A model generated the notes under the pieces. That model did no database searches, had not been told where the DNA came from, and worked only from the letters and a program-made list of their open reading frames with translations. A stretch of DNA of 64,000 nt. Source: a virus. Below, one piece after another: positions 1 through 64,000 of the stretch. The translations under genes and the position numbers were made by a program. Where the stretch lies: positions 1-64,000 of IMG/VR virus record IMGVR_UViG_3300015245_000006; one strand, 5' to 3'. Position 1 is the stretch's first letter. Every line of letters begins with the position of its first letter.

Positions 1-83
1 ACCACTACAGCCCTGTGCCGTGCGTGTCGCTTCCACGCCGCCGCTCTGCAAAATTCACGATTTCCTTTGCTGTGATGGTAAAG

Positions 84-248
84 CTAAGAGCGCGGCGCCA
101 ACCTATAAGCAGCAAGGCGCATTAGGTCTGGAATAGTCATGCGGCCACTGCCAAGTTCTTCAGCAAGACGATAGAACTCTTCTCGTTGTTGCGGGGTCAA
201 GCCGACAGTGCCGCCCGAATTTTTGGCGCTCAATTCAATCTCGCTCAT
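84..248 (-). CDS. Small hypothetical protein, last gene of the leftward operon
   Basis: This is a 54-residue hydrophilic protein of unknown function. It starts MSEIEL and contains a helical stretch around TPQQREEFYRLAEEL. I chose the ATG at 248 because it overlaps the TGA of the upstream gene as ATGA, the operon's habitual junction; an upstream ATG would add 10 residues. Its coupling to an ADP-ribosyltransferase-like gene raises the possibility of a partner or antidote role, which is speculation. Confidence 0.6.
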   Translation of the reverse strand: MSEIELSAKNSGGTVGLTPQQREEFYRLAEELGSGRMTIPDLMRLAAYRLAPRS

Positions 249-553
249 GAGGGTTTTCCTAACTTCTGATTTGCGCAAAGCACTTTTGCGCGCATCTCTG
301 GACGATCCATCAGCTTGGTCATTTTGTAGCGAATCAAGGCCACGATAGCAGACGCTGGAACCTCATCTGAGATGCACATTTGCCAATTACCGTCGTGGAT
401 AGGCCGATAATCCAGTGCGACTTCGAAAACATACTCGCCACCAAATTCGATCGCGTCTTGCAGACTTTTGGCGAACCATGATCCTGCGCGAAAGCCTTGC
501 TCTGAAATCGCTTGAGAGGCAAAGCGGTCAGTTCCATGAAACCAGATGCGCAT
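245..553 (-). CDS. Small protein with ADP-ribosyltransferase-like features
   Basis: This is a 102-residue protein. It opens with a WFHGT motif (residues 4-8), followed by a G-F turn, GSWFAKS (24-30), a D-A-x-x-F-G-G segment (33-39), a VFEVALD strand and a DEVP segment. A histidine-glycine-threonine near the N-terminus followed by G-x-[WY]-F-[AS] is typical of small phage or toxin folds of the KptA/PARP-like ADP-ribosyltransferase superfamily. I infer a possible NAD-dependent transferase or a degenerate relative. It is the penultimate leftward gene, and its ATG follows a purine-rich GGTAGGG. It could equally be a structurally similar protein without enzymatic activity. Confidence 0.5.
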   Translation of the reverse strand: MRIWFHGTDRFASQAISEQGFRAGSWFAKSLQDAIEFGGEYVFEVALDYRPIHDGNWQMCISDEVPASAIVALIRYKMTKLMDRPEMRAKVLCANQKLGKPS

Positions 554-586
554 GCTTTATCTACCCTACCAAAAAAGATCGATGCG

Positions 587-967
587 TCAGCGCATCTCGA
601 ACGTCGGAACGATGACCGACGGCTTGAAGGTGATCTTGTAGAAATAGGTACCGACCGGCGCCGGCTCCATCTGTTCGGAGAAGTAGCTCACGTTGTCGCT
701 GAGACCAAGGAAGTGTTTCTTGTACTGATCCTGTCCAGTCTTGCATGTGACAGTGAGCTTTTTTTCCGTCTGTTCTTGCGAACACAGTCCCTCAATCGTC
801 ATCATGTAGTCGTTCGTGATGCCGTTATAGAACACGATCCGCCGCGTGATCTTGAAATTGTCGGCAGCCTGAGAGAGGTTATACGAAGCGACCTGCGCAT
901 CGTTGGAGCACGCAGCTAGGGCCGCGGCCGAAACGCACGCAAACGTAAATGCCTTAAGATTGATCAT
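587..967 (-). CDS. Phage lipoprotein, beta-sandwich type
   Basis: This is a 126-residue exported lipoprotein. The first 20 residues form a signal peptide (basic start, hydrophobic core, lipobox L-A-A-C with Cys20 as the lipidated residue). The mature part has alternating strands (RRIVFYNG, YMMTIEG, KLTVTCK, GTYFYKITFKP) and a Cys pair. It resembles the phage beta-sandwich lipoprotein family, whose role is not settled. The protein probably sits in the cell envelope, where superinfection exclusion is one possible job. An AGAGGA ribosome site lies just upstream of the ATG at 967. Confidence 0.65.
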   Translation of the reverse strand: MINLKAFTFACVSAAALAACSNDAQVASYNLSQAADNFKITRRIVFYNGITNDYMMTIEGLCSQEQTEKKLTVTCKTGQDQYKKHFLGLSDNVSYFSEQMEPAPVGTYFYKITFKPSVIVPTFEMR

Positions 968-982
968 AGTATCCTCTTGGTT

Positions 983-1363
983 TCACCTGTTCTTCAGGAA
1001 GACGTTGAGCTGTGCCACCATGGCCTGAGTCTCTTTCGCCATCCTGGATGCATTGTAGTCCGCGTCGGTCCGCTTCATCTCGTGATGCTTCATGAGAAGG
1101 TTACGAACCTGCTTCACGCCATCCGTGGTGATGATATGCTGGCCCGGCGGGAGGCGCATAATATCCGGTCGCGGGGTCGGTTCCGGATCGGCATCCGGTT
1201 CGGTCTTTTTGGTTTCAGGCTTGTCGTCGCCAAGCGTCTTATTCAAGAGAATGCTGACGAAGACGATGACGAAGAAGCTGACGACGTCAAGCTTGCCTTC
1301 GAGCCACGCGAAGATCAAGCATGCGCCGATGGTATAACCGATTATCCGCGACCGGATGCTCAT
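983..1363 (-). CDS. Small inner-membrane protein with cytosolic or periplasmic tail
   Basis: This is a 126-residue protein with two hydrophobic stretches (about residues 6-20 and 25-41), a Pro/Asp/Glu-rich linker (PEPTPRP) and a helical tail. The start at 1363 is chosen because its ATG overlaps the stop of the upstream gene (ATGA); the longer reading frame adds an implausible arginine-rich run. Function is unknown. It lies between a lipoprotein gene and a coiled-coil gene, which together suggest an envelope-associated group. Confidence 0.6.
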   Translation of the reverse strand: MSIRSRIIGYTIGACLIFAWLEGKLDVVSFFVIVFVSILLNKTLGDDKPETKKTEPDADPEPTPRPDIMRLPPGQHIITTDGVKQVRNLLMKHHEMKRTDADYNASRMAKETQAMVAQLNVFLKNR

Positions 1364-1725
1364 TGCTTGCCTTCGTGCAGCGCGATGATGCCGGTGACAA
1401 CTTCGTCGGCGCCGTCGCCGCCGGTCTCCTCCTGCCATTCCTTCACGCTCAACATGACCTCCTTGGCGGCGTCGGCGAGCTTGCCGAAACCCTCGACGGA
1501 GGTGGCGAGCCTGACCAGCTTGCGCGACACGATACGTTCGTGCTGGCGCGACTCGGAGAGTTGCTCCTTGAGTGCGGCCACTTGATCTTGCAGGCGAATG
1601 ATCTCCCGATGATCAAGCTCCGCTTGCGCGCGCAGTTCGGCGTGCTCTTCGTGCATGGCGCGCATATCGGCGAGCGCCTGGGCGTGGCGATCTACCGGCG
1701 CGATGACTGGCAGTCTCTCGTTCAT
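1360..1725 (-). CDS. Coiled-coil hypothetical protein
   Basis: This is a 121-residue protein starting MNERLPV. A long heptad-rich helix (about residues 15-75, with Ala, Leu, Gln and Glu repeats) is followed by a shorter acidic helical tail ending in HEGKQ. The start is set by the ATGA junction with the upstream gene. I do not recognise a family. Its neighbours are a membrane protein downstream and an acidic protein upstream. Confidence 0.6.
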   Translation of the reverse strand: MNERLPVIAPVDRHAQALADMRAMHEEHAELRAQAELDHREIIRLQDQVAALKEQLSESRQHERIVSRKLVRLATSVEGFGKLADAAKEVMLSVKEWQEETGGDGADEVVTGIIALHEGKQ

Positions 1726-2144
1726 GGGGCGTCTCCCTTCATCTTGACATCTGCAAGCGCGAACACGATGCCGCGGCAATAGTCCGTGCCATCCTCCTTG
1801 ATGATGAAGGTGGCGTGCGGGATATCGGTTTCGTACCGCCACGAAAAGCCATCGGAGTTCCAGAATGCCGTGATGGTAGCGGCCTTCTCCAACAGCCTTG
1901 CGAAGTAGGGACACTCTTCTTCGTCGCAGTCGTTCTGTGGCAGGCCCTCTTTGGTGAAATAGATCTGGGTTTCATCCTGGGCGCCGACTTCATCATCGAC
2001 CGCACCGCGGATCTCAGCCAGATCATCGCTGGCACCCCAGATGGCGACCAGGCCAGCCGCCGCCATCGCCTTGAACAGTTCCTTCGATCCCTCCTTGTTA
2101 TACTCGTTGCCGTTGAGCTGGTCAGCGGCTTGTTGTGGTGTCAT
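1722..2144 (-). CDS. Acidic hypothetical protein
   Basis: This is a 140-residue acidic protein starting MTPQQAADQ. It has a mixed alpha/beta look, a CDEEECPYF segment and a C-terminal ATFIIKEDG strand region. The ATG at 2144 is favoured over the one 13 codons upstream because it forms an ATGA overlap with the preceding stop. No catalytic motif or recognised domain is visible. Confidence 0.6.
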   Translation of the reverse strand: MTPQQAADQLNGNEYNKEGSKELFKAMAAAGLVAIWGASDDLAEIRGAVDDEVGAQDETQIYFTKEGLPQNDCDEEECPYFARLLEKAATITAFWNSDGFSWRYETDIPHATFIIKEDGTDYCRGIVFALADVKMKGDAP

Positions 2145-2512
2145 AGTTTCTTCCTCCGGGATGGAAACGGGCGGGATGCCCATCTCGACTTCTTGGGTTC
2201 ACGCTCGTCGCGCGGTGTCAACAGGCGCGCCCTGAATGCCTCTTCGGCGTGGCTGATGCGCTTGGTCTTGGCAATCTGCGGGATATCTACCTTGGTGGTG
2301 CGATCCCGGTGTGCCCGGATAAACATCGGCTCGAGGTTCCAATGTTCGTCCGATCCGCCGTCGCGGTGATAGAGGATGTGGTTGAACTGGAACAAGCTGA
2401 TGACCTGGTCGGCCGTCATCAGGCAGGCATGCTCGTAGGGGATATCGCCGAACTCGCGAAGCGCGGCGGCAAGCTTCTCCTTGAGCGGGGGCTCTTTGCG
2501 CGCTCTACCCAC
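2141..2512 (-). CDS. Putative HNH-like nuclease
   Basis: This is a roughly 123-residue basic protein. Its core contains FNHILYHRDGG, then D-E-H-W-N-L-E-P-M, then R-A-H-R-D-R-T-T-K. This matches the layout of small HNH proteins (His before a loop, Asn-Leu, then His and Lys-Thr). There are no zinc-binding cysteine pairs. I place the start at a GTG (2512) whose codons overlap the upstream TAG; the longer open frame reads through the upstream gene. It could nick DNA during recombination or act on host DNA. The nuclease assignment rests on motif spacing only. Confidence 0.55.
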   Translation of the reverse strand: MGRARKEPPLKEKLAAALREFGDIPYEHACLMTADQVISLFQFNHILYHRDGGSDEHWNLEPMFIRAHRDRTTKVDIPQIAKTKRISHAEEAFRARLLTPRDEREPKKSRWASRPFPSRRKKL

Positions 2513-2723
2513 GTCTGGTGTTCCCCCGGAACCGATGCACGGGCCCACGCTTCGCGGCGTTGACCGCCTGGCGCCACTTGCGATCCGAAACCTTCGTGCC
2601 GAGCAATCGCGCGTACCAGCCGGCATGCAGCGGCCAATTGCCGATGACTTCCATTGCGGCTTGGTTGAAGCCGCCGGCTGGCGTTCGCAACTGTTCGATG
2701 TGCTCGTGTGTGAAAATAATCAT
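2505..2723 (-). CDS. Small hypothetical protein
   Basis: This is a 72-residue basic protein starting MIIFTHEH, with WPLHAGWYARLLG and a basic tail. The ATG at 2723 gives the usual ATGA overlap with the methyltransferase gene; an alternative ATG two codons upstream (2729) is possible. Function is unknown. It sits between the Dam-type methyltransferase and the HNH-like gene. Confidence 0.6.
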   Translation of the reverse strand: MIIFTHEHIEQLRTPAGGFNQAAMEVIGNWPLHAGWYARLLGTKVSDRKWRQAVNAAKRGPVHRFRGNTRRG

Positions 2724-3265
2724 CGGCATCGCATCTTTTGTTGGTCGCAAGTGGTGCGGTCCCAATACATGCCAAGCTTGGAATGCGCCAAAGCTTGGCA
2801 GGCGATGGCGCCCATCCCGATCAATGCGACTCCATGTCCAGGAGCGTTGCTGAACTTTCCGTTCTTGGCCTCGCGCTCAAGGCGCGCGCGGTTTTCAACA
2901 CTTGGAATGAACCTCGTTTTGCCGCGTGGAAACAAAATGCCTTCCGCACGTGGCATCAGATCGTGCCACCAACTTGAAGACGTGTAAGCTCGCACGATCG
3001 CGATGCCGTTCGCATGGTCAAAAAATTTGACCAGCCAAGGCACGTGACCGAACCTACCGCCGAACGGCGAGTTCATGAACACCAGTCCTTCCCATGGTTG
3101 CGAAAGTCCATCGTCGGCGATCGTGTAAATCTTGCGGGCCGGTACCCAATGTCCAGGACCTGGCGAGCAGGGATCGAGAGCGAATATAAGCCCGAGCGCC
3201 GCGAACATTTCTGGCGGCGTGTACCAGTCGTCACTTTTGCCGGTGCAGGATTCGTGTTCGGCCAT
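2720..3265 (-). CDS. dam: Phage DNA N-6-adenine methyltransferase (Dam type)
   Basis: This 181-residue protein is predicted to transfer a methyl group from S-adenosylmethionine to adenine N6 in DNA. The order matches the phage Dam family: SDDWYTPPEMF (11-21), the DPCSPG element (31-36, where the family has D-P-x-A/C) and catalytic motif N-S-P-F-G (65-69), a variant of the usual NPPYG. The family protects phage DNA from restriction enzymes or marks it for regulation. It is translationally coupled to a DUF1367-like gene upstream. The serine in the catalytic motif is unusual, but the surrounding sequence is intact. Confidence 0.85.
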   Translation of the reverse strand: MAEHESCTGKSDDWYTPPEMFAALGLIFALDPCSPGPGHWVPARKIYTIADDGLSQPWEGLVFMNSPFGGRFGHVPWLVKFFDHANGIAIVRAYTSSSWWHDLMPRAEGILFPRGKTRFIPSVENRARLEREAKNGKFSNAPGHGVALIGMGAIACQALAHSKLGMYWDRTTCDQQKMRCR

Positions 3266-3708
3266 CAGCGTCGCCTCATCCCTTCATAGCGCTTGTCGGC
3301 CGCAAGCTCGTTGTAGCGCTGCATCAGGTCTTCCCGATTACAGGGAATCCATGTCGCCATCAGATTGACGGCCTTGCTCATGAAGGCATCGAACTCATCC
3401 TGCTTCATCCCGGTAACGAAGTTCATTGACTTCGGTTCGAGCTGAATACGTCCATCGACATCGACGCGAGTATCCGTGTAGTCAAGCTTGATCAGCGCAT
3501 CCTTGCGGATCGTATCCACGGTCAGATCCATCGCGTCAGCGACGATTGATGCGAGGGAGAAAAACAAGCGGTGCTGCCTTGTGTTTCGCGCTCGCACGAT
3601 CTCGGCGTAGACCTCCGTACCATCCTTGATCGCGGCCAGGGCAGCGACCGACTCATCGTCGGTCGCCACCAAGACTGTTCCGGCCTTCTGCAGGATGATC
3701 CGGCTCAC
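3265..3708 (-). CDS. DUF1367-like (phage NinB/recombination-associated) protein
   Basis: This protein has about 147 residues, starting at a GTG that overlaps the upstream stop as GTGA. The segment GTEVYAEIVRARNTRQHRLFFSL (about residues 29-51) is the hallmark of DUF1367, where Arg-Asn is followed by a His/Arg pair and a hydrophobic helix. Members occur in phage early operons beside recombination and replication genes, and their biochemical role is not established. The neighbours here (RecT-like and exonuclease genes upstream, Dam downstream) fit that context. Confidence 0.6.
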   Translation of the reverse strand: MSRIILQKAGTVLVATDDESVAALAAIKDGTEVYAEIVRARNTRQHRLFFSLASIVADAMDLTVDTIRKDALIKLDYTDTRVDVDGRIQLEPKSMNFVTGMKQDEFDAFMSKAVNLMATWIPCNREDLMQRYNELAADKRYEGMRRR

Positions 3709-3932
3709 CACCAAATGCCCTTCAACAATGCCTTTGGAGTGGTGCCGAGCGCCTTGGCGTATCGCTCCACCCCATCCAGCAAGAGGCGCTGACGCCCTAT
3801 CTCGGTATTTGTCACCGAGACGCGCTTGAGGCCAACGCGCTTTGCCAGATCGTCTTGGGTAATGCCGAGCACCTCGCGGATTTGTCTGATCCGCAGGCCG
3901 ACCATGGCGTGACACGGTTCGATCGGTTTCAT
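3705..3932 (-). CDS. XRE/Cro-family HTH transcriptional regulator
   Basis: This 75-residue DNA-binding protein is almost entirely one lambda-repressor-like helix-turn-helix domain. Residues 13-70 read IRQIREVLGITQDDLAKRVGL, then KRVSVTNTEIGRQ and a C-terminal helix A-K-A-L-G-T-T-P-K-A-L, the classic five-helix HTH_3 layout. It is coupled by ATGA to the RecT-like gene upstream and by GTGA to the next gene. It probably regulates phage promoters; the divergent dyad at 9127-9146 is one possible target (inference). Confidence 0.85.
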   Translation of the reverse strand: MKPIEPCHAMVGLRIRQIREVLGITQDDLAKRVGLKRVSVTNTEIGRQRLLLDGVERYAKALGTTPKALLKGIWW

Positions 3933-4942
3933 CGGTTGCTGTTCGCCTCAGTCACGCGGGTCACGTGCTTGATCGTGAGCCGCACAGCTTCTTGCCATTG
4001 TGAAGCTGGCACCTTGCCTTTCATCGGCATCATGTGCTTGTCCTGCTGCTCGCCCATCGAATGCGCGTCCTCACAGCCGCCATAGGCGTTATCGAGCGAC
4101 TTCAGCCATTCGTCGATGTCGACCTCAAATTGCTGTTCCTCGACGTGCTCCTCTTCTTCCGGTGGCGATGGCGCTCGCCTCTCAACGGTGAGAGGCTTAT
4201 CACCCGGGAAACCCTCCTCGGTCTTTGCCTCCTCCTTCGCGGGTTCGGCTTGGGTTTCGGGCTGCTTGGTTTCATCTGGCGGCGGCGGTGCGCGCCGGGC
4301 CGGCCGTGGCGATTCGGCTGGCGTCGGTTCCGTGTCCTCGATCTCTTCACGGAGATGGAGGCCCTTGAGCACGTCCGCGAACGCGTCGCGCAGCACCCAC
4401 CTGGCGCGCATCTTCACCATGCGTTTCGGGTAGGTTATCCATGGCGTGTCCTGCCCGCTGCGCCCGCGCTTTTCCCAGATCTTCGCCGTCTTGGCATCGC
4501 CGATCGAGAATTCGCCAGTATAGACCTTGGGATGGCCCTTCCGCTTGACGCGGCAGATGGCCGTGTAAGCGTCGGTGCCCCAAACCCCGGCGGTGGTTTC
4601 CTCGATCCATTCCATCTTGTCAGATGCATAGATCAGCGCGAGCGCTGCATCGCCCCAGATCGTCGGTTTGCCATTGATGACGGCGATCGATTGCAAGGCT
4701 TGCATCGGTGTCAAACCGATTTCCAGGCCATGCAGGATCGCCACCATCGCCTTCGGGGTGGTTTCAAGCGTAGACGGCGCCATGCCGGCTTCGACCACGA
4801 CGCGGGCGATGCGATAGGCGCCGTCGAAATCGACCGGCACGAGCGCACGAGGCGCCGCGCCGGCCATGATCGGCACCCGCATGGGCTGGTCGACCGCCGG
4901 CAGATTCCGTGCCTGCTCGTTGTTGTTGTCCTGGTCGCTCAC
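3929..4942 (-). CDS. recT: RecT-family single-strand annealing recombinase
   Basis: This 337-residue protein is predicted to bind single-stranded DNA and anneal complementary strands during phage recombination. Residues about 55-110 contain GLEIGLTPMQALQ, then IAVINGKPTIWGDAALALI, a core characteristic of one RecT subfamily. Residues about 205-280 form a Pro/Glu-rich disordered linker, followed by a short C-terminal helical domain that may recruit partners. It follows a DnaQ-like exonuclease gene with an ATGA overlap, so exonuclease and annealase are probably made together. Confidence 0.85.
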   Translation of the reverse strand: MSDQDNNNEQARNLPAVDQPMRVPIMAGAAPRALVPVDFDGAYRIARVVVEAGMAPSTLETTPKAMVAILHGLEIGLTPMQALQSIAVINGKPTIWGDAALALIYASDKMEWIEETTAGVWGTDAYTAICRVKRKGHPKVYTGEFSIGDAKTAKIWEKRGRSGQDTPWITYPKRMVKMRARWVLRDAFADVLKGLHLREEIEDTEPTPAESPRPARRAPPPPDETKQPETQAEPAKEEAKTEEGFPGDKPLTVERRAPSPPEEEEHVEEQQFEVDIDEWLKSLDNAYGGCEDAHSMGEQQDKHMMPMKGKVPASQWQEAVRLTIKHVTRVTEANSNR

Positions 4943-5625
4943 TTCGCCTCCTTGATGGCGTCGTAGTCCTTCGAAAAGTGCACGATCGGCTCGGGCTGGA
5001 AGCCTTGATCCAACATCAGGCGGAAACAGGCTTCAGCACCACGGCAGTCCGCCAGCGCGCCGTGCAGTTGAGTTGGGTCGTAGATGATGCCCAAGAAGTT
5101 CATCAGGTCAGTGAGCTTCGGCCAGCCCTTGTTGTTGGCGCCGGCCTTGACCAGTTCTCGGCCGATCGTCTTGGCGAACGGTCGCGCCTGGCGCATCAGG
5201 CAGACGTTCGGAGTCCGCGTAAACAAATCGGCCTCCTCGTTCACGGCGCGGTGCTCCAGTTCGGCCCGCACCATCTCGCGGCGTCGCAGTTCGCCACGCA
5301 TGATCTTAGTGTCGAACTGCGCGCCGAACGCGATCACGGGCAAGCGGTTGACCACGATGCGCTCGGCATACCAATCGAGCACATGCTCAACCGGAATGCC
5401 CTTTGTATCCAAAAGCTCATTCGTGATTTTGTTGACTGCGGTGGCGCCGGCTTCCATGTTCCAACCATGCGGTTGGATGTAGCGCTGATACTCCTCGATC
5501 TGCTCACCATCGTAATCGACGATGATGGCGGCAAACTCGGCCAGCCTTGGCTGGCCTTCGGCCTCTGCCGACCTCTTGTAGTCCGGCAGAGTATTGGTCT
5601 CCGTGTCGATGATCATGTAACGCAT
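4939..5625 (-). CDS. DnaQ-like 3'-5' exonuclease (DEDDh)
   Basis: This 228-residue nuclease is of the RNase H-like DEDDh family. The motifs are in order: Exo I D-T-E-T (Asp7, Glu9), Exo II within FGAQFDTK (Asp105) and Exo III H-G-A-L-A-D (His and Asp near residues 187-192). The family uses two metal ions to degrade DNA or RNA from the 3' end. Its place directly upstream of RecT suggests that it supplies single strands for annealing, although proofreading or repair is equally compatible. Confidence 0.85.
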   Translation of the reverse strand: MRYMIIDTETNTLPDYKRSAEAEGQPRLAEFAAIIVDYDGEQIEEYQRYIQPHGWNMEAGATAVNKITNELLDTKGIPVEHVLDWYAERIVVNRLPVIAFGAQFDTKIMRGELRRREMVRAELEHRAVNEEADLFTRTPNVCLMRQARPFAKTIGRELVKAGANNKGWPKLTDLMNFLGIIYDPTQLHGALADCRGAEACFRLMLDQGFQPEPIVHFSKDYDAIKEAK

Positions 5626-6773
5626 CAGATCAAGCCTTTCCTCGTTGAAACGCCAGGGACTTCACGGCCGGCGCGGACCGCTGCGAGCGCCAAGGTCTTC
5701 AGCACGAGCTGGACCTCGGGCGTGTTCTTGAAATAGCTGAACAGCAAATCCCAATCGATCGGCTTGTCCTCGTCGAGGAAGGTCTTTTCCTCCTCCTTGA
5801 GCCTGCGTTTGCCATAAGTCGGCGTCAGCGGCGCCGGGGCTGGTGTCGGCGCCGCTGTCACCACGGGAGCCACCGGAGGGGCTTCCGTCTCGACGACAAC
5901 CGGGGGGACTTCCGGTTCGCCGCGAGCTATCGCGCGATCGGCCGCGCGGTCATTCTCTTCCTGTTCGGCGCGCAATCGGTTGGCCTCGGCCGCAGCCTTG
6001 GCGTATGCCTCATCGGCAGCTTTCTTGGCCGCGGCCCATTGTTCAGCCACGATGCGCTTGCGCTCGCTCTCGCGGAATCTCAGGATCTTGGTGTTGAGCG
6101 CCTTCTCCTCGGTATCCGCGCGCGCCACCATCGGATTCCAGATGGCGTAGAGCCGCTTGTACTCGGCAAACGGCGGCTTATAGAGCGCCTCGCCATCGCG
6201 CGTGGCCGCAAGCCGCAGCTCGGCCAGCCGGTTCTTGATGCCGAGTGCCTGGCCCGCATCCGCCTCGGTCTTGATGTCGAAAACTTTGGAGACGCCGATC
6301 GCGTTGTCGATCGCCTGCTCGTGCACCTTCTCCGGCGGCAGTTCCTCCGGCGGATTGTTATCGGTCTTTGCGACCTCACGATTGGCGGCCGGGATATCGG
6401 TGCCATTCTCCATCGTCTTGGCAAGCTGTTCAGCCGGCTCATCCGGCCACGGCTTGCCGTCCTCGGCGCGAGTCTTGTAGACCGAATAGCTGATCGGATT
6501 GGCGACGATGTACGACCAAAACTCTTCGCTGGTGAGTTCGTCCGCCGTCAGCTCGCGCACCTTGAGAGGATTGTCGTAAGAGCCGATCAGACCGACGAGT
6601 TCTCCTCCATCGACCCACAGCGCCACCGCGTTCCAGCCCAACGTCTTCCACTGGCCGTTCTGAAGCTTCTGCTTGACCGGCTTGCGATAGTAGCCTTCAT
6701 CATCATTGCCCGGTTGAAGGAACGTCTTCACGGCCTCGCCGGCCAGCCGCTTCTTCCAGTTATCGTAGCTCAT
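5625..6773 (-). CDS. Coiled-coil protein upstream of the exonuclease/RecT pair
   Basis: This is a 382-residue protein of unknown biochemical function. The N-terminal 90 residues look globular. Residues about 150-285 are strongly helical and heptad-like, rich in Ala, Glu and Lys. A Pro/Val-rich linker (about 288-322) precedes a compact C-terminal helical region. Its single-base overlap with the exonuclease gene and its position next to RecT point to a role in recombination or replication. The long coiled coil recalls Gam-like end-binding proteins, but I see no diagnostic Gam motif. Confidence 0.6.
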   Translation of the reverse strand: MSYDNWKKRLAGEAVKTFLQPGNDDEGYYRKPVKQKLQNGQWKTLGWNAVALWVDGGELVGLIGSYDNPLKVRELTADELTSEEFWSYIVANPISYSVYKTRAEDGKPWPDEPAEQLAKTMENGTDIPAANREVAKTDNNPPEELPPEKVHEQAIDNAIGVSKVFDIKTEADAGQALGIKNRLAELRLAATRDGEALYKPPFAEYKRLYAIWNPMVARADTEEKALNTKILRFRESERKRIVAEQWAAAKKAADEAYAKAAAEANRLRAEQEENDRAADRAIARGEPEVPPVVVETEAPPVAPVVTAAPTPAPAPLTPTYGKRRLKEEEKTFLDEDKPIDWDLLFSYFKNTPEVQLVLKTLALAAVRAGREVPGVSTRKGLI

Positions 6774-6949
6774 TAAAACAGGTCCCTCTGGTTGGCTTCA
6801 TCAGAAAACAGACCGACGTCGCAGGGTTGCTGCGCGCGGCGTGGTTTCAACGGAGAATTGGCTCGGCGCTGCGCCATGGTGGCGTCAGATGCGCGCTCGG
6901 CGCCGGGCAGCACTGTTTGCTGCCCGGCCTCGGTGGTGTCAATGGTCAC
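6773..6949 (-). CDS. Small hypothetical protein
   Basis: This is a 58-residue hydrophilic protein beginning V-T-I-D-T-T-E-A and ending QRDLF. I prefer the GTG at 6949 because it overlaps the preceding TGA as GTGA; an ATG at 6976 would overlap the upstream gene by 31 bases. The C-terminal DVGLFSDEANQRDLF resembles a short linear docking motif. Function is unknown. Confidence 0.5.
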   Translation of the reverse strand: MTIDTTEAGQQTVLPGAERASDATMAQRRANSPLKPRRAQQPCDVGLFSDEANQRDLF

Positions 6950-7299
6950 TGGTGCGGCATCCTGATCGAGATGCACTTGCCGGTATACTCGCCGTCGCCG
7001 ACATAGGTCGAAACGTAAATGCCGGCGCCGATGATCAGATCCTCGATCGCCTCCTCAACGCGGTTGTGCATCATTCCGGCCGGAAGAGGCACGCGCTTAT
7101 CAAACTCGATATTGATCCAATGATAGGCCGTCCCCCTTCCTGCGGTAACGCTGATCTTGACGCCCGGGCACAGCGGCGCGTTCGCGTTAGTCGCCCGCAG
7201 GAGATAGGTCTGTTCAAGCAGTTGCTTGACGCGCCGATTGCGCGCTTTCACGTCGATGGGGGTCCGTTTAAATTCGCCGTGCTCTTGAAAAGGGTTCAT
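6946..7299 (-). CDS. Hypothetical protein
   Basis: This is a 117-residue protein starting MNPFQEHGEF. It has a basic N-terminal helix, several strands (GVKISVTAG, HWINIEFDK, GIYVSTYVG) and a C-terminal GKCISIRMP strand. The ATG at 7299 overlaps the upstream stop as ATGA. I do not recognise the family. Confidence 0.65.
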   Translation of the reverse strand: MNPFQEHGEFKRTPIDVKARNRRVKQLLEQTYLLRATNANAPLCPGVKISVTAGRGTAYHWINIEFDKRVPLPAGMMHNRVEEAIEDLIIGAGIYVSTYVGDGEYTGKCISIRMPHQ

Positions 7300-7469
7300 G
7301 TCCGCGCCCTCGTAAGAGTGATGTTGAAGCGGTCGCCAGAGGCCAGCTTGATCCGGATAACCGGACATCCGCTGGTGTTTTCGCTTTTGACGATTTCGGC
7401 GTTGGGGAAGTGGCCTTGCAAGCCGAGGGCGATCACCTCGGCTAGCATTGCGCGTCTGGTATCGCTCAT
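7296..7469 (-). CDS. Very small hypothetical protein
   Basis: This is a 57-residue protein, MSDTRRAMLAEVIAL followed by two predicted strands ending in TRART. It starts four bases after the stop of the upstream zinc-finger gene and its own stop overlaps the next ATG (ATGA). Codon use matches the operon. Function is unknown. Confidence 0.6.
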   Translation of the reverse strand: MSDTRRAMLAEVIALGLQGHFPNAEIVKSENTSGCPVIRIKLASGDRFNITLTRART

Positions 7470-7472
7470 CGC

Positions 7473-8348
7473 TCACCATCCCATCTTGGTTGCGCAGATC
7501 GGGCCGATGCCGGCATAGACCGAATGCTTGTCCGTCAGCACGCGCCCGCACACGGAACACGCGCCCATGCGCAGGCCATAAGCCTTGGCAGCCTTGTGCG
7601 GATCGGCCGCGGCCTCCAAGATGCGGCCCTGCATCGCCTCGGTGCACTCGCGGGTGCAGACGAACTTGCCCTCGGTGATTCGCCCAAGATAGGTCGAGCC
7701 GCCATTCGTGGTCACGTAGATCGATCCGCACCACTTCGAGTTCGGTCCCGCCGGGCTGAACTTGAAGCCGTCCAGGATTAGCTTCGGCTTGCGGACGCCG
7801 CGCGAGGTGGCGAAGGTGAACGCCTCTTCGACCTTCGAGATGGAGATTTCCGGCGCGCAGTCGAGGCGCGTCTGAGCCTCCACCTTGCGCTCGGCAGCCC
7901 GCGCAACCCCCTTCCGAATCGCTTCGAGCTGGCCGAACGTCAGCGATCCGTACTGATGGAGCTTGCCCTGCAACGAACGAGCAAATTCGTTGGTCTCCAG
8001 ATTGGCAAGCAGCCAGGCGCACTCAGCCGGATGTTCGGCCTTGAAGGTCTCAGCCATCGCCAGGGCAGCAGCCGCGGTCGCCTGCGCGATCTTGGCCTTG
8101 CGCGCGCCAGTAGCCCCGCGCGACTTGGCGCGGGCCTCCGACGACGTCTTAAAGGTCAGTTTGCCGGCACCCTTGCAATGGAAGCACCGCTGGTGACCGT
8201 GAGACGAGGGCCCATTGTAGCGACCGGTTCCCCGGCACCTCGGGCAATCCTCGACGTATTTGGTCTCGTAGCCGTTCGCCGGCTTCACGCGCGGCGCGCC
8301 GTCGGCGGTCTTCTCGGCAGCAAAGAGATCATCCAGGGAGTCGTTCAT
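7473..8348 (-). CDS. Zinc-finger protein with C-terminal DUF6011-like domain
   Basis: This is a 291-residue protein. The N-terminal region has a DnaJ-type CxxCxGxG pair: C-P-R-C-R-G-T-G (Cys35, Cys38) and C-F-H-C-K-G-A-G (Cys55, Cys58), probably one zinc site. The middle is helical and lysine/alanine-rich. The C-terminus has C-S-V-C-G-R-V-L-T and G-I-G-P-I-C, the signature of DUF6011, a small zinc domain common in phage accessory proteins. The middle part also resembles single-strand-binding or primase-associated linkers, but this is weak. The start (8348) is set by an ATGA junction. Confidence 0.7.
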   Translation of the reverse strand: MNDSLDDLFAAEKTADGAPRVKPANGYETKYVEDCPRCRGTGRYNGPSSHGHQRCFHCKGAGKLTFKTSSEARAKSRGATGARKAKIAQATAAAALAMAETFKAEHPAECAWLLANLETNEFARSLQGKLHQYGSLTFGQLEAIRKGVARAAERKVEAQTRLDCAPEISISKVEEAFTFATSRGVRKPKLILDGFKFSPAGPNSKWCGSIYVTTNGGSTYLGRITEGKFVCTRECTEAMQGRILEAAADPHKAAKAYGLRMGACSVCGRVLTDKHSVYAGIGPICATKMGW

Positions 8349-8527
8349 TGGGCGGTCTCCTCGCATTGACGGGCCCACACGAGATCGAGCGCGCGGAAAA
8401 AGTCCTGCTCGACTTCGCGGAGGATACGGACGTCATTGCTGTTGAGTTGGCCGAGGCGGCGGTGCTGCGCGAGGCGTGCGCGGCACCAGAAGAGGTGGTT
8501 GCGGGCGTCCTGGAGGCGAGCGTTCAT
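8345..8527 (-). CDS. Small helical protein
   Basis: This is a 60-residue, almost wholly helical and charged protein (NARLQDARNHLFWCRARLAQHRR at its start). ATGA overlaps occur at both ends, which supports translation as part of the operon. Function is unknown. Confidence 0.6.
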   Translation of the reverse strand: MNARLQDARNHLFWCRARLAQHRRLGQLNSNDVRILREVEQDFFRALDLVWARQCEETAQ

Positions 8528-9060
8528 CGGGCGCGCTCCTGCTCGTCCAGTTTCTCAGCCAACTCGTTGGCGCCCTTCAGGACGTCTTCCAGCGACATGC
8601 CGTAGTCGGAGATGATGTCGACGCCGTTGCCCCAGACCAAAAACACGAAGGACGAGCGCTGGCCTGCCTTGGTGACCCCCAAGGTATCGTTGCTGGTCGA
8701 CGCCAGCGCCCTGAAGATCGTCGGCGCGTCCTTGGATGCCTTGACGGTATCCTCTTCGCCATCGTTGACCGTGATGGCGTAGCCAGCGGCCAGGAGGTCA
8801 TAGACGGCCCGGCCGACGATCCGCTGTTCGGTGTCGGTCGCGTTCGGGATCAGCGCCAGGTCCAGCTCGCGCAGCACGACGGTGTCCATCAGCGACACAA
8901 TCGAGGAAAGCCGTTCGAGGACGTTGTTCAGTTGCTTGATAGTGGGGCGAGCGGTGGAACCGCGATGGGCGTTCTCGCCGAGTTCCTTATGGGCCTCGTC
9001 CGCCAGGATGCGGATCAGGCGCAGTGCAGAGAGGGTGGTATCTTGCGACCCTATTACCAT
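8524..9060 (-). CDS. First gene of the leftward operon, hypothetical
   Basis: This 178-residue mixed alpha/beta protein is the first leftward gene, about 37 bases downstream of the promoter-like element at 9097-9125, so it is probably transcribed very early. It has two helical regions (residues 10-35 and 43-70), a central strand region (YAITVNDGEED) and a C-terminal DYGMSLEDVLKGANELAEKL helix. No catalytic motif or recognised family is evident. The ribosome site before the ATG at 9060 is weak. Confidence 0.6.
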   Translation of the reverse strand: MVIGSQDTTLSALRLIRILADEAHKELGENAHRGSTARPTIKQLNNVLERLSSIVSLMDTVVLRELDLALIPNATDTEQRIVGRAVYDLLAAGYAITVNDGEEDTVKASKDAPTIFRALASTSNDTLGVTKAGQRSSFVFLVWGNGVDIISDYGMSLEDVLKGANELAEKLDEQERAR

Positions 9061-9096
9061 CCGAGCACCATGCTATATGTTTGATATTGCTGCGAT

Positions 9097-9125
9097 ATTA
9101 TCATGTCGCTGCTCCATTGGGTTAA
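9097..9125 (-). promoter_or_regulatory. Leftward early promoter (predicted)
   Basis: On the minus strand TTAACC (9125-9120) is followed after 17 bases by GATAAT (9102-9097), a good match to sigma70 -35/-10 elements. It lies directly upstream of the first leftward gene, and its -35 element abuts the dyad at 9127-9146. Confidence 0.55.
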
Positions 9126-9126
9126 G

Positions 9127-9146
9127 CGTCAACTTAAGTGTTGACG
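9127..9146. promoter_or_regulatory. Dyad operator between divergent promoters
   Basis: CGTCAAC and GTTGACG form perfect 7-base inverted arms around a 6-base spacer. The right arm contains the -35 hexamer of the rightward promoter and the left arm abuts the leftward -35. A dimeric HTH regulator bound here would cover both promoters. Candidate regulators in the window are the HTH proteins at 3705-3932 and 9208-9759. Confidence 0.6.
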
Positions 9147-9170
9147 GACACTAATATACGCGCATATAAC
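9141..9170 (+). promoter_or_regulatory. Rightward early promoter (predicted)
   Basis: TTGACG (9141-9146) and TATAAC (9165-9170) are separated by 18 bases, a good sigma70-type arrangement, about 38 bases upstream of the ATG at 9208. The -35 overlaps the right arm of the dyad, so binding there should repress this promoter. Confidence 0.6.
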
Positions 9171-9207
9171 GTGAATGCAACTATTTTCTACAGGGCTAAA
9201 AACGTAG

Positions 9208-9759
9208 ATGCCGCGTAAGTGCAAATGTGGGGCGCCAATCGACAACGGCATGAACCGTTGTCGGCCGTGTCACGCCGACGCGGAGCGCGCACGGCGCAAG
9301 ACTTGCCGGCCATCGATTGAAGAGAAACGTAAGAACCGCGCGCGCTCTGCGGCTCGCGCAGCCAGGAATCGCGGAACCCTAATTCCCCAGCCATGCTCGT
9401 GCGGTGCTGAAAGCTCTGAGATGCATCACGAGGACTATTCCAAACCGTTGGAAGTGAAGTGGTTTTGCCGCAAGTGCCATGTGGCGTTGCATTACCCGGC
9501 ACATGCTCGAAAGCACAAAAGGATCAAATCGATGAAGTTGGGCGCGTGGATGGAGCGCAATTTTTGGACGACAGACATGTTTGCCGAGAAAGTTGCTGCC
9601 GAACTGAACAGAAGCACTTTTTCGCCTCGGACGGTCGAGGCTTGGAGGCAAGGCCGCGCAATCCCACGGTACCGGATGCTGCCCGTGATCTCGAAAATCA
9701 CGAACGGAGAGGTAACGGGGGACGATTTTGTTTCACATGAAACGAAAGGTACTTTGTAA
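9208..9759 (+). CDS. HNH/zinc-ribbon protein fused to a Cro-like HTH domain
   Basis: This 183-residue protein is the first rightward gene. Residues 5-21 hold CxC and CxxC (Cys5, 7, 18, 21), a zinc knuckle. Residues 63-95 hold CxC, then H-H-E-D-Y-S-K-P-L and C-R-K-C-H-V-A-L-H, the arrangement of a phage HNH-type zinc nuclease. Residues about 110-175 form a helix-turn-helix with T-V-E-A-W-R-Q-G-R-A-I-P recognition features, typical of small Cro/CI regulators that choose a site by recognition helix and close with V-T-G-D-D-F. It may be a DNA-binding regulator with a nuclease-derived zinc module. Its gene lies beside the divergent dyad, suggesting autoregulation. Confidence 0.7.
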   Translation: MPRKCKCGAPIDNGMNRCRPCHADAERARRKTCRPSIEEKRKNRARSAARAARNRGTLIPQPCSCGAESSEMHHEDYSKPLEVKWFCRKCHVALHYPAHARKHKRIKSMKLGAWMERNFWTTDMFAEKVAAELNRSTFSPRTVEAWRQGRAIPRYRMLPVISKITNGEVTGDDFVSHETKGTL

Positions 9760-10500
9760 ATGGCTGAATTTTCAGCGATTTCCTGGACAGATGCGACGTT
9801 CAACCCGTGGATCGGCTGCACCAAGGTCTCGGCGGCGTGCGACGGTTGCTATGCCGAGGCCGACAACAAGCGCCGGAAGTGGGTCGAGGGCTGGGGCGCT
9901 GGCGTCCCGCGGCGCCGGACCACGAAAGCCTATTGGCGGCAACCGCTCGCCTGGGATCGGCTGTCGGTCCAAAACGGCAGGAAAATGAAGGTCTTCGGCG
10001 GCTCGCTGTGCGATTTTCTCGATAACGAGGTCGATCCGATCTGGCGCGACGACTATTGGGATCTGATCAAGGCCACGCCGAACCTGTGGTGGCTGCTGCT
10101 GACCAAGCGAATTGGCAATGCGCGCAAGATGTTGCCGCCGGATTGGGGCGAGGGCTATCCGAACGTCGTGCTGATGGCGACGCTGGAGAGCCAGGAGGTC
10201 TGGGACCGCGACATTGACAAGCTCATGAGCGTGCCGGCGGTACTGCACGGCGTGTCGGTGGAACCGATGTTGAGCCATGTCGATATCTGTGGCTGGCAGC
10301 CGGACTGGATCATCACCGGGGGCGAGAGCGGGCCGAATCGTCGGCCGCTCGATATGGATAACGTGCGCTCGATGCGCGACCAATGCGCCAGCGCCGGCAT
10401 CGCCTTCCACCACAAGCAGAACGGCGGCTTGCGCGGCAAGGACAATGGCTGCCTGGTCGACGGGGTCGAGCACAAGCACTTTCCTGTGGCGCTGCGGTGA
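9760..10500 (+). CDS. Gp37/Gp68 family protein (DUF5131)
   Basis: This is a 246-residue member of the phage Gp37/Gp68 family. Signature segments include ISWTDATFNPWIGC, then KVSAACDGCYAE (three Cys near residues 20-31), a W-W-L-L-L-T-K-R block, GVSVEPML and WIITGGESGPNRRP. The cysteines recall radical-SAM or metal proteins with a TIM-like fold, but the family has no established reaction. It occurs widely in phage early regions. The gene starts directly after the preceding stop and is followed by a GTGA-coupled gene. Confidence 0.85.
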   Translation: MAEFSAISWTDATFNPWIGCTKVSAACDGCYAEADNKRRKWVEGWGAGVPRRRTTKAYWRQPLAWDRLSVQNGRKMKVFGGSLCDFLDNEVDPIWRDDYWDLIKATPNLWWLLLTKRIGNARKMLPPDWGEGYPNVVLMATLESQEVWDRDIDKLMSVPAVLHGVSVEPMLSHVDICGWQPDWIITGGESGPNRRPLDMDNVRSMRDQCASAGIAFHHKQNGGLRGKDNGCLVDGVEHKHFPVALR

Positions 10501-10778
10501 AGAAACCCCAGCGCATTCCTTACCGCTCGAAAAAGACCGGCGAAACCAAGGTCTTCGAGTACGAGCAGCGGGATTACCGGATGGACGCGGTCGAGCGATG
10601 CCGGCGCGCATTGGAGCGCCGGCCGCTTCGGCTCGTGCGCAACAAGAGCGGTGGAAATCGCTGGCGGGTGGGCAAAGGTGGTCACGTCTACAATGACGCC
10701 ACCGTACGGCAGTTGATCCGTGCAGGCGTCGCCGTCTGCGTCGGCGAGTTCGTTGAACTGAAAGGCAAGGTCAGATGA
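10497..10778 (+). CDS. Basic hypothetical protein
   Basis: This is a 93-residue basic protein beginning V-K-K-P-Q-R-I-P-Y at a GTG that overlaps the previous stop (GTGA). It is followed by an ATGA-coupled methyltransferase-like gene. The RRPLRLVRNKSGGNRWRVG segment is positively charged and could bind nucleic acid. No family is recognised. Confidence 0.6.
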   Translation: MKKPQRIPYRSKKTGETKVFEYEQRDYRMDAVERCRRALERRPLRLVRNKSGGNRWRVGKGGHVYNDATVRQLIRAGVAVCVGEFVELKGKVR

Positions 10779-11398
10779 CCTGGCCTTTCGAGCCCTTGCG
10801 CACCTTCGGCTATGACGTCGTGGTCGCCGATGTGCCGGCAAACTTCGATCTCTACGGGCACGCTTCATCGAAAGCCGCGGCCGGCCAGTATGACACCATG
10901 ACTGACGCACAAATCGCAGCGCTCCCGGTCGGGCACCTGGTGCGGCAGAACGCGCTGCTGCTCTATTGGACAACGGGCTGGGCGATTGCGACGGGGCGCG
11001 CGCAAGCAATCGTGCGCGCCTGGGGCGCCGAGCCCGTCACCGAAATCGTCTGGATCAAAACCACGCGCAACGGCAAGGTCCGCATGGGAACCGGCTATCG
11101 TGTCCGCACGATGCACGAGCCGATTCTCCTCGCCAAATGGGGCAACCCGAAGCATGCGCCTTTTCCTTCGTCTTTCCCCGGGCTTGCTCGGCGACATTCC
11201 GAAAAACCTGATGAGTTCTACGAGCTTGTGTGCACTCGCACGCCTGGCGCGTGGCGCTGCGACCTATTCTCGGCCGGTATTATTCGCCCTGGCTTCGAGG
11301 GCTGGGGTCAAGATCATCGTCAGAAGGAGGAGATCTATGGCTCACGGAAGCGGACACAGCGCCCACAATCGATACCGTTCTTCGGAACGGATATTTGA
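10775..11398 (+). CDS. MT-A70-like protein with altered catalytic motif
   Basis: This 207-residue protein has the layout of phage MT-A70 adenine methyltransferases: a YDVVVAD strand (13-19), a Y-D-T-M-T-D-A-Q-I-A-A-L-P-V block, A-L-L-L-Y-W-T-T-G, then W-I-K-T-T-R-N-G, G-T-G-Y-R-V-R, H-S-E-K-P-D-E-F-Y and a C-terminal R-C-D-L-F-S segment. The catalytic D-P-P-W/F/Y motif is replaced by D-V-P-A-N-F (19-24). It may be inactive, may have changed specificity, or may act as a SAM-binding decoy. The last 62 bases overlap the next gene. Confidence 0.75.
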   Translation: MTWPFEPLRTFGYDVVVADVPANFDLYGHASSKAAAGQYDTMTDAQIAALPVGHLVRQNALLLYWTTGWAIATGRAQAIVRAWGAEPVTEIVWIKTTRNGKVRMGTGYRVRTMHEPILLAKWGNPKHAPFPSSFPGLARRHSEKPDEFYELVCTRTPGAWRCDLFSAGIIRPGFEGWGQDHRQKEEIYGSRKRTQRPQSIPFFGTDI

Positions 11399-12089
11399 AA
11401 AGCACATCATCGAAATCGACCGCCGGCCGGTGGCCTGCCGCAAGCTATTTTGCGCGACCGAAGGATGTGGACAGCAGGGAGAATTGCTTGACACCAAGGC
11501 TTCTGCTCTTCCCTCCGTCGTGGTTGAGCGTAAGTTCAAACAAAAAGGCTGGACGGTCGGCCATGATTCGCGCGGCGACTACTGCCCGAGCTGCACCGCA
11601 ACGCGGCTTTCAACACGTAGAAAGAAACTGAAGCCAATTTCGAATGTGGTTCCAATCAGGGAGAACGAGCCTATGCCGATGGTGAACGGCGAAGTGCCTA
11701 CCGAGATGAGCCGATCGGATCGCCGCATCATCTTCGCGAAGCTCGAAGAGGTCTATCAGGACGAGGAGATCGGCTACCGGAACCCATGGACAGACGTCAC
11801 CGTGGCTCGCGATCTGGGTTCGCACATTCCGGTCGCCTGGGTTGCGCAGGTGCGCGAAGAGAACTTCGGGCCTGCCAAAGACAATGGCGAAATCCGCGGG
11901 ATGCTGACGCGCGTCGAAGCGGAGGCGGTCGAGGCGCGCAAGATCCTTGCCGAGTGCAAGACGATCCGTATCGAGGCTAGTAACCTGGTCGAAAGGATCA
12001 ACGGGCTGATGAAGCGCGCCACCGAATCCGGCAAGTCGCTCGATGGGCTGATCGCAATCGCCTCGCGCATCGAGCGCTCGGTGTCGTAA
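11337..12089 (+). CDS. Hypothetical protein with Cys-pair N-terminus and helical C-terminus
   Basis: This is a 250-residue protein of unknown function. AAGGAGG at 11324-11330 sets the start at ATG 11337, inside the end of the MT-A70-like gene. The N-terminal half holds two Cys pairs (C-A-T-E-G-C and C-P-S-C near residues 39 and 83), probably one zinc site. The C-terminal half is helical with a SRSDRRIIFAKLEEVY segment and coiled-coil character. It may be a DNA-binding accessory protein. Confidence 0.65.
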   Translation: MAHGSGHSAHNRYRSSERIFEKHIIEIDRRPVACRKLFCATEGCGQQGELLDTKASALPSVVVERKFKQKGWTVGHDSRGDYCPSCTATRLSTRRKKLKPISNVVPIRENEPMPMVNGEVPTEMSRSDRRIIFAKLEEVYQDEEIGYRNPWTDVTVARDLGSHIPVAWVAQVREENFGPAKDNGEIRGMLTRVEAEAVEARKILAECKTIRIEASNLVERINGLMKRATESGKSLDGLIAIASRIERSVS

Positions 12090-12262
12090 TGGAAATCCTT
12101 GCCTTCGTCCTGGCGATCGTGGCCGGCGGAACGTTGTCTGGGCCATGGTGGTACCGCCTTGGCTTCAAAGAAGGTCACGAATGCGGAACCGCCGATGCTT
12201 GGGAGTTTGCATCGGCAGACGAGACAGACGAACGAACGGAGCTGGATAGCGATGCCGTTTGA
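12089..12262 (+). CDS. Small single-span membrane protein
   Basis: This is a 57-residue protein. Residues 2-22 are hydrophobic (ILAFVLAIVAGGTLSGPWW), followed by G-F-K-E-G-H-E-C and an acidic tail. Its ATG overlaps the previous stop (TAATG). It probably inserts in the inner membrane; the role is unknown. Confidence 0.55.
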   Translation: MEILAFVLAIVAGGTLSGPWWYRLGFKEGHECGTADAWEFASADETDERTELDSDAV

Positions 12263-12509
12263 CATGAACGAATGGATCGAGACGCAGCGTCGAGCGCCGG
12301 CCAGGGCCAGCCCGCTTTGGGACGAGGTCATGGATGCGACCTGGTCCGACTTCGGCCGCCGTGTCTATCATCGCGCCATCGACGACAATTTCGTCAAGGC
12401 CATCATGACTGGCCTGCTGCGCTACGACAACAGCCCTGGAACCGAAGTGCCGCAGATCCAGCTTGCGGCCCGCTTGCGCAACTATCTCTGGACGGGAGTG
12501 GTGAAATGA
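12252..12509 (+). CDS. Hypothetical protein
   Basis: This is an 85-residue helical protein starting MPFDMNEW. The ATG at 12252 overlaps the preceding small membrane-protein gene by 11 bases, and its stop overlaps the next ATG (ATGA). A FVKAIMTGLLRYD helix is visible. No known family. Confidence 0.6.
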   Translation: MPFDMNEWIETQRRAPARASPLWDEVMDATWSDFGRRVYHRAIDDNFVKAIMTGLLRYDNSPGTEVPQIQLAARLRNYLWTGVVK

Positions 12510-12910
12510 GCCTGGTCGAGAACGAGCTGGCGACGCTGCGCGCCCGCGTCACCGAGCTCCTGCAATTCAACAACGAGTTCGAGAATCGGGCTCGGATAGC
12601 CGAGCGCAAGTTTCGCCTGCTGCGTACGGCGCGTCCGATCGCCGAATGGTCCGACGAAGACGGCTGCGCGCTGTGGTGGAAATTCCCGATCGTAGAACCG
12701 CCCTATGTCGGCACTCCGAACGATCTCGGCAGGGAAATCGTTATTGAGACCCAGGTCATGACGCTGCGCGGCGGCGATCCGATCGCGACCGTGGTAGTTC
12801 AGCCATATCGAGGTTCGAGTGGACAGCGCCTCAACGTCGGAGGCTGGCCTGGCTACCACACGCACTGGACGCCACTTCATCCGATTGCCAACGAAGTGAA
12901 ACCACGATGA
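12506..12910 (+). CDS. Hypothetical protein with N-terminal coiled coil
   Basis: This is a 134-residue protein. Residues 3-42 form a leucine-rich coiled coil, followed by a Trp- and Pro-rich globular part (WWKFPIVEPPYVG, WPGYHTHWTP). ATGA overlaps occur on both sides. Function is unknown. Confidence 0.6.
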   Translation: MSLVENELATLRARVTELLQFNNEFENRARIAERKFRLLRTARPIAEWSDEDGCALWWKFPIVEPPYVGTPNDLGREIVIETQVMTLRGGDPIATVVVQPYRGSSGQRLNVGGWPGYHTHWTPLHPIANEVKPR

Positions 12911-13092
12911 CGCCAATCATCCTGATCTATCTCATTCTCAATGCCCAGCACCGCTGGGAGTTTCTCACGATCGAACGTGCGGAAAGCGCAACCTATTGCG
13001 GTTTTCTGGTTAATGAGGTGAACCACATGTTCACCGATACACCTGGCAATATCCGAATCATCTGCGTGAAGGACACGGGAATCGACATATGA
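12907..13092 (+). CDS. Small exported or membrane-associated protein
   Basis: This is a 61-residue protein whose first 13 residues (M-T-P-I-I-L-I-Y-L-I-L-N-A) could be a signal or membrane segment, with two cysteines later. It is coupled by ATGA at both ends. Function is unknown. Confidence 0.55.
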   Translation: MTPIILIYLILNAQHRWEFLTIERAESATYCGFLVNEVNHMFTDTPGNIRIICVKDTGIDI

Positions 13093-13277
13093 AGTGTCCC
13101 ACCCTCGACGAGCGCAAAGTCTGCCAGTTCTGCGAGCGTCCGTTCCGCTGCCCGCTCGCGCAGCCCGAGCGCTTCATCTGTGGGCCTTGCGGAGGAAAAC
13201 ATGAGACGCCGAAAACTCCCTCCGGACAAGAGACTGGATTGGCGCGACCCGAACATGCCGGTGTTCCGGAGAGTTGA
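13089..13277 (+). CDS. Small zinc-finger-like protein
   Basis: This is a 62-residue protein with CQFC (residues 12-15) and C-G-P-C (31-34) flanking a basic region, probably a zinc ribbon. Its last 77 bases overlap the next gene, which has its own ribosome site, so the C-terminal tail may be incidental. Confidence 0.5.
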   Translation: MKCPTLDERKVCQFCERPFRCPLAQPERFICGPCGGKHETPKTPSGQETGLARPEHAGVPES

Positions 13278-13434
13278 GCGGCTGGGGCGTGTCAGCGTCG
13301 AACCGATCTCGCCGGAAGAGGAGCAGGCGTGGTGCAAGGAGTGCGTCGAGCGGAGCAAGAACCCACACTGGTCGGAAGACGAAACCTATACGTTGCGCCG
13401 CTACAAGCGGAAGAAGTACCTGAGGAAGACCTGA
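13201..13434 (+). CDS. Basic hypothetical protein
   Basis: This is a 77-residue charged protein starting MRRRKLPPDKR, with a central W-C-K-E-C pair and a tail of RRYKRKKYLRK. The ATG at 13201 has GGAGG seven bases upstream. It probably binds nucleic acid or sits in a complex; no family is recognised. Confidence 0.6.
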   Translation: MRRRKLPPDKRLDWRDPNMPVFRRVERLGRVSVEPISPEEEQAWCKECVERSKNPHWSEDETYTLRRYKRKKYLRKT

Positions 13435-13577
13435 TGTTGCGGCCAGAACCGTGGCCGCATCTCGTGCACTATCGGTGGGGACGAGTCTCTCACGTTCCAC
13501 CCGACCGCTTCTTGTTTCGAACCAAACCGCACGGCCCCTCGGATTGCACCTGGATCGTGCCTGGGACCGGCCAGTAA
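13434..13577 (+). CDS. Very small hypothetical protein
   Basis: This is a 47-residue protein rich in Pro, His, Trp and Arg (MLRPEPWPHLVHYRWG). The ATG overlaps the previous stop (TGATG). It is supported only by coupling and codon use. Confidence 0.45.
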   Translation: MLRPEPWPHLVHYRWGRVSHVPPDRFLFRTKPHGPSDCTWIVPGTGQ

Positions 13578-13592
13578 AGGAGGATAGCCAAC

Positions 13593-13787
13593 ATGGAGTT
13601 GTTTAGAGCGTATGCGTCGTGTGTCCAGGCGTGGATGGAGTTCATCAACGTTGCGGATCATCCGCGCGAGGACAATCGCGTGGGGCCACCCTACGACCGA
13701 CAATCGCAGGTCAAGCAGGGTGTTGTCGATGGTCCGCGCCGCAGCACGACGCGTGAGGCTGAGGCAGCACGGAGGCGCGGCCAATGA
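13593..13787 (+). CDS. Small hypothetical protein
   Basis: This is a 64-residue protein starting MELFRAYASC, with a strong AAAGGAGG ribosome site about 10 bases upstream and an ATGA junction to the next gene. The C-terminus is basic and helical. Function is unknown. Confidence 0.55.
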   Translation: MELFRAYASCVQAWMEFINVADHPREDNRVGPPYDRQSQVKQGVVDGPRRSTTREAEAARRRGQ

Positions 13788-14065
13788 AACCAGCAGCAAT
13801 GGCGTTGTCGCTCTTCCTGGGGATCTACACGCCGGTTCAATACGGTGGGTTCGGGCCTTACGGGCCTTACGGCCGACCGGCGCCTGACGCCTATGACCTT
13901 CCTCCCTGCAATCCCTACTACAATCCGAACTGCGGCAGGTTTCGCGAAGAAGGTCCGCGCGCGCGGCAGTTTCGGTGCGAGCAGTATCCCATGATGCCGG
14001 ACTGCCCGCGCGGTCGACGGGGTGATCCTTACGAGGGCCCTGGGCCCTACAATCCAGACGAGTGA
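13784..14065 (+). CDS. Exported Gly/Pro/Tyr-rich protein
   Basis: This is a 93-residue protein. An N-terminal hydrophobic stretch (AAMALSLFLGIYT) resembles a signal peptide. The rest is rich in Pro, Gly and Tyr (G-P-Y-G-P-Y-G) with four cysteines in C-N-P-Y-Y-N-P-N-C and two later positions, like a small periplasmic disulfide protein. Role unknown; an envelope function is inferred. Confidence 0.55.
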   Translation: MKPAAMALSLFLGIYTPVQYGGFGPYGPYGRPAPDAYDLPPCNPYYNPNCGRFREEGPRARQFRCEQYPMMPDCPRGRRGDPYEGPGPYNPDE

Positions 14066-14070
14066 CGCTC

Positions 14071-14199
14071 ATGACAATCTGGTATTGCCTGGCGGGCTGG
14101 ACCGTCATCTCGTGCGCGCTTGGCTACGGCATTTGCCGCTACTGCCTGCGCGCGCGCCGCCACGAACGCGATCAGTTCTGGAAACAGCCAGAATTATGA
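14071..14199 (+). CDS. Very small membrane protein
   Basis: This is a 42-residue protein: MTIWYCLAGWTVISCALGYG is hydrophobic, followed by a basic C-terminus (RARRHERDQFWK). It is a likely single-pass, N-out protein. Its stop overlaps the next ATG (ATGA). Confidence 0.5.
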   Translation: MTIWYCLAGWTVISCALGYGICRYCLRARRHERDQFWKQPEL

Positions 14200-14444
14200 C
14201 CAACACCCGCATCATCCCATGCCCATCCTGCCTGGGCGATAAGGGCCACGAGGTGCCCTACGACATCAACCGCTTCAACGGCGACTGCATTTGTTACTGG
14301 CAGCATTGCTCGACGTGCGGAGCGGAAGGTGACGTCGAGATCGAGCTCGAGGAGATCGAAATGGAAGATCTCGACGAATGCTACGGGATTGAAGCCGATC
14401 GCTCGCAAGAGGCGCTGGCGCTGCTTTTGGGAGAAAACGAATGA
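14196..14444 (+). CDS. Zinc-ribbon acidic protein
   Basis: This is an 82-residue protein. C-P-S-C (residues 9-12) and C-S-T-C (38-41) form a probable zinc ribbon, followed by a very acidic helix (EIELEEIEMEDLDE). The negative tail could mimic nucleic acid, a feature of some anti-defence proteins; this is speculation. It is ATGA-coupled to the next gene. Confidence 0.55.
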   Translation: MTNTRIIPCPSCLGDKGHEVPYDINRFNGDCICYWQHCSTCGAEGDVEIELEEIEMEDLDECYGIEADRSQEALALLLGENE

Positions 14445-14806
14445 CTGCGGAAGAAAACTTTCACTGCAAGGTCGGGAGCCGGGTCGATCCCCGCACCCCA
14501 AAACAGGTTCGCGATGAGTGGCGCGGCAAACCCCTGGTCGAGCGGCTCGAAGGGTTTGCCAACGAATGCGACGATGCCGGCGGCAGCATGCTTCTGTCCG
14601 CCGCCGACATCCGCGAAGCCATCGCTATCATCAAGGATAAGGAGCTGGAGCGCCTGGTGACCGCCTGGCGCGATGCGCGCGCGGCTTGCGTAAACCTCGA
14701 TTGGCCGAAGGTTCGTTTCGACGATCCGAGGATTTCGGCAACATGGAACGCCGTGAAGAAGGCCGAAATGGCCCTCCTTCAGCACGCCATCCGGAGCCTG
14801 CCATGA
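14441..14806 (+). CDS. Hypothetical protein
   Basis: This is a 121-residue protein. An N-terminal basic loop region is followed by helical segments (LVERLEGFANECDDAGG, AADIREAIAIIKDKELERL). ATGA overlaps at both ends place it firmly in the operon. No family is recognised. Confidence 0.6.
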   Translation: MTAEENFHCKVGSRVDPRTPKQVRDEWRGKPLVERLEGFANECDDAGGSMLLSAADIREAIAIIKDKELERLVTAWRDARAACVNLDWPKVRFDDPRISATWNAVKKAEMALLQHAIRSLP

Positions 14807-14994
14807 CGATCGCCGAGACGATGCTTGAGGCCCTGCGCAAGGCCGGCCCCGACGGGATCACGCTCCAGAAGCTCCTCACCGACAGCCCACTGGAGAAGCT
14901 CGACGTCATCAATGGCTTGGCTACCTTGCGCTTTGAGGGCAGGGCCACCGTCAAGTTCAGCGCGTGGGAACAGACCTGGAAGGCTGTGCCATGA
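14803..14994 (+). CDS. Small winged-helix-like protein
   Basis: This is a 63-residue protein, almost wholly a small helical domain: T-M-L-E-A-L-R-K-A-G-P-D-G-I-T-L-Q-K-L-L followed by a second helix and a strand pair (FEGRATVKFSA). The pattern fits a short winged helix that may bind DNA. It is coupled by ATGA upstream and downstream. Confidence 0.55.
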   Translation: MTIAETMLEALRKAGPDGITLQKLLTDSPLEKLDVINGLATLRFEGRATVKFSAWEQTWKAVP

Positions 14995-15194
14995 CGGTCG
15001 AGATCCGCCGTGGCGTCATCTTCTATGCCGCGATCGTCGAGAACATCGAGACCGGTGGCCGCCACCGCTCGCCTTGGTGCACGAACCGCCGCTTTGTCGA
15101 GGAATACCTCGAAAATGTGAAGTCATACTGGCGACCGCGCTTCATCCTGCGCGCTTGGCGCAAGCCAGACGGACCGAAAGAGTACCTACGTTAA
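14991..15194 (+). CDS. Small hypothetical protein
   Basis: This is a 67-residue basic protein with a strand-helix layout (RRGVIFYAAIVENIE, then FVEEYLENVKSYW). Its ATG overlaps the previous stop. Function is unknown. Confidence 0.5.
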   Translation: MTVEIRRGVIFYAAIVENIETGGRHRSPWCTNRRFVEEYLENVKSYWRPRFILRAWRKPDGPKEYLR

Positions 15195-15223
15195 ACCCAC
15201 AATCAACCCGGTAGGAAACATAT

Positions 15224-15430
15224 ATGCCTATTCCGATGCAGCCATGCCCATTCTGCAAGAGCAGCGAGCGCAGTTTGCGCTTGGTCGAGAGCGTTCGCCC
15301 GTCCTCAATTGGACTGGCAAAAATTATCACCAAGCGCGTCACCTGCATCTGTGGTGCGGAAGGACCTCCGGTCGTCGGCGCCGAATCTACCGAGGACAAT
15401 GCGGTCCTGCGCTGGAACAACCGAGGCTGA
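15224..15430 (+). CDS. Lar-like restriction-alleviation protein
   Basis: This is a 68-residue zinc-ribbon protein. C-P-F-C (Cys8, Cys11), then T-C-I-C-G-A-E-G (Cys41, Cys43) and a C-terminal A-V-L-R-W-N-N-R match the short Lar/DUF551-type family, in which Cys pairs are followed by an A-x-x-x-W-N motif. Lar proteins of prophages modulate type I restriction. It lies in the early accessory region beside methyltransferase genes, which fits an anti-restriction job. The Cys-x-Cys spacing of the second pair is slightly off the consensus. Confidence 0.65.
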   Translation: MPIPMQPCPFCKSSERSLRLVESVRPSSIGLAKIITKRVTCICGAEGPPVVGAESTEDNAVLRWNNRG

Positions 15431-15433
15431 CCG

Positions 15434-15724
15434 ATGGTGACCCCAAAACCCCTCGCCAGCAGCGAATGGGCCGCGCTCCGCCTCTTGGTCTCACGCGGCC
15501 CCATGCGCGCCAGCCTCTTCAAGCGCCACGTGTGGAAGAGCCTGATCGGCCTTGGCCTGATCGAGGCTGAACTGATCATGATCAACAACCCGCCCCACGG
15601 GGCGGACGAGATCCGGCATTTCAAGATCACCGATGCCGGCCGCTGCAAGCTCCGGCCGTCCCTGGCCGAAGCCATGAAACGATCCCTCAACGCCTCCGGA
15701 GCAACTCATGCAACTCCCGATTAA
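15434..15724 (+). CDS. Winged-helix-like hypothetical protein
   Basis: This is a 96-residue protein. The first 75 residues have the helix-helix-strand order of a small winged helix (SSEWAALRLLVSRGPMRASL, W-K-S-L-I-G-L-G-L-I, then a strand F-K-I-T-D-A-G-R). The T-D-A-G-R ending is common in MarR-like and phage winged helices. It may bind DNA; no target is apparent. Confidence 0.55.
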   Translation: MVTPKPLASSEWAALRLLVSRGPMRASLFKRHVWKSLIGLGLIEAELIMINNPPHGADEIRHFKITDAGRCKLRPSLAEAMKRSLNASGATHATPD

Positions 15725-15959
15725 CATCCTGATCAACCGCAAGAATGAGATCGAGAGTGACGTTGGCACGTGGGTTACGCGTCGCAATTTCGCACGGGCG
15801 GACGCTGATCGTTACCAGGTGATCATCGACGCAGCCGCCCAAGAGCTCGGCCAGATCAACGCCGCGATCGAGCTGATGAAGGCACATGCGCCGGCGCCTG
15901 CCAGCCCCGAGCCCGGCGCCGAGAGCAACATCCTCACCATCAACCGGGACTTCTCATGA
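15708..15959 (+). CDS. Hypothetical protein
   Basis: This is an 83-residue protein whose first 60 residues are a helical hairpin (NRKNEIESD, then YQVIIDAAAQELGQINAAIEL), followed by a Pro/Ala-rich tail. It overlaps the previous gene by 17 bases. Function is unknown. Confidence 0.5.
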   Translation: MQLPINILINRKNEIESDVGTWVTRRNFARADADRYQVIIDAAAQELGQINAAIELMKAHAPAPASPEPGAESNILTINRDFS

Positions 15960-16243
15960 AGGACACTCTCTATGTGGTCGCCATCCACCATGGCTGCGAG
16001 GGGCATTCGCCGCCGCTTCAAGCGTTCTGGAATAAGGAAGAGGCGATTGCGGCGCTCGCGTTGATCGACGCTTCTGGAACCTCGCTCCTCAAGCTGTACC
16101 CGGTGCCCGTGTGGCCCAAGCCTGTCGAGGGCAACTATTGGGACGTCAAGCCCATCCCGGTTCCATCCCTGACGCCCGTAGAGAGCGTCAGCGCGCTATT
16201 CCAAGATCTCGTCCGACGGGATGAAAACCGAGGCCCCTCATGA
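15956..16243 (+). CDS. Hypothetical protein
   Basis: This is a 95-residue protein with an alpha/beta start (TLYVVAIHHGCEGHS, W-N-K-E-E-A-I-A-A-L) and a Pro-rich middle (LYPVPVWPKPVEGNYWDVKP). ATGA overlaps at both ends. Not recognised. Confidence 0.55.
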   Translation: MKDTLYVVAIHHGCEGHSPPLQAFWNKEEAIAALALIDASGTSLLKLYPVPVWPKPVEGNYWDVKPIPVPSLTPVESVSALFQDLVRRDENRGPS

Positions 16244-16452
16244 CTGCGGAAACCGACCAGGCCATCGTGAACGCCTGCGCCAATGTTCCTAAGACCGTGG
16301 ACGAGATCGCTGACATCGTAGGCCGCTCCTGGCCTCTAATCCTCGGTGATGTCAACCGCTTGACCCGCGAAAAGCGCCTGACCCGCACCAATCGCTTGGG
16401 AAGAGCGTCGCTTTGGCGCTCAATCGGGAAACCTGCTGGAGGACCCTCATGA
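16240..16452 (+). CDS. Small winged-helix protein
   Basis: This is a 70-residue protein: D-Q-A-I-V-N-A-C-A-N-V-P-K-T-V-D-E-I-A followed by a second helix and K-R-L-T-R-T-N-R. It looks like a compact winged helix that could read DNA. Coupled on both sides. Function inferred only. Confidence 0.55.
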   Translation: MTAETDQAIVNACANVPKTVDEIADIVGRSWPLILGDVNRLTREKRLTRTNRLGRASLWRSIGKPAGGPS

Positions 16453-16700
16453 CCGATCACGCCGCCAAAGTCCGCGCCCTGATGCCCACAAGGCGAGGAA
16501 AGGACCATCAGGAGTTCCTCTCCCAGACAATGAGCGTCCTGGGAGACGAAATCTATCGGGTCGCCTCGAACGACCTGGCCGAAACCTTTCAAGGTCTGCG
16601 GTGCCTGTTCGAAGACGAGATGGCCCGTCTCATTCGCCGCCATGCGCGTGAGACTGGCGAGACTGGCGAGACGAGCATGCCTGGGGGCCGCCCAAACTGA
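16449..16700 (+). CDS. Small helical protein
   Basis: This is an 83-residue helical protein ending in a short GETGETS repeat and G-G-R-P-N. Start by ATGA overlap at 16449. About 105 non-coding bases follow it (16701-16805); they hold a GGAGG ribosome site for the next gene and no other clear signal. Confidence 0.5.
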   Translation: MTDHAAKVRALMPTRRGKDHQEFLSQTMSVLGDEIYRVASNDLAETFQGLRCLFEDEMARLIRRHARETGETGETSMPGGRPN

Positions 16701-16805
16701 GACGGGCGCCTCATCGGCGCGTGAGCGAGACTTGGAAGCGTCCGGCGATGCTGGGCTTTTCCGCACCTGAGATGAGACGCTTAACAGTGTGAGATGGAGG
16801 AATAG

Positions 16806-17396
16806 ATGAAGCCTTTTGAGCTGGTCCGCGCCGCTGCGGACGTGATCCGGACCGGCGGCTGGGCCCATGGGCTCGATGAAGCTGGCATTGGAGTGAATGC
16901 GCGGAACCACGCGGGCAAAGAGGTTCCGCTGATGAAGGTCGGCACCGGTGAGACCGGGCGCGCCAGCTTAAACCCTGAAGCCGTGTCGTTCTCGATCTAC
17001 GGCGCGCTGGTCAAGGCTGCGGCTGGCAGTGTTGTCGAGGGCGGCGCGCTGCTGTGGGACACCCTGCACGATATGTCGCAGGCGGCGACCGGTGTCGCCC
17101 ATGGCGGGCTGAATCACGTCCACCCGGTGATGCAGTACAACGAGACCGAGGGCCGTACGGTCGAGGACGTGCTCGCCTTCCTCGAGCTCGTGGCTATCGA
17201 GCTGGGCGGTGGCCTGGCGCAGACGACGGATAAGCCGCTGGCGCCGTTGCCGGTCAGCCTGGTCGAGGCCGCCAAGCAGTTCCAGCCCGTGCCGGCTAGA
17301 GGCCAGACCGGCTTTCCGGTCGACGGCAATGTACCGCCGATCCAGCCTTCGGCGACGCCGGAGAGCCGCCTGCCGCCGATCGATTGGAGCAAATAG
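16806..17396 (+). CDS. DUF6197-like protein
   Basis: This is a 196-residue protein whose first 140 residues match the DUF6197 layout: a helix with V-R-A-A-A-D-V-I, W-A-H-G-L-D-E-A, a central F-S-I-Y-G-A-L-V-K-A-A helix and an H-P-V-M-Q-Y-N-E-T-E-G-R-T-V-E-D-V segment. The family is of unknown function, common in actinobacterial and phage genomes. The C-terminal 60 residues are Pro-rich. It begins a new run of genes after a 105-base gap with a GGAGG site. Confidence 0.65.
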   Translation: MKPFELVRAAADVIRTGGWAHGLDEAGIGVNARNHAGKEVPLMKVGTGETGRASLNPEAVSFSIYGALVKAAAGSVVEGGALLWDTLHDMSQAATGVAHGGLNHVHPVMQYNETEGRTVEDVLAFLELVAIELGGGLAQTTDKPLAPLPVSLVEAAKQFQPVPARGQTGFPVDGNVPPIQPSATPESRLPPIDWSK

Positions 17397-17822
17397 ATGG
17401 ACATCAAGGTTTCTGATGGCAGCTTGCCTGTCTCGATCGACGGCGAGCGGGGCATCATCACGTTGGCCGGCATCCGTTACGACATGGAACTGTTCAAGGC
17501 GTTCGGCTTCGGCCCGCTCAACCGATCTATCCGCCTCTTCGCGCGCGAAGACGGCGTGGTGACGCTGCAAGACCTGCCGGACTGGCGCCCGATCGCCGAG
17601 GCTCCACTGGAGCCCTGGACGCGGGATCTGCCTGGCTACTACCGCTACCGCTGCCTGATCCAGACCCAAGGCCATGGCGACGTCCAGCATGTGCAGGAGG
17701 GCTGGGGCTACTGGTTCAAGGCGCGCCACCCCAACAGCGAGCCAGTGGTGCGCTGGGCCAGCATGCACGGGCTGTGCACCCCGAAGTATTTCATGCCGCT
17801 GCCAGCGGCGAAGGAGGACTGA
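17397..17822 (+). CDS. Hypothetical protein
   Basis: This is a 141-residue protein that begins right after the preceding stop. The first 55 residues are beta-rich; the middle has W-R-P-I-A-E-A-P-L-E-P-W and a tyrosine-rich G-Y-Y-R-Y-R segment, the end T-P-K-Y-F-M-P-L-P. Function is unknown. Confidence 0.6.
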   Translation: MDIKVSDGSLPVSIDGERGIITLAGIRYDMELFKAFGFGPLNRSIRLFAREDGVVTLQDLPDWRPIAEAPLEPWTRDLPGYYRYRCLIQTQGHGDVQHVQEGWGYWFKARHPNSEPVVRWASMHGLCTPKYFMPLPAAKED

Positions 17823-18010
17823 TGTCGAACGACAAGAACATCCCGCCCGAGGAGTTCACAACCTACGGCGATCAGATCGTCGCCGCAGCTCCGTTCCAGG
17901 GCGAGACGTTGGTCTTCACGAAGGCTGGCAAGGTGTTCCAGGCTTCCCGCGATCACACTGGCCGGATCACCTTTGCTTTCATCCACCGCTTCGACCTCGG
18001 CCGATACTGA
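17822..18010 (+). CDS. Small beta-rich hypothetical protein
   Basis: This is a 62-residue protein with three or four strands (QIVAAAPFQGETLVFTKAG, KVFQASRDHTG, ITFAFIHRFD). Its ATG overlaps the previous stop (TGATG), and its stop overlaps the next ATG the same way. Function is unknown. Confidence 0.5.
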   Translation: MSNDKNIPPEEFTTYGDQIVAAAPFQGETLVFTKAGKVFQASRDHTGRITFAFIHRFDLGRY

Positions 18011-18243
18011 TGGCCGAGGTGAAGCGGGGCAAGCAGCAGGTGCCACGGCGTAACTACGCCATCCTGGTGCTGGAGGCGCGCATCAGCCAGACGCAAGCCG
18101 ACGTCGAACTGCAAGACGAGCACCTTGGCGTGCTTCACGCGTCGATCGCCAAGACGCTGGAACGGCGCACCAAGGCATACGAAGAACTGCGCGAACTGGC
18201 GGACGCGCTCGCAAAACTCACGGGAGAGAAGCCAAATGCGTGA
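18010..18243 (+). CDS. Small coiled-coil protein
   Basis: This is a 77-residue, almost wholly helical protein (residues 12-70), basic at the N-terminus. ATG overlaps the previous TGA. Probably a dimeric coiled coil. No family recognised. Confidence 0.55.
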   Translation: MAEVKRGKQQVPRRNYAILVLEARISQTQADVELQDEHLGVLHASIAKTLERRTKAYEELRELADALAKLTGEKPNA

Positions 18244-18931
18244 CCTGCTTGCCAGCTTACTGGCCTACGTGAAACCCAAGACGAGACCCATCGAGTTACC
18301 AAAAGACTTCAGCGAGGTGCTCGCCACGGCAATTCGGTCGAGCGGCGTGCTGCCGCCGAACGCGCAAGTCGAGGTCCGCAGAGGCATCAAGCCGCCGCCT
18401 GACCCTGGCGCCGACGCGCCGATGACCTGGCCGCAATGGGCCAAAATCATGAGCGATATGTCGGTCGACAATGAGTGGACGCCCTGCCGCTTCGGCACAC
18501 GCTGTGGCGATTACAACCAGATGCGCTTCGTGTTCGGGATCACACAGCGCGTCTTCGGCATCTATCGTCAGCCCTTCACCGTGTGCGGCAATCGTGAGAA
18601 GCACGGCTGCGAGGAATTGCTCTCCGCGCTGATCTGGCTGCCTGCCGGTCTTGGCCTTGGCCTGTTTGACACCACCGCGACCGCGGTGGCGACCGCCAAG
18701 CTTATCGGCGGGCAACTGGAGAGCTTGGAATCGCCAGATGTGAGCGAGACCGCTCACGCCGCGTGGCACGCCATCATGCCGCGGCTGCGCCAAGAGATGG
18801 CGTTCAATGGCATCGTACCGCATCCCGACCACCACGCGCACGACGATGTGGACGGCGATCCCAGGCCAATCTCGATCTATATCAAGTCCGACGAGGCGAT
18901 CCTCGCCGGCAAACCGGAGAAACTCGCATGA
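18236..18931 (+). CDS. Hypothetical protein
   Basis: This is a 231-residue protein. A basic Pro-rich N-terminal part precedes a CRFGTRCGDYNQMRF segment with four cysteines between about residues 83 and 124, and a hydrophobic block ALIWLPAGLGLGLFDTTATAVATAKLIGG (about 130-158) that might be an amphipathic or membrane segment. The tail has a cluster H-P-D-H-H-A-H-D-D that could bind metal. Start by overlap with the preceding gene. Confidence 0.6.
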   Translation: MRDLLASLLAYVKPKTRPIELPKDFSEVLATAIRSSGVLPPNAQVEVRRGIKPPPDPGADAPMTWPQWAKIMSDMSVDNEWTPCRFGTRCGDYNQMRFVFGITQRVFGIYRQPFTVCGNREKHGCEELLSALIWLPAGLGLGLFDTTATAVATAKLIGGQLESLESPDVSETAHAAWHAIMPRLRQEMAFNGIVPHPDHHAHDDVDGDPRPISIYIKSDEAILAGKPEKLA

Positions 18932-19170
18932 AATGCAAGACCGAGGTCCTCGTCGATAAACTTGGAGATGCTTGCACAGGCGAGCAGTTCACCACGATCA
19001 TGGCTGCGCTCAACTTCATGATTGCGCGCTGCCTGTTCTATGCCAGTGCTGGCGTTGGTACCGACGAGGGGCTGGAGATCGTCACCCGTCAGATTCGCCA
19101 GCACCTTGCCTTTCTTGCGGAGAACCCGCAGATCGCGGCGCACGAGCTTCCCACCACAACCAAACAGTAG
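18928..19170 (+). CDS. Small helical protein
   Basis: This is an 80-residue protein, mostly two helices (F-T-T-I-M-A-A-L-N-F-M-I-A-R-C-L and I-V-T-R-Q-I-R-Q-H-L-A). Coupled upstream by ATGA. Function is unknown. Confidence 0.5.
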   Translation: MKCKTEVLVDKLGDACTGEQFTTIMAALNFMIARCLFYASAGVGTDEGLEIVTRQIRQHLAFLAENPQIAAHELPTTTKQ

Positions 19171-19179
19171 GAAACCACA

Positions 19180-19752
19180 ATGAGCCGTAAGATTGCCGAC
19201 GGTAAGATTGTCGATGTCCGTGTCAGCGTGCCGAGCCGCTATACAGTGATCGAGGTCTTGGCCTGGGATACGGATCTCAACATTCAGGGCCAATTCCAGT
19301 GTCAGATCATCGACCAGCAGCCGGCCGGTGGCCTGGCTCCGATGGAGGAGCCGTCGATTCCCCGCATCGAGCGGAAGTTCGTCGCCGGCAAGACCTATCG
19401 CACCTCCGACGGTACCACAGCGCAGGTGCTCAATGACCATGGGCCGGGTGTTGCGAGGCCATACCGGATCAGCCTCGGAGGCGAGATCAGTTGGGCGGAT
19501 AATGGAGGCCGTTATTGGATCGTGGTCGGCGGCATGACGGGAGAAGTCGTTCGTACGATGCTGCCTGGCGCCCTCGAGGATGAAGGACTTGGCTTTCTTC
19601 AGCGCCAGGTCAGCAACTTGATTCCGCAATTGCTTGAGGAGCGCGACTTGCGCCGCAAGCTTGCAGCCCGCGTGACGGAACTGGAGCGCTGGCAGCAGGA
19701 CATCCGCAGCGGCAAGATTGGTGTCGTGCTAGTCGATAGGTCAAAACTATAG
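19180..19752 (+). CDS. Beta-rich hypothetical protein with helical tail
   Basis: This is a 190-residue protein. Residues 1-120 are beta-rich (KIVDVRVSVPSRYTVIEV, FVAGKTYRTSDG), and the last 60 form a helix (LLEERDLRRKLAARVTELERW). This recalls a small beta-barrel with a coiled-coil tail. Not recognised. Confidence 0.55.
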   Translation: MSRKIADGKIVDVRVSVPSRYTVIEVLAWDTDLNIQGQFQCQIIDQQPAGGLAPMEEPSIPRIERKFVAGKTYRTSDGTTAQVLNDHGPGVARPYRISLGGEISWADNGGRYWIVVGGMTGEVVRTMLPGALEDEGLGFLQRQVSNLIPQLLEERDLRRKLAARVTELERWQQDIRSGKIGVVLVDRSKL

Positions 19753-19765
19753 GAGGCATCGCCTC

Positions 19766-19936
19766 ATGAGCGCACAACCGCTCCGCAAACCAAGGACCAA
19801 ACCCAAGTTCGATCCTGATACCAACCTGCGCTGCACCGTGTGCGGGCTGCGCTGGCCTGAGACCGAGGAGTGCCGGTCGCCCTCCGACTGTAATCTCGTG
19901 AGGGAAACCGACCATGCTTGTGTGGATTCTGACTGA
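19766..19936 (+). CDS. Very small zinc-knuckle-like protein
   Basis: This is a 56-residue protein with C-T-V-C-G (residues 23-27) and C-R-S-P-S-D-C (36-42), probably a small zinc site. A good AGGAGG ribosome site lies at 19750-19756. It overlaps the next gene by 23 bases. Confidence 0.5.
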   Translation: MSAQPLRKPRTKPKFDPDTNLRCTVCGLRWPETEECRSPSDCNLVRETDHACVDSD

Positions 19937-20123
19937 TGCTATCGGCGACGCCCATGGGCCGTTCGCATCGCTATACCAAGCTGTCAATTATATCGACCTG
20001 GTCCACCCCCCAAAACCGCACTCGCTGGTCGAGGTGCAGAACGGCGATCCACGTCTTTGTGCTGCGGTGCTCGATGCCTTCTATACTGATCGGGCAGCTC
20101 TGATCAAAGCGAGGATGGTCTGA
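19914..20123 (+). CDS. Small hypothetical protein
   Basis: This is a 69-residue protein (MLVWILTDAIGDAHG at the start) with a helix-strand layout; the last base of its stop is the first base of the next ATG. Function is unknown. Confidence 0.5.
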   Translation: MLVWILTDAIGDAHGPFASLYQAVNYIDLVHPPKPHSLVEVQNGDPRLCAAVLDAFYTDRAALIKARMV

Positions 20124-20323
20124 TGAAGCGCACCATGCGCCGCCGGACGACGGACCAGCAACGGCCGGCTTACTGGCTTGCGGTAGGCTCCCGCTATCGC
20201 CGCAGGAAGGAACGCGATGGTGGCTACAAGCGCGTCGCGGATTACCAGGCTGTGATGGACTACCGCGCCTCGCTGCAACGGCAGTTCGTTCCGGTCAAAC
20301 CCAGGAAGGTGCGCCGTGGATGA
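20123..20323 (+). CDS. Basic small protein
   Basis: This is a 66-residue, very basic protein (RTMRRRTTDQQ, R-Y-R-R-R-K-E-R) that could bind nucleic acid. Coupled upstream by TGATG. Function is unknown. Confidence 0.5.
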   Translation: MKRTMRRRTTDQQRPAYWLAVGSRYRRRKERDGGYKRVADYQAVMDYRASLQRQFVPVKPRKVRRG

Positions 20324-20549
20324 CAATCTGCGTTCGAACCCATGGGTCAATGAGGTTGTCCGTGTGATCACTCGGATCCGCCGCGAGGACCGAATGTTCG
20401 GCAGCCTCCTCGCCGGCTGGCCTCTGATCGCGAAACCAGACGGGGTTTATGCACCGGGCATGCACGGCACCATCGCCATCGAGATGTGTCTGATATCATT
20501 GGTGGAACCAACCAATGACAACGTCCCACCCGACGGGATATCCCCGTAA
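20316..20549 (+). CDS. Small hypothetical protein, last gene before the origin-like gap
   Basis: This is a 77-residue protein beginning MDDNLRSNPWVNEVVRVITRIR. It overlaps the preceding gene by 8 bases and is followed by the 186-base non-coding region. Function is unknown. Confidence 0.5.
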   Translation: MDDNLRSNPWVNEVVRVITRIRREDRMFGSLLAGWPLIAKPDGVYAPGMHGTIAIEMCLISLVEPTNDNVPPDGISP

Positions 20550-20606
20550 TCCCCGTAATTCACTGACACACAAAAAAGAGTCTAAGACTGTCGTTTAAGT
20601 TTAGGC

Positions 20607-20651
20607 TGTGGATAGTGGTAACTTCGGGGATAACCGAGAAGCTGTGCATAA
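20607..20651 (+). promoter_or_regulatory. Candidate replication origin: three DnaA-box-like 9-mers at 18-bp spacing
   Basis: TGTGGATAG (20607-20615), CGGGGATAA (20625-20633) and TGTGCATAA (20643-20651) lie in the same orientation at exactly 18-base intervals. Read on the minus strand, the third is TTATGCACA, a perfect match to the DnaA box consensus TTATNCACA; the first is CTATCCACA (one mismatch) and the second TTATCCCCG (two). They are in the 186-base gene-free gap 20550-20735. The gap also holds the direct repeat TCCCCGTAA twice near 20540-20557. An origin or iteron-type control site is inferred. Confidence 0.5.
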
Positions 20652-20735
20652 CTTCCCGTACCCCTTTCGAATCGTGCGCCAGCGGTGTGGTGTCAGCCAC
20701 TCTCTGCCAAACCCCGATAGGAGGCTATCCCAGCC

Positions 20736-21140
20736 ATGATCCCGCAAGACCTGCGAATGGACACGCTGTCTGCGCTTTTGAACCATAATCAAAAGCGCTG
20801 GCCCGTGACTGAGGCCATGAAGCACATCCTCGATGTGCAGAAGGCCGTGAAGAACACCGGCAAGAAGGGCACCATCACGATCAAGCTCACGGTCGAGACC
20901 GACAAGCAGGAAGAGGGCGTTCTCGCCGTCTCGATGGATGTGACGTCGACCGCGCCGAAGCCCGATCGCAAGAAGGCGCTGCTGTTCCCGACGGAGGACG
21001 GCCTCGGCTTCTCCAAGACCGATCCGAAGCAGCTCGAACTGCTGGCCCAGGAACAAGCCGAGCGCGATGAGCGTGAAGCGGAGCTGGCCGAGCAGAACAT
21101 CGCGCGCATCGGCCGCGGCGCCGAGCCCGTGACCGCCTAA
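20736..21140 (+). CDS. Hypothetical protein paired with DUF2303
   Basis: This is a 134-residue protein. The first 90 residues are alpha/beta with a clear strand block (GTITIKLTVETDKQEEG, VLAVSMDVTSTAP); the C-terminal 40 are a charged helix (LLAQEQAERDEREAELAEQ). The gene starts after an AGGAGG at 20719-20724 and precedes the DUF2303 gene by about 125 bases. It may be a nucleic-acid or protein-binding accessory of that protein. Confidence 0.6.
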   Translation: MIPQDLRMDTLSALLNHNQKRWPVTEAMKHILDVQKAVKNTGKKGTITIKLTVETDKQEEGVLAVSMDVTSTAPKPDRKKALLFPTEDGLGFSKTDPKQLELLAQEQAERDEREAELAEQNIARIGRGAEPVTA

Positions 21141-21149
21141 ACGAAACGC

Positions 21150-21224
21150 CCGGGCGAAATGCCCATTACGCCCGGACCAGGCTGGCAGCCAACCTCAACC
21201 CCCTACCCTCGGTGACTGCCAGCC
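21150..21224 (+). terminator. Two hairpins in the gap before DUF2303
   Basis: CCGGGCG (21150-21156) pairs with CGCCCGG (21169-21175), and GGCTGGCAG (21180-21188) pairs perfectly with CTGCCAGCC (21216-21224). No T-run follows, so these may be mRNA structures, processing sites or partial terminators separating the two genes. Confidence 0.4.
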
Positions 21225-21266
21225 GCCCCTCTCTCTTCCGCAAAATCAAAACCTTCAGGAGACACC

Positions 21267-22124
21267 ATGTCTGAGACCACCGACGTCACGCAGCTTGTCC
21301 AGGCCGCGCTGCACCAGCCGTCATTGCTTGAAACCAAGGACGGCCGCGTTTTCATCCTGCGCCCGAGCGGCCCCGATGCCTATGCGATCGACAACATCAC
21401 GCCTACGAACGCGCAACCTGTGCTGATGCCAAAGGTCATCACCCAGCTTGTTGCGGTCCAGACTGCCGGCTCGCTCAAGACTTATCTCAAGCGCTTCAAG
21501 AACGACGATTCAATGATCTTCGCCGACATCGATGCCAACCGCATCGTCGGCGCCATCGACTATCACCAGATGCCGGTGGCGCCGGAGGAGGCCAAGGTCG
21601 CATTGGTGGAGACCTCCGGCGCTCGCCTCGGCGTCCACACCGCGACCCTGGCGCTGCCGTTCTCCAAGGAATGGGATACCTGGATCAAGGCCAACGAGAA
21701 GCTGATGAGCCATGTCGAGTTCGCCAACTTCCTCGAAGAGAACGTGCTCGATGTCACGATCCCGGACGGTGCCGAGCTCCTCGAAATCTGCCGCGACTTG
21801 CAGGTCACCTCGAACAAGCATTTCGAAGCCTCGGTGCGGATGGGCGACCGCGTGTCGTTCACGTACAAGAAGGACGAGGACGCGGTCACCACGAGCGAGA
21901 TGGATCTGCCCATCGAGTTCACGATCCGCATCCCGGTCTACTATGACGAGCGGCCGATCATGATCCGCTGCATGACGCGCCGCAAGATCGCCGACGGCGA
22001 CTTGTTCCTCGGCTACAAGATGCTGCGCGTCGAGCAGACCCGCCAGGCCGAGTTCCAGCGGATCGCCAGCGAGGTGCAGTTCGACACCAGCCTCACCATG
22101 GTCAACGGCCGGCGCGGTCAGTAA
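21267..22124 (+). CDS. DUF2303 (YfdQ-like) phage protein
   Basis: This is a 285-residue protein of the DUF2303 family, found in prophages such as E. coli CPS-53 (YfdQ). Segments typical of the family are F-A-D-I-D-A-N-R-I-V-G-A-I-D-Y-H, then ALPFSKEWDTWIKANEKLMSHVEFANFLEENVLDV, a strand block with R-V-S-F-T-Y-K and a C-terminal D-L-P-I-E-F-T-I-R-I-P-V-Y. The function is not known; it occurs in early regions of many tailed phages. The ribosome site AGGAGA precedes the ATG. Confidence 0.85.
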   Translation: MSETTDVTQLVQAALHQPSLLETKDGRVFILRPSGPDAYAIDNITPTNAQPVLMPKVITQLVAVQTAGSLKTYLKRFKNDDSMIFADIDANRIVGAIDYHQMPVAPEEAKVALVETSGARLGVHTATLALPFSKEWDTWIKANEKLMSHVEFANFLEENVLDVTIPDGAELLEICRDLQVTSNKHFEASVRMGDRVSFTYKKDEDAVTTSEMDLPIEFTIRIPVYYDERPIMIRCMTRRKIADGDLFLGYKMLRVEQTRQAEFQRIASEVQFDTSLTMVNGRRGQ

Positions 22125-22165
22125 GTTCGGCGGAGAGAGCGAACGCGGCTTGGGTATTGCGTGCC

Positions 22166-22197
22166 GCGGGGGCTGGTCTTCGGACTGGCCCCGCTTT
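22166..22197 (+). terminator. GC-rich hairpin with UUCG loop
   Basis: GCGGGG (22166-22171) pairs with CCCCGC (22189-22194); an inner imperfect stem closes on a UUCG tetraloop (22179-22182), and TTT follows. It lies between the DUF2303 gene and the next gene and looks like a weak intrinsic terminator or attenuator. Confidence 0.55.
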
Positions 22198-22217
22198 CGC
22201 GAAGGGAGGAAGCCACA

Positions 22218-22457
22218 ATGTCCAAACCAACCGTGTTCACCCGTGATCCGACCGACGAAGATATGGAGATAGCCCGAGCGCTCGCCGTTGGATTTGCCAC
22301 TTCGCTGCCCAAGGGCACCAAAAGCCCCTTTATTCTCGGTGCCACCTCGCTGTTTGTGAACAGCGTGTTCACTCGATGCGTCAAGACGCAGTACCGGTTG
22401 GACGCGTTCGATGATTTCGCAGCGCATATCCGCAAGCAGCTCGAGAAGGACCTGTGA
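22218..22457 (+). CDS. Hypothetical protein
   Basis: This is a 79-residue protein (MSKPTVFTRDPTDEDMEIA at the start) with helical segments. GGGAGGA at 22204-22210 sets the start; its stop overlaps the next GTG (GTGA). Function is unknown. Confidence 0.55.
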   Translation: MSKPTVFTRDPTDEDMEIARALAVGFATSLPKGTKSPFILGATSLFVNSVFTRCVKTQYRLDAFDDFAAHIRKQLEKDL

Positions 22458-22627
22458 GGTTGCCGGAGACCGCATACCGCTGGCGCCGAATCAAGCTCAC
22501 GTTCATCGAGTTTTTGCTTTATCGGCTTTACAAAAAGGTTCCGGCGGAACAGCAGTGCGATCTGTGCGATGTTTGGCGCGACGTGCTTTTGTTCCGCGAC
22601 AAGTATTACCCGGAGGAGATGCCGTGA
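22454..22627 (+). CDS. Very small hypothetical protein
   Basis: This is a 57-residue protein from a GTG start (GTGA overlap), with a basic helix and C-D-L-C (residues 35-38). Its stop overlaps the next GTG in the same way, which supports translation. Codon use matches the neighbours. Function is unknown. Confidence 0.5.
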   Translation: MRLPETAYRWRRIKLTFIEFLLYRLYKKVPAEQQCDLCDVWRDVLLFRDKYYPEEMP

Positions 22628-22968
22628 TCGTCACCGAGGAAGAGGCCAAGACCAAGTGGTGTCCGGAGGCACGTGTGTTCAAAAGCGCTGGTGTACCGCT
22701 TAGTCGTTCTGCGGCTGTCAACCGTTGGAGTGATGATGCCGAGCAAATCAACAAAACAAATTGCCTCGGCTCCGGCTGCATGGCTTGGCGCTGGTTCCGC
22801 GAGGCCACGTCGGATGAGTGGGAGAAGGTAGTCCCGCATCCCGACGACATGAAGCGGTATTTCCTGGCAGGATACGAAGAGGACCCGAACCATCGCGGTG
22901 CGATGCGCAAGAAGATCAGCAACGCGATGCCGGCTTTCGGCTATTGCGGCAAGGCCGGCAAACCGTGA
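22624..22968 (+). CDS. Cys-rich conserved phage protein
   Basis: This is a 114-residue protein from a GTG start. It contains K-W-C-P-E-A-R near the N-terminus, then the block C-L-G-S-G-C-M-A-W-R-W, and a C-terminal F-G-Y-C-G-K-A-G. This Cys arrangement recurs in alphaproteobacterial phage genomes and could bind a metal cluster. Its function is not known to me. Confidence 0.6.
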   Translation: MIVTEEEAKTKWCPEARVFKSAGVPLSRSAAVNRWSDDAEQINKTNCLGSGCMAWRWFREATSDEWEKVVPHPDDMKRYFLAGYEEDPNHRGAMRKKISNAMPAFGYCGKAGKP

Positions 22969-23105
22969 TCCAGCGCATCTTCATCGGTCTCACGGCCGTC
23001 GGCATCATCGGAACCGCCGTCGGCATCGAGTGGTGGGCCGTCGTCTACAACGCGCCGGACGCCGTCTGGCTCTATTGCAACATGCTGAATTGGTGCACGC
23101 CATGA
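22965..23105 (+). CDS. Very small membrane protein
   Basis: This is a 46-residue protein from a GTG start. Residues 4-22 are hydrophobic (R-I-F-I-G-L-T-A-V-G-I-I-G-T-A-V-G-I), followed by WWAVVY and a C-terminal cysteine pair. Probably a single membrane span. Coupled at both ends. Confidence 0.5.
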   Translation: MIQRIFIGLTAVGIIGTAVGIEWWAVVYNAPDAVWLYCNMLNWCTP

Positions 23106-23368
23106 CTCTCGACTACATGAAGCAGCAAGAGGAGATGCGCCGCCGGTTCTTCGAGGACCATTTGCGTAACTTTGTGCGTGAGTGGGCGCCTGAGAATGAT
23201 CGCGACCGCTACGCGATGCAGACCCAGCTCATGTTGCTGATGCGCGACGCGATGCAATCGCAGGGCGCGGTTTACTCGCTCGGTGTCGAAGGCTATGCCG
23301 CTCGCGCGCTGGAGGTGCGCTCGCTCTCACCGCTCAATGCCATCTTCACACCGGAGGAGAAAAAATGA
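23102..23368 (+). CDS. Helical hypothetical protein
   Basis: This is an 88-residue protein beginning MTLDYMKQQEEMRRRFFEDH, mostly helical. ATGA overlaps at both ends. Function is unknown. Confidence 0.5.
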   Translation: MTLDYMKQQEEMRRRFFEDHLRNFVREWAPENDRDRYAMQTQLMLLMRDAMQSQGAVYSLGVEGYAARALEVRSLSPLNAIFTPEEKK

Positions 23369-23616
23369 CCTATACCGATGTGCTTGAAGATGATGACAAT
23401 GATCCCGGCATCCACATCGGGCAGCTTGGTGCGGCGATTGCTGCGTGGTCATGGATGCAGGACGGCGAAACGCCGCAGACCGTTGCTGCTGCTGCGGCGA
23501 CCTTCAACACCACGATCGAGATCGTGCGCCGCGCCGTCGAAGAGCATCCATGGACGTTCCTCTGTGGTCCCAGCGACAACCGCGCTGCCCAAACAATTGA
23601 GCACGACGGAGAATAA
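23365..23616 (+). CDS. Small HTH-like acidic protein
   Basis: This is an 83-residue protein with an acidic N-terminus (LEDDDNDPG) and a helical region T-P-Q-T-V-A-A-A-A-A-T-F-N-T-T-I-E-I-V that resembles a short helix-turn-helix of the resolvase/transposase type. It sits directly upstream of the DUF1376-like replication gene. Regulatory role inferred. Confidence 0.5.
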   Translation: MTYTDVLEDDDNDPGIHIGQLGAAIAAWSWMQDGETPQTVAAAAATFNTTIEIVRRAVEEHPWTFLCGPSDNRAAQTIEHDGE

Positions 23617-23619
23617 GCA

Positions 23620-24387
23620 ATGAGCTTGACCTGGTTCAAGATCCCGATCGCCGAGTTCCTGAAGGAAACGCGGCGCATGAATCTATGGGCGCGGGGCGCC
23701 TACATCACCTTGCTTGCCGATTATTACGAAAACGGGCCGCCGACGAGCAACGACATCGACAACATCACGGGAGATACCGACGTCAGCATGGATGTGTTTG
23801 GCGGTCTGTTCGAGCTCCGCGACGGCCGCTGGCACCATGCGCGCGCCGATCGAGATATCGCCGAGCGCGTCAAGCTCACCCAGCGCTCGGTCGCTAATGG
23901 CTCGAAGGGCGGACGCAAGCCGCGCGGACATGCAATTGTTGAGGAGACATCCTCGGCGCTGTTTGCTGAAGTCTCTCAGATGATGAAGCAGCCAGAGCCC
24001 CAAGCCGGCGACCTGGATGATTACGACGATGACGGTGACGATCTGACCAGCGCGCCCAAGGTCCAGACCAGCACAAGCTACATCGGTAAGCCGCCGCCCG
24101 CAGCGCCAGCACCGGAGCCGATCGAGGCCGACGAGGAAGCGGAGGACAATTTCACGCCGATCCCGAAGGACTTTACGCTTGATGGCGCCGAGGTCAGTAG
24201 ATGTCTGGCTGCCGGCGCGACATCGACCGAGCTTGCAGCCTGGTTCGACGAGTTCAAGAGCGGACACGATGAGCGCGGCACCCTGTCATCCGATTGGTCT
24301 GGTGCCTGGCAGGCGCGCTTCCGCGGCAAGATGCAAACCAAGCCTGTTAAAGGCCGCGCGCGCGTCGAGGTGAGCCGGCGCGCATGA
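23620..24387 (+). CDS. DUF1376-like phage replication protein
   Basis: This is a 255-residue protein. The N-terminal 85 residues match DUF1376: W-F-K-I-P-I-A-E-F-L-K-E-T-R-R-M-N, then G-A-Y-I-T-L-L-A-D-Y-Y, followed by an elongated linker. The C-terminus contains IPKDFTLD and F-K-S-G-H-D-E-R-G-T-L-S-S-D-W-S-G-A-W, a block seen at the ends of phage replication initiators of the DnaT/O type. It may load a host helicase at the origin; its gene is about 3 kb downstream of the DnaA-box-like array. Confidence 0.7.
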   Translation: MSLTWFKIPIAEFLKETRRMNLWARGAYITLLADYYENGPPTSNDIDNITGDTDVSMDVFGGLFELRDGRWHHARADRDIAERVKLTQRSVANGSKGGRKPRGHAIVEETSSALFAEVSQMMKQPEPQAGDLDDYDDDGDDLTSAPKVQTSTSYIGKPPPAAPAPEPIEADEEAEDNFTPIPKDFTLDGAEVSRCLAAGATSTELAAWFDEFKSGHDERGTLSSDWSGAWQARFRGKMQTKPVKGRARVEVSRRA

Positions 24388-24704
24388 ATCTGTTCGAGGA
24401 GAAAACCCGGGCTGCGCGAATCGCCCAAGCGCAGACCGTCATTGCCCAGGGCAGGAAGTATACCACAACGAGGCCCGGCTCCGATGCAAGCCCACTGATC
24501 CGCGACCTTTGCATCGCAGCCAATGACCTGATCAACGAGTTGCAACCAACCAAGGAGACATTCCGTGACATCCCCGTCCACTCTGATTCGAAAAGCCGCC
24601 AGCGCCAAGAGCCCACGCGAGGCCAAGAAACTGCGCGCCCAGGCAGCCAAGCTCCGGCGCGAGATCCGAGCGTTGAAGACGTCTTCGGGAAAGCCGGCGA
24701 ATAA
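24384..24704 (+). CDS. Hypothetical protein overlapping the next gene
   Basis: This is a 106-residue protein starting by ATGA overlap. The first 60 residues are helical; the last 46 (from about 24565) are in a region that codes strongly in another frame, where the next gene starts at a GTG with its own AAGGAGA. The C-terminal half may therefore be dispensable. Function is unknown. Confidence 0.5.
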   Translation: MNLFEEKTRAARIAQAQTVIAQGRKYTTTRPGSDASPLIRDLCIAANDLINELQPTKETFRDIPVHSDSKSRQRQEPTRGQETARPGSQAPARDPSVEDVFGKAGE

Positions 24705-25170
24705 CCGCCCGATCGCGCGGCGCCCGCGCACGCTGCGGCAGATCGCCACGAGCCCCGTGACGGAGCGCGTCGTGATGGGGTCCCACGACAATGTCGGCGG
24801 ATGGGCGGCGCGCGACGTGACGGAGATCATTGAACAGGATCAGATCGAGCGGCTGCGTAAGCATGCGCGCAACCGCAAGCACAAGGATTCGTTCGACATT
24901 GGCGTGCGGTCCGCCGTCATGACTGGCGTCAGCCGGGGTCGGACCGAGGTTGCCGAACAGACGCGCGAGAAGCTCCGTGCGGTCTATGACGCCAACCGGA
25001 TCGCGGTGGTGTCCGGCTTCATCTCCGAGATGAACGCGGTTGCCAAAGCCACCGGAGGCCCGCTGCCGCCGACCACGATCGTCTCCGGCTATACGCTGGC
25101 CCGCGTGCTCGAAGCGCTCCGCGAAGCCGGCTATACCGAGAGCGGCAAGGAAGGCGGGCGCCGTGGCTAA
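24565..25170 (+). CDS. Helical basic protein
   Basis: This is a 201-residue protein from a GTG start preceded by AAGGAGA (24552-24558). The N-terminal 40 residues are a lysine/alanine-rich helix; the C-terminal half has helical segments ending V-S-G-Y-T-L-A-R-V-L-E-A-L-R. It overlaps the preceding gene by 140 bases and the next by 8. Function is unknown. Confidence 0.6.
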   Translation: MTSPSTLIRKAASAKSPREAKKLRAQAAKLRREIRALKTSSGKPANNRPIARRPRTLRQIATSPVTERVVMGSHDNVGGWAARDVTEIIEQDQIERLRKHARNRKHKDSFDIGVRSAVMTGVSRGRTEVAEQTREKLRAVYDANRIAVVSGFISEMNAVAKATGGPLPPTTIVSGYTLARVLEALREAGYTESGKEGGRRG

Positions 25171-25567
25171 GAAGGCAAAACGCAACAACATCCGGAAAAC
25201 GCTCAAGGGCCTTGTGACAGCGGCCAAGCGGGGCGGTCTTGCGGTGACGCTTGGCTTGCCGCGCAAGCCAGAGAAGCCGGTCACGCCCGAGGCCGTGCTC
25301 CGGCGCGCGATCCAGTACAAGCCGCGCGCCCTTGCGATCATCATGATCGGTTTGGACGGCAAGTCGGATCGTATGTGGTGCGCGCGATCAGGCGTTGGTG
25401 CGTCACCAATGCTGGAATTGGCCGGCGCTGCCTTTACGCTGACCGATGAACTGTCGTGGAACATCAACCGCGACACTCGCGCTCAAATCTTGCCGCGACC
25501 TCCCAAGCCGAAGAGAGCGCGGCCAATCAAGAAGAAGCGCACGGCCAGGCCGAGCCGCCGGAAGTAA
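25163..25567 (+). CDS. Basic hypothetical protein
   Basis: This is a 134-residue protein from a GTG start, with basic runs at both ends (A-K-K-A-K-R-N-N and K-K-K-R-T-A-R-P-S-R-R-K). It could bind nucleic acid. No family recognised. Confidence 0.55.
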   Translation: MAKKAKRNNIRKTLKGLVTAAKRGGLAVTLGLPRKPEKPVTPEAVLRRAIQYKPRALAIIMIGLDGKSDRMWCARSGVGASPMLELAGAAFTLTDELSWNINRDTRAQILPRPPKPKRARPIKKKRTARPSRRK

Positions 25568-25569
25568 CC

Positions 25570-26193
25570 ATGTCAGTGACAGGGGTAAACGTGAACGAGC
25601 AAATGAAGTCGATCAGCGCCGCAAAGCCAAGTCGAGGGTCAGGTCAGACCCGCGGCAAGCGGCGCGGCCGGCGAGACGCAGCCAATATCCTGTGGCGCCG
25701 CGTCACGGCATCCTACGACGAAGACGTTCGCGCCTTCGCCAAGAACCCAGCGCTCGCTTCCCCTGTCACCAGGTGGGTTTTGTTCGGCCATCTGACACCA
25801 ACCCAAGGCATGGCCGGACGCCGCTATGCCGACATCATGCGGAACTTCAGCCGGTTTCATATGGAAGGACAATCGACCTCGCCGCGCAGCGCCAATCTCG
25901 AACCGGTGCGCGGCGTCGAGGATCAGGAGTTGGAGCGGCGGGCCTTCAACGGCACGCTCGAGGAATACGAGGCCGATGCGCGACACGCGCGCCGGCAATA
26001 CAATCGTCTGCAAAAGGTGCTCGCCCGCTTCAAGGACAACGTCACGGGCCGCAACTTCGCCAAGGACTATCTCGACATGCTGTGTTGCGAGGACCGGGAG
26101 CCGCCCGCGCAGCACCGCGCCGATATCGCTGGCGTGCTTACCGCGGTCGCCAAGGAGTTCGGTGTCGGCGAGCGGAAACGGAGGATTCAGTGA
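25570..26193 (+). CDS. Hypothetical protein
   Basis: This is a 207-residue protein starting MSVTGVNVNEQ. After a basic linker it has a helical middle with the segment R-W-V-L-F-G-H-L-T-P-T-Q-G-M-A-G-R-R-Y-A-D-I, which recurs in alphaproteobacterial phages, and a C-terminal helical region with C-C-E-D-R-E. Function is unknown; the conserved block suggests a catalytic or DNA-binding role. Confidence 0.6.
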   Translation: MSVTGVNVNEQMKSISAAKPSRGSGQTRGKRRGRRDAANILWRRVTASYDEDVRAFAKNPALASPVTRWVLFGHLTPTQGMAGRRYADIMRNFSRFHMEGQSTSPRSANLEPVRGVEDQELERRAFNGTLEEYEADARHARRQYNRLQKVLARFKDNVTGRNFAKDYLDMLCCEDREPPAQHRADIAGVLTAVAKEFGVGERKRRIQ

Positions 26194-26384
26194 GCCTGAG
26201 AGAAACCGATCCGGTCGCATGGCTTGCGACGTCGACTTTGCTGGCGTTGCTTGACACTCATCCAGACATCAAGGATGCGGCGACATTCCTGGTAGGAGGT
26301 ACGGCTACCTGCAAAGTCGAGGTAGTTATTAAGGATCGAAGGATTCTACTTTCGATCAACGCAACCGAGGAGAAGTCAAAATGA
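26190..26384 (+). CDS. Small alpha/beta hypothetical protein
   Basis: This is a 64-residue protein from a GTG start (GTGA overlap) with a helix and a beta pair (C-K-V-E-V-V-I-K-D-R-R-I-L-L-S-I). Its stop overlaps the next ATG. Function is unknown. Confidence 0.5.
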   Translation: MSLRETDPVAWLATSTLLALLDTHPDIKDAATFLVGGTATCKVEVVIKDRRILLSINATEEKSK

Positions 26385-26728
26385 AACTGTGGCGCAAGAT
26401 CGAAGGCTTTATCGGTTGCAAGTTCCTCGTGGTGCGACGCGACGGTACGGTACCAGCATGGCCGCACTTCGTCATGGGCGCGCGCGATCCGGCCGTGCCG
26501 CCTGCGCTGCGTGCCTATGCCTACCACGCCAGGCGCCTCGGCAAGGACCCGGAATATTGCCAAAGCGTGCTGGATCTGGCGGATGATTTCGATCGTCACC
26601 GCAACGAGCACGGCGAAGGCGATCCAGATGTGGGACCGCATCGCAAGGATGACCCGGAGGTGATCCGAGCCATGCAGGGCGAACCCGCCATCATCAACGC
26701 GTTCCCAGACAAGGTGTGGAAGAAATGA
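26381..26728 (+). CDS. Hypothetical protein
   Basis: This is a 115-residue protein beginning MKLWRKIEGFIGCKFLVVRRDG, with a helix-rich middle (PPALRAYAYHARRLGKDPEY). Coupled at both ends by ATGA. Not recognised. Confidence 0.55.
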   Translation: MKLWRKIEGFIGCKFLVVRRDGTVPAWPHFVMGARDPAVPPALRAYAYHARRLGKDPEYCQSVLDLADDFDRHRNEHGEGDPDVGPHRKDDPEVIRAMQGEPAIINAFPDKVWKK

Positions 26729-27063
26729 CAGGCGGACGAATCATTGGATGCCTGGTGCTCGGACGCGTCATCTCGCCCTTTACCAAGATGACGGTGCGCT
26801 ACCTGGTGCAGGAACTGCACTCGACGAAGGGCTGGAAGCCGCGGTACGAAGTCAACGCCAGCCGCTTCCCCTGGTCGCCGGTGCCTGGTGTCTTCTGCTG
26901 GACGAACGGCTGCGGGCCGCGCAAGTCGGTCTCGGAGCTTGTCCCGGTCATCACCGAGAAAAGTCTGATGCGCCACGGCTGGTACCGCCGCAAGCTCCGC
27001 AAGGAAGCCGAGGCGCGCGTTGTCGCCAAACTGGCACAGGAGTTCGGACATGACGGCCCCTAA
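26725..27063 (+). CDS. Hypothetical protein
   Basis: This is a 112-residue protein starting MTGGRIIG (ATGA overlap; three codons upstream another start exists). It has a beta-rich first half and a basic helical end (YRRKLRKEAEARVVAKL). Function is unknown. Confidence 0.55.
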   Translation: MTGGRIIGCLVLGRVISPFTKMTVRYLVQELHSTKGWKPRYEVNASRFPWSPVPGVFCWTNGCGPRKSVSELVPVITEKSLMRHGWYRRKLRKEAEARVVAKLAQEFGHDGP

Positions 27064-27394
27064 ACAACGGCAGTGGCGCTGCTTCCACTGCGACGCGCTG
27101 TTCACCAGCGCCAAGACGGCTGCGGTGCACTTCGGAGCCAGCGAGGTCAGCAAGGCGGCCTGCAAGCTCAAGGATTATGAGGAGCACCTGGTCGTCTACA
27201 TCCGCGAACTGGAGGCCCGTCTCGACGGCTATATCGCCGAGGACAGCCACGTCATGCGTGCGATCTACATGATGGAGGCCGATCACCGCCAAGCGCTCAT
27301 TCGCGCCGAGGAGCAAGGCTATAACAAGGGCGTGCAGGATGCCCGGAAGGAGATCGCGCTATGCCAGCAGCGTGCGACAACTGCCGCTTCCTGA
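27050..27394 (+). CDS. Zinc-finger protein with coiled coil
   Basis: This is a 114-residue protein. C-F-H-C (residues 11-14) with a later histidine and cysteine suggests a C2HC-type zinc finger; residues 40-105 are helical (coiled coil). It overlaps both neighbours. Nucleic-acid binding is inferred. Confidence 0.55.
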   Translation: MTAPKQRQWRCFHCDALFTSAKTAAVHFGASEVSKAACKLKDYEEHLVVYIRELEARLDGYIAEDSHVMRAIYMMEADHRQALIRAEEQGYNKGVQDARKEIALCQQRATTAAS

Positions 27395-27564
27395 GGGGCC
27401 GCAACACGGCAGCCCAGATCCCTGAGGGTTATTGCCATCGGCTGCCGCCTGCCATGCTGCCGACCGGTTTTGCTACCCACCGGCCGGTTGCGCTCGTCGG
27501 CTGGTGCGGCGAGCACCGCTGGTCGCTCGCCGGCATCGTTCGAGCGCTCTTCCGCTTAACCTGA
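27361..27564 (+). CDS. Small Cys-rich protein
   Basis: This is a 67-residue protein with C-D-N-C (residues 5-8), C25 and C49, a plausible four-cysteine zinc site. It overlaps the preceding gene by 34 bases. Function is unknown. Confidence 0.5.
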   Translation: MPAACDNCRFLRGRNTAAQIPEGYCHRLPPAMLPTGFATHRPVALVGWCGEHRWSLAGIVRALFRLT

Positions 27565-27576
27565 AAGGACTTCACC

Positions 27577-27870
27577 ATGTTCACCTGCGAATGCGCCACC
27601 GAGCACGAAAGCCCGTTTGACACCGTGATGATCCACGATAAGCACCGCGCCGAGGCAATCTCCAAGCTCGGGCCGGATGTCGTCATGACCGGCGCCTCGA
27701 CCAGCTCTCATCCCAAGCACGATCAGGCCGCCGACCCACACAAAGACTACACCTATCGCACGACGACCTATTGGCGGCCGTTCAACGCCGAAGAGAAGCT
27801 GGCGAAGGCTGAAGTCGAGAAGGCCGCACAAGAGGCTACTTACCTGCAAGCGAAGCAAGCCGGAACCTAA
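27577..27870 (+). CDS. Hypothetical protein
   Basis: This is a 97-residue protein starting MFTCECATEHES, acidic with a C-terminal helix (EEKLAKAEVEKAAQEATYL). GAAAGGA lies about 10 bases upstream. Not recognised. Confidence 0.5.
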   Translation: MFTCECATEHESPFDTVMIHDKHRAEAISKLGPDVVMTGASTSSHPKHDQAADPHKDYTYRTTTYWRPFNAEEKLAKAEVEKAAQEATYLQAKQAGT

Positions 27871-27871
27871 A

Positions 27872-27988
27872 GTGCCACCTGCGACTACCGCGATCGACCC
27901 AAAGCAGGCTTACGCCAGGATATTCATCCTTGGCGTGATCTACAACATCCCCATCTGCGGGCCCTGTTGCCACTGGCCGCGCCGGTGA
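27872..27988 (+). CDS. Tiny possible gene
   Basis: This is a 38-codon open frame from a GTG, with a short hydrophobic stretch and C-G-P-C-C near its end. Its stop overlaps the next GTG (GTGA). Supported by coupling only. Confidence 0.3.
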   Translation: MPPATTAIDPKQAYARIFILGVIYNIPICGPCCHWPRR

Positions 27989-28227
27989 CGGAGATCCGCA
28001 TGGCGCAGCCGCCGAGGATCTATTACGGCACCTGCGACGGCGGCCCGTTCCGCGGCAAACAAATGGCGCATGCGACCTTGACATTGGCGGTCTACTTCGA
28101 TCCCGACACCAAAAAGGCCGTGGTCGGCATGCAGGCGCCGTCACAGAACCAGCCGCACGTCAAGCGCGGATTGTACCGCTTCAACGAGGAGTTTTCGCGC
28201 TGGAGCTGGGAGGAGACGAAGGAGTGA
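27985..28227 (+). CDS. Small hypothetical protein
   Basis: This is an 80-residue protein, from GTG 27985 (GTGA overlap) or ATG 28000. It has a strand-rich core (RIYYGTCDGG, A-T-L-T-L-A-V-Y-F-D) and a W-S-W-E-E-T tail. It is the last confident gene before the odd segment. Confidence 0.5.
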   Translation: MTEIRMAQPPRIYYGTCDGGPFRGKQMAHATLTLAVYFDPDTKKAVVGMQAPSQNQPHVKRGLYRFNEEFSRWSWEETKE

Positions 28228-28910
28228 GACGGTTTTTGGGGATAACTGCCGTCTCGCATAATCACTTGCATTGCAAGAGCTATTGCGTGTGTTGGCAGAC
28301 CGTGAGACGGTCCCAAAAGCCCAAGGGCGAGATTCGTCCGAAGGCGACAATTCGGGCGGCGGTAGTGATAAGGTCCCTGCCGATTACAAGGAGGGATCGG
28401 GCCTGCCGGAAACGACGGTCTGTCCGCCGCCCGAGTTTCAGTCTTATCTGGTTACGACGACGCGGTTCCGACACTCATATCCCGCAGGGCCTCGGCCCAC
28501 TGCACCAAGGGCAACCAATCGCGTTTCTGGATCGCCTGGGGCGGCGTATCGCTCTACCAAATCTCGAGTTTTTGCAGGCCGGTGACAGGCCACGCAAACG
28601 CGGCTTATCCCTCGGGACAGCCGCAGGAGCCAACTCCGAAAAGGGTTGGTTCCACCAATACCAGGCGCGCCAGCGGACAGGCGCGACATGTGAGGGGCCG
28701 GCGCGCGACGTCCGGCATCCCGCCGCAGGCTGGAGCCGCTGGCCGGCCTGCGGAAGATTTCGCTGCGGTGCAGAGGATAAGCACCTTTGGCCTTCGGGTC
28801 GGTACAAGCGCAAGCTCAAGGCCAGCGGCGTAAATTCTCGCCCACCGGCGCTGGATGGGATCTGGCGTTTGGTAGGAAAGAGGCTGCGCGCCAAGGGAAA
28901 CGGGACGTAG
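28224..28910 (+). other. Doubtful open frame in a compositionally odd segment
   Basis: A 228-codon frame opens at a GTG that overlaps the preceding stop (GTGA), but its product is arginine-rich and low in recognisable structure, and its third-position GC is much weaker than in neighbouring genes. The other five frames are no better. I regard it as probably not a conventional gene. The segment 28228-28963 may hold regulatory sites, a structured RNA, or the remnant of a lost gene. Confidence 0.25.
28226..28277. promoter_or_regulatory. Palindromes upstream of the packaging genes
   Basis: GAGACGG (28226-28232) and CCGTCTC (28249-28255) are perfect inverted arms 16 bases apart, and CTTGCATTGCAAG (28265-28277) is a 13-base palindrome. 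GTGAGACGGT (28224-28233) is repeated directly at 28302-28311. CATAAT (28257-28262) could be a -10 element. These may be operators or a promoter for the late operon, or an RNA hairpin. Confidence 0.4.
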
Positions 28911-28963
28911 ATGGGGCGGATCGGTGCCCGTCCGATCGCGGTCACCAGCATTTCGGAGGCATC

Positions 28964-29230
28964 ATGACCGACAACGTGGTCTCAATCATCAGTGGCCGCG
29001 AGGTCATCCCGCCGGGCACGCCGCGGCCGGACCTGATCGCCGAGCTGGAGCGCCTCTTGGAAATGGCGCGCTCCGGAGAGCTTGACGGCATCGCCTATGC
29101 CTCGCTCTACCGAACCGACGCAACCGACTGGAACGTATTCGGCCGCTGGACGCGGTCGACCGTCGGCGCGCTACATTGCGCGATCTACAGGCTTTGTTCA
29201 ACTGACGTCGATGGAGGCGTGAATGGCTAA
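28964..29230 (+). CDS. Hypothetical protein
   Basis: This is an 88-residue protein starting MTDNVVSIISGREV after a GGAGG site at 28955-28959. It contains a helix LIAELERLLEMARSGELDG and a W-N-V-F-G-R-W segment. It begins the run leading to the terminase genes. Function is unknown. Confidence 0.6.
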   Translation: MTDNVVSIISGREVIPPGTPRPDLIAELERLLEMARSGELDGIAYASLYRTDATDWNVFGRWTRSTVGALHCAIYRLCSTDVDGGVNG

Positions 29231-29393
29231 AAAGATCAAGCACGTTGGCTTCAAAGGCGCCGAGAAAGCCGTCGAGAGCGAGGGCTATAGCGCCAAGAGC
29301 GCGGCCAAGATCATCGGCGCCGGCAAGGCGCATGCCTCGGCGGCGGCAAAACGTGCCAACCCGCGGCTCAACAAGAAAGGCGGTCGCTCGTGA
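29223..29393 (+). CDS. Small basic phage protein
   Basis: This is a 56-residue basic protein (MAKKIKHVGFKGAEKAVES) with a S-A-K-S-A-A-K-I-I-G-A-G-K-A segment. Proteins of this type occur immediately before packaging genes in many phages; the role is unknown. Start by overlap, ends with TGA overlapping the next GTG. Confidence 0.55.
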   Translation: MAKKIKHVGFKGAEKAVESEGYSAKSAAKIIGAGKAHASAAAKRANPRLNKKGGRS

Positions 29394-29704
29394 TCGTTCC
29401 AAGCATCGGCCGCAAAGTCTGGTACCGCCCCTCCCACAACGACAAGCAGTTGGGCATGCAAGCCTACGATGATAAGCCGTTCGATGCCGATGTCTGTTAT
29501 GTGTGGTCTGACACCGAGGTCAACCTTGTCGTGACGGATCACCATGGCGCCCAATATCGGCGTACGCGTGTGCCAATCAACGTTCCTGACGTTCTGCCGC
29601 GCGCTGACTGGATGCCGTTTCAACTCGGACAGGCCAAGAAGACTGAGGCGGACACTCTCGAAGAGGTCCGCCGGCTGGCGTCGGCCGGAAAGCCGCTGAT
29701 CTGA
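29390..29704 (+). CDS. Hypothetical protein
   Basis: This is a 104-residue beta-rich protein from a GTG (GTGA overlap): GRKVWYRPS, VCYVWSDTEVNLVVTDH and a D-W-M-P-F-Q motif. This looks like a small SH3-like fold common in phage accessory proteins. Its last base of stop is the first base of the next ATG. Confidence 0.55.
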   Translation: MIVPSIGRKVWYRPSHNDKQLGMQAYDDKPFDADVCYVWSDTEVNLVVTDHHGAQYRRTRVPINVPDVLPRADWMPFQLGQAKKTEADTLEEVRRLASAGKPLI

Positions 29705-29886
29705 TGCCATGGCTCCCGAGCGATGGCCCGAAGCGCCACACCAAGAAGGCCAACACTCCAGCCAAGCGCAAGCAATGGAGCTCCACCGCAAACTCGGTGC
29801 TCGAAGAGAGTGGGGACGAGGCGAAGGCAGTCCGCATCGCCAACGCGGCCGTCAAGAAACATCCCTCCAAGAAGAAGGCAAAATAG
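29704..29886 (+). CDS. Small basic protein
   Basis: This is a 60-residue lysine-rich protein: K-R-K-Q-W-S-S-T-A-N-S-V-L followed by a helix D-E-A-K-A-V-R-I-A-N-A-A-V-K. The pattern (Trp-Ser-x-x-A-N then a helix A-I-R-x-A-N) is common in small phage proteins of unknown role near terminase genes. Confidence 0.6.
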   Translation: MPWLPSDGPKRHTKKANTPAKRKQWSSTANSVLEESGDEAKAVRIANAAVKKHPSKKKAK

Positions 29887-29888
29887 CC

Positions 29889-30158
29889 ATGTCCTGGTCC
29901 CTTACCGCGATCGGCAAGCCAGCTCCGGTGCTTGCCGTCCTGAAAGCTGACGTTGCGCGCAACACCTGCTCCGAACCCGAGCAATCGATCCGCGCGGCTG
30001 TAATGGATGCGATCGAGCTCGCCTTGAACGCGATGCCGGAAGGCTACGCGGTCCAGGTCAATGCCGGCGGCAGTCAGCATCGACCGGATTCGACCAAGCC
30101 CGGCATTGTCAACTCGCTCAAGGTCGAAATCGTCCCGATCTATGGCTTCGCCGAGTAA
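29889..30158 (+). CDS. Hypothetical protein
   Basis: This is an 89-residue protein starting MSWSLTAIGKPAPV, with a helix I-R-A-A-V-M-D-A-I-E-L-A-L and a G-Y-A-V-Q-V-N-A-G-G strand. It overlaps the transglycosylase-like gene by 17 bases. The role is unknown. Confidence 0.55.
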   Translation: MSWSLTAIGKPAPVLAVLKADVARNTCSEPEQSIRAAVMDAIELALNAMPEGYAVQVNAGGSQHRPDSTKPGIVNSLKVEIVPIYGFAE

Positions 30159-30774
30159 CATTCAGGACGCTATCCGCCGGATCGCCGAGGCCAACGGCGA
30201 GGACCCAGCGACCTTGCTCGCCTATGCCGAGCGCGAGAGCGCGTTCAATCCGCAGGCGCGATCGAGCAAGACCATCAAGGGCTTGTTCCAGATGACCCGC
30301 GGTCTGCGCCAGCAGTACGGCATCGGCGAATCGGACGATCCGGAAACCCAGGCCACCGGCTACATGCCCTTCATGCGCGACACCCGCGAGGAGATGGGCC
30401 GCATCCTTGGGCGCCGGCCGAGCGACGCCGAGGTCTATCTCGGTCACCATTACGGGGCCTCGCGCGCCGCGCGTACGCTCGGCATGGATCCGGATATGCC
30501 GGTCGATCAGGTCTTCAGCGCCACGGAGCGCGCCGGTAACCCGCACTTCGATCGCGCCGGCACCATCGGCAATCTCAATTCCTCGATCATGAGCGACATC
30601 GAGAAGAGGCGGAGCAGATTCGGCGGCGAGGGGCTTGACTTCTCCTCTGCGGTCGGGGCGCCAGCGCCGGAGCCGCTGGATTTCGGATCGAAGGCGGTCG
30701 CCGACCATGTAATTCCATTGCAATCGCAAGGTTCGAGCGGCCCGCTGGACTTCTCCTCGGTGGCGCAGCAGTGA
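30142..30774 (+). CDS. Lytic-transglycosylase-like virion protein
   Basis: This is a 210-residue protein. Residues 10-120 match a soluble lytic transglycosylase core: L-A-Y-A-E-R-E-S-A-F-N (candidate catalytic Glu in E-R-E-S), then K-G-L-F-Q-M-T-R-G and Y-L-G-H-H-Y-G-A. The fold cleaves the glycan backbone of peptidoglycan. The C-terminal 60 residues carry three L-D-F-[SG] motifs (G-L-D-F-S-S, P-L-D-F-G-S, P-L-D-F-S-S-V-A-Q-Q). This short motif also occurs near the start of the giant protein at 52285, suggesting a shared packaging or ejection signal. Probably a virion-associated wall hydrolase. Confidence 0.7.
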   Translation: MASPSNIQDAIRRIAEANGEDPATLLAYAERESAFNPQARSSKTIKGLFQMTRGLRQQYGIGESDDPETQATGYMPFMRDTREEMGRILGRRPSDAEVYLGHHYGASRAARTLGMDPDMPVDQVFSATERAGNPHFDRAGTIGNLNSSIMSDIEKRRSRFGGEGLDFSSAVGAPAPEPLDFGSKAVADHVIPLQSQGSSGPLDFSSVAQQ

Positions 30775-31523
30775 CGCAGCCACCCTTCGAGGATGACTGC
30801 CCTGACGGCGGCGGCCAGCGCCCGACCAAAGAACAGGCCGAAAAGGTCCGTGACTATCTGATCAGCCGCAAGCGCCCTGCGACGGTCAAGGCCGTGTTCG
30901 AGGAACTGTCGGCGCGCAACTATGTGGTATCGAAGGCAACCGTTGGCCGACTGATCCCGTTCAAGCCGCGCCCGCCACTCTCACCGGTCCGCAAGGCCGA
31001 ACACCGCGTTACGAGTCGACGAGCGCGGAATAGAGTTGCCAGCAGTGAGGCAGCCAAACAGCCACCGCTGAAGGCGCCTGCGCCGCCGCCTGAAGTGTCG
31101 TCAGAGCCGGCCAAGGCTGCGCAGACGATTAGTGCCGCGCTCGCCAAGGTCGACCCGCGGTTTTCGCTCGAAGCCTTGACAAAGGCGGATGCCACCTCGA
31201 CGGCGCTGGCGATCCTTGAGAACCGCGAGCGCATGGCGCTCAACATCATCATCATGCGAACGATGGCGATGTACCCGGAGCGGATGATCGTCGACATGCG
31301 CTGCACCGCCGCCTTGGTCGATGCGCTCACGATGGCCGCGAAGCTTTCCGGGGGCGCCTCGATCGACATCACGGTCCCGACCAGTGACAATCGCCCGCAT
31401 GGTTTGAATGGGGCCCATGGCAATGGCGAGATGAAGGACGTGACGCCGACGGTTATCAACCCGCTGGCGGAAGACTTCGCGAAGTGGCGCAACCTGCGCA
31501 AGACCAATGGTCAAGGAGCTTAG
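30771..31523 (+). CDS. Terminase small subunit-like protein
   Basis: This is a 250-residue protein directly upstream of the large terminase (17-base overlap). The N-terminal 60 residues contain a helix-turn-helix (V-K-A-V-F-E-E-L-S-A-R-N-Y-V-V-S-K-A-T-V-G-R-L), typical of the DNA-recognising part of small terminases. A Pro-rich linker leads to a helical C-terminal region and a TPTVINPLAEDFAKWRNL tail. It probably recognises the packaging start and hands DNA to the motor. The GTG start overlaps the previous stop. Confidence 0.6.
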   Translation: MTQPPFEDDCPDGGGQRPTKEQAEKVRDYLISRKRPATVKAVFEELSARNYVVSKATVGRLIPFKPRPPLSPVRKAEHRVTSRRARNRVASSEAAKQPPLKAPAPPPEVSSEPAKAAQTISAALAKVDPRFSLEALTKADATSTALAILENRERMALNIIIMRTMAMYPERMIVDMRCTAALVDALTMAAKLSGGASIDITVPTSDNRPHGLNGAHGNGEMKDVTPTVINPLAEDFAKWRNLRKTNGQGA

Positions 31524-33282
31524 AGGGACACGTTACCTCAAAGACCCGCGCCTTGGTGAGTTCATCACCACGAAGCTGCCGTTCCTCGATCTGGACGAGA
31601 CGACGGATTTCTACGAGTTCATCGAGGAGACCGGTTCGGCGGCCGACAAGGCGCTGCTCAACTGCAACGACCGCTTCTACCTGCTGACGGTTACATGCGG
31701 TCGGCGCGACATGCTGGTGCCGTGGATATTCGATCGCTGCCGCGAGGTCGAGGCCAACCCGGATGGTTACCTCGATCTGTGGGCGCGCTACCACTACAAG
31801 AGTACGATCTGCACGTTCGGCGGCTGCATCCAGGAAATCCTGGTCGACCCCGAAATCACGATCGCCATCATCTCCGGTACCGACAAGGTCGCGCAGCCAT
31901 TCCTGATCCAGATCCAAGAGGAGTTCGAACGCAATGACCTTTTGAAGACCCAGCACTCGGACGTGCTGTGGGACGATCCACGGCACCAGGCGCCGCAGTG
32001 GTCGCGCTATAAGGGAATTGTCGTCAAGCGTCGGGGCAACCCGAAGGAGTCCACCGTCGAGGCATTTGGCCTGATCGACGGCATGCGGACCGGCAAGCAC
32101 TATCAGATCTTAAACTTTGACGATCTGATCAACGAGACGATGGTCGATAACCCCGACATCGTGAAGAAGGTAACGCTGCGCTGGGAACTGTCGGACAATC
32201 TCGGCGTGCTTGGGCTTACCCGCAAGTGGCACCAGGGCACGCGATACTCATTCGCGGACACCTATGGCATCATCATCGACCGCGGTATCCTGAAGACGAG
32301 GATTTTCCCGGCCACCATCGACGGCACGCTGACAGGCAAGCCGGTGCTGTTGACCGAGGAGAAATGGAAAGACGTCAAGAAGGCGCAGCGCTCGACCGTC
32401 AATGCGCAGATGCTCCTCAACCCGATCGCGGGCAATGAGAGCACGTTCTCGATGCTGTCGTTGGCGCATTACGACATCGTGCCGACTGTGCTCAACGTCT
32501 ACATCATGGTCGATCCGTCGAAGGGCAAGACCAAGCGCAGCGACCGCACCGCCATCTCCGTGATCGGCATCGACGTCGGCGGCAACAAGTATCTGCTCGA
32601 TGGCTACTGCCACCGCATGAAGTTGTCGCGGCGCTACGACCTGATCTGCCAGCTCCGCGAGAAATGGTCGAACCATCCTGGCGTGCAGCATGTTCGGGTC
32701 GGCTATGAGCAATACGGCATGCAGGTCGACCTGGAGGTGATCCAGGAATACCAGGAGCGCGACAACGATCAGTTCCCGATCGAGGAATTGAACACCACGC
32801 AGGACGGCAAGCACTCCAAGAGCGACCGCATCTCGCGGCTTCAGCCGGATTTCAACCGCGGCATCTTCTATCTGCCGGCCGTGGTCTATCACGCAGACTT
32901 CGGCGGCGGCCTCGCCAACCAGGCTCTCTGGGACGTTTGGACCGAAGAAGATTCCAAGCGGATGATCGAGGCGGCCAACGGCGCCCACAACGAGGCGGTT
33001 GGCACCATCGTCTACCGGCCGATGCAGGACCTCACGCGCAACCAACGCGCCTGCAAAGCAACCATGCAGTCATTCCGGATCGTCACCGCGCTGAAGCGGC
33101 TCAACGAGGACGGCGACATGTACGACCTGACGCGGGCGTTCCTCGAAGAGTTCCGGCTGCATCCGTTCGCGGCACATGACGACTTCCTGGACGCGACCAG
33201 CCGCGTCTACGACATGAAACCAACCAAGCCGGTCCCGTTCGAGGCGATGAACGCCGAGCCGCGCATTTATAAGGATTCATAG
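31507..33282 (+). CDS. terL: Terminase large subunit
   Basis: This is a 591-residue ATP-driven packaging motor and headful/site nuclease. The N-terminal ATPase shows a non-canonical Walker A, W-A-R-Y-H-Y-K-S-T (residues 92-100; Lys-Ser-Thr kept, glycines absent), and a Walker B strand I-L-N-F-D-D (about 201-206). The C-terminal RNase H-like nuclease has M-V-D-P-S-K-G (about 335-341) and H-D-D-F-L-D-A (about 556-562) for metal-binding Asp residues. Length and motif order fit podophage terminases of the R-x-H-x-K-S-T type. It is translationally linked to the small subunit and followed by small virion genes and the portal. Confidence 0.9.
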   Translation: MVKELRGTRYLKDPRLGEFITTKLPFLDLDETTDFYEFIEETGSAADKALLNCNDRFYLLTVTCGRRDMLVPWIFDRCREVEANPDGYLDLWARYHYKSTICTFGGCIQEILVDPEITIAIISGTDKVAQPFLIQIQEEFERNDLLKTQHSDVLWDDPRHQAPQWSRYKGIVVKRRGNPKESTVEAFGLIDGMRTGKHYQILNFDDLINETMVDNPDIVKKVTLRWELSDNLGVLGLTRKWHQGTRYSFADTYGIIIDRGILKTRIFPATIDGTLTGKPVLLTEEKWKDVKKAQRSTVNAQMLLNPIAGNESTFSMLSLAHYDIVPTVLNVYIMVDPSKGKTKRSDRTAISVIGIDVGGNKYLLDGYCHRMKLSRRYDLICQLREKWSNHPGVQHVRVGYEQYGMQVDLEVIQEYQERDNDQFPIEELNTTQDGKHSKSDRISRLQPDFNRGIFYLPAVVYHADFGGGLANQALWDVWTEEDSKRMIEAANGAHNEAVGTIVYRPMQDLTRNQRACKATMQSFRIVTALKRLNEDGDMYDLTRAFLEEFRLHPFAAHDDFLDATSRVYDMKPTKPVPFEAMNAEPRIYKDS

Positions 33283-33284
33283 AA

Positions 33285-33563
33285 ATGCCTGGAGTTCCGT
33301 CCAATGCCTTTGCCGTCAACGCCGTCACCATGACGGGCGGTGCGATCCAAATCGTTCCTGCTCGAGGCGATCGCAAGCGCGTGACTCTCGTGATGGGCGG
33401 GACCCCTGCCGATACATTCCTCGGTCCCCCCGGCGTCAGTTCGGCAAATGGCATCCTGCTTGCCGGCGTCAAAGGACAGACGCTCTTTTTCGAAACGACC
33501 GCAGCCATCTTTGGCAATGGCACCGCGGCTGCGATTGTCTCCTATCTGGAGGAATTTGCCTGA
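33285..33563 (+). CDS. Small beta-rich virion protein (putative)
   Basis: This is a 92-residue, strand-rich protein (RKRVTLVMGGTPADTFLGPP, K-G-Q-T-L-F-F-E-T-T). Small beta-barrel proteins in this position between terminase and portal are often head decoration or fibre proteins. No direct proof here. Confidence 0.55.
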   Translation: MPGVPSNAFAVNAVTMTGGAIQIVPARGDRKRVTLVMGGTPADTFLGPPGVSSANGILLAGVKGQTLFFETTAAIFGNGTAAAIVSYLEEFA

Positions 33564-33757
33564 TGGCCCGCTACACACCGCCTGTGCAGGTTAAGACACT
33601 GCAAACGCCGTGGAAGGTGCTCGTGATGCGCGCCGACCCGGCCTTCGAGGCATCAAAGCGCAAGGAGCCGTTTTACGAGTTCTCGAACGGTCGCCGCTTC
33701 GATGAGAACACGGCAATGCAGGGGCCGTATTCCCCGCTTCCCCACGACAATCCGTAG
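33563..33757 (+). CDS. Small hypothetical protein
   Basis: This is a 64-residue protein, M-A-R-Y-T-P-P-V-Q-V, with a YEFSNGRRFDE segment. It overlaps the previous stop by one base. Virion or assembly role inferred from position only. Confidence 0.5.
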   Translation: MARYTPPVQVKTLQTPWKVLVMRADPAFEASKRKEPFYEFSNGRRFDENTAMQGPYSPLPHDNP

Positions 33758-33765
33758 GAGAAACC

Positions 33766-34446
33766 ATGACGGACGAAATCACCTCCGACGCACAGGGCAT
33801 CAAGGGCCCGTCAATCGAGCCCTTCGTTCCGATCGTGCCGCCACCGAGCGAGCACCATGCGCTCAACACGGGGCTCGGCACCGAGCTTGGCGACAATGCC
33901 AAGACGATGATTGGCAAGATCAATGCCGGATTCGCGCATGTCTACGCGCTCTTAACCGGCACCTCGGCGCCAATCGCTGGCGATTCCAGTTCGATCTTTC
34001 AGAGCATCGAGGATCGGATCAAGCAAGCGGAGGGCAATCTCAGCGGCGCCGCCAGCCCGATCTTCGCCAGCTTCGAAGACAGGTTGAAGGAGATCGAGGG
34101 CAAGCTTAGCAGCGCGCCTGGCGAGGTCGCGGCCGATCTGTCGGACTTTGTCAAGAAGGGCGAGGCCATCGCCAAAGAGGAGTTCGATAAGCTGGTGAAC
34201 GACGTCGGTATGCTCGGCAGCACCGTCAGTGTGATCCGAGACGATGTGACAAAGCTCGAAGGGCTGTTGAACCGCGCGGTCGATCTGTTCCTGACCCCGC
34301 AGGGCGGCTCCGTCGGCGTCCAGAAGGCCACGCAGATCCTCTCCGGCCAAGCTGGCAGTGGTGGCGCAGGTACGCTCGTTGATGGTGCCACCGGCGATCC
34401 GAACGCGCCGCCGCCGCCCGCTCCGAACCCGCCGGACAACGGCTGA
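33766..34446 (+). CDS. Helical virion-associated protein (putative)
   Basis: This is a 226-residue protein after a good AGGAGA site. The middle has long amphipathic helices with repeated units (IFQSIEDRIKQAEGNLS and IFASFEDRLKEIEGKLS), that is, an internal repeat of about 28 residues. The end is Pro/Ala-rich. It may be a coiled-coil structural or scaffolding factor. Not recognised. Confidence 0.55.
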   Translation: MTDEITSDAQGIKGPSIEPFVPIVPPPSEHHALNTGLGTELGDNAKTMIGKINAGFAHVYALLTGTSAPIAGDSSSIFQSIEDRIKQAEGNLSGAASPIFASFEDRLKEIEGKLSSAPGEVAADLSDFVKKGEAIAKEEFDKLVNDVGMLGSTVSVIRDDVTKLEGLLNRAVDLFLTPQGGSVGVQKATQILSGQAGSGGAGTLVDGATGDPNAPPPPAPNPPDNG

Positions 34447-34449
34447 TAC

Positions 34450-34899
34450 GTGACTGACCAGGTCGAACAGTTCGTTACCCACGCCGTCTCTGAAATCGAG
34501 GGGCGTGGGGGCCTAAAGGCAACCGTCACGCAAACCTACCAGCCGCCGCTGGACGGCAAGAGCGATGACTATGCAGGCTTCGACATGCGCGTGGCGCGCG
34601 GCATCGGCGAGCTGCTGAACAAGCACTATTTCGGCTACCGCTGGAAATCGTTCGCCGATTGCCGGCAAGGCATCGTCGGGTTCTCGATCCCCGAGCTGAT
34701 GGGTGAGACCCTGCACATGGTCATCAACCTCAAGCAATTCGCGGATCTCCAGCCCCAGCTCATCGTCGAGAAGGCCGGCGAACTGCTGGAGCGCATGCAT
34801 CTGCCGCGCGGCCAGGTCGATATGGCGGCTTACGCCTTCGCCGTTGCCAACCGCCACAAGTTCCAGTTCGGCGACGTCAAATCCAAGGGGAACACGTAA
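34450..34899 (+). CDS. Hypothetical protein in head region
   Basis: This is a 149-residue protein from a GTG start. It has a mixed fold (FGYRWKSFADCRQGIVGFSIPELMG, then helix LLERMHLPRGQVDM). Position suggests a head or assembly role. Function is unknown. Confidence 0.5.
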   Translation: MTDQVEQFVTHAVSEIEGRGGLKATVTQTYQPPLDGKSDDYAGFDMRVARGIGELLNKHYFGYRWKSFADCRQGIVGFSIPELMGETLHMVINLKQFADLQPQLIVEKAGELLERMHLPRGQVDMAAYAFAVANRHKFQFGDVKSKGNT

Positions 34900-35384
34900 T
34901 GGCCCAGCAGACGATCAACGCGCCTCCGTTCCGAGCGCCGTTCACCACAGGCGATTCTGGCGAGAAGGGCGATACCCCCGCCGACCTGGTCGCCAAACTG
35001 AACGCGAACACGACCGAGCTTTACAGCAAGGCGCTGGCAGCGGCCAAATACACCACGAGCGCGGCGGCCGGTCCCGCGACCGCGGCCGTTGGCGACCTCA
35101 CCGGCGGCTCTCTGGCGGTCTGTAACTACTCGAGCATCGGCGCCAACAACCTGACGACGCGCACCGCGGCACAGATGATTGCCGACGCAGGCCTCGTTGT
35201 CGGTCAAAGCTACGAGCTGGAAATCATGAACAGCTCTGGCGGCCAGATGACCCTGGTCGGCGGCACCGGTGTCACCGTCAACGGCACGGCGACGATCGCG
35301 GCTGCTGCCGTGCGCTGGTACAGCGTTCTGGTGACTGGTGCTGCCGCCATCACCATGCAAAACCTCGGATCGGGCACCATCTAA
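34899..35384 (+). CDS. Putative fibre-like structural protein
   Basis: This is a 161-residue protein with a collagen-like G-E-K-G-D-T-P near its start, a helix N-A-N-T-T-E-L-Y-S-K-A and a beta-rich end with T-A-T-I-A-A-A-A-V-R-W-Y-S-V-L-V-T-G-A and M-Q-N-L-G-S-G-T-I. This fits a small trimeric fibre or head-decoration protein. It ends directly before the portal gene. Confidence 0.55.
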   Translation: MAQQTINAPPFRAPFTTGDSGEKGDTPADLVAKLNANTTELYSKALAAAKYTTSAAAGPATAAVGDLTGGSLAVCNYSSIGANNLTTRTAAQMIADAGLVVGQSYELEIMNSSGGQMTLVGGTGVTVNGTATIAAAAVRWYSVLVTGAAAITMQNLGSGTI

Positions 35385-37925
35385 ATGCTGCGTGCCACGC
35401 CGCCTGGTGAAGACGGAGTTCTGAAATCGGGCCCTACGCCGTCTGACAATATCATTGGGCGCGCCTCGCGCGCAGTCGCGCTTGCGGAAGAAGGTCACGG
35501 CGAAGCCGGGATGCCGTTTGCGGAAGACGAGGTCCCGTTCGACGAGGTCCCGACCGACGACGAGTTCCTGCAGATGGTCTACGAGGCCGATGCGCAGTCG
35601 CTCCAATACATCAATCAGGTCAATCGCGATCAGTGGGAGCGCGGCTACCGCGCCTACCATCAGGAGCACTTCTCCGAATCGAAGTATCGCACGCGCGATT
35701 ACCAGAACCGCTCCAAACTGTTCGTGCCGAAGACCCGCACCTCGGTGCGCAAGGACATGGCAGCGACCGCTGCCTCTCTGTTCGGCTCGATTGATGCCGT
35801 CAACTGCATGGCCGGCAACGAGGGCGATCCGCGTCAGCGGGGCTCTGCCGCCGTCATCAAGGAGCTGGTGAACTACCGGACCGATCGCGCCACCGGCAAA
35901 GCCTCGATCCCGTGGTTTCATGTAGCGCTCGGCGCGCGCCAGACCTCGCTCATCACCGGGATCTGCCTGTCCAAGCAGAGCTGGAAGCTCGAACTTCGAC
36001 GAAGCGGCACCGAGAAGTTCCGTGATGACGACGAGGACCCTGACGAAGAGGAGAAAGAGCGCGACGTCTGGGAGCCCGATGTCGATCGGCCGGAATCGGA
36101 ACTGATCCCGCCCGAGAACTTCGTGATTGATCCGGCGGCCGACTGGCGCAACCCGGCGCAGGACGCGGCCTATACGATCCTGAAGTACCCGATGCGGCTC
36201 GACGAGATCAGGCGCAGGCAGCGCGACCCACGCAACCCGTGGAAGTACATCGACGAGAACACGCTGAAGTCGTCCGGCGAGGGCGCCCAGCAGCAGATGG
36301 AGGCGATCCGCAGGGCCCGCGAGCAAGGCCTCGACCGCTTCGACAACACGCAGACCACACGGCATTTCGACGTGATCTGGGTCTGGGAGACCTTTATGCG
36401 GGTGGCCGGCGAAGATTGGACCTTCGTCTCGATCGGCAACAAGCATATGCTGACAGACCCGCGTCCGGTCCGCGAAGTCTATCCCGAGCAATTCGGTGAA
36501 AGGCCCCTCGTGCTCGGCTACGGCTCGCTCGAAGCATTCCGCATCTTCCCGATGTCGAATGTCGAAAGCTGGCAGATGCTTCAGCAGGAAGCCAACGACA
36601 TTCGCAACTTATCGCTGGACGCGCTCAAGCAGAACATCATGCCGGTGACGAAGGTGGTGCGCGGGCGAAATGTCGACCTGGACCAGCTCAAGCGCCGCGG
36701 CCAGGGCTCCTCGATCCTGGTGACCGACAAGGATGACGTCACCTGGGAACAGACGCCGACGTTTCCGCAAGCCGTCGTCACGATGACGGAGAAACTCGAT
36801 ATCGAGTTCGATGACCTCGCCGGCCAGCAGAATTACGGCACGGTCCAGAACAACAACAACCTCGGCAAGACGCTCGGCGGATTGAAGCTCGCGGCGGGCG
36901 CGGCCAATGCGGTGCAGGAATACGATATCCGGATCTGGATCGAGACCTGGTGCGAGCCGGTGCTGACGCAAATCGTGCGGCTCGAACAGTTCTACGAGTC
37001 GGACCCGGTCATCCTCGGCATTTGCGGCGAGCGCGCCAAGCTGTTCGAAAAGCACGGCATCAACAAGATCGATGACGAGCTCTTGGAGAACAACGTCACG
37101 GTTCGCGTCAACGTCGGACTTGGCGCTGGAGATCCCGAGCAGCGCCTCGCGAAGTTCAACAGCGCCACCCAGATCGCGCTGCCGCTGCTCGAACTGTCTC
37201 CGGAGTTCAAGACCGGCAAGAAGGTTATGGACTACGAAGCCGTCATGGAAGAGGTGTATGGCGCCGCCGGATATCGCGATGGCGGGCGCCGCTTCGTCAA
37301 GGACGGCCAACAGTCCGGCCCGAGCCCGGAACAGGATGCTACAGTCGACAAGCTGAAGTCGGACGCGGAAAAGAATCGCTCGATGGGCAAGGCCGCAATC
37401 GTCAACGCGCTCTCCAACGCGGCGAAGGTCGGTATCGCCATCAGCATGGAAGAGCGTCAGAAAATCCTCGATCTGTTCGACATGCACTACCGGCACGTCG
37501 ACCAGATGGGCAGCGCGCTCGACCTCGGCCACAGCCACGGGCACGCAATCGCCGACAGACAGAATGCCGCGAAGGGCCTCAACCCCGACGGCACTCCGAT
37601 GCTTCCGCCGCCCGGTCAATCTCCTGCCGGCGGCGGGGCTGAGGGCGGGGGACCACCCGGCGACTCCACTGGAGTTGTGGCCGGTGGGGGCGCAGGTCCT
37701 CCGCCCGAGAATCCAGGCGCCGGCAATGCCGGCGTGGCGCCGCAAGACCTCGGCAAACATGGCGTTCCGGCTGGAGATGCCGGCCAGCAGATCATGCAGG
37801 ACCAAGCTGCCACGCAAGCCGGGCTTGAGAAGGGCCTGAAGAAGCCGGCGCGCAAGCGCACGGTCGCGATCACCAAGCGTGGCGCCGATGGTCGGGCCGC
37901 GGCTTTTGAAGTCACCGAGCACTAA
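35385..37925 (+). CDS. Portal protein
   Basis: This is an 846-residue portal, the dodecameric ring at the capsid vertex through which DNA enters and leaves. Evidence: size, position after terminase, the N-terminal acidic region, the block F-V-P-K-T-R-T-S-V-R-K-D-M-A-A-T-A-A-S-L-F followed by W-F-H-V-A-L-G-A-R-Q, the P-P-E-N-F-V-I-D-P-A-A-D segment, the stem region with Q-Q-E-A-N-D-I-R-N and a Gly/Pro-rich C-terminal barrel tail (about 730-800). This layout is typical of podophage portals with long C-terminal extensions. Confidence 0.85.
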   Translation: MLRATPPGEDGVLKSGPTPSDNIIGRASRAVALAEEGHGEAGMPFAEDEVPFDEVPTDDEFLQMVYEADAQSLQYINQVNRDQWERGYRAYHQEHFSESKYRTRDYQNRSKLFVPKTRTSVRKDMAATAASLFGSIDAVNCMAGNEGDPRQRGSAAVIKELVNYRTDRATGKASIPWFHVALGARQTSLITGICLSKQSWKLELRRSGTEKFRDDDEDPDEEEKERDVWEPDVDRPESELIPPENFVIDPAADWRNPAQDAAYTILKYPMRLDEIRRRQRDPRNPWKYIDENTLKSSGEGAQQQMEAIRRAREQGLDRFDNTQTTRHFDVIWVWETFMRVAGEDWTFVSIGNKHMLTDPRPVREVYPEQFGERPLVLGYGSLEAFRIFPMSNVESWQMLQQEANDIRNLSLDALKQNIMPVTKVVRGRNVDLDQLKRRGQGSSILVTDKDDVTWEQTPTFPQAVVTMTEKLDIEFDDLAGQQNYGTVQNNNNLGKTLGGLKLAAGAANAVQEYDIRIWIETWCEPVLTQIVRLEQFYESDPVILGICGERAKLFEKHGINKIDDELLENNVTVRVNVGLGAGDPEQRLAKFNSATQIALPLLELSPEFKTGKKVMDYEAVMEEVYGAAGYRDGGRRFVKDGQQSGPSPEQDATVDKLKSDAEKNRSMGKAAIVNALSNAAKVGIAISMEERQKILDLFDMHYRHVDQMGSALDLGHSHGHAIADRQNAAKGLNPDGTPMLPPPGQSPAGGGAEGGGPPGDSTGVVAGGGAGPPPENPGAGNAGVAPQDLGKHGVPAGDAGQQIMQDQAATQAGLEKGLKKPARKRTVAITKRGADGRAAAFEVTEH

Positions 37926-37936
37926 GGAGAGACGTC

Positions 37937-38416
37937 GTGGCAATCTATTCCGAGAGCAATAAGCTTGCCGGCGCCCAGCAGAACCTCTCTGCTTCGCCCG
38001 GCAAGACCCTGGTCAACCTGACCGCGCTGACTGGTGCGGCCACGCTGAAGCGCGGCTGGATCTACGAATGCGAAATCGGCGCCGATGGCGCGCCCAACGC
38101 CACCGATTGCGCAATCACCTGGGAGTTCATGCGCAACACCTCTGTTGGCACCGGCACGGCCGCGACGCCCTCGCCGACCGATCCGGCCGATACCGCCGCT
38201 GGCCTGGTCGCCACGGTTAACCATACTGCCGAACCTACCCTTGGCGTTTCGTTGATGGCGATAGCGCTCAACCAGCGCAACTCGCAACGCTGGATCGCGC
38301 GCGATGAGAAGTCGGCGTTGATCATTCCGGCGGTCACCGTCAACGGCATCGGGTTACGGGCTTACTCGCCGACATATGCCTCGACCGGCGTTGCGACACT
38401 GTTCCACGCGGAGTAA
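37937..38416 (+). CDS. Small structural protein (putative)
   Basis: This is a 159-residue protein with repeated beta segments (FMRNTSVGTGTAATPSPTDPA, T-V-N-G-I-G-L-R-A-Y-S-P), starting MAIYSESNKLAG. It is a candidate head decoration or adaptor protein between portal and fibre genes. Ribosome site AAGGAGA precedes the ATG. Confidence 0.55.
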   Translation: MAIYSESNKLAGAQQNLSASPGKTLVNLTALTGAATLKRGWIYECEIGADGAPNATDCAITWEFMRNTSVGTGTAATPSPTDPADTAAGLVATVNHTAEPTLGVSLMAIALNQRNSQRWIARDEKSALIIPAVTVNGIGLRAYSPTYASTGVATLFHAE

Positions 38417-38421
38417 TTGCC

Positions 38422-38697
38422 GTGAGGCAACCGCAGGGTTATTCCATCGTCACCGGACCCGGACCTGGCGCCGGTGAGTGCGATACCTTCACTTGCGCGC
38501 ATTGCAACGGCGTCCGCTTCGTCAAGCCGATGACGCCCGCCGACCAGATGCCGGATATCTGCCATCTGTGCGGCGACAAAACCCGGCCTTCGTTCATCTG
38601 TGAGCGATGCCGCGGCAAAGGCTGCGACCCGTTCGAAGAGAAACTGAAGCGGTGGGAAACGCGCGACCGCTTCCGACGCGAAATGCGGTGCGTCTAA
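38422..38697 (+). CDS. Zinc-ribbon protein within the morphogenesis region
   Basis: This is a 91-residue protein from a GTG start with three Cys pairs: C-A-H-C (26-29), C-H-L-C (48-51) and C-E-R-C (61-64), followed by a charged helix. A multi-zinc ribbon is likely. Its place between structural genes is unusual; it may act as an assembly or regulatory factor. Confidence 0.6.
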   Translation: MRQPQGYSIVTGPGPGAGECDTFTCAHCNGVRFVKPMTPADQMPDICHLCGDKTRPSFICERCRGKGCDPFEEKLKRWETRDRFRREMRCV

Positions 38698-39732
38698 ATG
38701 GCCGCATGGCTCGACATCTGTCGTTATTTCCCGACGGCTGGCGGCACGACTGATTGGACGTTCTCGGCTGCCGTCACTGGTTACGCCAGCCCGGCGCTGG
38801 CTGGCGTTGTCAACGGTCGGGCTTACAAGTACCGCGCCGAAAGCGGCGATCTGACCCAATGGGAATTGGGCGAGGGCACGTATAATACTGGCACCGGCGT
38901 CTTGACGCGAACCACAGTGCTTTACAATTCGGCTGGTACCGGCACTGCATCAGGGCAAAGCGGCGCTGGCACCAAGATCAACTTCTCCAGCGTACCCCAG
39001 GTCGCCATCGTCGCGCTGAAGGAAGACCTGATCTCGATAGAGGAGGCGAACGCCTTCACGACGGCGCAAAAGCTGCAAGCGCGAACCAACATTGGCGGTT
39101 CGCAAGCATTGTACACGCGGCAAGTTTTTGCGTCTGGCTCCGGCACCTATACGACACCGGCAAACTGCATCGCGATCAATGTCCGCATGGTTGGCGGCGG
39201 CGGTGGTGGCGGTGGCAGCGGAACAACTTCAGGAACAGCGGCAGGAGCAGGCGGTAACAGCACGTTTGGTTCAAGCTTCCTGACTGCTAATGGCGGCGGC
39301 GGGGGTGGTACCGCCGCCGCTTCTACAGGCGGAGGCAGCGCATCTGGCGGTGATATTGGTATTGCTGGAGGGGCCGGAGACCCAGGCGCAGGCGCAGGTG
39401 TTGGCAGCATCGCTACAACGGGCACGCCGTTTGGCAGAGGTGGAAACTCCGTATTCGGAGGTGGAGCTGCTGCCCAATTCTCGGCGAATGCAGGCAACGC
39501 GGGTGTCACCAACTCCGGTGGCGGCGGCGGCGGCGGCATGGGCCCGACGGCTGCTGGGCAAGGTGGTTCCGGTGGTGGCGCAGGCGGGTATCTTGAGAAG
39601 TTGATCTCGTCACCCAATGCAACATACGCTTATGCTGTCGGTGCTGCTGGCACTGCCGGTACCGCCGGCACATCCGGCCAGGCTGGCGGTGCTGGCGGTT
39701 CCGGCCTCATCATTGTCGACGAGTACTACTGA
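38698..39732 (+). CDS. Glycine-rich tail fibre / receptor-binding protein
   Basis: This is a 344-residue protein. Residues 1-110 form a compact N-terminal domain with virion-attachment features (T-G-T-G-V-L-T-R-T-T-V-L-Y-N-S). Residues about 150-330 are glycine-rich (G-G-G-G-G-G and related runs), like the polyglycine receptor tip of phage fibres, which fold as a polyglycine-II sandwich. The C-terminus ends G-L-I-I-V-D-E-Y-Y, a known closing motif of such fibres. It probably contacts the host surface. Confidence 0.75.
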   Translation: MAAWLDICRYFPTAGGTTDWTFSAAVTGYASPALAGVVNGRAYKYRAESGDLTQWELGEGTYNTGTGVLTRTTVLYNSAGTGTASGQSGAGTKINFSSVPQVAIVALKEDLISIEEANAFTTAQKLQARTNIGGSQALYTRQVFASGSGTYTTPANCIAINVRMVGGGGGGGGSGTTSGTAAGAGGNSTFGSSFLTANGGGGGGTAAASTGGGSASGGDIGIAGGAGDPGAGAGVGSIATTGTPFGRGGNSVFGGGAAAQFSANAGNAGVTNSGGGGGGGMGPTAAGQGGSGGGAGGYLEKLISSPNATYAYAVGAAGTAGTAGTSGQAGGAGGSGLIIVDEYY

Positions 39733-39746
39733 AACAGGAGACTGAA

Positions 39747-40250
39747 TTGGGTCAATCATTCCACGCCTATCCGAATGTCGCGCAAGCGATCGACCAGCCG
39801 CCGAATCCTTACTCCCGCGCCACGCCCTTGGCATGCGACACGCTGGAGTTCGACACGATCACTGCGACCGGCGCCGGCTACTTCGACACCGCAAGCCATT
39901 GTTACGTCGCCAACGTCGCACAAATCATGCGCTTCACCGCCCATCTGCTTTGGCAGACGCCACGACACGGCGGCATCATGAATGCATGGTTCATGAAGAA
40001 TGTGCTGCCGCCGCCGGATGGTTCGATCGGGGGCGAAATGTGCGGCTGTGATGTGCAGGTCTATCAGCCGTCGCCGTACCCGCCCAACAACCAGTCTTGC
40101 TCTATCGAGCGGCTCATGAAGCTGAACCCAGGCGATCGGGTCTGGTGCGTGCCTGGCTTGGCCGGTGGCGGTCAATTGACGAACGCCATCGCCGGCAACA
40201 GCAACAACACCGTGAACTATTTCGAAGGCGAGCTTCTTCAGCTCCTATGA
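39747..40250 (+). CDS. Possible C1q/TNF-like fibre tip protein
   Basis: This is a 167-residue protein from a TTG start (CAGGAGA 6 bases upstream). Y-F-D-T-A-S-H-C-Y-V-A-N, then M-R-F-T-A-H-L-L-W, N-A-W-F-M-K-N-V, G-D-R-V-W-C-V-P and N-Y-F-E-G-E-L-L-Q-L-L form a beta-strand order that recalls a jelly-roll trimer (C1q/TNF-like). It follows the glycine-rich fibre and could be its partner or tip. The fold assignment is inference. Confidence 0.5.
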   Translation: MGQSFHAYPNVAQAIDQPPNPYSRATPLACDTLEFDTITATGAGYFDTASHCYVANVAQIMRFTAHLLWQTPRHGGIMNAWFMKNVLPPPDGSIGGEMCGCDVQVYQPSPYPPNNQSCSIERLMKLNPGDRVWCVPGLAGGGQLTNAIAGNSNNTVNYFEGELLQLL

Positions 40251-40264
40251 GCATCTGATATCAG

Positions 40265-41224
40265 ATGTCCATTCTCGGTTTTGATGCACTTGGTCGCCTC
40301 GCGCTCGGCGAGCTACCGCATCAAAACGATCGGCGAAGCAGCTTCTTCACGTGGGATGTCGGCCTTAAGACGAAGGGCCTGCCTGCTGCAATAATCGCTA
40401 CGACGGTTTCGGGTTGGGTACCGCAACCGCCGCCAGTCGCAGTCGCTCCTCCTCCGGTCGGTGGTTACTTCTCGACCTTCAGCCAGCCGCCGCCGAAAGT
40501 CGGTATGCCGGTTGTGCTCCAGCCGCAGCCGGCATTCTGGATCTATCCGTTTGCGCCGACACCAGGCCCACTGGTGTTCTCGACCTTCGTCGAACGCTAC
40601 ACCAAGCCGCCGCTGCAAGTCGGCACCTGGGTTGCGTTCGAGCTGACGCCACCGTTCGTCGCGACGTTTACCGGCTTCTTTCCGTTCGATCAGCCGTTCT
40701 TCAAGACGACGTACCGATCCTACGAGCAGCCAAGCCCGCTGTTCGAGGTGCGGCTGACACCGCCACCGCCATTCACGAGCTTCGCGAACTTCGGCCTACC
40801 GCAGCAGAAGCGCTTCACGTTCGCTAATCTGAGTTGGAATATCGATTTCAAGATCGAGCCGACTCCATTCCCAGGCGGCGGCACATCACGCCGGCTTCCG
40901 CAAGATGATGCGCACCGCCGCAAGCACCGCACCGGCTTTGAGCCGATCAAGAAGCAGTTCGAGCGGCCGGTTATCGAAGCCCACCCGCTGCCGATTCCGA
41001 AGCGCAAGCTGCCAGCTCGGCCGCGTTCGTCAGATCCAACCGTTGAGATCGTCGACAGCAGCGCTCTGCCAGATCTTCTGGCGCTCGAAGAGCGCGTGCT
41101 GCATGCGCAGGATATTGCCGACGTCAACCGCTTCCTTACTGAGATGGACGCGGATGAACACGATGCCCAGGACATTGCCGATATCCTGGCCTTTCTCGAT
41201 GGCCCACAACCCGACGAGAGCTAA
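40265..41224 (+). CDS. Pro/Phe-rich repeat protein
   Basis: This is a 319-residue protein. Residues about 50-210 contain four or five degenerate repeats of roughly 28 residues, each with F-x-x-F/Y followed by Q-P-P/P-P and a closing P-x-F (for example Y-F-S-T-F-S-Q-P-P-P and V-F-S-T-F-V-E-R-Y-T-K-P-P). The basic linker 225-265 is followed by a tandem A-Q-D-I-A-D-x-x-x-F-L motif. A structural or host-contact role is inferred. Confidence 0.55.
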   Translation: MSILGFDALGRLALGELPHQNDRRSSFFTWDVGLKTKGLPAAIIATTVSGWVPQPPPVAVAPPPVGGYFSTFSQPPPKVGMPVVLQPQPAFWIYPFAPTPGPLVFSTFVERYTKPPLQVGTWVAFELTPPFVATFTGFFPFDQPFFKTTYRSYEQPSPLFEVRLTPPPPFTSFANFGLPQQKRFTFANLSWNIDFKIEPTPFPGGGTSRRLPQDDAHRRKHRTGFEPIKKQFERPVIEAHPLPIPKRKLPARPRSSDPTVEIVDSSALPDLLALEERVLHAQDIADVNRFLTEMDADEHDAQDIADILAFLDGPQPDES

Positions 41225-41596
41225 ATGGACCCGTTAGACAAACTGTCGGACAGCGCGCTGGTCGCGCTGGCCGCAGACGTGATGGTGCAGCTCGAAAAGG
41301 GCACTGGCACCCGCCCAATCCTCTTCATGCTGCGCGAGGCGCGCGCGCGCGCGCGTAAGGCAATCAGCATGCTGATCGAGGCCGATCCGAACAATCCACC
41401 CGTGATCACGGCCCTGCAGAACGAGGTGAAGCTGTTCATCGATATGATCGACAGCGCCAGGAACGTGCTCGATCGAGGCAAAGAGGCCGATCGAAAAATC
41501 AAGGAAGACGATCGCGCCGCTATCGACGAGATGGTTATGGGAATGACCGATGAGGAACGACGTCTCTACCGTTTTGAACCGAGAGGAACAGATTGA
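41225..41596 (+). CDS. Helical assembly protein (putative)
   Basis: This is a 123-residue, almost wholly helical and charged protein just before the scaffold gene, which overlaps its stop (TGATG). It may be a small head-assembly or scaffold partner. No family recognised. Confidence 0.55.
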   Translation: MDPLDKLSDSALVALAADVMVQLEKGTGTRPILFMLREARARARKAISMLIEADPNNPPVITALQNEVKLFIDMIDSARNVLDRGKEADRKIKEDDRAAIDEMVMGMTDEERRLYRFEPRGTD

Positions 41597-42861
41597 TGGC
41601 ACCACAACCTGCCAAGCTCACTGCGCAAGACCGACTGGACAACGACGAGGCGCAGATTGGCGCGGCTGAAGACGCCGCCGGGGCCGGCAACGAACTCCAG
41701 CCGGCCAACCAGGGCCAGACCGAGATCGATCCGCTTGGTGGCGGGGTCGAACGTCGCGAGCCGATCCGGATGTCGCCGAAGGATGACATGCGCGCGCAGA
41801 TCGCAGCAAAGTTCCGCCGTGTCGAGCCTGAGGATGAAGTGCCGTTCGATGGCGACATGAGCAACCCGGCCAACCTCTATGGCGAGTTCGGGCGGGCTGT
41901 CGATCCGGATGCCGATGAAGACCCCGATGACGCCGCGAGCGTTGTAGGCTCCAGGGAGCGCGTCGTCGCCGAACCGCAGGAGCGGGATGACGACCAGCAG
42001 CCGCGCATGATCACGCGCAAGGTGCGCGGGCGCGATGTAACGATGAGTGAAGACGAATGGCTCGACCGCGCGTCACAGGTGACCGCGGCGGACAGCTATC
42101 TCGAAGAGGCGCGCGAGACTCTCAAAGCCGCCAGAGAAATCAAGGCCGGGCGTGCGGCCCCAACCGATCAACACCCCGATCGGAAAGACAGCACGCATGA
42201 CGATGAACTGGATCCTCCCGTTCTCGACGACGACACTCAACACCCCGAGACGTCGTTGCGAGACATTGTGGAGAAGATCCAGTTCGGGGATGTGGACGAA
42301 GCCGCCGACCTGTTGGGTAAAGCCATCCAGCGGGAGGCCAAGAAGGAAGCCAAGACTGGCGCGTTGCAGACGGTATTCGACCAAGACCTGAAGCGATCCC
42401 AGAAGGCCCTGAAGGACTTCGGCACAGCCCACCCCGAGCTTGCCGACGACGAGGATGCAGCAATGCTGATCGAACGTCGCATGTACATCCTTTACCGGGA
42501 GGACATGAAAAAGCTCGGTCTCGACGACAGCCAGATCCCGAAGGACAACGCTGAGGCGGCCAATTGGCACCGCTTCTATCGTGTCAACGGGTACGAGGTG
42601 CGTCCCACTTCTGCGCTGCTCGAAGCCGCTGGCAAACACGTCAGCAAGCGGCTTGGTGTCGGACAGGTGGACCCGTCGAGCCAGCCTCAACGGAAAGAGA
42701 AGCCCCGCGTTGCAGTCAACGTGGATCGCGATGCTCGCCGTCAGAACATCCCTCTTCAACCCCAACGCGCTGTTGTGCCACGGCGTGACGTGGTCCCGGC
42801 CGCTCAAAAGGGCGGCTCGGCGATCGTCGCGGAAATGCGCAAGGCGCGCGGACAAGTATAG
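41596..42861 (+). CDS. Scaffolding protein
   Basis: This is a 421-residue acidic protein immediately before the major capsid gene. An unstructured N-terminal half (rich in Asp, Glu, Pro) is followed by a helical middle (SYLEEARETLKAAREIKAG, F-G-D-V-D-E-A-A-D-L-L) and a basic C-terminal tail (K-G-G-S-A-I-V-A-E-M-R-K-A-R). Acidic, helical proteins with a basic tail in this position act as internal scaffolds that direct capsid assembly and leave before packaging. I set the start at ATG 41596, not the TTG one codon upstream. Confidence 0.7.
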   Translation: MAPQPAKLTAQDRLDNDEAQIGAAEDAAGAGNELQPANQGQTEIDPLGGGVERREPIRMSPKDDMRAQIAAKFRRVEPEDEVPFDGDMSNPANLYGEFGRAVDPDADEDPDDAASVVGSRERVVAEPQERDDDQQPRMITRKVRGRDVTMSEDEWLDRASQVTAADSYLEEARETLKAAREIKAGRAAPTDQHPDRKDSTHDDELDPPVLDDDTQHPETSLRDIVEKIQFGDVDEAADLLGKAIQREAKKEAKTGALQTVFDQDLKRSQKALKDFGTAHPELADDEDAAMLIERRMYILYREDMKKLGLDDSQIPKDNAEAANWHRFYRVNGYEVRPTSALLEAAGKHVSKRLGVGQVDPSSQPQRKEKPRVAVNVDRDARRQNIPLQPQRAVVPRRDVVPAAQKGGSAIVAEMRKARGQV

Positions 42862-42877
42862 AAAGGACTTTACTGCC

Positions 42878-43870
42878 ATGGTCGGTCAAACTTGGACCGT
42901 GCCTGCCGAAGGCGGCTTCATGTATTCTGACGAGCTTTCGTCGGTGCTGCGCCAGCAGGTGCAGCCCTTGACGAAGTTCCGTCAGCTCTGCGACGCCCAG
43001 GACGGCACCCAGAAGGGCCTCAACCGCGGTGAAAACTTCAACTGGAACGTCTATTCCAACGTCGGCACCCAAGGTCGCCGGCTCGCGGAAAACTCGACGA
43101 TGCCGGAAACTGGTTTCACCGTCATTCAGCACTCGCTCAAGGTCACGGAGGCTGGCAACAGCGTTCCTTATACCGGCAAGCTGACTGCTCTCGCCAAGCA
43201 GGACGTCATCACCATCATCGACAAGACGCTGAAGGACGATGCTCGAAAGTATTTCGACATCGAGGCGTTCTTGCAGATGAAGACGACGCCATTGCGCGCC
43301 GAACCGGCGGGTGGCAACTCGCCGACCGCCATCCAGCTCGATACCAACGGCACCCCGTCGCAGACCAACAACCTGGCCTACGGCACCGGTCACACCAAGG
43401 CGATCGGCGACGCAATGAAAGAGCGGAACATTCCGCCCTACATCATGGATGACTACGTGGCGATCAGCCATCCGTCGACCTGGCGTCCGCTGAAGAACAC
43501 GCTTGAGACGCTGCATCAGTACACGGAGACGGGTCTGGCGCACATCTTCAACGGCGAGATCGGCCGCTATGAATCGTTCCGGTTCATCGAGCAGACGTTC
43601 ATCCCGAAGGGCGGCGCGTTCAACTCCACCACTTACGACCCCTGGAGCGGCACCGCTGCCCCGTGGGCCAACGGTCTGTCGTCGTGGGCATTCCACCTCG
43701 GCGCGGACACCGTTACCGAGGCCATCTGCGTTCCGGAAGAGATCCGGGCGAAGATCCCTGGCGACTTCGGACGTTCGAAGGGCATCGCCTGGTACTACCT
43801 CGGTGGGTTTGGCCTCGTGCATCCCGACGCGCTGAATGCGCGCGTTGTGATGTGGGACTCCGCGACCTGA
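42878..43870 (+). CDS. Major capsid protein
   Basis: This is a 330-residue protein with a good GAAAGGA ribosome site. It resembles the N4 gp56-type major head proteins: F-M-Y-S-D-E-L-S-S-V-L, R-G-E-N-F-N-W-N-V-Y-S-N-V, T-V-I-Q-H-S-L-K-V-T-E-A-G-N-S-V-P-Y, Y-V-A-I-S-H-P-S-T-W-R and the C-terminal Y-Y-L-G-G-F-G-L-V-H-P-D-A. The HK97 fold is expected, forming the icosahedral shell. The gene is between the scaffold and a decoration-like gene. Confidence 0.85.
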   Translation: MVGQTWTVPAEGGFMYSDELSSVLRQQVQPLTKFRQLCDAQDGTQKGLNRGENFNWNVYSNVGTQGRRLAENSTMPETGFTVIQHSLKVTEAGNSVPYTGKLTALAKQDVITIIDKTLKDDARKYFDIEAFLQMKTTPLRAEPAGGNSPTAIQLDTNGTPSQTNNLAYGTGHTKAIGDAMKERNIPPYIMDDYVAISHPSTWRPLKNTLETLHQYTETGLAHIFNGEIGRYESFRFIEQTFIPKGGAFNSTTYDPWSGTAAPWANGLSSWAFHLGADTVTEAICVPEEIRAKIPGDFGRSKGIAWYYLGGFGLVHPDALNARVVMWDSAT

Positions 43871-43921
43871 TCTGATCCGGTCAGGCTGTAAGTCAACCCT
43901 TCGAGAAAGGAAACTGAGACT

Positions 43922-44437
43922 ATGTCTTACGAACTCGTTGGCGCCTTCCGTGAACGCTATCTGATCCCCGCGTTCGCCTTCGGCGCTGCCACGGCCTCGC
44001 GGACCCTTCAAGGTCCGCCTGGCCGCAAAGGTCTGGTTCGCGATATCCTCGCGACCGTGACCGCTGCCATGGTCGGCACCACCACCGTTCCGGAAATCCG
44101 GGTCGGCACCGCGCAGAGCGACAATTCGTTCGCCCGGTTCCTGCTCGGCACCACCGCGACGGCCGGTTACGGCACTGGCATCTTCCGAGCGCGATTCCTG
44201 TGCCAAGCCGCACAGAATCGCTTCGGCAACTTCCCGACGCGGCTCGCAGACTTCGCCAACCATATCTTCCTGGAAGGCAACAACACGAGCGGCTCGGTGA
44301 CGCTGCCCGGCACGGCGGACAACCAGACGTTCGTCTTTGTGACGGCGGACACTCCGTTCTTCATCACCGGCGTCGCCGGTGTTGGTGGCGCGCCGGCCGG
44401 CACCGCGGACATCTACGTCGACATCGACTGGTTCTGA
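43922..44437 (+). CDS. Putative head decoration protein
   Basis: This is a 171-residue beta-rich protein after the capsid gene, with F-A-F-G-A-A-T-A-S-R-T-L-Q-G-P-P-G-R-K-G and a C-terminal T-A-D-I-Y-V-D-I-D-W-F. Position and composition suggest capsid decoration or a minor head protein. Not recognised by family. Confidence 0.55.
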   Translation: MSYELVGAFRERYLIPAFAFGAATASRTLQGPPGRKGLVRDILATVTAAMVGTTTVPEIRVGTAQSDNSFARFLLGTTATAGYGTGIFRARFLCQAAQNRFGNFPTRLADFANHIFLEGNNTSGSVTLPGTADNQTFVFVTADTPFFITGVAGVGGAPAGTADIYVDIDWF

Positions 44438-44450
44438 TATCATCGCAGGA

Positions 44451-44473
44451 GGGACCGGGCTCAAACCCGGCCC
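44451..44473 (+). terminator. Hairpin after the head genes
   Basis: GGG-A-CCGGG (44451-44459) pairs with CCCGG-CCC (44466-44473) across a six-base loop with one bulged A. No T-run follows. A partial terminator or mRNA stability hairpin after the capsid genes is plausible. Confidence 0.45.
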
Positions 44474-44505
44474 CTTCATCGCAACCGACGACGAAAGGCA
44501 CCACA

Positions 44506-44745
44506 ATGCCAGACTATCTCTATGGAGGTGTCTACGACCGCTGGGGTTACACCCAGCGGAATGGGCTGCTGAAGGCTCTTCCACTCAACCCGCTCGAACC
44601 CAACGCCAAGACCATGGAGACGGGGAACGCGGGCCTGGATGGCTATTCAGTGCTCTCGCGCGCGGACCGTACCCACGGCGAGCGCACCATCGCCCACACC
44701 GAGCCTTTCTTTGAGGCTCCGAAAAACAGCGAGGACATGTCTTGA
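44506..44745 (+). CDS. Small structural-region protein
   Basis: This is a 79-residue protein starting MPDYLYGGVYDRWGYTQ. GAAAGGC lies just upstream. It overlaps the next gene by TTGA. Role unknown; virion component by position. Confidence 0.5.
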   Translation: MPDYLYGGVYDRWGYTQRNGLLKALPLNPLEPNAKTMETGNAGLDGYSVLSRADRTHGERTIAHTEPFFEAPKNSEDMS

Positions 44746-45014
44746 CCAGCTATCCGAAGGAAAACAACGTCTTCACCACCAATTCGATCGGTGGCAAGCC
44801 GGGCGACTCCGACGGTCTGATCCGGAAGAAAGTTCCGGGCGGCACGTTGTTGTCCGCCTATCCGCAGGACAACATCCATGGTGTCAGCCTGCCTGACTGC
44901 CATGGCGGCTCGTTCGGCGGCAGCGACTCCAACCTCAAGCATTCGTTGAGCGGCGCCGGCATGGTTGTCGACGAGTATCCGCGCGACGGAACCAACTCCA
45001 AGAAGGAGATCTGA
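44742..45014 (+). CDS. Small structural-region protein
   Basis: This is a 90-residue protein from a TTG (TTGA overlap), Gly/Ser/Asp-rich (P-D-C-H-G-G-S-F-G-G-S-D-S). Function is unknown; the residue mix suits a small virion or assembly protein. Confidence 0.45.
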   Translation: MTSYPKENNVFTTNSIGGKPGDSDGLIRKKVPGGTLLSAYPQDNIHGVSLPDCHGGSFGGSDSNLKHSLSGAGMVVDEYPRDGTNSKKEI

Positions 45015-45016
45015 TC

Positions 45017-45505
45017 GTGGGTACCGCGCCACAACAACAGCCCATTGTTCGGCTCGACAAGTCGCGCGATTTCGCGACCGTGCACGGGGATCGCCCGCCG
45101 GGCGATCCCCACCTCAACGTCGGCTTCTATCAGAACGGCCTGCCCTACAACTACGAAGAGAAGCTGATTGCCGACCACCCGGAGGTGGAGCGCGATCCGA
45201 AAAAGAAGGAGCTGGCCGAGAAACTCCTGAAGCGCGCCGCCAAGCAGGCCAAGAACAAGGTGGCGACCGCGGAGAACAGCGGCGATCCGCTCAACCTCAA
45301 CGACCCCAAGGCACCGGTCAATCTCTCGGCCTGGGCCCGCGGCGAACAGGATGTGGTCTGGCAGGAAGTGACCAATGCCATCGCCCGACGCTTCGCGGTC
45401 CGCGTCGGCAACAAGCGGGACGCGCTCGAACTTCTGCTTGAGGAAAAGATCGTCGCCAAGAACGATCTGTCCGACGAGCACCTCAAACTGCTCGATATCG
45501 ACTGA
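45017..45505 (+). CDS. Hypothetical assembly protein
   Basis: This is a 162-residue protein from a GTG start. The first 60 residues are loop-rich; a helical lysine-rich block (ERDPKKKELAEKLLKRAAKQAK) and a C-terminal V-V-W-Q-E-V-T-N-A-I-A-R-R segment follow. It sits upstream of the tail adaptor. Function is unknown. Confidence 0.5.
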   Translation: MGTAPQQQPIVRLDKSRDFATVHGDRPPGDPHLNVGFYQNGLPYNYEEKLIADHPEVERDPKKKELAEKLLKRAAKQAKNKVATAENSGDPLNLNDPKAPVNLSAWARGEQDVVWQEVTNAIARRFAVRVGNKRDALELLLEEKIVAKNDLSDEHLKLLDID

Positions 45506-45507
45506 TC

Positions 45508-46422
45508 ATGGTCGCCATGACCTATGACACGCTCATCGCCCCGAAAGGGACGGTGGGCTCTATTCTCAATTGGGTCGGCTACTCGAAGATCGATGTCGTC
45601 ACCGTGCTCGACGAGGCGCAGTTCCTCTTGTGGGACCTCGGCTTGCGCGTGCGCGAGATGCGCAGCGAGTTCGTATTCGGCATGATCGCAGGCCAATGCG
45701 CTGTTGCTCTCCCGCCGCGCTTTCTCGATCCGATCGGCAAAATATACGACGTCACCAACGTCACCGATTACGATCAGGTCATCTCGACCAACCTGTTGGC
45801 CGCGCGCGCCTATGAGGGCTCGATCAGCGGCACCTTCGGCACCAACCCGTTCACCACGACGAGCGGCTCCTCGCTGGTGAAGGTCGGCCAGACCAACCAA
45901 CCATTCAACCAGGATTCGACCATCACGATTGCTGCTGTTGCGGCGCCGCTCAATGGTCTCGTGCTCAACGGCACCTTTCCGGTTGTCTCCATCACCGACA
46001 CCAACGACTTCGTCATCGATGCCGGCGACGTCAATGGCGGAGCGGTCGCCAGCGCCACAAGCACCGGCGGGGGCGCCAGTGTCACCTTCACCGGCAACAA
46101 CCTCGTTGCCGGTTCGCCCTCGCGCTGGGCAGTCTGGAACGAAAGTATCAAGTTCGATACCGCGCTTCAAATCCCGGCTGCGATGAAGCTGTTGTATTTC
46201 CGCCAGCCGCTTTTGCTCTCGACCGCGATCCAGACCAACTTCCTGACGAACCGATATCCGCGCCTGCTGCGGCAAGCCTGTTTGGCGGCTGCTGCCGACT
46301 TCATGAAGGACTCGACCGAGTATCAGAAAGCGATCACCGCCCTGTCGTCGCTGATCCAATCAACCGCGGTCCAGGATGACTTCTCTTATCGCGGCGCGAC
46401 TATCGGAACGGACACCCCATAA
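45508..46422 (+). CDS. Tail adaptor protein with inserted beta module
   Basis: This is a 304-residue protein. The ends look like a gp4/gp11-type adaptor that binds the portal: N-terminal helices (D-E-A-Q-F-L-L-W-D-L-G-L, E-M-R-S-E-F-V-F-G-M-I) and a C-terminal helix (R-L-L-R-Q-A-C-L-A-A-A-A-D-F-M). Between them, about residues 108-198, is a beta-rich insert with G-T-F-G-T-N-P-F-T-T-T-S-G-S and V-S-I-T-D-T-N-D-F-V-I. A very similar module is inserted in the next-but-one gene product (47457-49253). The adaptor function is inferred. Confidence 0.6.
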   Translation: MVAMTYDTLIAPKGTVGSILNWVGYSKIDVVTVLDEAQFLLWDLGLRVREMRSEFVFGMIAGQCAVALPPRFLDPIGKIYDVTNVTDYDQVISTNLLAARAYEGSISGTFGTNPFTTTSGSSLVKVGQTNQPFNQDSTITIAAVAAPLNGLVLNGTFPVVSITDTNDFVIDAGDVNGGAVASATSTGGGASVTFTGNNLVAGSPSRWAVWNESIKFDTALQIPAAMKLLYFRQPLLLSTAIQTNFLTNRYPRLLRQACLAAAADFMKDSTEYQKAITALSSLIQSTAVQDDFSYRGATIGTDTP

Positions 46423-47457
46423 ATGTCAGCAGATCTGTTCGACAACATTCTTGGTTTGATCCAGCAGGCCACGGGCAACAACAACAATTCGTGGGGCACC
46501 ACCTTCAACACGTCGTTCGCGGCTCTCGCCTCGCGCGCGATTGCCGGCGCCAACTTCCATACCGATACGGGTGGCACGCTCGATTTGTCCGGCACCGTTC
46601 CGCCGGCTGGTCCGCGTCTCGACATGGACCACATCCAGGTCTTCAACGGCGCGCTCGTGAGCGACCTCACAGTCATTGTGCCGAATGTCGCAAAAACGTG
46701 GTGGTTCGTTAATCTGACCACTGGCGCCTTCAATCTCTTCGTCAAGACGCCGGGCTCGACGGTCGTACCCGGCCTCCAGCAGCTACCACAGGGCCTTGGC
46801 GTGAGGGTTGCCTGCCTTGGCGCCAATTTTCTCCTTCGCGATGATGATGCCAATATCGGCGCGTTTCGTATCTCGGGAAAGACCGCGGCCGGTGCTGGCG
46901 AACTGGCCTGTGATGGATCTTCCAAGCTTCGCACGGCCTACCCGAACCTGTTCGCCAAGATCGGCACGACTTGGGGTTCGGTCGACGGCACTCACTTCAC
47001 ATTGCCGCTCCTGACAGATACCGGCCGCTATCTCCGCTCCAGTTCTGGTTCGCTCACGGTTGGCACCTATCAAGCCAACCAGAACCTATCGCATACCCAC
47101 ACGATCAGCGGTGCTCCTGGTGTGGGGTCGCTCGGCACGGATAGCCAGGGCAACCACAGCCACACGATCAACGTCAGTGATCCATCGCACACGCACGGTG
47201 TGTCGGGTACTTTGGCATCGGCGGCGGCGGTGTCCGGCAACAACAACGGCGGCGGTGGCGGCTCGTTCGGTGTCATCCAAGGCGCCATGAACATCAATAA
47301 CGCGTTCACCGGAATCACGGCATCGTCGGTCGCGACCGGCGCGCATACCCACAATATCACCGGCGCTCCGACGGTCGGTTCGCTTGCAAACGGCTCCAGC
47401 GGAGGTACCGAAGCCCGGCCCGAATCTGCCGTCGCGCTCATCTGCATCGTGTACTGA
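46423..47457 (+). CDS. Collar-domain tail fibre
   Basis: This is a 344-residue protein with a phage tail-collar domain: L-A-C-D-G-S-S-K-L-R-T-A-Y-P-N-L-F and I-G-T-T-W-G-S-V-D-G-T-H-F-T-L-P (about residues 165-200). The C-terminal part carries a series of H-T-H, H-S-H, H-T-H, H-T-H motifs, the metal-binding type found in fibre tips such as T4 gp12. It may form a trimeric tip that binds iron or zinc and contacts the receptor. Confidence 0.75.
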   Translation: MSADLFDNILGLIQQATGNNNNSWGTTFNTSFAALASRAIAGANFHTDTGGTLDLSGTVPPAGPRLDMDHIQVFNGALVSDLTVIVPNVAKTWWFVNLTTGAFNLFVKTPGSTVVPGLQQLPQGLGVRVACLGANFLLRDDDANIGAFRISGKTAAGAGELACDGSSKLRTAYPNLFAKIGTTWGSVDGTHFTLPLLTDTGRYLRSSSGSLTVGTYQANQNLSHTHTISGAPGVGSLGTDSQGNHSHTINVSDPSHTHGVSGTLASAAAVSGNNNGGGGGSFGVIQGAMNINNAFTGITASSVATGAHTHNITGAPTVGSLANGSSGGTEARPESAVALICIVY

Positions 47458-49253
47458 TGGCCGATCTCGACGAAGTCCCGATCTCGGCGCCGCCTGGCGT
47501 CATCAAGACGGACTCGCAGCGGGTCATCGAAGGCCGCTGGTCGGACACGATCAATATGCGGTTTGTCAAGAAGCTTCCGCAGAAAATCGGGGGCTGGATC
47601 AAGGCGTTCGTAACCGCAACCCTCGGCACGCCACGCACGCTGCACGCTTGGCGCGATAGGGCGTTCAATGCCTACGTGGCGGTCGGGACCTATATCAAAC
47701 TCTATGTCTACGATCCGCTACTTGCTCAAAACGACATCACGCCGTATCGCGCGACGGGCACGCTCGGCAACAATCCTCTCACCACGACAGCCGGATCGCC
47801 CAACATCTCCGTGCTGCACAACGTTCATGGCTTGAGCGTCGGCGACCTGATCTATATCGCTGGCGCAACCGCGGTTGGCGGCATCACGCCCAACATCGAT
47901 GGCACGCCGGTTGTCAGCGTCACCGATGCGAACAACTACATCTATGCGTTCACCTCACCGGCTGTTTCGAGCGCCACCGGCGGCGGCGCTGCGGTGACGT
48001 TCAAGTATGAGATTCCTGTTGGCGTCGAGCTTGGCACCTATGGCTATGGTTGGGGCGTCGGCGGCTGGGGCCTTGGAACATGGGGTACGCCACGCTCGGT
48101 ATCGACGATCTATATTGAGCCGCGGATCTGGTCGCTTGATCACTTTGGCACGCTGCTTCTCGCCTCCTACAACGGCGGCACGATCTATCAGTTCGATCCG
48201 ACGCAGAATCAGCCCTGGCCTCGCGCCGTCGTGCTCTCGTCTGATCCAGGTTTGCCAACCAACGTGCGAGCCATGTTCGTTACACCAGAGCGCTTCATCC
48301 TGGCGCTGTGCGACGGCATGCAGGTTTTCTGGTGCTCACAGGGTGATCCGTCGACATGGACACCGGCCGTCGGCAACACTGCCAATATCCGCACTTTGAC
48401 CGAGGGATCGAAACTCGTGGCCGGACGCGTCCTGGCTGATTTCGTGAGCGCGGTGTGGACGGACGCGGCGCTCTATCGCTTCCAGTACACGGGAGCTTCG
48501 TTCATCTACGCCTCGTCGATGGTCGCCAAGGATTGCGGCCTGATCGGCCCGAACGCCTGTATCACGATCGGCGGCATCGCCTACTGGATGGGCCAGGATA
48601 CATTCTGGACTTACAACGGCACCGTCACGCCGATGATGAATGTCGAGGACATCCGCAAGTGGCTGTTCGACCAGATCGATATCAACATGGGATATCAGTG
48701 CTGCGCGGTCTTCGTGCCGCGCTTCAACGAAATCTGGTTCTTCGTCACAGTCCAGGGCCAGACCAATCCGACGCTTGGCGTCATCTATTCGATCGACCAG
48801 CAATGCTGGGCGCCGCTGTATTGGGGCCGCTGCGGTGGTACCCACTTCACACAGGGCGATACCCGTCCGATCATGGGGGACGGGATTACCAGGCTGCTCT
48901 TCCAGCACGAGAACACCAATGATGCCGATGGCGTGGCGCTGCCACTGAGTATGACTCTGGCGCCCTACGCGTTGAGCAAGGGCGGTCGGTTCTCCTACAT
49001 CATCGAATATATGGTCGCGGATTTCTTCCAGCAGATCGGCGACATCACCCAAACGCTGACGTCCTACGACCGCATGGACGAAGATCCGTTGGAAACCGAA
49101 GTTGACAACATCACCGCGACCAATGCCGACACGATCGATTCACGTGTTTCTGGCCGCTACATTGGTGTCATCTGGTCAGCCTCTTCGGCCGGGTGTTATG
49201 TTCGGCTTGGCCTGCCGGTCGCCTTTATCAGAAAATTGGGGCAACGCAGTTGA
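47457..49253 (+). CDS. Tail nozzle/hub protein (putative)
   Basis: This is a 598-residue, mostly beta protein between the collar fibre and small virion genes. It has repeated strand segments with W (L-H-A-W-R-D-R, R-I-W-S-L-D-H-F-G-T-L) consistent with a beta-propeller nozzle below the adaptor. An inserted module about residues 100-185 (G-T-L-G-N-N-P-L-T-T-T-A-G-S, V-S-V-T-D-A-N-N-Y-I) matches the insert of the adaptor at 45508. Nozzle assignment follows from position and fold impression. Confidence 0.6.
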   Translation: MADLDEVPISAPPGVIKTDSQRVIEGRWSDTINMRFVKKLPQKIGGWIKAFVTATLGTPRTLHAWRDRAFNAYVAVGTYIKLYVYDPLLAQNDITPYRATGTLGNNPLTTTAGSPNISVLHNVHGLSVGDLIYIAGATAVGGITPNIDGTPVVSVTDANNYIYAFTSPAVSSATGGGAAVTFKYEIPVGVELGTYGYGWGVGGWGLGTWGTPRSVSTIYIEPRIWSLDHFGTLLLASYNGGTIYQFDPTQNQPWPRAVVLSSDPGLPTNVRAMFVTPERFILALCDGMQVFWCSQGDPSTWTPAVGNTANIRTLTEGSKLVAGRVLADFVSAVWTDAALYRFQYTGASFIYASSMVAKDCGLIGPNACITIGGIAYWMGQDTFWTYNGTVTPMMNVEDIRKWLFDQIDINMGYQCCAVFVPRFNEIWFFVTVQGQTNPTLGVIYSIDQQCWAPLYWGRCGGTHFTQGDTRPIMGDGITRLLFQHENTNDADGVALPLSMTLAPYALSKGGRFSYIIEYMVADFFQQIGDITQTLTSYDRMDEDPLETEVDNITATNADTIDSRVSGRYIGVIWSASSAGCYVRLGLPVAFIRKLGQRS

Positions 49254-49495
49254 GAAAACTATTTGCAATGCCGATGCCGGATGTTCCGCTCAACATCCAG
49301 AACGTCTTCAACGAGATCTTCCGCGCCAGCCAGGATGGCGCGATCGAGGACCTCGGATCAGCCTACACCATCACCGGGACCTTCACCGCAACGAGGAACC
49401 TCAATGTCACAACGCCGACGGCGGCGAACATCGCCGCAGTCCTCGCCACGCTTATCTCTGACCTCCAACGAGGCGGCACCAGTCGCACAACCTGA
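49250..49495 (+). CDS. Small virion-region protein
   Basis: This is an 81-residue protein (TTG start 49250 overlapping the previous stop) or 75 residues from ATG 49268. It has N-I-Q-N-V-F-N-E-I-F-R-A-S-Q-D-G and L-N-V-T-T-P-T-A-A-N-I, similar to short fibre or head-connector proteins. It overlaps the next gene by 92 bases. Confidence 0.5.
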   Translation: MRKLFAMPMPDVPLNIQNVFNEIFRASQDGAIEDLGSAYTITGTFTATRNLNVTTPTAANIAAVLATLISDLQRGGTSRTT

Positions 49496-49937
49496 TCCGC
49501 AAGACGTCGAGATTCGCTATGCGATGACCGACGACGACGTGATCGCGATTCACCGCTTCCTGCTGATGGTGGCAAGGCCGGCGATGCGCTGCGAGCCGGA
49601 TATCGAGCAGAGCCTCTTGGAGATCATCCGTGTGACCAAGTACGAGGCCGCGCTGATGGCGGTGCTCGACGGCAATATGGTCGGCACCATGGGGATCATG
49701 AAGGCATCGTGGTGGTACAACCCGCGTGTCTCTTTTATGACGGACCGATGGCACTTCGTGCTGCCGCAATTCTGGCATGGGCCGGTTGACAAAGCGCTGA
49801 AAGGCGAGGCGATCGAAATCTCCAGGCTCGCCGGCTTTGAATTTGTCGACCAGGGCAAAACCCGCGAAGCCAAGGACGGCTCTCTTCTGATGATGCCTCG
49901 CATCTATCCTGTTCCAAACCTCCAAAGGAGCGCGTGA
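49404..49937 (+). CDS. GNAT-like acetyltransferase
   Basis: This is a 177-residue protein. After a basic leader its core resembles the GNAT fold: Y-A-M-T-D-D-D-V-I-A-I-H-R-F-L, a strand-helix block K-Y-E-A-A-L-M-A-V-L-D-G-N-M-V-G-T-M-G and a C-terminal G-E-A-I-E-I-S-R-L-A-G-F-E-F. GNATs transfer acetyl groups from acetyl-CoA. Such genes inside virion clusters are known in podophages and may modify a structural protein or be packaged. The CoA-binding Q/R-x-x-G-x-G/A is not obvious. Confidence 0.6.
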   Translation: MSQRRRRRTSPQSSPRLSLTSNEAAPVAQPDPQDVEIRYAMTDDDVIAIHRFLLMVARPAMRCEPDIEQSLLEIIRVTKYEAALMAVLDGNMVGTMGIMKASWWYNPRVSFMTDRWHFVLPQFWHGPVDKALKGEAIEISRLAGFEFVDQGKTREAKDGSLLMMPRIYPVPNLQRSA

Positions 49938-51061
49938 CAATGTGCTTCGGCATGACGACGACCGACCAGAAGACCACCAACTCGACCGCCAATCCGGCGG
50001 TCTCGGGTGCCGCCACCTCGAACCTCAACTTCGTGCAAGGGATCCAGGACAAGGGCTTTACGCCCTACACCGGCCAGCAGGTCGCAGGCTTCGCTCCGCA
50101 GCAGCAATCGTCATTCGACATGACGAACAACATTGCCAACAACGGCACGGCGCCGGCTGCGCAAAGCATGATCAACAACTATGCGGGCGCACCGGCACAA
50201 AGTGTCGGCGCGGAATCGATCGCCTCGAACATGTCGCCCTACATGAACCAGTACGTCATGCAGGCGCTCGCCCCGCAGCTTCACCAGCAGGACGTCACGC
50301 TGGCGAATAACCGGGCCGCGACGAACGCAACGGCGACCGGCTCCGGAGCTTTCGGCGATGCGCGCACCGGCATCGAGCAATCCCAGAACAACTTCAACGA
50401 TGCGATTGCGCGCGAGGGCTTGATCGGCAACGCCTACAATTCGGCGTTCAATACCGCGATCGGCGCTGGCGCCCAGGATGTCTCGAACAAGCTCACGGCC
50501 GGGACCACGAACGCCAACTTGGCCGAGACCGCGCTCAACCGGTCGCTGGGAGGCGCCACCGCGCTCGAGGGCTTGCAGAACCAGCAGCTCGGGGTGGCTG
50601 GGGCTCAAAACACAATGGGCGCGCAACAGACCGCGCAGCAGCAGGCCGGGCTCACCGCGCAGTACAATCAATGGCTGATGGCGCAGCAATATCCGTTCCA
50701 GACTGCCCAGCTCATGAACCAGACCGTCGGCGCGGGCGCGCAGGCAATGCCGGCGAGCACCACCTCGACCGAACAGAAGCCGGATAATTCCGGCCTGGCG
50801 CTCGCCGGTACCATTGCCGGCGCAGCCCTCTCGGACGAGCGGCTGAAGGAGAAAAAGAAGAAGGTCGGCAAATTGCGCGACGGCACTGACGTCTGGTCGT
50901 TCCACTTCATCGGCGATCCGCGACCGCAGATCGGCCTGATGGCGCAAGACGTCAAGAAGCGCCGTCCGGATGCGGTACACGAACTGTGGGAAGGTGGCCC
51001 CATGGTGGTTGATTATGAGAAAGCCACGGCGCTTTCGCGGGCGATGGCAGGGAGCATTTAG
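49934..51061 (+). CDS. Virion protein with C-terminal S74 chaperone domain
   Basis: This is a 375-residue protein (GTG, GTGA overlap). The first 290 residues are rich in Ala, Asn, Gln and Thr, likely an elongated helical ejection or fibre-like region. Residues about 300-375 match an intramolecular chaperone of the S74 family: S-D-E-R-L-K-E-K-K-K-K-V (Ser300 as the self-cleavage residue), W-S-F-H-F-I-G-D-P and I-G-L-M-A-Q-D-V-K-K-R-R-P-D. S74 domains fold the protein into a trimer and cut themselves off. Confidence 0.8.
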   Translation: MTMCFGMTTTDQKTTNSTANPAVSGAATSNLNFVQGIQDKGFTPYTGQQVAGFAPQQQSSFDMTNNIANNGTAPAAQSMINNYAGAPAQSVGAESIASNMSPYMNQYVMQALAPQLHQQDVTLANNRAATNATATGSGAFGDARTGIEQSQNNFNDAIAREGLIGNAYNSAFNTAIGAGAQDVSNKLTAGTTNANLAETALNRSLGGATALEGLQNQQLGVAGAQNTMGAQQTAQQQAGLTAQYNQWLMAQQYPFQTAQLMNQTVGAGAQAMPASTTSTEQKPDNSGLALAGTIAGAALSDERLKEKKKKVGKLRDGTDVWSFHFIGDPRPQIGLMAQDVKKRRPDAVHELWEGGPMVVDYEKATALSRAMAGSI

Positions 51062-51064
51062 ACC

Positions 51065-52282
51065 ATGGGTCTTCTCGATTGGCTGACGGACAGCCTCGGC
51101 GGTCCAATGTCCGGCGGCGGCGCGACGGCGGGCGAATCGATCCCGCAACCGATTGCGCCGCCGGGTATGTCCAGCCCGCCGCCGACCCTGCCGGATAGCC
51201 GGCCGAACCTGCCACCCATGCCGCCCAACGCTGGGTCTGCCGCTGCCGACATAACCTCGGCTGGTGCCGGCGGCGCAGGCGCTGGAGCCCCTCCCATCCC
51301 GTTGCCGATGCCACGGCCGCAAACCGCGGCAGCGCCTCCTCCGACACCTCTCATGCCTCCACCGGGCGCCCCTGGCCCCGGCACTGCGGACGCGGTCGCG
51401 TCTTATCAAAGGGCCGGCGGCACGTTTGCTCCTCCGGGCGAACAGGGAGGCGGTCCCACCGTCCCAAGCGGCAATCTCTCGATCATCGGCCGCGCGCTCG
51501 GGCTCGATGCCAACCGCGACAAAGAACTGCGCGGCTCGCTGGCGACCGGTTTGAAGTCGGTTGGCGATAACTGGAATAAGCCGGGTCTAGCCGCGTTCGC
51601 CGGCACCGCCGGATCGGCCATGGGCGGGGGCAACGCTGCGCAGGACAAGACCATCGAGCAGCAGCAGAAGTATCTGACGCAGGCGATCAGCGCGGCCAAG
51701 GTGGGCGATGAGCGCGCGGCAAATCAGGCGTTGACCAAGCTCCGGCTCGCGCAGGCCGACATGACGCGCCAGGGCAAGGGCGGCAAGGACAGCGTCGTCA
51801 ACTCCGATCAGCAACTCTATTTGCGCGCGCAAGGCATCACGAACCAGGACCAGAACCTCAAGATCCTGAAATCGCAATACGACAAGGCCGCGGTTGAGTT
51901 CGGATCCAACTCGCCACAGGCCAAAGCCGCCTTGGAGGCACACCAAAAGGCGTATACCGATACGCTCAACGGCCACTTGACCACGCTCGGGCTTGATCCG
52001 AAGAAGGCCGAAAAAATGGGCAAGCAGCCGGGCTTCTCCCAGGACAACCCGATCGGCAAGGAAAAGATGAATAGCCAGAAGGCGTTCAACGACTTGCCGC
52101 CGGGCTCGTGGTTCACCAATCCAAAGGACGGACGGGTCCTGCAGAAGCCGCTCGCAGCCGGTGGACAACCCGGTGGACAAGCTGTTCCTAACCAGGGGAC
52201 AATGCCAGGCCTGCCGCCGCCGGTCCCCCAAACCCAGACGGATACCGCGCAGCAGCCCGCGACCGCCGATGAACAGGACTGA
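51065..52282 (+). CDS. Ejection or virion-internal protein (putative)
   Basis: This is a 405-residue protein. A Pro/Gly/Ala-rich N-terminal 120 residues precedes a helical middle (Q-Q-K-Y-L-T-Q-A-I-S-A-A-K-V, Q-G-I-T-N-Q-D-Q-N-L-K-I-L) and a Pro-rich end. Located just before the giant gene, it may be a small internal virion protein that moves with it into the host. Not recognised. Confidence 0.55.
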   Translation: MGLLDWLTDSLGGPMSGGGATAGESIPQPIAPPGMSSPPPTLPDSRPNLPPMPPNAGSAAADITSAGAGGAGAGAPPIPLPMPRPQTAAAPPPTPLMPPPGAPGPGTADAVASYQRAGGTFAPPGEQGGGPTVPSGNLSIIGRALGLDANRDKELRGSLATGLKSVGDNWNKPGLAAFAGTAGSAMGGGNAAQDKTIEQQQKYLTQAISAAKVGDERAANQALTKLRLAQADMTRQGKGGKDSVVNSDQQLYLRAQGITNQDQNLKILKSQYDKAAVEFGSNSPQAKAALEAHQKAYTDTLNGHLTTLGLDPKKAEKMGKQPGFSQDNPIGKEKMNSQKAFNDLPPGSWFTNPKDGRVLQKPLAAGGQPGGQAVPNQGTMPGLPPPVPQTQTDTAQQPATADEQD

Positions 52283-52284
52283 CC

Positions 52285-55200
52285 GTGGCATTTAGCGATG
52301 CCATGATCGGCAGCAACGATTTCGATCCCCAGGCCGCGACCGAGGATCTGATCCGCCGCCTATCGGACGAGCCATTGCCGGACACGCTCGATCCGAAAAT
52401 GCTCAATACCCGGCTGGCGCGCAAGCTCGGCGCCGAGCCGCCGAAAGAAGTCAAGGCCCCGAAAGCACCGGAGCTTGACTTTTCGGCGCAAGCCATTCCG
52501 GCCAGCAATACCGAGCCTGGCAATGTGCTCGATTTCACCTCTCAGGTACAACCAACTCCGGTAGCCGCAGCCGCGCCCGGAACGTCGGTTACGGATAAGC
52601 TTCAGAGCGTCCACGAGAATATTGATCCCGCGACGGCCGCCAAGGGCTTCGCGAAGGGTGCCATGCAGGGCACCGGCGGCGTGATGAAGGGCGCCGCGCG
52701 CCTTCAGAGCCAGGCGCAACCTTACCTCAATTCCCTCGAGTACGACCCCATGGGCAACGTCATCGGCCAAAAGCCGGTGCAGCCACCCACTCCAATCGAA
52801 CAGAACCCGGTTTACCGGGCCGGCAAAGCCGTGGAAGGAGCCGCGCCAGGCATGACGCCGGCCGAGGAAAGCTCCCTGACCGGCCAAGTCGGCACTATGG
52901 CGGGCGGAATTGCGCCTTATGCCGCGGCCACCCTTGTCGGTGGTCCCGCGCTCGGCATCGCCGCGGGCTTCACCGGCATGGCGGCCGATACCTATGGCAA
53001 GGTCTACGAAGAGGCGATCGACAAAGGCGCCGACGAAGCGACCGCACAGAAGGCCGCAAGCCGTTCCGCCTTGGTCGCCGGCGCATTGGGTTCGTTGCCG
53101 CTCGGAGCGGGTAAGCTCGCCAAAGGGTTGATCGCCAAGGCCGGGACCAGCGCGGCAGCATTCGCCGGCCTCGGCGAGGCACAGCATTGGGCGCTGGAGG
53201 AAATCGCCAAGAGCTACGATCCGGAACGCGGCTATTCGCTCGAAGCCAAGCGGCTGATCGCCGAGCTGATCCTCGGCGCCGGCATGGGCGGCCTGCACTA
53301 TGCCCAGACCGACCACGTCAACATCAACACGTCGAGCGGACCAACGCCGACGGCAGGATTGCCGCCTCCGGCCGGAGGTAGCCCGCAAGGCGGTGCTGGA
53401 TATGGTCCGGGAGGACGGCCGAATCCTGGCGCTGGCGCGTGGCCTGGAGACACAGGTTCATGGTCTCAACCGCCTCCTGGCGGTGGACCGCAGCCGGGAC
53501 CGGGACCTCAGCCTGGTCCGCAATCGAATGCTGGCGCCGCTGGGGGCGCGCATCAGCAGCAGGGACCCCAGCCGCCGCCCGGCGGACCTGGCGGCACCCA
53601 AAGTGGCCCACGGCCCAATGCAGGCGGTGGCGGCCCGGGATCGCAGCAGCAGGCCAAACCGCCGCCTGGCGCTGGCGCCGGCAAGGGCCCTGAGTTCACC
53701 ATGGACGCCCGCATGCGCGCGAAGATGGAGAAGGTGTTCCGGATGTACGAGCCGGGCGCCGACGTCTCCGGCATGTCGGATTCCGACCTATTCAACGCCG
53801 TCAACGAGCACCTGCGCGACACCTCCAAGACCGGCTACACGGCGAAGCCGGAGACAGAGCAGGAAGCAGCGGCGCGCGAGGCGACCGCCAAGCGGCGCGA
53901 TGAGGACGAGATCCTGCGCAAGGCCGGCTGGACCGACGCGCATATCAACGCGATGAGCGAGGAGCAGCGCGCGTCCTACATGGCGCGCGCGCAAGGCGCC
54001 AAGCCCGAAGCTGCTCAATCGCGGAAAGATCGGACAGATCGGAAAGATTCGGAACAGGCGGCCGAGCCAAAAGTCGAAGAGCCAGTGGCCGCGGCCAGTG
54101 GTGAAAATCAAAATGCCCCAAAAAACGAGCAGTTAGATATTCACCAGGGCACGCGCGAGGCGCCGATCGTCCCGAAGACCGCCGACGAGGTGGTCAAGGC
54201 ACAGGCCGCGGAGCCAACACCAGCCCAGGCCAGCGCCGAGAACTACCAGCACGCACATGTCGAGCTCCCGCAGTTCGGGCTGACGGGCGACCGCTCGGTG
54301 TCGATCGAGACCGGTGTTGGTCAGACCCGCAAGGGCATCGGCGAAGATGGGAAGCCCTGGGAAGTCCAGATGCAGGGCGGCGCGTACGGCCGGATCAAGG
54401 GCACGAAGGCGGCCGATTTCAAGCACGACGCGGACGGCAACCAGATCCTTGACAAAGATGGCAATCCGGTCCGTCAGAACCTCGATATCAAGATCGGACC
54501 CAATCCGACGAGTCCGTACATCTTCATCGTCGACCAGCACGACCCGAAGACCGGCAAGTTCGACGAGCACAAGATCCTGGCCGGTTACCGCACGCCGCTC
54601 GATGCGCTGCACGGGCATGCGCTCGATTATGGGGATCACGCGGAGGGCCGAATCGGTCACGTCACCGCGATGGGACCGGAAGAGTTCAAGGCTTGGCTGA
54701 AGACGGACACGACAAAGCCGTTGAAGCCGGAGACCGCGCCGCCGACCTCGATGCGACCTGAAGCCGTCGAGGCCGGCGCGCGTACTCCTCTGACTGAGGC
54801 TCCGGGTGAAGGCGCCAATTCCGAAGTCCCGAAGGTCGAACCCAAGGGCACGGCCAAACCGAAAACAACTACTACGGGTTTAGGTTCCGAGCAGCCGCTC
54901 TCGTTGCTGCAATTTATCGCTTCGAAAGGCGGCATTAAGGCACATCCCGAGTTGGCGGCGATTGGTCTCACCGGTGTCCACAGGATTGTGGTACCGGGCC
55001 GGAAGGGCTTTGCAGCCACGGTTTCACCAAAGGGCATGCATCTCGACAAGATGCGTGAGGCCGCGCAGGAAGCCGGATACCTGCACGGCGAAGGCGAAAA
55101 GACATCGACAATCCGTGACTTGCTGGACGCAATTGATACCGAGCTTCGGGGCCAGAAGAAGCATGCGGCTGGCGAGGAAGGCACCAAAACTAAGGCTGAA

Positions 55201-58200
55201 GCCACCCTGGCGGCCGAGCGCGAGGCGCACGAGCAGGAGCGCCATGAAGCCAATTACGGCGAATCGGAGCGCTCCGTCGAAATCGAATATCCGGAAAGCC
55301 CGCTGGAGGTGCGCGCCGCGGCTGGGCGCCTGATGGTGGACGAGGGCATGGACGTGCACGACGCGGTCGAGCGTGCCTCGGTGCAGCTTGCCAACGAGGA
55401 TGAGCACTACCGCGAGACACCAGACCAAATCATTGATACATTCGGGCCCGAGGCAGACCATGTTATTCACCGCGCAACAGCACATGAAGATGGCGAAGAG
55501 ACTGCACGCGCGGTCGAAGCAGGAGCGCGACCCGGTGGCGGCGAAGAAGCAGAAGGGCTTGGCGCACACGTTCCGGAGACTGGCGCAGCAGGCGGCGAAG
55601 AAGCAACCGCCGAAGTAAAACCCACCGTCGAGAAAGGCGCCGACAACAAGCCGCAGCTTGTTATATCTGGCGCCGAGAAGATCGGCCAGGGCGCGCAGGC
55701 CAAGCGCGCGGCTGCCGCAGCGCTCAAGCCAAAAGTCACACAAAAGGCCATGGACGTTGGCCTGTTCGGCGACGAGAAGGACCAGGCTGACCTCCTCGAC
55801 ACCATCCGCGCATCGGAGCGCAAGATCGAGAAGGCGCTCGGCAAGGATGCCGACAAAGTGGCGCCGGTCGATATCGCTCGCGCCGCCGAAATCATGGCCG
55901 AGCACGAAGGCATGGAGCCGGCCACGGCCTTCGGCCAGGCTGTGATCGAGAATGCGGTCGATCATGACTTCATCACGCCGCAGCAAGCCGAGGAAGCCTA
56001 TGGCGAAAAAGTCAAAAACATATTGGACGCCGGACGGCAAGGGGCATCTGGCGGCGGGACACCTGTTGAGCAAGAACGCGCCGCACCTGGGGAAGAGCGC
56101 ACCGGTAGTGCAGCGGAAAATGGCGAGCTTCCGGGCGGCGGCGAAGCTGGCGAAGCAGGCGAGTCCGAACCTGCCCGTGCCGAAGGTGCAGGCCTACCCG
56201 AGCCTGCCGGGCCTGAAGCCACCGAGCCAGGAGCCACCGGCGGGGCTGAAGCCGCTGGGGACGAAGCCGGCAACGCCGCTGAACAAGAGCCTGCCGCCAG
56301 CCCTACCGACTACGCCGGCCTGACACCGCTCGATCGCTATAAGGCGGTCGCAAAGCGCATCGTCGCGGGCGATATCGGCGCCGACGAATTGAAATCGGAG
56401 TTCGCGCGCGTCCTGCATAGCGGCGATTACATCAAGGCCGAATTGAACAGCCGCACGATCAAGCAACTGGCGCCGCGTGGCGCTGGCAGCATGAGCAAGA
56501 AGGAGATTGTCGACAGGATCTACTCGAACATGCTCCAGCGCTTCAACGTGCATGGAAGCGTGACGTGGCAGCCGATGGGCCAGGAAACCTTTGAGGGCGC
56601 GCTCGCCAATCGAATTGAGAACACCACCGACGCCGATATCCAAGAGGCGACCGCCAAGCGCCAGGCCGAAAAGGCTGAATGGGAACAGACTTACGGCGAT
56701 CCGCAGAGCCTCTATCAGTTCGAAGCCTTCATCCGCGCCAAGGGATTCGGCAAGCTCACGCCGGAGCAGCGCGTTCGCTACGATGAACTGAGGGCCGAAG
56801 AGAATCGCCGCGAGCTCGAGAAGGCAAAGGCCGAGCGCAAGAGCGATGTCCGCAAGGTCGATACCGAAGTCGGGATGGAACTCGTTGAGACCAAGCACAC
56901 GCAGAAAGGCCACGACCTGTTCGTGGTCAAGATGGCCGATCGCGTTGAGGCTGAAACTTACAAGGAACTGAATAGCGCGGCGAAGCGCCTGGGCGGCTAC
57001 TGGTCGAGCTATACCAAAGGTGGAGCGGTCCCGGGCTTCCAGTTCAAGACCAAGGATGCCGCCGAGAAGTTTATGGCGGTACGCTACGGCGACGTCAGCC
57101 GCAAGGATCTCGTCCAGCACAAGGAAGAGAAGCGGCTTGAAGGCGCGGTGGACAATCTGCGCGACCAAGCCGAGCGCATGACGGTCGCGGCTGATGAGAA
57201 GCTCGGCGCCGATCGGCTGGTGAACACCGCGCGACGGGCCAACATAGCGGCCGGCGCTGAGGCGAAAGCGAATGCCGATAAGGCGCTCGCGACCAGCATG
57301 CGCAACATCGCCGATGCAATCGAGGCTGGCGAGGCGACACATCTGGGCTGGTTGCGTACGCGCGCCGATGTCGAGATGCTGGATCGGATCACACGCGGTA
57401 CCAGACGCGATTGGGTCGAGGCGCAAAAGCCGGCAGACTACGGCGAGCGGCAAAAGCTGGAAGAGAAGCCCATCAGCCAGGAGATGATCGACGCGGCGCA
57501 TTACCCATATCCCTACGCGCACCGCGAGGAAGTTGTTAAGCTGGCGCAGGCGGTATCAAAAACTCCCGGTGCCAAGATGGCCGCAGCGCGCCTGATGAAG
57601 GAAGCGCGACTTGCCGAGTCGAAGAAGCAATGGCGCGTCGAAGCCACACACCTTGGCACCTTGGACGATTTCAAGACGGTCGGAGAAGCCGCAGCGAAAC
57701 TTCCAGGCGCCAAGTATGGCGCAAACACCATGCTGGAGTCGTTCAACGATTTTAACCGGCTGCGGCGCCTTGGCATCAACGATCTGCCCTCACTGCGCGC
57801 GGCCCTGCGTGAGTTCCTGAAATTCCGCGGGAGTGCCGCGAAGGCCGATCCGATCAAGGCTGCGGAGCGCGCTCTGGTCGGGCGCAAGATCCCCGGATAT
57901 TTCCCCACCCCGGATGCTCTGGTCGATCGGATGATTGAGGCGGCCGATATCCAACCAGGCATGAGCGTGCTGGAGCCGTCGGCCGGCAAGGGCAACATTG
58001 CGGACAAACTCGCGCTCGCGGCTGATCCGGGCGCTTTGTCCGTGATCGAACCTGTGCCTGATCTGCGCTCGATCCTGAAGGCCAAGGGCCACGACATCGT
58101 CGATAGCGATTTCCTGGATCACAAGGAGCGCGGCTTCACCTATGGCGACGTCTACCGCGCGCCAGACGGCACGCTTGGTGTCATGCACGGAAGCAACGGC

Positions 58201-61200
58201 ATCGGCGGCAATCGTGTTGGGTTCGAGAGGCTGGACGCCAATGGCGAGCCATTCAAGGGAAGCCGCAGCTACTATGATCGCGGCGAATTAGAGCCGGTCG
58301 AGAAGCGCGGCTACAACAGCGGCTACGACCGCATCGTGATGAACCCGCCATTCGAGGATCGGCAGGACGTCGCGCATGTCCAGCACGCTTATGAGATGCT
58401 GAAGCCTGGCGGGCGCCTCGTTGCCATCATGTCGGAGGGGCCGTTCTTCGGGTCCGACAAGCGCGCGAAGGACTTCCGGGATTGGCTGGAGAGCGTCGGC
58501 GGCACGAGCGAGAAGAACCCGGAGGGCTCATTCGAAACCAGCGAGCGCTCCACCGGGGTCAACACCCGTATGGTAGTGATCAACAAACCGGCCGGCGGCT
58601 TTTCGGAGATGATAGCGCCGATGCTTGGTGCCAAAGCACAACAATTCACGCTCGAACGTGGCCGCGCAACAGGCAATGAACATCTTGTGCTGTATGACAG
58701 CGAAGGCAATCTGGTTGCTCAAATCGAAGGTACCAAAAGCGGGTTGCGGTTCACGCCGGAAATCGAGCGCATGATTCGTGATCCGGATAACGACATTGTT
58801 GCTCATCATAATCATCCGATGAATCGTAGTTTCAGCGCAACCGACATTGGTTGTCTGGCTGCGCCTGGACTTCGAACCGTGTGGGCACATGGTCACGGTG
58901 GCGCCATCTACCGAGTCAACCTGACACCTGAGGCGCGTCGGGCGCTTCCGATCGACATCAATCAGGCCGCCGGTTCGCTGGCAAAATATTGGTATGCGGC
59001 CGAAGGCGGACTGAAAGCATTTATCGACCCGCATTACAAGGCATCCGGGAAAGACCCGGAGTTTGCGGCAAACTTCGAAGTGGCATGGGCACATCTCATC
59101 AACGAGATCATGCGTGAGGCAGGGATCACGGAGTATCAGACCAACTTCGAAACCGACCCTTCTATTACAGGTCTCCCGAAACTATCTCAGGCCATGGCAT
59201 ATGTGGCCGACACCTTTAGAAAGGGCTTGTTCGGTGACGAAGGACCCCCGGCCGCTGGGCGGCTTGATCGACGACCCGACTCCATTCGACACCCTGGAAA
59301 CATGGGAGTCTCATTTGATCGATCTGAAGTCGCAACCCCCGTCAACCCTGGGCAACGAGGCGCTTCACCACGCGGCAAAAATGATCTCCGAGAAGAAGAA
59401 AAAGGACTGAGTCCGGCGCCGACGGAACCGCCCGATCGCAGCGTCACCCTTGGCGCCTGGGGCGATCCATCCAAGGTGATCCGCGAGTTCAAGCGCTTCT
59501 GGATGTCGACCTTCCAACCCGAACTGGTGAGCGATCGCGCGCTGATGGCAGATCCGCTGTTCGCGCGCTACAAGTCCGCCAGCGCGCAGGAAAAGGATGC
59601 GCTGGTTCGGCAGAGCGAAAAGGAGTGGAATTACTGGAACAAGCGCGGCGATGCAGAGCGCATTCGCTTTATCGACGACGTCGAGACACGCGTGTTCGGC
59701 AATGTCCCAGCCGATCCGGTGCAAGCCGCGATGGCGCGGCGGTATCGCGCCATGCTTGATGCCAATTGGGCTTTGGAGAAGCGTTATGGTTCGCAGGCGG
59801 CGTTTGTCGAAGACTACTTCCCGCACATCTGGGAAAGGCCGGACGATTGGCGCGCCTTTGCCGAGGCTCGCAGCGCCCAGATGGGACCAACCTGGTTCCA
59901 GAAAAAGCGCACCATCGACTACATTACCGACGGCTTGGCCGCTGGCCTTAAGCTCAAATATACGAACCCTGTCGACATCGTGGTGCACCGTCTCCTTTCC
60001 GGAGTCGATATGCGTCAGCGTATGGAATTGCTCTACCAGCTCAAGAAAGAAGGGCTTGCTTGGGAGGGGGCTCACGGCGGGGCTCCCTTGGTAGAGCGCG
60101 GCTGGCGCGCCATCAATGCGCCGGACCGCAAGCAGTGGGTTATCCATCCGGATGTGCAACCACTTTGGAAGAACGCCGTCGAGGCCAAGGGGCTGTGGCA
60201 GGACGAAAGCCTCGGCGGCTCGATATTCCGCGGCTGGATGAGCTTCAAGAACGCCTGGGTCCCGGTGAAGCTCGCGATGAGCGCGTTCCATCCGCTGCAC
60301 GTCCTGCACATCAACTACTCCAACGGCATGGGCCAGGGCTGGGATAACTTGGTCAAGGGCAAGGACCCGGTCGGCGCGCTGAAGGCGGTCGCCAAGGGCT
60401 TCATGGGTCCGATGATCGCGGCGCCTGGAGCCACGATCGGGGCTGTGGCAGGTACGGCTCTGGGTTCTACCATGGGTATGCCGGGCTGGGGTGGCCTGCT
60501 TGGCTCGATCGCGGGCTCGGCAGCCTTTGCGGGCGCCAAGCGCGCCGGCCTGGTGAGTGCGCCAGCCACCCGCGAGGCGCTCGCCAGGAGCGCCTGGAGC
60601 ACGCGGCCGAACAGCGCTGGCTGGAATAGGCTGACACCCGCACAGCGCGCCGACGTGGCCCTAATGACCGATGGTGGCTTCTCGCCGCAACTGTCCGAGC
60701 AATTGAAGATCGGCGCCAAGCGGCAGCTCGCGGTGGCGTTCCAGAAGACCCTGCGCGGCGAGGCCAAGCCCGGCGACTGGCGCAAGATGGTGGCGGCCTC
60801 GATGCGGCGCGGCATCGAGGTGTTGCAGGCGCCCATCTTTGAGCGCTGGATTCCCGAGCTGAAGACCTCGGCGTATCTCCAGGCCGCCTCGGCGCTGTTG
60901 AAGCGCCAGCCGCAACTCTTGACCGAGCATGCCGACCGGCGCCTGGCGCTGCGCGCAATCGCCAAGTCGATCGACAACCGCTTCGGCGAGATGTTCTATG
61001 GCACCCTGTTCTGGAACCGATACCTGAAAGACGCCGCAATCGGTTCGTTCTTGTCGCTCGGCTGGAATCTCGGCTTCGTGCGTGAGTTCGGGGGTGCCGC
61101 GATGGAGACGGTGTCGCGCCCGGCCGGGCTTATTCCTGGTCTTAAGCCAGGCGCACCGCGCAAGCAGATCAGGAGTGCGACGAACAAGATTCCGTTCGTG

Positions 61201-62136
61201 ATCGCCTACGTGGCTTCGGCAGCGCTAATCAACGCCATCATGACCAAGCTGTTCTCCGGGGAAAATCCGGAGGGGCTCGACTTCATCTTTGCGCGGATTG
61301 GTGGCGAAAACCCCGATGGCTCGGCTCGGCGCGTGACGAACATGTTCTACCTGCGCGAGGTGCCGATGCTGATGAAGCATGTGCAGGAGCGCGGCGGCAA
61401 CTTCATGTCCGGAGCCGGCGAGATGGTTTGGAACAAGATGATGTTCGGGCCCTTCCACGAGCTTCTCAACAACCGCAACTACTACGGCTACAACATCTGG
61501 GACGAGAACGCGCCGCTCTATAAGCAGATCTGGCAGGCGATGCGCCACGGGCTCTTCGGCGAAAGCAGCCCGATGACCTTCTCTGGTGCGGGACAAGCCG
61601 CGCGTTTGTCCGGAAAAGAGTTCCCGAGCGCGAAAGAGGCGATCGAGCACCCGGACCGGATGATGGACGCCTTGCGCGCGAAAGGTGTGGATATGAGCTT
61701 CCTTGGCTTCGGACCGGCTCCCAGCTATGTGGAGAAGTCTGCAATCCAGAATAGAATCGGTTACCTCTACCGCGAGCACGTGGCGCCGGTGTCCAAGCCA
61801 CAAGCCGAGGACGAAAACTCAAAGGAGAAGATGGCGGTTCGCACCGCCATCATGATCGGGAAAAGAGACAAGGACGCCGACATGATCAACCTCGCTCGCG
61901 AGCGGGGTCGAGCGATCGGGCTCACGCCAAAGTACATGGCGAATATCGGTAAGACGCCAACGGATGTGTATCTGTTCTCGCGGCTGCCGGATGAAGACCA
62001 GCGCTCGCTTTTGCGCAACGCTTCGGAGGAGGAGCAAAGTCGTTACTTCAGGCACGCGCACCTGAAGGTCAGGCAGGAGATCAACCGCGCCCGCTACGCG
62101 CCACAACCGCCAGCAGCGCAACAACAGGGACTTTGA
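52285..62136 (+). CDS. Giant polyvalent/ejection protein (pyrophosphatase-like, adenine methyltransferase, JAMM)
   Basis: This single frame encodes 3,283 residues. In order: two L-D-F-[ST] motifs (about 65-90); a hydrophobic Gly/Ala-rich region (about 185-340); a Pro/Gly linker (about 345-475); a pyrophosphatase-like polyvalent domain (about 653-810, with F-D-E-H-K-I-L-A-G-Y); long charged helices with low-complexity linkers; an adenine methyltransferase (about 1865-2100) with L-E-P-S-A-G-K-G-N and catalytic N-P-P-F (2020-2023); a JAMM-type domain with H-N-H-P (2175-2178) and S-A-T-D (2184-2187); and a C-terminal region (about 2385-3283) with Y-F-P-H-I-W and membrane-like segments near 2715-2755 and 2969-2990. 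Such proteins are injected with phage DNA and are thought to counter host defences early. The GTG start lies three bases after the previous stop. Confidence 0.8.
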   Translation: MAFSDAMIGSNDFDPQAATEDLIRRLSDEPLPDTLDPKMLNTRLARKLGAEPPKEVKAPKAPELDFSAQAIPASNTEPGNVLDFTSQVQPTPVAAAAPGTSVTDKLQSVHENIDPATAAKGFAKGAMQGTGGVMKGAARLQSQAQPYLNSLEYDPMGNVIGQKPVQPPTPIEQNPVYRAGKAVEGAAPGMTPAEESSLTGQVGTMAGGIAPYAAATLVGGPALGIAAGFTGMAADTYGKVYEEAIDKGADEATAQKAASRSALVAGALGSLPLGAGKLAKGLIAKAGTSAAAFAGLGEAQHWALEEIAKSYDPERGYSLEAKRLIAELILGAGMGGLHYAQTDHVNINTSSGPTPTAGLPPPAGGSPQGGAGYGPGGRPNPGAGAWPGDTGSWSQPPPGGGPQPGPGPQPGPQSNAGAAGGAHQQQGPQPPPGGPGGTQSGPRPNAGGGGPGSQQQAKPPPGAGAGKGPEFTMDARMRAKMEKVFRMYEPGADVSGMSDSDLFNAVNEHLRDTSKTGYTAKPETEQEAAAREATAKRRDEDEILRKAGWTDAHINAMSEEQRASYMARAQGAKPEAAQSRKDRTDRKDSEQAAEPKVEEPVAAASGENQNAPKNEQLDIHQGTREAPIVPKTADEVVKAQAAEPTPAQASAENYQHAHVELPQFGLTGDRSVSIETGVGQTRKGIGEDGKPWEVQMQGGAYGRIKGTKAADFKHDADGNQILDKDGNPVRQNLDIKIGPNPTSPYIFIVDQHDPKTGKFDEHKILAGYRTPLDALHGHALDYGDHAEGRIGHVTAMGPEEFKAWLKTDTTKPLKPETAPPTSMRPEAVEAGARTPLTEAPGEGANSEVPKVEPKGTAKPKTTTTGLGSEQPLSLLQFIASKGGIKAHPELAAIGLTGVHRIVVPGRKGFAATVSPKGMHLDKMREAAQEAGYLHGEGEKTSTIRDLLDAIDTELRGQKKHAAGEEGTKTKAEATLAAEREAHEQERHEANYGESERSVEIEYPESPLEVRAAAGRLMVDEGMDVHDAVERASVQLANEDEHYRETPDQIIDTFGPEADHVIHRATAHEDGEETARAVEAGARPGGGEEAEGLGAHVPETGAAGGEEATAEVKPTVEKGADNKPQLVISGAEKIGQGAQAKRAAAAALKPKVTQKAMDVGLFGDEKDQADLLDTIRASERKIEKALGKDADKVAPVDIARAAEIMAEHEGMEPATAFGQAVIENAVDHDFITPQQAEEAYGEKVKNILDAGRQGASGGGTPVEQERAAPGEERTGSAAENGELPGGGEAGEAGESEPARAEGAGLPEPAGPEATEPGATGGAEAAGDEAGNAAEQEPAASPTDYAGLTPLDRYKAVAKRIVAGDIGADELKSEFARVLHSGDYIKAELNSRTIKQLAPRGAGSMSKKEIVDRIYSNMLQRFNVHGSVTWQPMGQETFEGALANRIENTTDADIQEATAKRQAEKAEWEQTYGDPQSLYQFEAFIRAKGFGKLTPEQRVRYDELRAEENRRELEKAKAERKSDVRKVDTEVGMELVETKHTQKGHDLFVVKMADRVEAETYKELNSAAKRLGGYWSSYTKGGAVPGFQFKTKDAAEKFMAVRYGDVSRKDLVQHKEEKRLEGAVDNLRDQAERMTVAADEKLGADRLVNTARRANIAAGAEAKANADKALATSMRNIADAIEAGEATHLGWLRTRADVEMLDRITRGTRRDWVEAQKPADYGERQKLEEKPISQEMIDAAHYPYPYAHREEVVKLAQAVSKTPGAKMAAARLMKEARLAESKKQWRVEATHLGTLDDFKTVGEAAAKLPGAKYGANTMLESFNDFNRLRRLGINDLPSLRAALREFLKFRGSAAKADPIKAAERALVGRKIPGYFPTPDALVDRMIEAADIQPGMSVLEPSAGKGNIADKLALAADPGALSVIEPVPDLRSILKAKGHDIVDSDFLDHKERGFTYGDVYRAPDGTLGVMHGSNGIGGNRVGFERLDANGEPFKGSRSYYDRGELEPVEKRGYNSGYDRIVMNPPFEDRQDVAHVQHAYEMLKPGGRLVAIMSEGPFFGSDKRAKDFRDWLESVGGTSEKNPEGSFETSERSTGVNTRMVVINKPAGGFSEMIAPMLGAKAQQFTLERGRATGNEHLVLYDSEGNLVAQIEGTKSGLRFTPEIERMIRDPDNDIVAHHNHPMNRSFSATDIGCLAAPGLRTVWAHGHGGAIYRVNLTPEARRALPIDINQAAGSLAKYWYAAEGGLKAFIDPHYKASGKDPEFAANFEVAWAHLINEIMREAGITEYQTNFETDPSITGLPKLSQAMAYVADTFRKGLFGDEGPPAAGRLDRRPDSIRHPGNMGVSFDRSEVATPVNPGQRGASPRGKNDLREEEKGLSPAPTEPPDRSVTLGAWGDPSKVIREFKRFWMSTFQPELVSDRALMADPLFARYKSASAQEKDALVRQSEKEWNYWNKRGDAERIRFIDDVETRVFGNVPADPVQAAMARRYRAMLDANWALEKRYGSQAAFVEDYFPHIWERPDDWRAFAEARSAQMGPTWFQKKRTIDYITDGLAAGLKLKYTNPVDIVVHRLLSGVDMRQRMELLYQLKKEGLAWEGAHGGAPLVERGWRAINAPDRKQWVIHPDVQPLWKNAVEAKGLWQDESLGGSIFRGWMSFKNAWVPVKLAMSAFHPLHVLHINYSNGMGQGWDNLVKGKDPVGALKAVAKGFMGPMIAAPGATIGAVAGTALGSTMGMPGWGGLLGSIAGSAAFAGAKRAGLVSAPATREALARSAWSTRPNSAGWNRLTPAQRADVALMTDGGFSPQLSEQLKIGAKRQLAVAFQKTLRGEAKPGDWRKMVAASMRRGIEVLQAPIFERWIPELKTSAYLQAASALLKRQPQLLTEHADRRLALRAIAKSIDNRFGEMFYGTLFWNRYLKDAAIGSFLSLGWNLGFVREFGGAAMETVSRPAGLIPGLKPGAPRKQIRSATNKIPFVIAYVASAALINAIMTKLFSGENPEGLDFIFARIGGENPDGSARRVTNMFYLREVPMLMKHVQERGGNFMSGAGEMVWNKMMFGPFHELLNNRNYYGYNIWDENAPLYKQIWQAMRHGLFGESSPMTFSGAGQAARLSGKEFPSAKEAIEHPDRMMDALRAKGVDMSFLGFGPAPSYVEKSAIQNRIGYLYREHVAPVSKPQAEDENSKEKMAVRTAIMIGKRDKDADMINLARERGRAIGLTPKYMANIGKTPTDVYLFSRLPDEDQRSLLRNASEEEQSRYFRHAHLKVRQEINRARYAPQPPAAQQQGL
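55460..55618 (+). CDS. Nested ORF 1 inside the giant gene (+1 frame)
   Basis: A 52-codon frame, M-L-F-T-A-Q-Q-H-M-K-M-A-K-R-L, reads a basic helical protein in the frame one base after that of the giant gene. By hand count 47 of its 52 codons end in G or C, against about 21 of 52 in the giant frame. GC-rich first codon bases in the giant linker explain part of this. A separate small protein is possible but unproven. Confidence 0.4.
   Translation: MLFTAQQHMKMAKRLHARSKQERDPVAAKKQKGLAHTFRRLAQQAAKKQPPK
56000..56323 (+). CDS. Nested ORF 2 inside the giant gene (+1 frame)
   Basis: This is a 107-codon frame, M-A-K-K-S-K-T-Y-W-T-P-D-G-K-G-H, in the same +1 frame as nested ORF 1. GAGGA lies five bases before its ATG, a usable ribosome site. 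The first 50 residues look like a small basic protein; the rest is Pro/Lys-rich. The giant frame here reads an acidic Gly/Ala/Glu linker. Real translation is possible but unproven. Confidence 0.4.
   Translation: MAKKSKTYWTPDGKGHLAAGHLLSKNAPHLGKSAPVVQRKMASFRAAAKLAKQASPNLPVPKVQAYPSLPGLKPPSQEPPAGLKPLGTKPATPLNKSLPPALPTTPA
59201..59410 (+). other. Out-of-frame coding-like segment after the JAMM domain
   Basis: In the +1 frame this segment reads L-I-D-D-P-T-P-F-D-T-L-E-T-W-E-S-H-L and ends A-K-M-I-S-E-K-K-K-K-D before a stop at 59408-59410; the giant frame here reads an unstructured basic linker. It may be the former C-terminus of the JAMM cassette before it fused to the giant gene, or a small nested frame. 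No ribosome site is obvious. Confidence 0.3.
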
Positions 62137-63179
62137 TTCCCATGAAGCTCGATCCGACTATCGTTCGGCGGTTGTGGCCCCGTGCTCCCCAGAAGAAAAT
62201 CGATGCGATGTGCGCAGTCTCGGAGGAAGTGTTTGCGGAGCATGACATCGATGACGTGCATGTCGTGATTCAGTTGATGGCGAATATCAGCCACGAGAAT
62301 GGAGCCGGCACCATCGTCCGGGAAAGCGGCAACTATCGCGCCGAACGAATCGTTGAAATCTTCGGAGCCGGAAAGTCATCCGCCAAGGTCACGCCGGAGG
62401 AAGCCGTAAAGCTTGCGCACAACGGGCCAGCGCTGTTCGACCGGGTCTATAACCTGCCTGGCTCGCCCAAGCTTGCGCACGAGCTTGGCAACCACGAGCC
62501 TGGCGATGGCAATAAATACCGTGGCGGTGGCGATCTTCAACTCACCGGCCGCGCCAACTATGAACGGATCGGCAAGATGACCGGCCATCCGGAGATCGTG
62601 ACCGATCCAAATCTCCTGGTCGATCCTGTCGTCAGCTTTCGTGTTGCGGTCGCGGAGTTCGTAGCGCTTGGTTGTATCGCACCTGCTTCACGCATGCAGA
62701 CCACGCGCGTTCGCCGGCTGGTGAATGGCGGCACGAATGGCCTTGCCGAGGTGACGGTTTGGGTCGGTCACTGGTCGGAAGAGATGCCGGACGTCGAGAC
62801 GCCGCCGGTGGCGCCGCGCGGTGCGGACACGGACAACAAGAGTCTGATGGGCTCCCGGATCATGAAGGGTGTTGTCTCGACCGCGGCCACCACCGCAGTT
62901 GCGACCGCTTCGAAGGTTGCCGAGAACGCCAACACCACGAGCCAAACGGTCGATGTGTCTTCGGTGCAGGATCACATCCAGAAGGCCAACGACACCATCA
63001 CCACGATCCAGACCACGGTGGACTCCGGCAAGGTGCTCGTGCAAACGGTCAAGCCGTTTCTCGGTCTGCCGCCGAACCTTTGGGCCACCATCGCGATTGT
63101 CGCATCGATCATTGCGATTGCGACGCTGACCTATACCGGCTGGCAGCGCTGGGTGAAGCTCCGGGACGAGGGCGTGTGA
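62133..63179 (+). CDS. Membrane-anchored GH19-type endolysin
   Basis: This is a 348-residue peptidoglycan hydrolase (TTG start overlapping the giant gene's TGA; ATG at 62142 is an alternative). The N-terminal 200 residues match glycoside hydrolase family 19 chitinase-type endolysins: N-I-S-H-E-N-G-A-G with Glu55 as likely catalyst, and Y-R-G-G-G-D-L-Q-L-T-G-R-A-N-Y. The C-terminal 110 residues are a helical linker followed by one membrane segment (about 313-335, L-W-A-T-I-A-I-V-A-S-I-I-A-I-A). A holin-like anchor fused to a hydrolase is unusual. Confidence 0.75.
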   Translation: MIPMKLDPTIVRRLWPRAPQKKIDAMCAVSEEVFAEHDIDDVHVVIQLMANISHENGAGTIVRESGNYRAERIVEIFGAGKSSAKVTPEEAVKLAHNGPALFDRVYNLPGSPKLAHELGNHEPGDGNKYRGGGDLQLTGRANYERIGKMTGHPEIVTDPNLLVDPVVSFRVAVAEFVALGCIAPASRMQTTRVRRLVNGGTNGLAEVTVWVGHWSEEMPDVETPPVAPRGADTDNKSLMGSRIMKGVVSTAATTAVATASKVAENANTTSQTVDVSSVQDHIQKANDTITTIQTTVDSGKVLVQTVKPFLGLPPNLWATIAIVASIIAIATLTYTGWQRWVKLRDEGV

Positions 63180-63763
63180 TGTTCAACGGCGATCTGATCT
63201 GGGGCGTCTCGTGGATCTGGTATCTGATCGGTGTCCTCGGCGTCGGCGGTACGATCGCGTTTTTCGTGCTCGATGCCGTGGCGGCTGCGGCCTTCTTCAA
63301 GGGCATCATCAAGTTCCTTTGGAGCACGCGGATCGGCTGGGCATTGGTTGCCGGCAGCTTGTGCTTCTTCATTGCCGACACGACGCGGTCGCGCCGTGAT
63401 GAAGCCGCGTTCGCCGCGCGCACTGCAGCGTTCGAGGAGAAGCAGAAGCAACGCGATGAACAAATCGCGCAGGATACCCGCACCGCGGTCTTGCAAGAGT
63501 TGGCTCAGACCAAGATCGAGGACACTGAAACCGACAAAGACGTGAAGGAGTTCCACGATGTGCCGCCGGTCCCTGGGTTGGCTAATCCTTTCCGGGTTGG
63601 TCCTGATGCTGACCGGCTGCGCGTCATCGCCGGGGCACCTGACCGTGGATCTAAAGGCGCTCAAGGAGTGCCAAAGGCTCGGAAACCAAGCGTCACTGCC
63701 GGACATCACGGAGGATTCCGATTACCGAAACTTATCCGCCGCAGCCCTGGGCCAACTGAATAA
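63179..63763 (+). CDS. Holin/inner-spanin fusion protein (putative)
   Basis: This is a 194-residue protein with two hydrophobic segments (about 12-40 and 45-66) followed by a charged coiled coil (70-125) and a Pro/Arg-rich end. Two membrane spans with a periplasmic or cytosolic coil suit a holin combined with an i-spanin (Rz-like) role. The outer-spanin gene overlaps its end in another frame, the classic Rz/Rz1 layout. Start by TGATG overlap with the endolysin gene. Confidence 0.65.
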   Translation: MFNGDLIWGVSWIWYLIGVLGVGGTIAFFVLDAVAAAAFFKGIIKFLWSTRIGWALVAGSLCFFIADTTRSRRDEAAFAARTAAFEEKQKQRDEQIAQDTRTAVLQELAQTKIEDTETDKDVKEFHDVPPVPGLANPFRVGPDADRLRVIAGAPDRGSKGAQGVPKARKPSVTAGHHGGFRLPKLIRRSPGPTE

Positions 63764-63836
63764 GGCCAACCGCGGCATTGCGGCGCGAACCCGCTGTGAG
63801 AACAGCGTCATCGAGAAGTACGGGGCCGCCAAGTGA
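63558..63836 (+). CDS. Outer-spanin lipoprotein (Rz1-like)
   Basis: This is a 92-residue lipoprotein nested across the end of the inner-spanin gene in another frame. The first 20 residues are a signal with lipobox L-T-G-C (Cys21). The mature chain is short and charged. Outer spanins join the inner spanin to fuse the two membranes in the last step of lysis. The overlap of 206 bases is diagnostic of an Rz/Rz1 pair. Confidence 0.75.
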   Translation: MCRRSLGWLILSGLVLMLTGCASSPGHLTVDLKALKECQRLGNQASLPDITEDSDYRNLSAAALGQLNKANRGIAARTRCENSVIEKYGAAK

Positions 63837-64000
63837 CCAACGAAGAGAACGGCCGCTTGCACGAGATGAGCGCTGAAATCGGCGGCCTCAAAGCCTCTCT
63901 CGAACTGCTTACGAAGATCTGGCAGCAACAGGATTCCGCAGCCGCAGCCGGCCGGCGAGCACTCTATGAAAAGTTTGAGTTGGTTCGCCAGGAGAGCGGC
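63833..64000 (+). CDS. Partial gene at the right edge (DUF1515-like)
   Basis: A GTG start overlapping the previous stop opens a frame that runs off the window (56 codons seen). The visible part is helical (E-I-G-G-L-K-A-S-L-E-L-L-T-K-I-W) with A-A-A-A-G-R-R-A-L-Y-E, similar to short DUF1515-type phage proteins of alphaproteobacteria. Identity is tentative. Confidence 0.4.
   Translation, partial: MTNEENGRLHEMSAEIGGLKASLELLTKIWQQQDSAAAAGRRALYEKFELVRQESG

Follow-up and report, generated by a model that had tools for sequence, protein, structure and literature searches.

Does a giant phage gene encode small proteins of its own in another reading frame, or are the open frames seen within it a by-product of its composition? 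This question is raised by an IMG/VR virus record of 64,647 bases, of which 64,000 were analysed here (the window), and in which a reading of the sequence alone had picked out two small open reading frames (ORFs) lying out of frame within the gene for a 3,283-residue protein. Our analysis points to three nested genes, designated P1, P2 and e, each of which is preceded by a match to a Shine-Dalgarno (SD) sequence:

52285..62136, + strand: giant gene, from the ORF list; product of 3,283 aa, polyvalent-type, carrying an InPase domain and a region resembling N6-methyltransferases
55450..55453, + strand: SD-like GAGG, 6 bases upstream of the P1 start codon (ATG)
55460..55618, + strand: predicted nested gene P1, 52 aa, +1 frame, with homologues nested in eight other giants
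55990..55994, + strand: GAGGA (SD), 5 bases before the P2 ATG
56000..56323, + strand: predicted nested gene P2, 107 aa, +1 frame, with a helical N-terminal half and a Pro/Lys-rich tail
59221..59224, + strand: SD-like AAGG, 9 bases upstream of the gene e start codon (GTG)
59234..59410, + strand: predicted nested gene e, 58 aa, +1 frame, GTG start; found by alternative-frame scans and absent from the sequence-only reading

Residues 647–806 of the giant match the Pfam InPase family PF18823 (E 6e-24, above the family cut-off), while its N6-methyltransferase matches fall below the cut-off, with an NPPF motif visible in its sequence. At the DNA level, a 290-base stretch of the window shows ~67% identity to Pseudomonas phage F116 and its relatives. 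Scans of Pfam, PHROGs and NCBIfam assigned no functional family to P1, P2 or e, and phage records searched by tblastn with P1 and P2 gave no matches.

Both ORFs first proposed are present as described, start with ATG and lie one base downstream of the giant's frame. An exact recount of codons ending in G or C reproduced the hand counts for the first (47/52 in the nested frame against 21/52 in the giant frame) and gave 90/107 against 59/107 for the second, where the GAGGA does end five bases upstream of the ATG. The description of the products as small basic proteins holds for P1 (pI 11.9) and P2 (pI 10.6) but not as a general trait, as four other nested families in these giants encode mostly neutral or acidic products; translated in the giant's own frame, the P1 and P2 stretches are acidic (pI 4.6 and 4.1, respectively). 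A caution that linker composition would produce part of the codon signal proved well placed: when the giant protein was held fixed, synonymous codons were redrawn and openness of the nested frame was scored, the frame stayed open in 61% of resamplings for each ORF. In one genome alone, the two ORFs are therefore not significant, and relatives are needed to judge them.

Relatives provide a consistent picture. P2 occurs at 12 loci including the window, the other 11 homologues being 41–73% identical to it and drawn from independent IMG/VR contigs; at 12/12 loci it lies in the +1 frame of a giant ORF, at the same insertion point and with a comparable stop. Its start falls within giant codons for an ‘AYG’-like motif, after a conserved giant domain, with variants ‘VYG’ in L013 and ‘QYG’, accompanied by a GTG start, in L050. 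P1 has homologues, all in the +1 frame of giants, at L002, L008, L010, L012, L047, L016, L035 and L036, the last three being Bradyrhizobium chromosomal (prophage-type) giants. Nested stops in relatives, which the sequence-only reading had named as evidence against its proposal, are absent from all 12 P2 loci and all nine P1 loci, and the conserved products support its interpretation of these ORFs as out-of-frame small protein genes. L016 keeps the P2-associated domain, upstream of the P1-associated domain, without P2 itself, so P2 is dispensable there; this arrangement suggests that nested genes may travel with their modules.

The pattern of substitution carries most weight. Across the P2 region, mean pairwise identity is 0.56 for the nested product and 0.36 for the giant, and the nested product is the more conserved in 66/66 pairs. 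In a set of eight loci, substitutions at giant codon positions 1/2/3 run at 0.47/0.26/0.24 inside P2 and 0.25/0.20/0.51 just upstream, with bootstrap intervals that exclude zero in opposite directions. For P1, the codon-position counts between the window and L008 differ at p = 0.0055; over all members, differences are equalised across giant codon positions, not flipped. When the whole giant was compared with that of L008 in a sliding test, the excess of third-position changes was lost only at P1, P2, e and a gappy N-terminal stretch, contrary to the free variation of the giant's synonymous sites that would have spoken against nested genes. Counts of differences at positions 1/2/3 are 704/549/1506 outside the nested genes and 77/59/51 inside P1, P2 and e together (Fisher p = 2e-10, although the compared sequences are related by descent and the p-values given here overstate independence). 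The N-terminal stretch (52588–52794) probably reflects poor alignment; a conserved alternative ORF was looked for there and none was found. Nor does the window's giant contain a further +1 or +2 ORF of at least 35 codons with a strong SD match.

If only the nested proteins were conserved, 2.7 giant-frame stops would be expected per nested gene (12 in the case of Vibrio 1.232), yet none was observed in 42, which indicates that the giant frame is kept open; the third frame contains 5.1 stops per nested gene. These sequence comparisons show selection on both frames: on the nested one to preserve its amino-acid sequence, and on the giant one at minimum to remain free of stops.

The same arrangement recurs well beyond this window. 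Alternative frames were compared all against all, and same-strand segments were retained where their conservation exceeded that of the giant frame. Exactly six families emerged (P1, P2, e, c, d and f), all in +1 and none in +2, with members in cultured Agrobacterium, Ochrobactrum, Ruegeria, Vibrio, Klebsiella, Serratia and Pseudomonas phages. Antisense conserved frames from a first scan were set aside as a mirror of coding constraint. Besides P1 and P2, the families are distributed as follows, with gene e also having homologues in L008, L010, L016, Ruegeria 45A6 and Atu_ph08:

L002 8149–8514 and L010 10868–11233, +1 frame in giants: family c, 120–131 aa, unannotated
L035 10967–11311, L036 11136–11480 and L050 9767–10072, +1 frame in giants: family d, 101–114 aa
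L047 9661–9960 and L058 2599–2898: family f, 99 aa; in L047 the ATG is preceded by AGGAGG

Family c was found in the cultured phages Ruegeria 45A6, Vibrio 1.232, Klebsiella ZX1, Skulduggery and Parlo, and family d also in Atu_ph08, POI1126, VvAW1 and Itty13. The giants that contain families c, d and e are annotated as DarB-like, and for all three families the bootstrap intervals of the position test are above zero; in family c, the nested product is better conserved than the giant in 21/21 pairs.

Nested starts also stand out from their surroundings. Of these, 34/42 are preceded by an SD match four or more bases long, compared with 11% of 2,613 other +1 ATG or GTG codons in giants, although the loci share ancestry and the start of gene e was chosen partly by SD. 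All nine members of the P1 family have such a match, while 7/12 members of the P2 family have none. Start regions are more weakly folded (−8.0 kcal/mol against −13.5 for a control unmatched for local G+C), and weak folding at the P2 start could substitute for an SD where this is absent. Ribosomes would thus initiate independently at the nested ATG or GTG on the giant's mRNA, guided by the SD or, for most P2 genes, by a weakly structured start region, and the small proteins would be co-produced with the giant.

How else might these observations be explained? A purely compositional origin, in which linkers rich in Gly, Ala, Glu and Arg leave a functionless, open, G/C-ending +1 frame in G+C-rich DNA, would fit the ease with which such frames stay open (26–84% of codon resamplings across P2-family loci). 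It sits badly with a nested product that is the better conserved of the two, with substitution positions that flip, with the enrichment of SD matches at nested starts and with host giants of only 45% G+C for one family c member and 50% for one family d member. The position-specific substitution test, together with homologues standing free of giants, refutes it, and we consider its probability negligible. We rate just as low a conserved DNA or RNA element, such as a packaging or regulatory signal, in place of a protein, for which no specific observation speaks: changes are concentrated at nested third codon positions, and products retain their residues across whole-codon insertions. Ribosomal frameshifting out of the giant frame, yielding giant fragments with alternative ends in place of separate small proteins, draws some encouragement from Sinorhizobium phage PBC5, where a large ORF ends in the family d sequence, read in frame; that arrangement may, however, represent a sequencing frameshift or a gene split. 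Since conservation begins at the nested ATG or GTG, where SD matches and weak structure are also found, and since some family c genes have a stop in their own frame just upstream of the start, we regard frameshifting as very unlikely. We put at about 0.88 the probability that P1, P2 and e are real, separately started small protein genes inside the giant, a judgement drawn from comparative sequence analysis.

A different question is which frame came first. Classical overprinting, with the genes real and arising de novo inside an ancestral giant frame, is the usual direction for viral overlaps (PMC8227390), and it accords with what is known of P2, which has been seen only nested: none was found in 272 Bradyrhizobium genomes and 398 genomes of the order, in a search run without a positive control. 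Independent homologues, predicted for both products by the sequence-only reading, thus materialised for P1 alone, in the form of free-standing P1-family proteins encoded in Bradyrhizobium chromosomes. In seven of the eight of these that were tested, the C-terminal half shows homology to e (profile match E 4e-9 to 5e-13, in a small sequence set), so that two genes lying 3.6 kb apart in the giant are found fused in one Bradyrhizobium protein. In addition, nested codons are closer to the giant's own codon preference than are the overlapping giant codons in 40/42 cases, and of the two frames the giant's linker is conserved less. De novo origin consequently appears unlikely. The free-standing fusions and the codon preference suggest instead that the nested frame, at least in the case of P1 and e, predates the giant's linker, which would be secondary. 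During growth of the giant ORF, small genes between domain-coding segments would have been read through in another frame, and the Gly/Ala/Glu-rich linkers would be a by-product of this out-of-frame reading.

What the small proteins do is a matter for more tentative suggestion. AlphaFold predicts P1 to be a helical hairpin (pLDDT 89; helices 5–21 and 25–48), for which a Foldseek search of the PDB found no significant match (best E 3.1); the predicted structure of P2 was too uncertain for a structure search. A comparison of P1 and P2 profiles (hhalign probability 15%, E 0.0017) is suggestive only of common ancestry. Genes neighbouring the free-standing P1-family genes gave no clear indication of function. 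P1 and e probably act together, because they are fused in one protein on host chromosomes, and among the phage records searched nested proteins occur with polyvalent or DarB-like giants. The nested products might be partners of the giant in packaging, folding or delivery with the virion, but this is the weakest step in our proposal and we think it rather unlikely to hold. The wider reading—that giants grew by in-frame joining of domains across retained small neighbour genes, that linkers are the out-of-frame reading of the swallowed genes, that the small proteins are dedicated partners in virion assembly or injection, and that this overlapping-gene layer has been missed in widely sampled phages—we judge to have somewhat less than an even chance of being right.

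Known systems offer partial parallels. In Rz1 within Rz and in the overlaps of phiX174, as here, a small gene is contained entirely in a larger one that shares its strand but not its frame; in the phages examined here, however, several small genes of different families would occupy the linkers of one 7–15 kb gene. Burkholderia phage JC1 and BcepIL02 have embedded Rz/Rz1 genes (PMC9144972), but P1, P2 and e contain no cysteine and hence lack the lipoprotein cysteine of Rz1. Overprinted viral genes resemble the present cases in that both frames are coding and the phase is +1 (Pavesi review, PMC8227390), and differ in the apparent order of origin: here, at least for P1 and e, the long frame seems to have come after an ancestral nested one, contrary to the natural expectation for a small gene within a giant. 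The host giant corresponds to the multi-domain polyvalent proteins of Iyer et al. (2017; PMC5512222), who name the InPase domain; searching its text turned up no mention of overlaps or alternative frames, and ‘nested’ solely for a hairpin structure. Text searches of the openly available literature likewise yielded no description of genes nested within polyvalent or DarB-like ones.

Antirestriction by phage P1 requires the extra proteins DdrA, DdrB, Hdf and Ulx, which the authors of the JC1 study did not find in Bcep22-like phages, and the DarB-like gp69 of JC1 was detected in the virion by 51 unique peptides (PMC9144972). By analogy with the Dar system, where extra proteins stand beside DarB, the nested proteins are candidate counterparts for DarB-like giants, and thus candidate accessory proteins for DarB-like systems outside phage P1. 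On our reading, phages from culture and from the environment would carry six or more recurrent, unannotated families of small genes within their largest genes, a part of these phages' protein set that annotation has missed. It is also a warning that gene callers that forbid long same-strand overlaps overlook conserved genes, and it offers a testable account of how polyvalent proteins acquired their low-complexity linkers.

Some further irregularities were noted in giants of cultured phages. BcepIL02 (L084, ~9296–9619) and DC1 (L086, ~4774–5097) each carry a +1 ORF in a DarB-like giant, with AAGGAGG before its ATG and weak similarity to families d and f. The giants of PBC5 (L082) and F116 (L083) are broken into two overlapping ORFs, which may reflect a real split, a frameshift or a sequencing error, and in PBC5 the break falls at family d, whose frame is that of the upstream ORF. 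In Pseudomonas phage Itty13 (L081), annotated CDS run antisense to an unannotated ORF of >4,100 codons that bears family d, and the annotated strand looks wrong.
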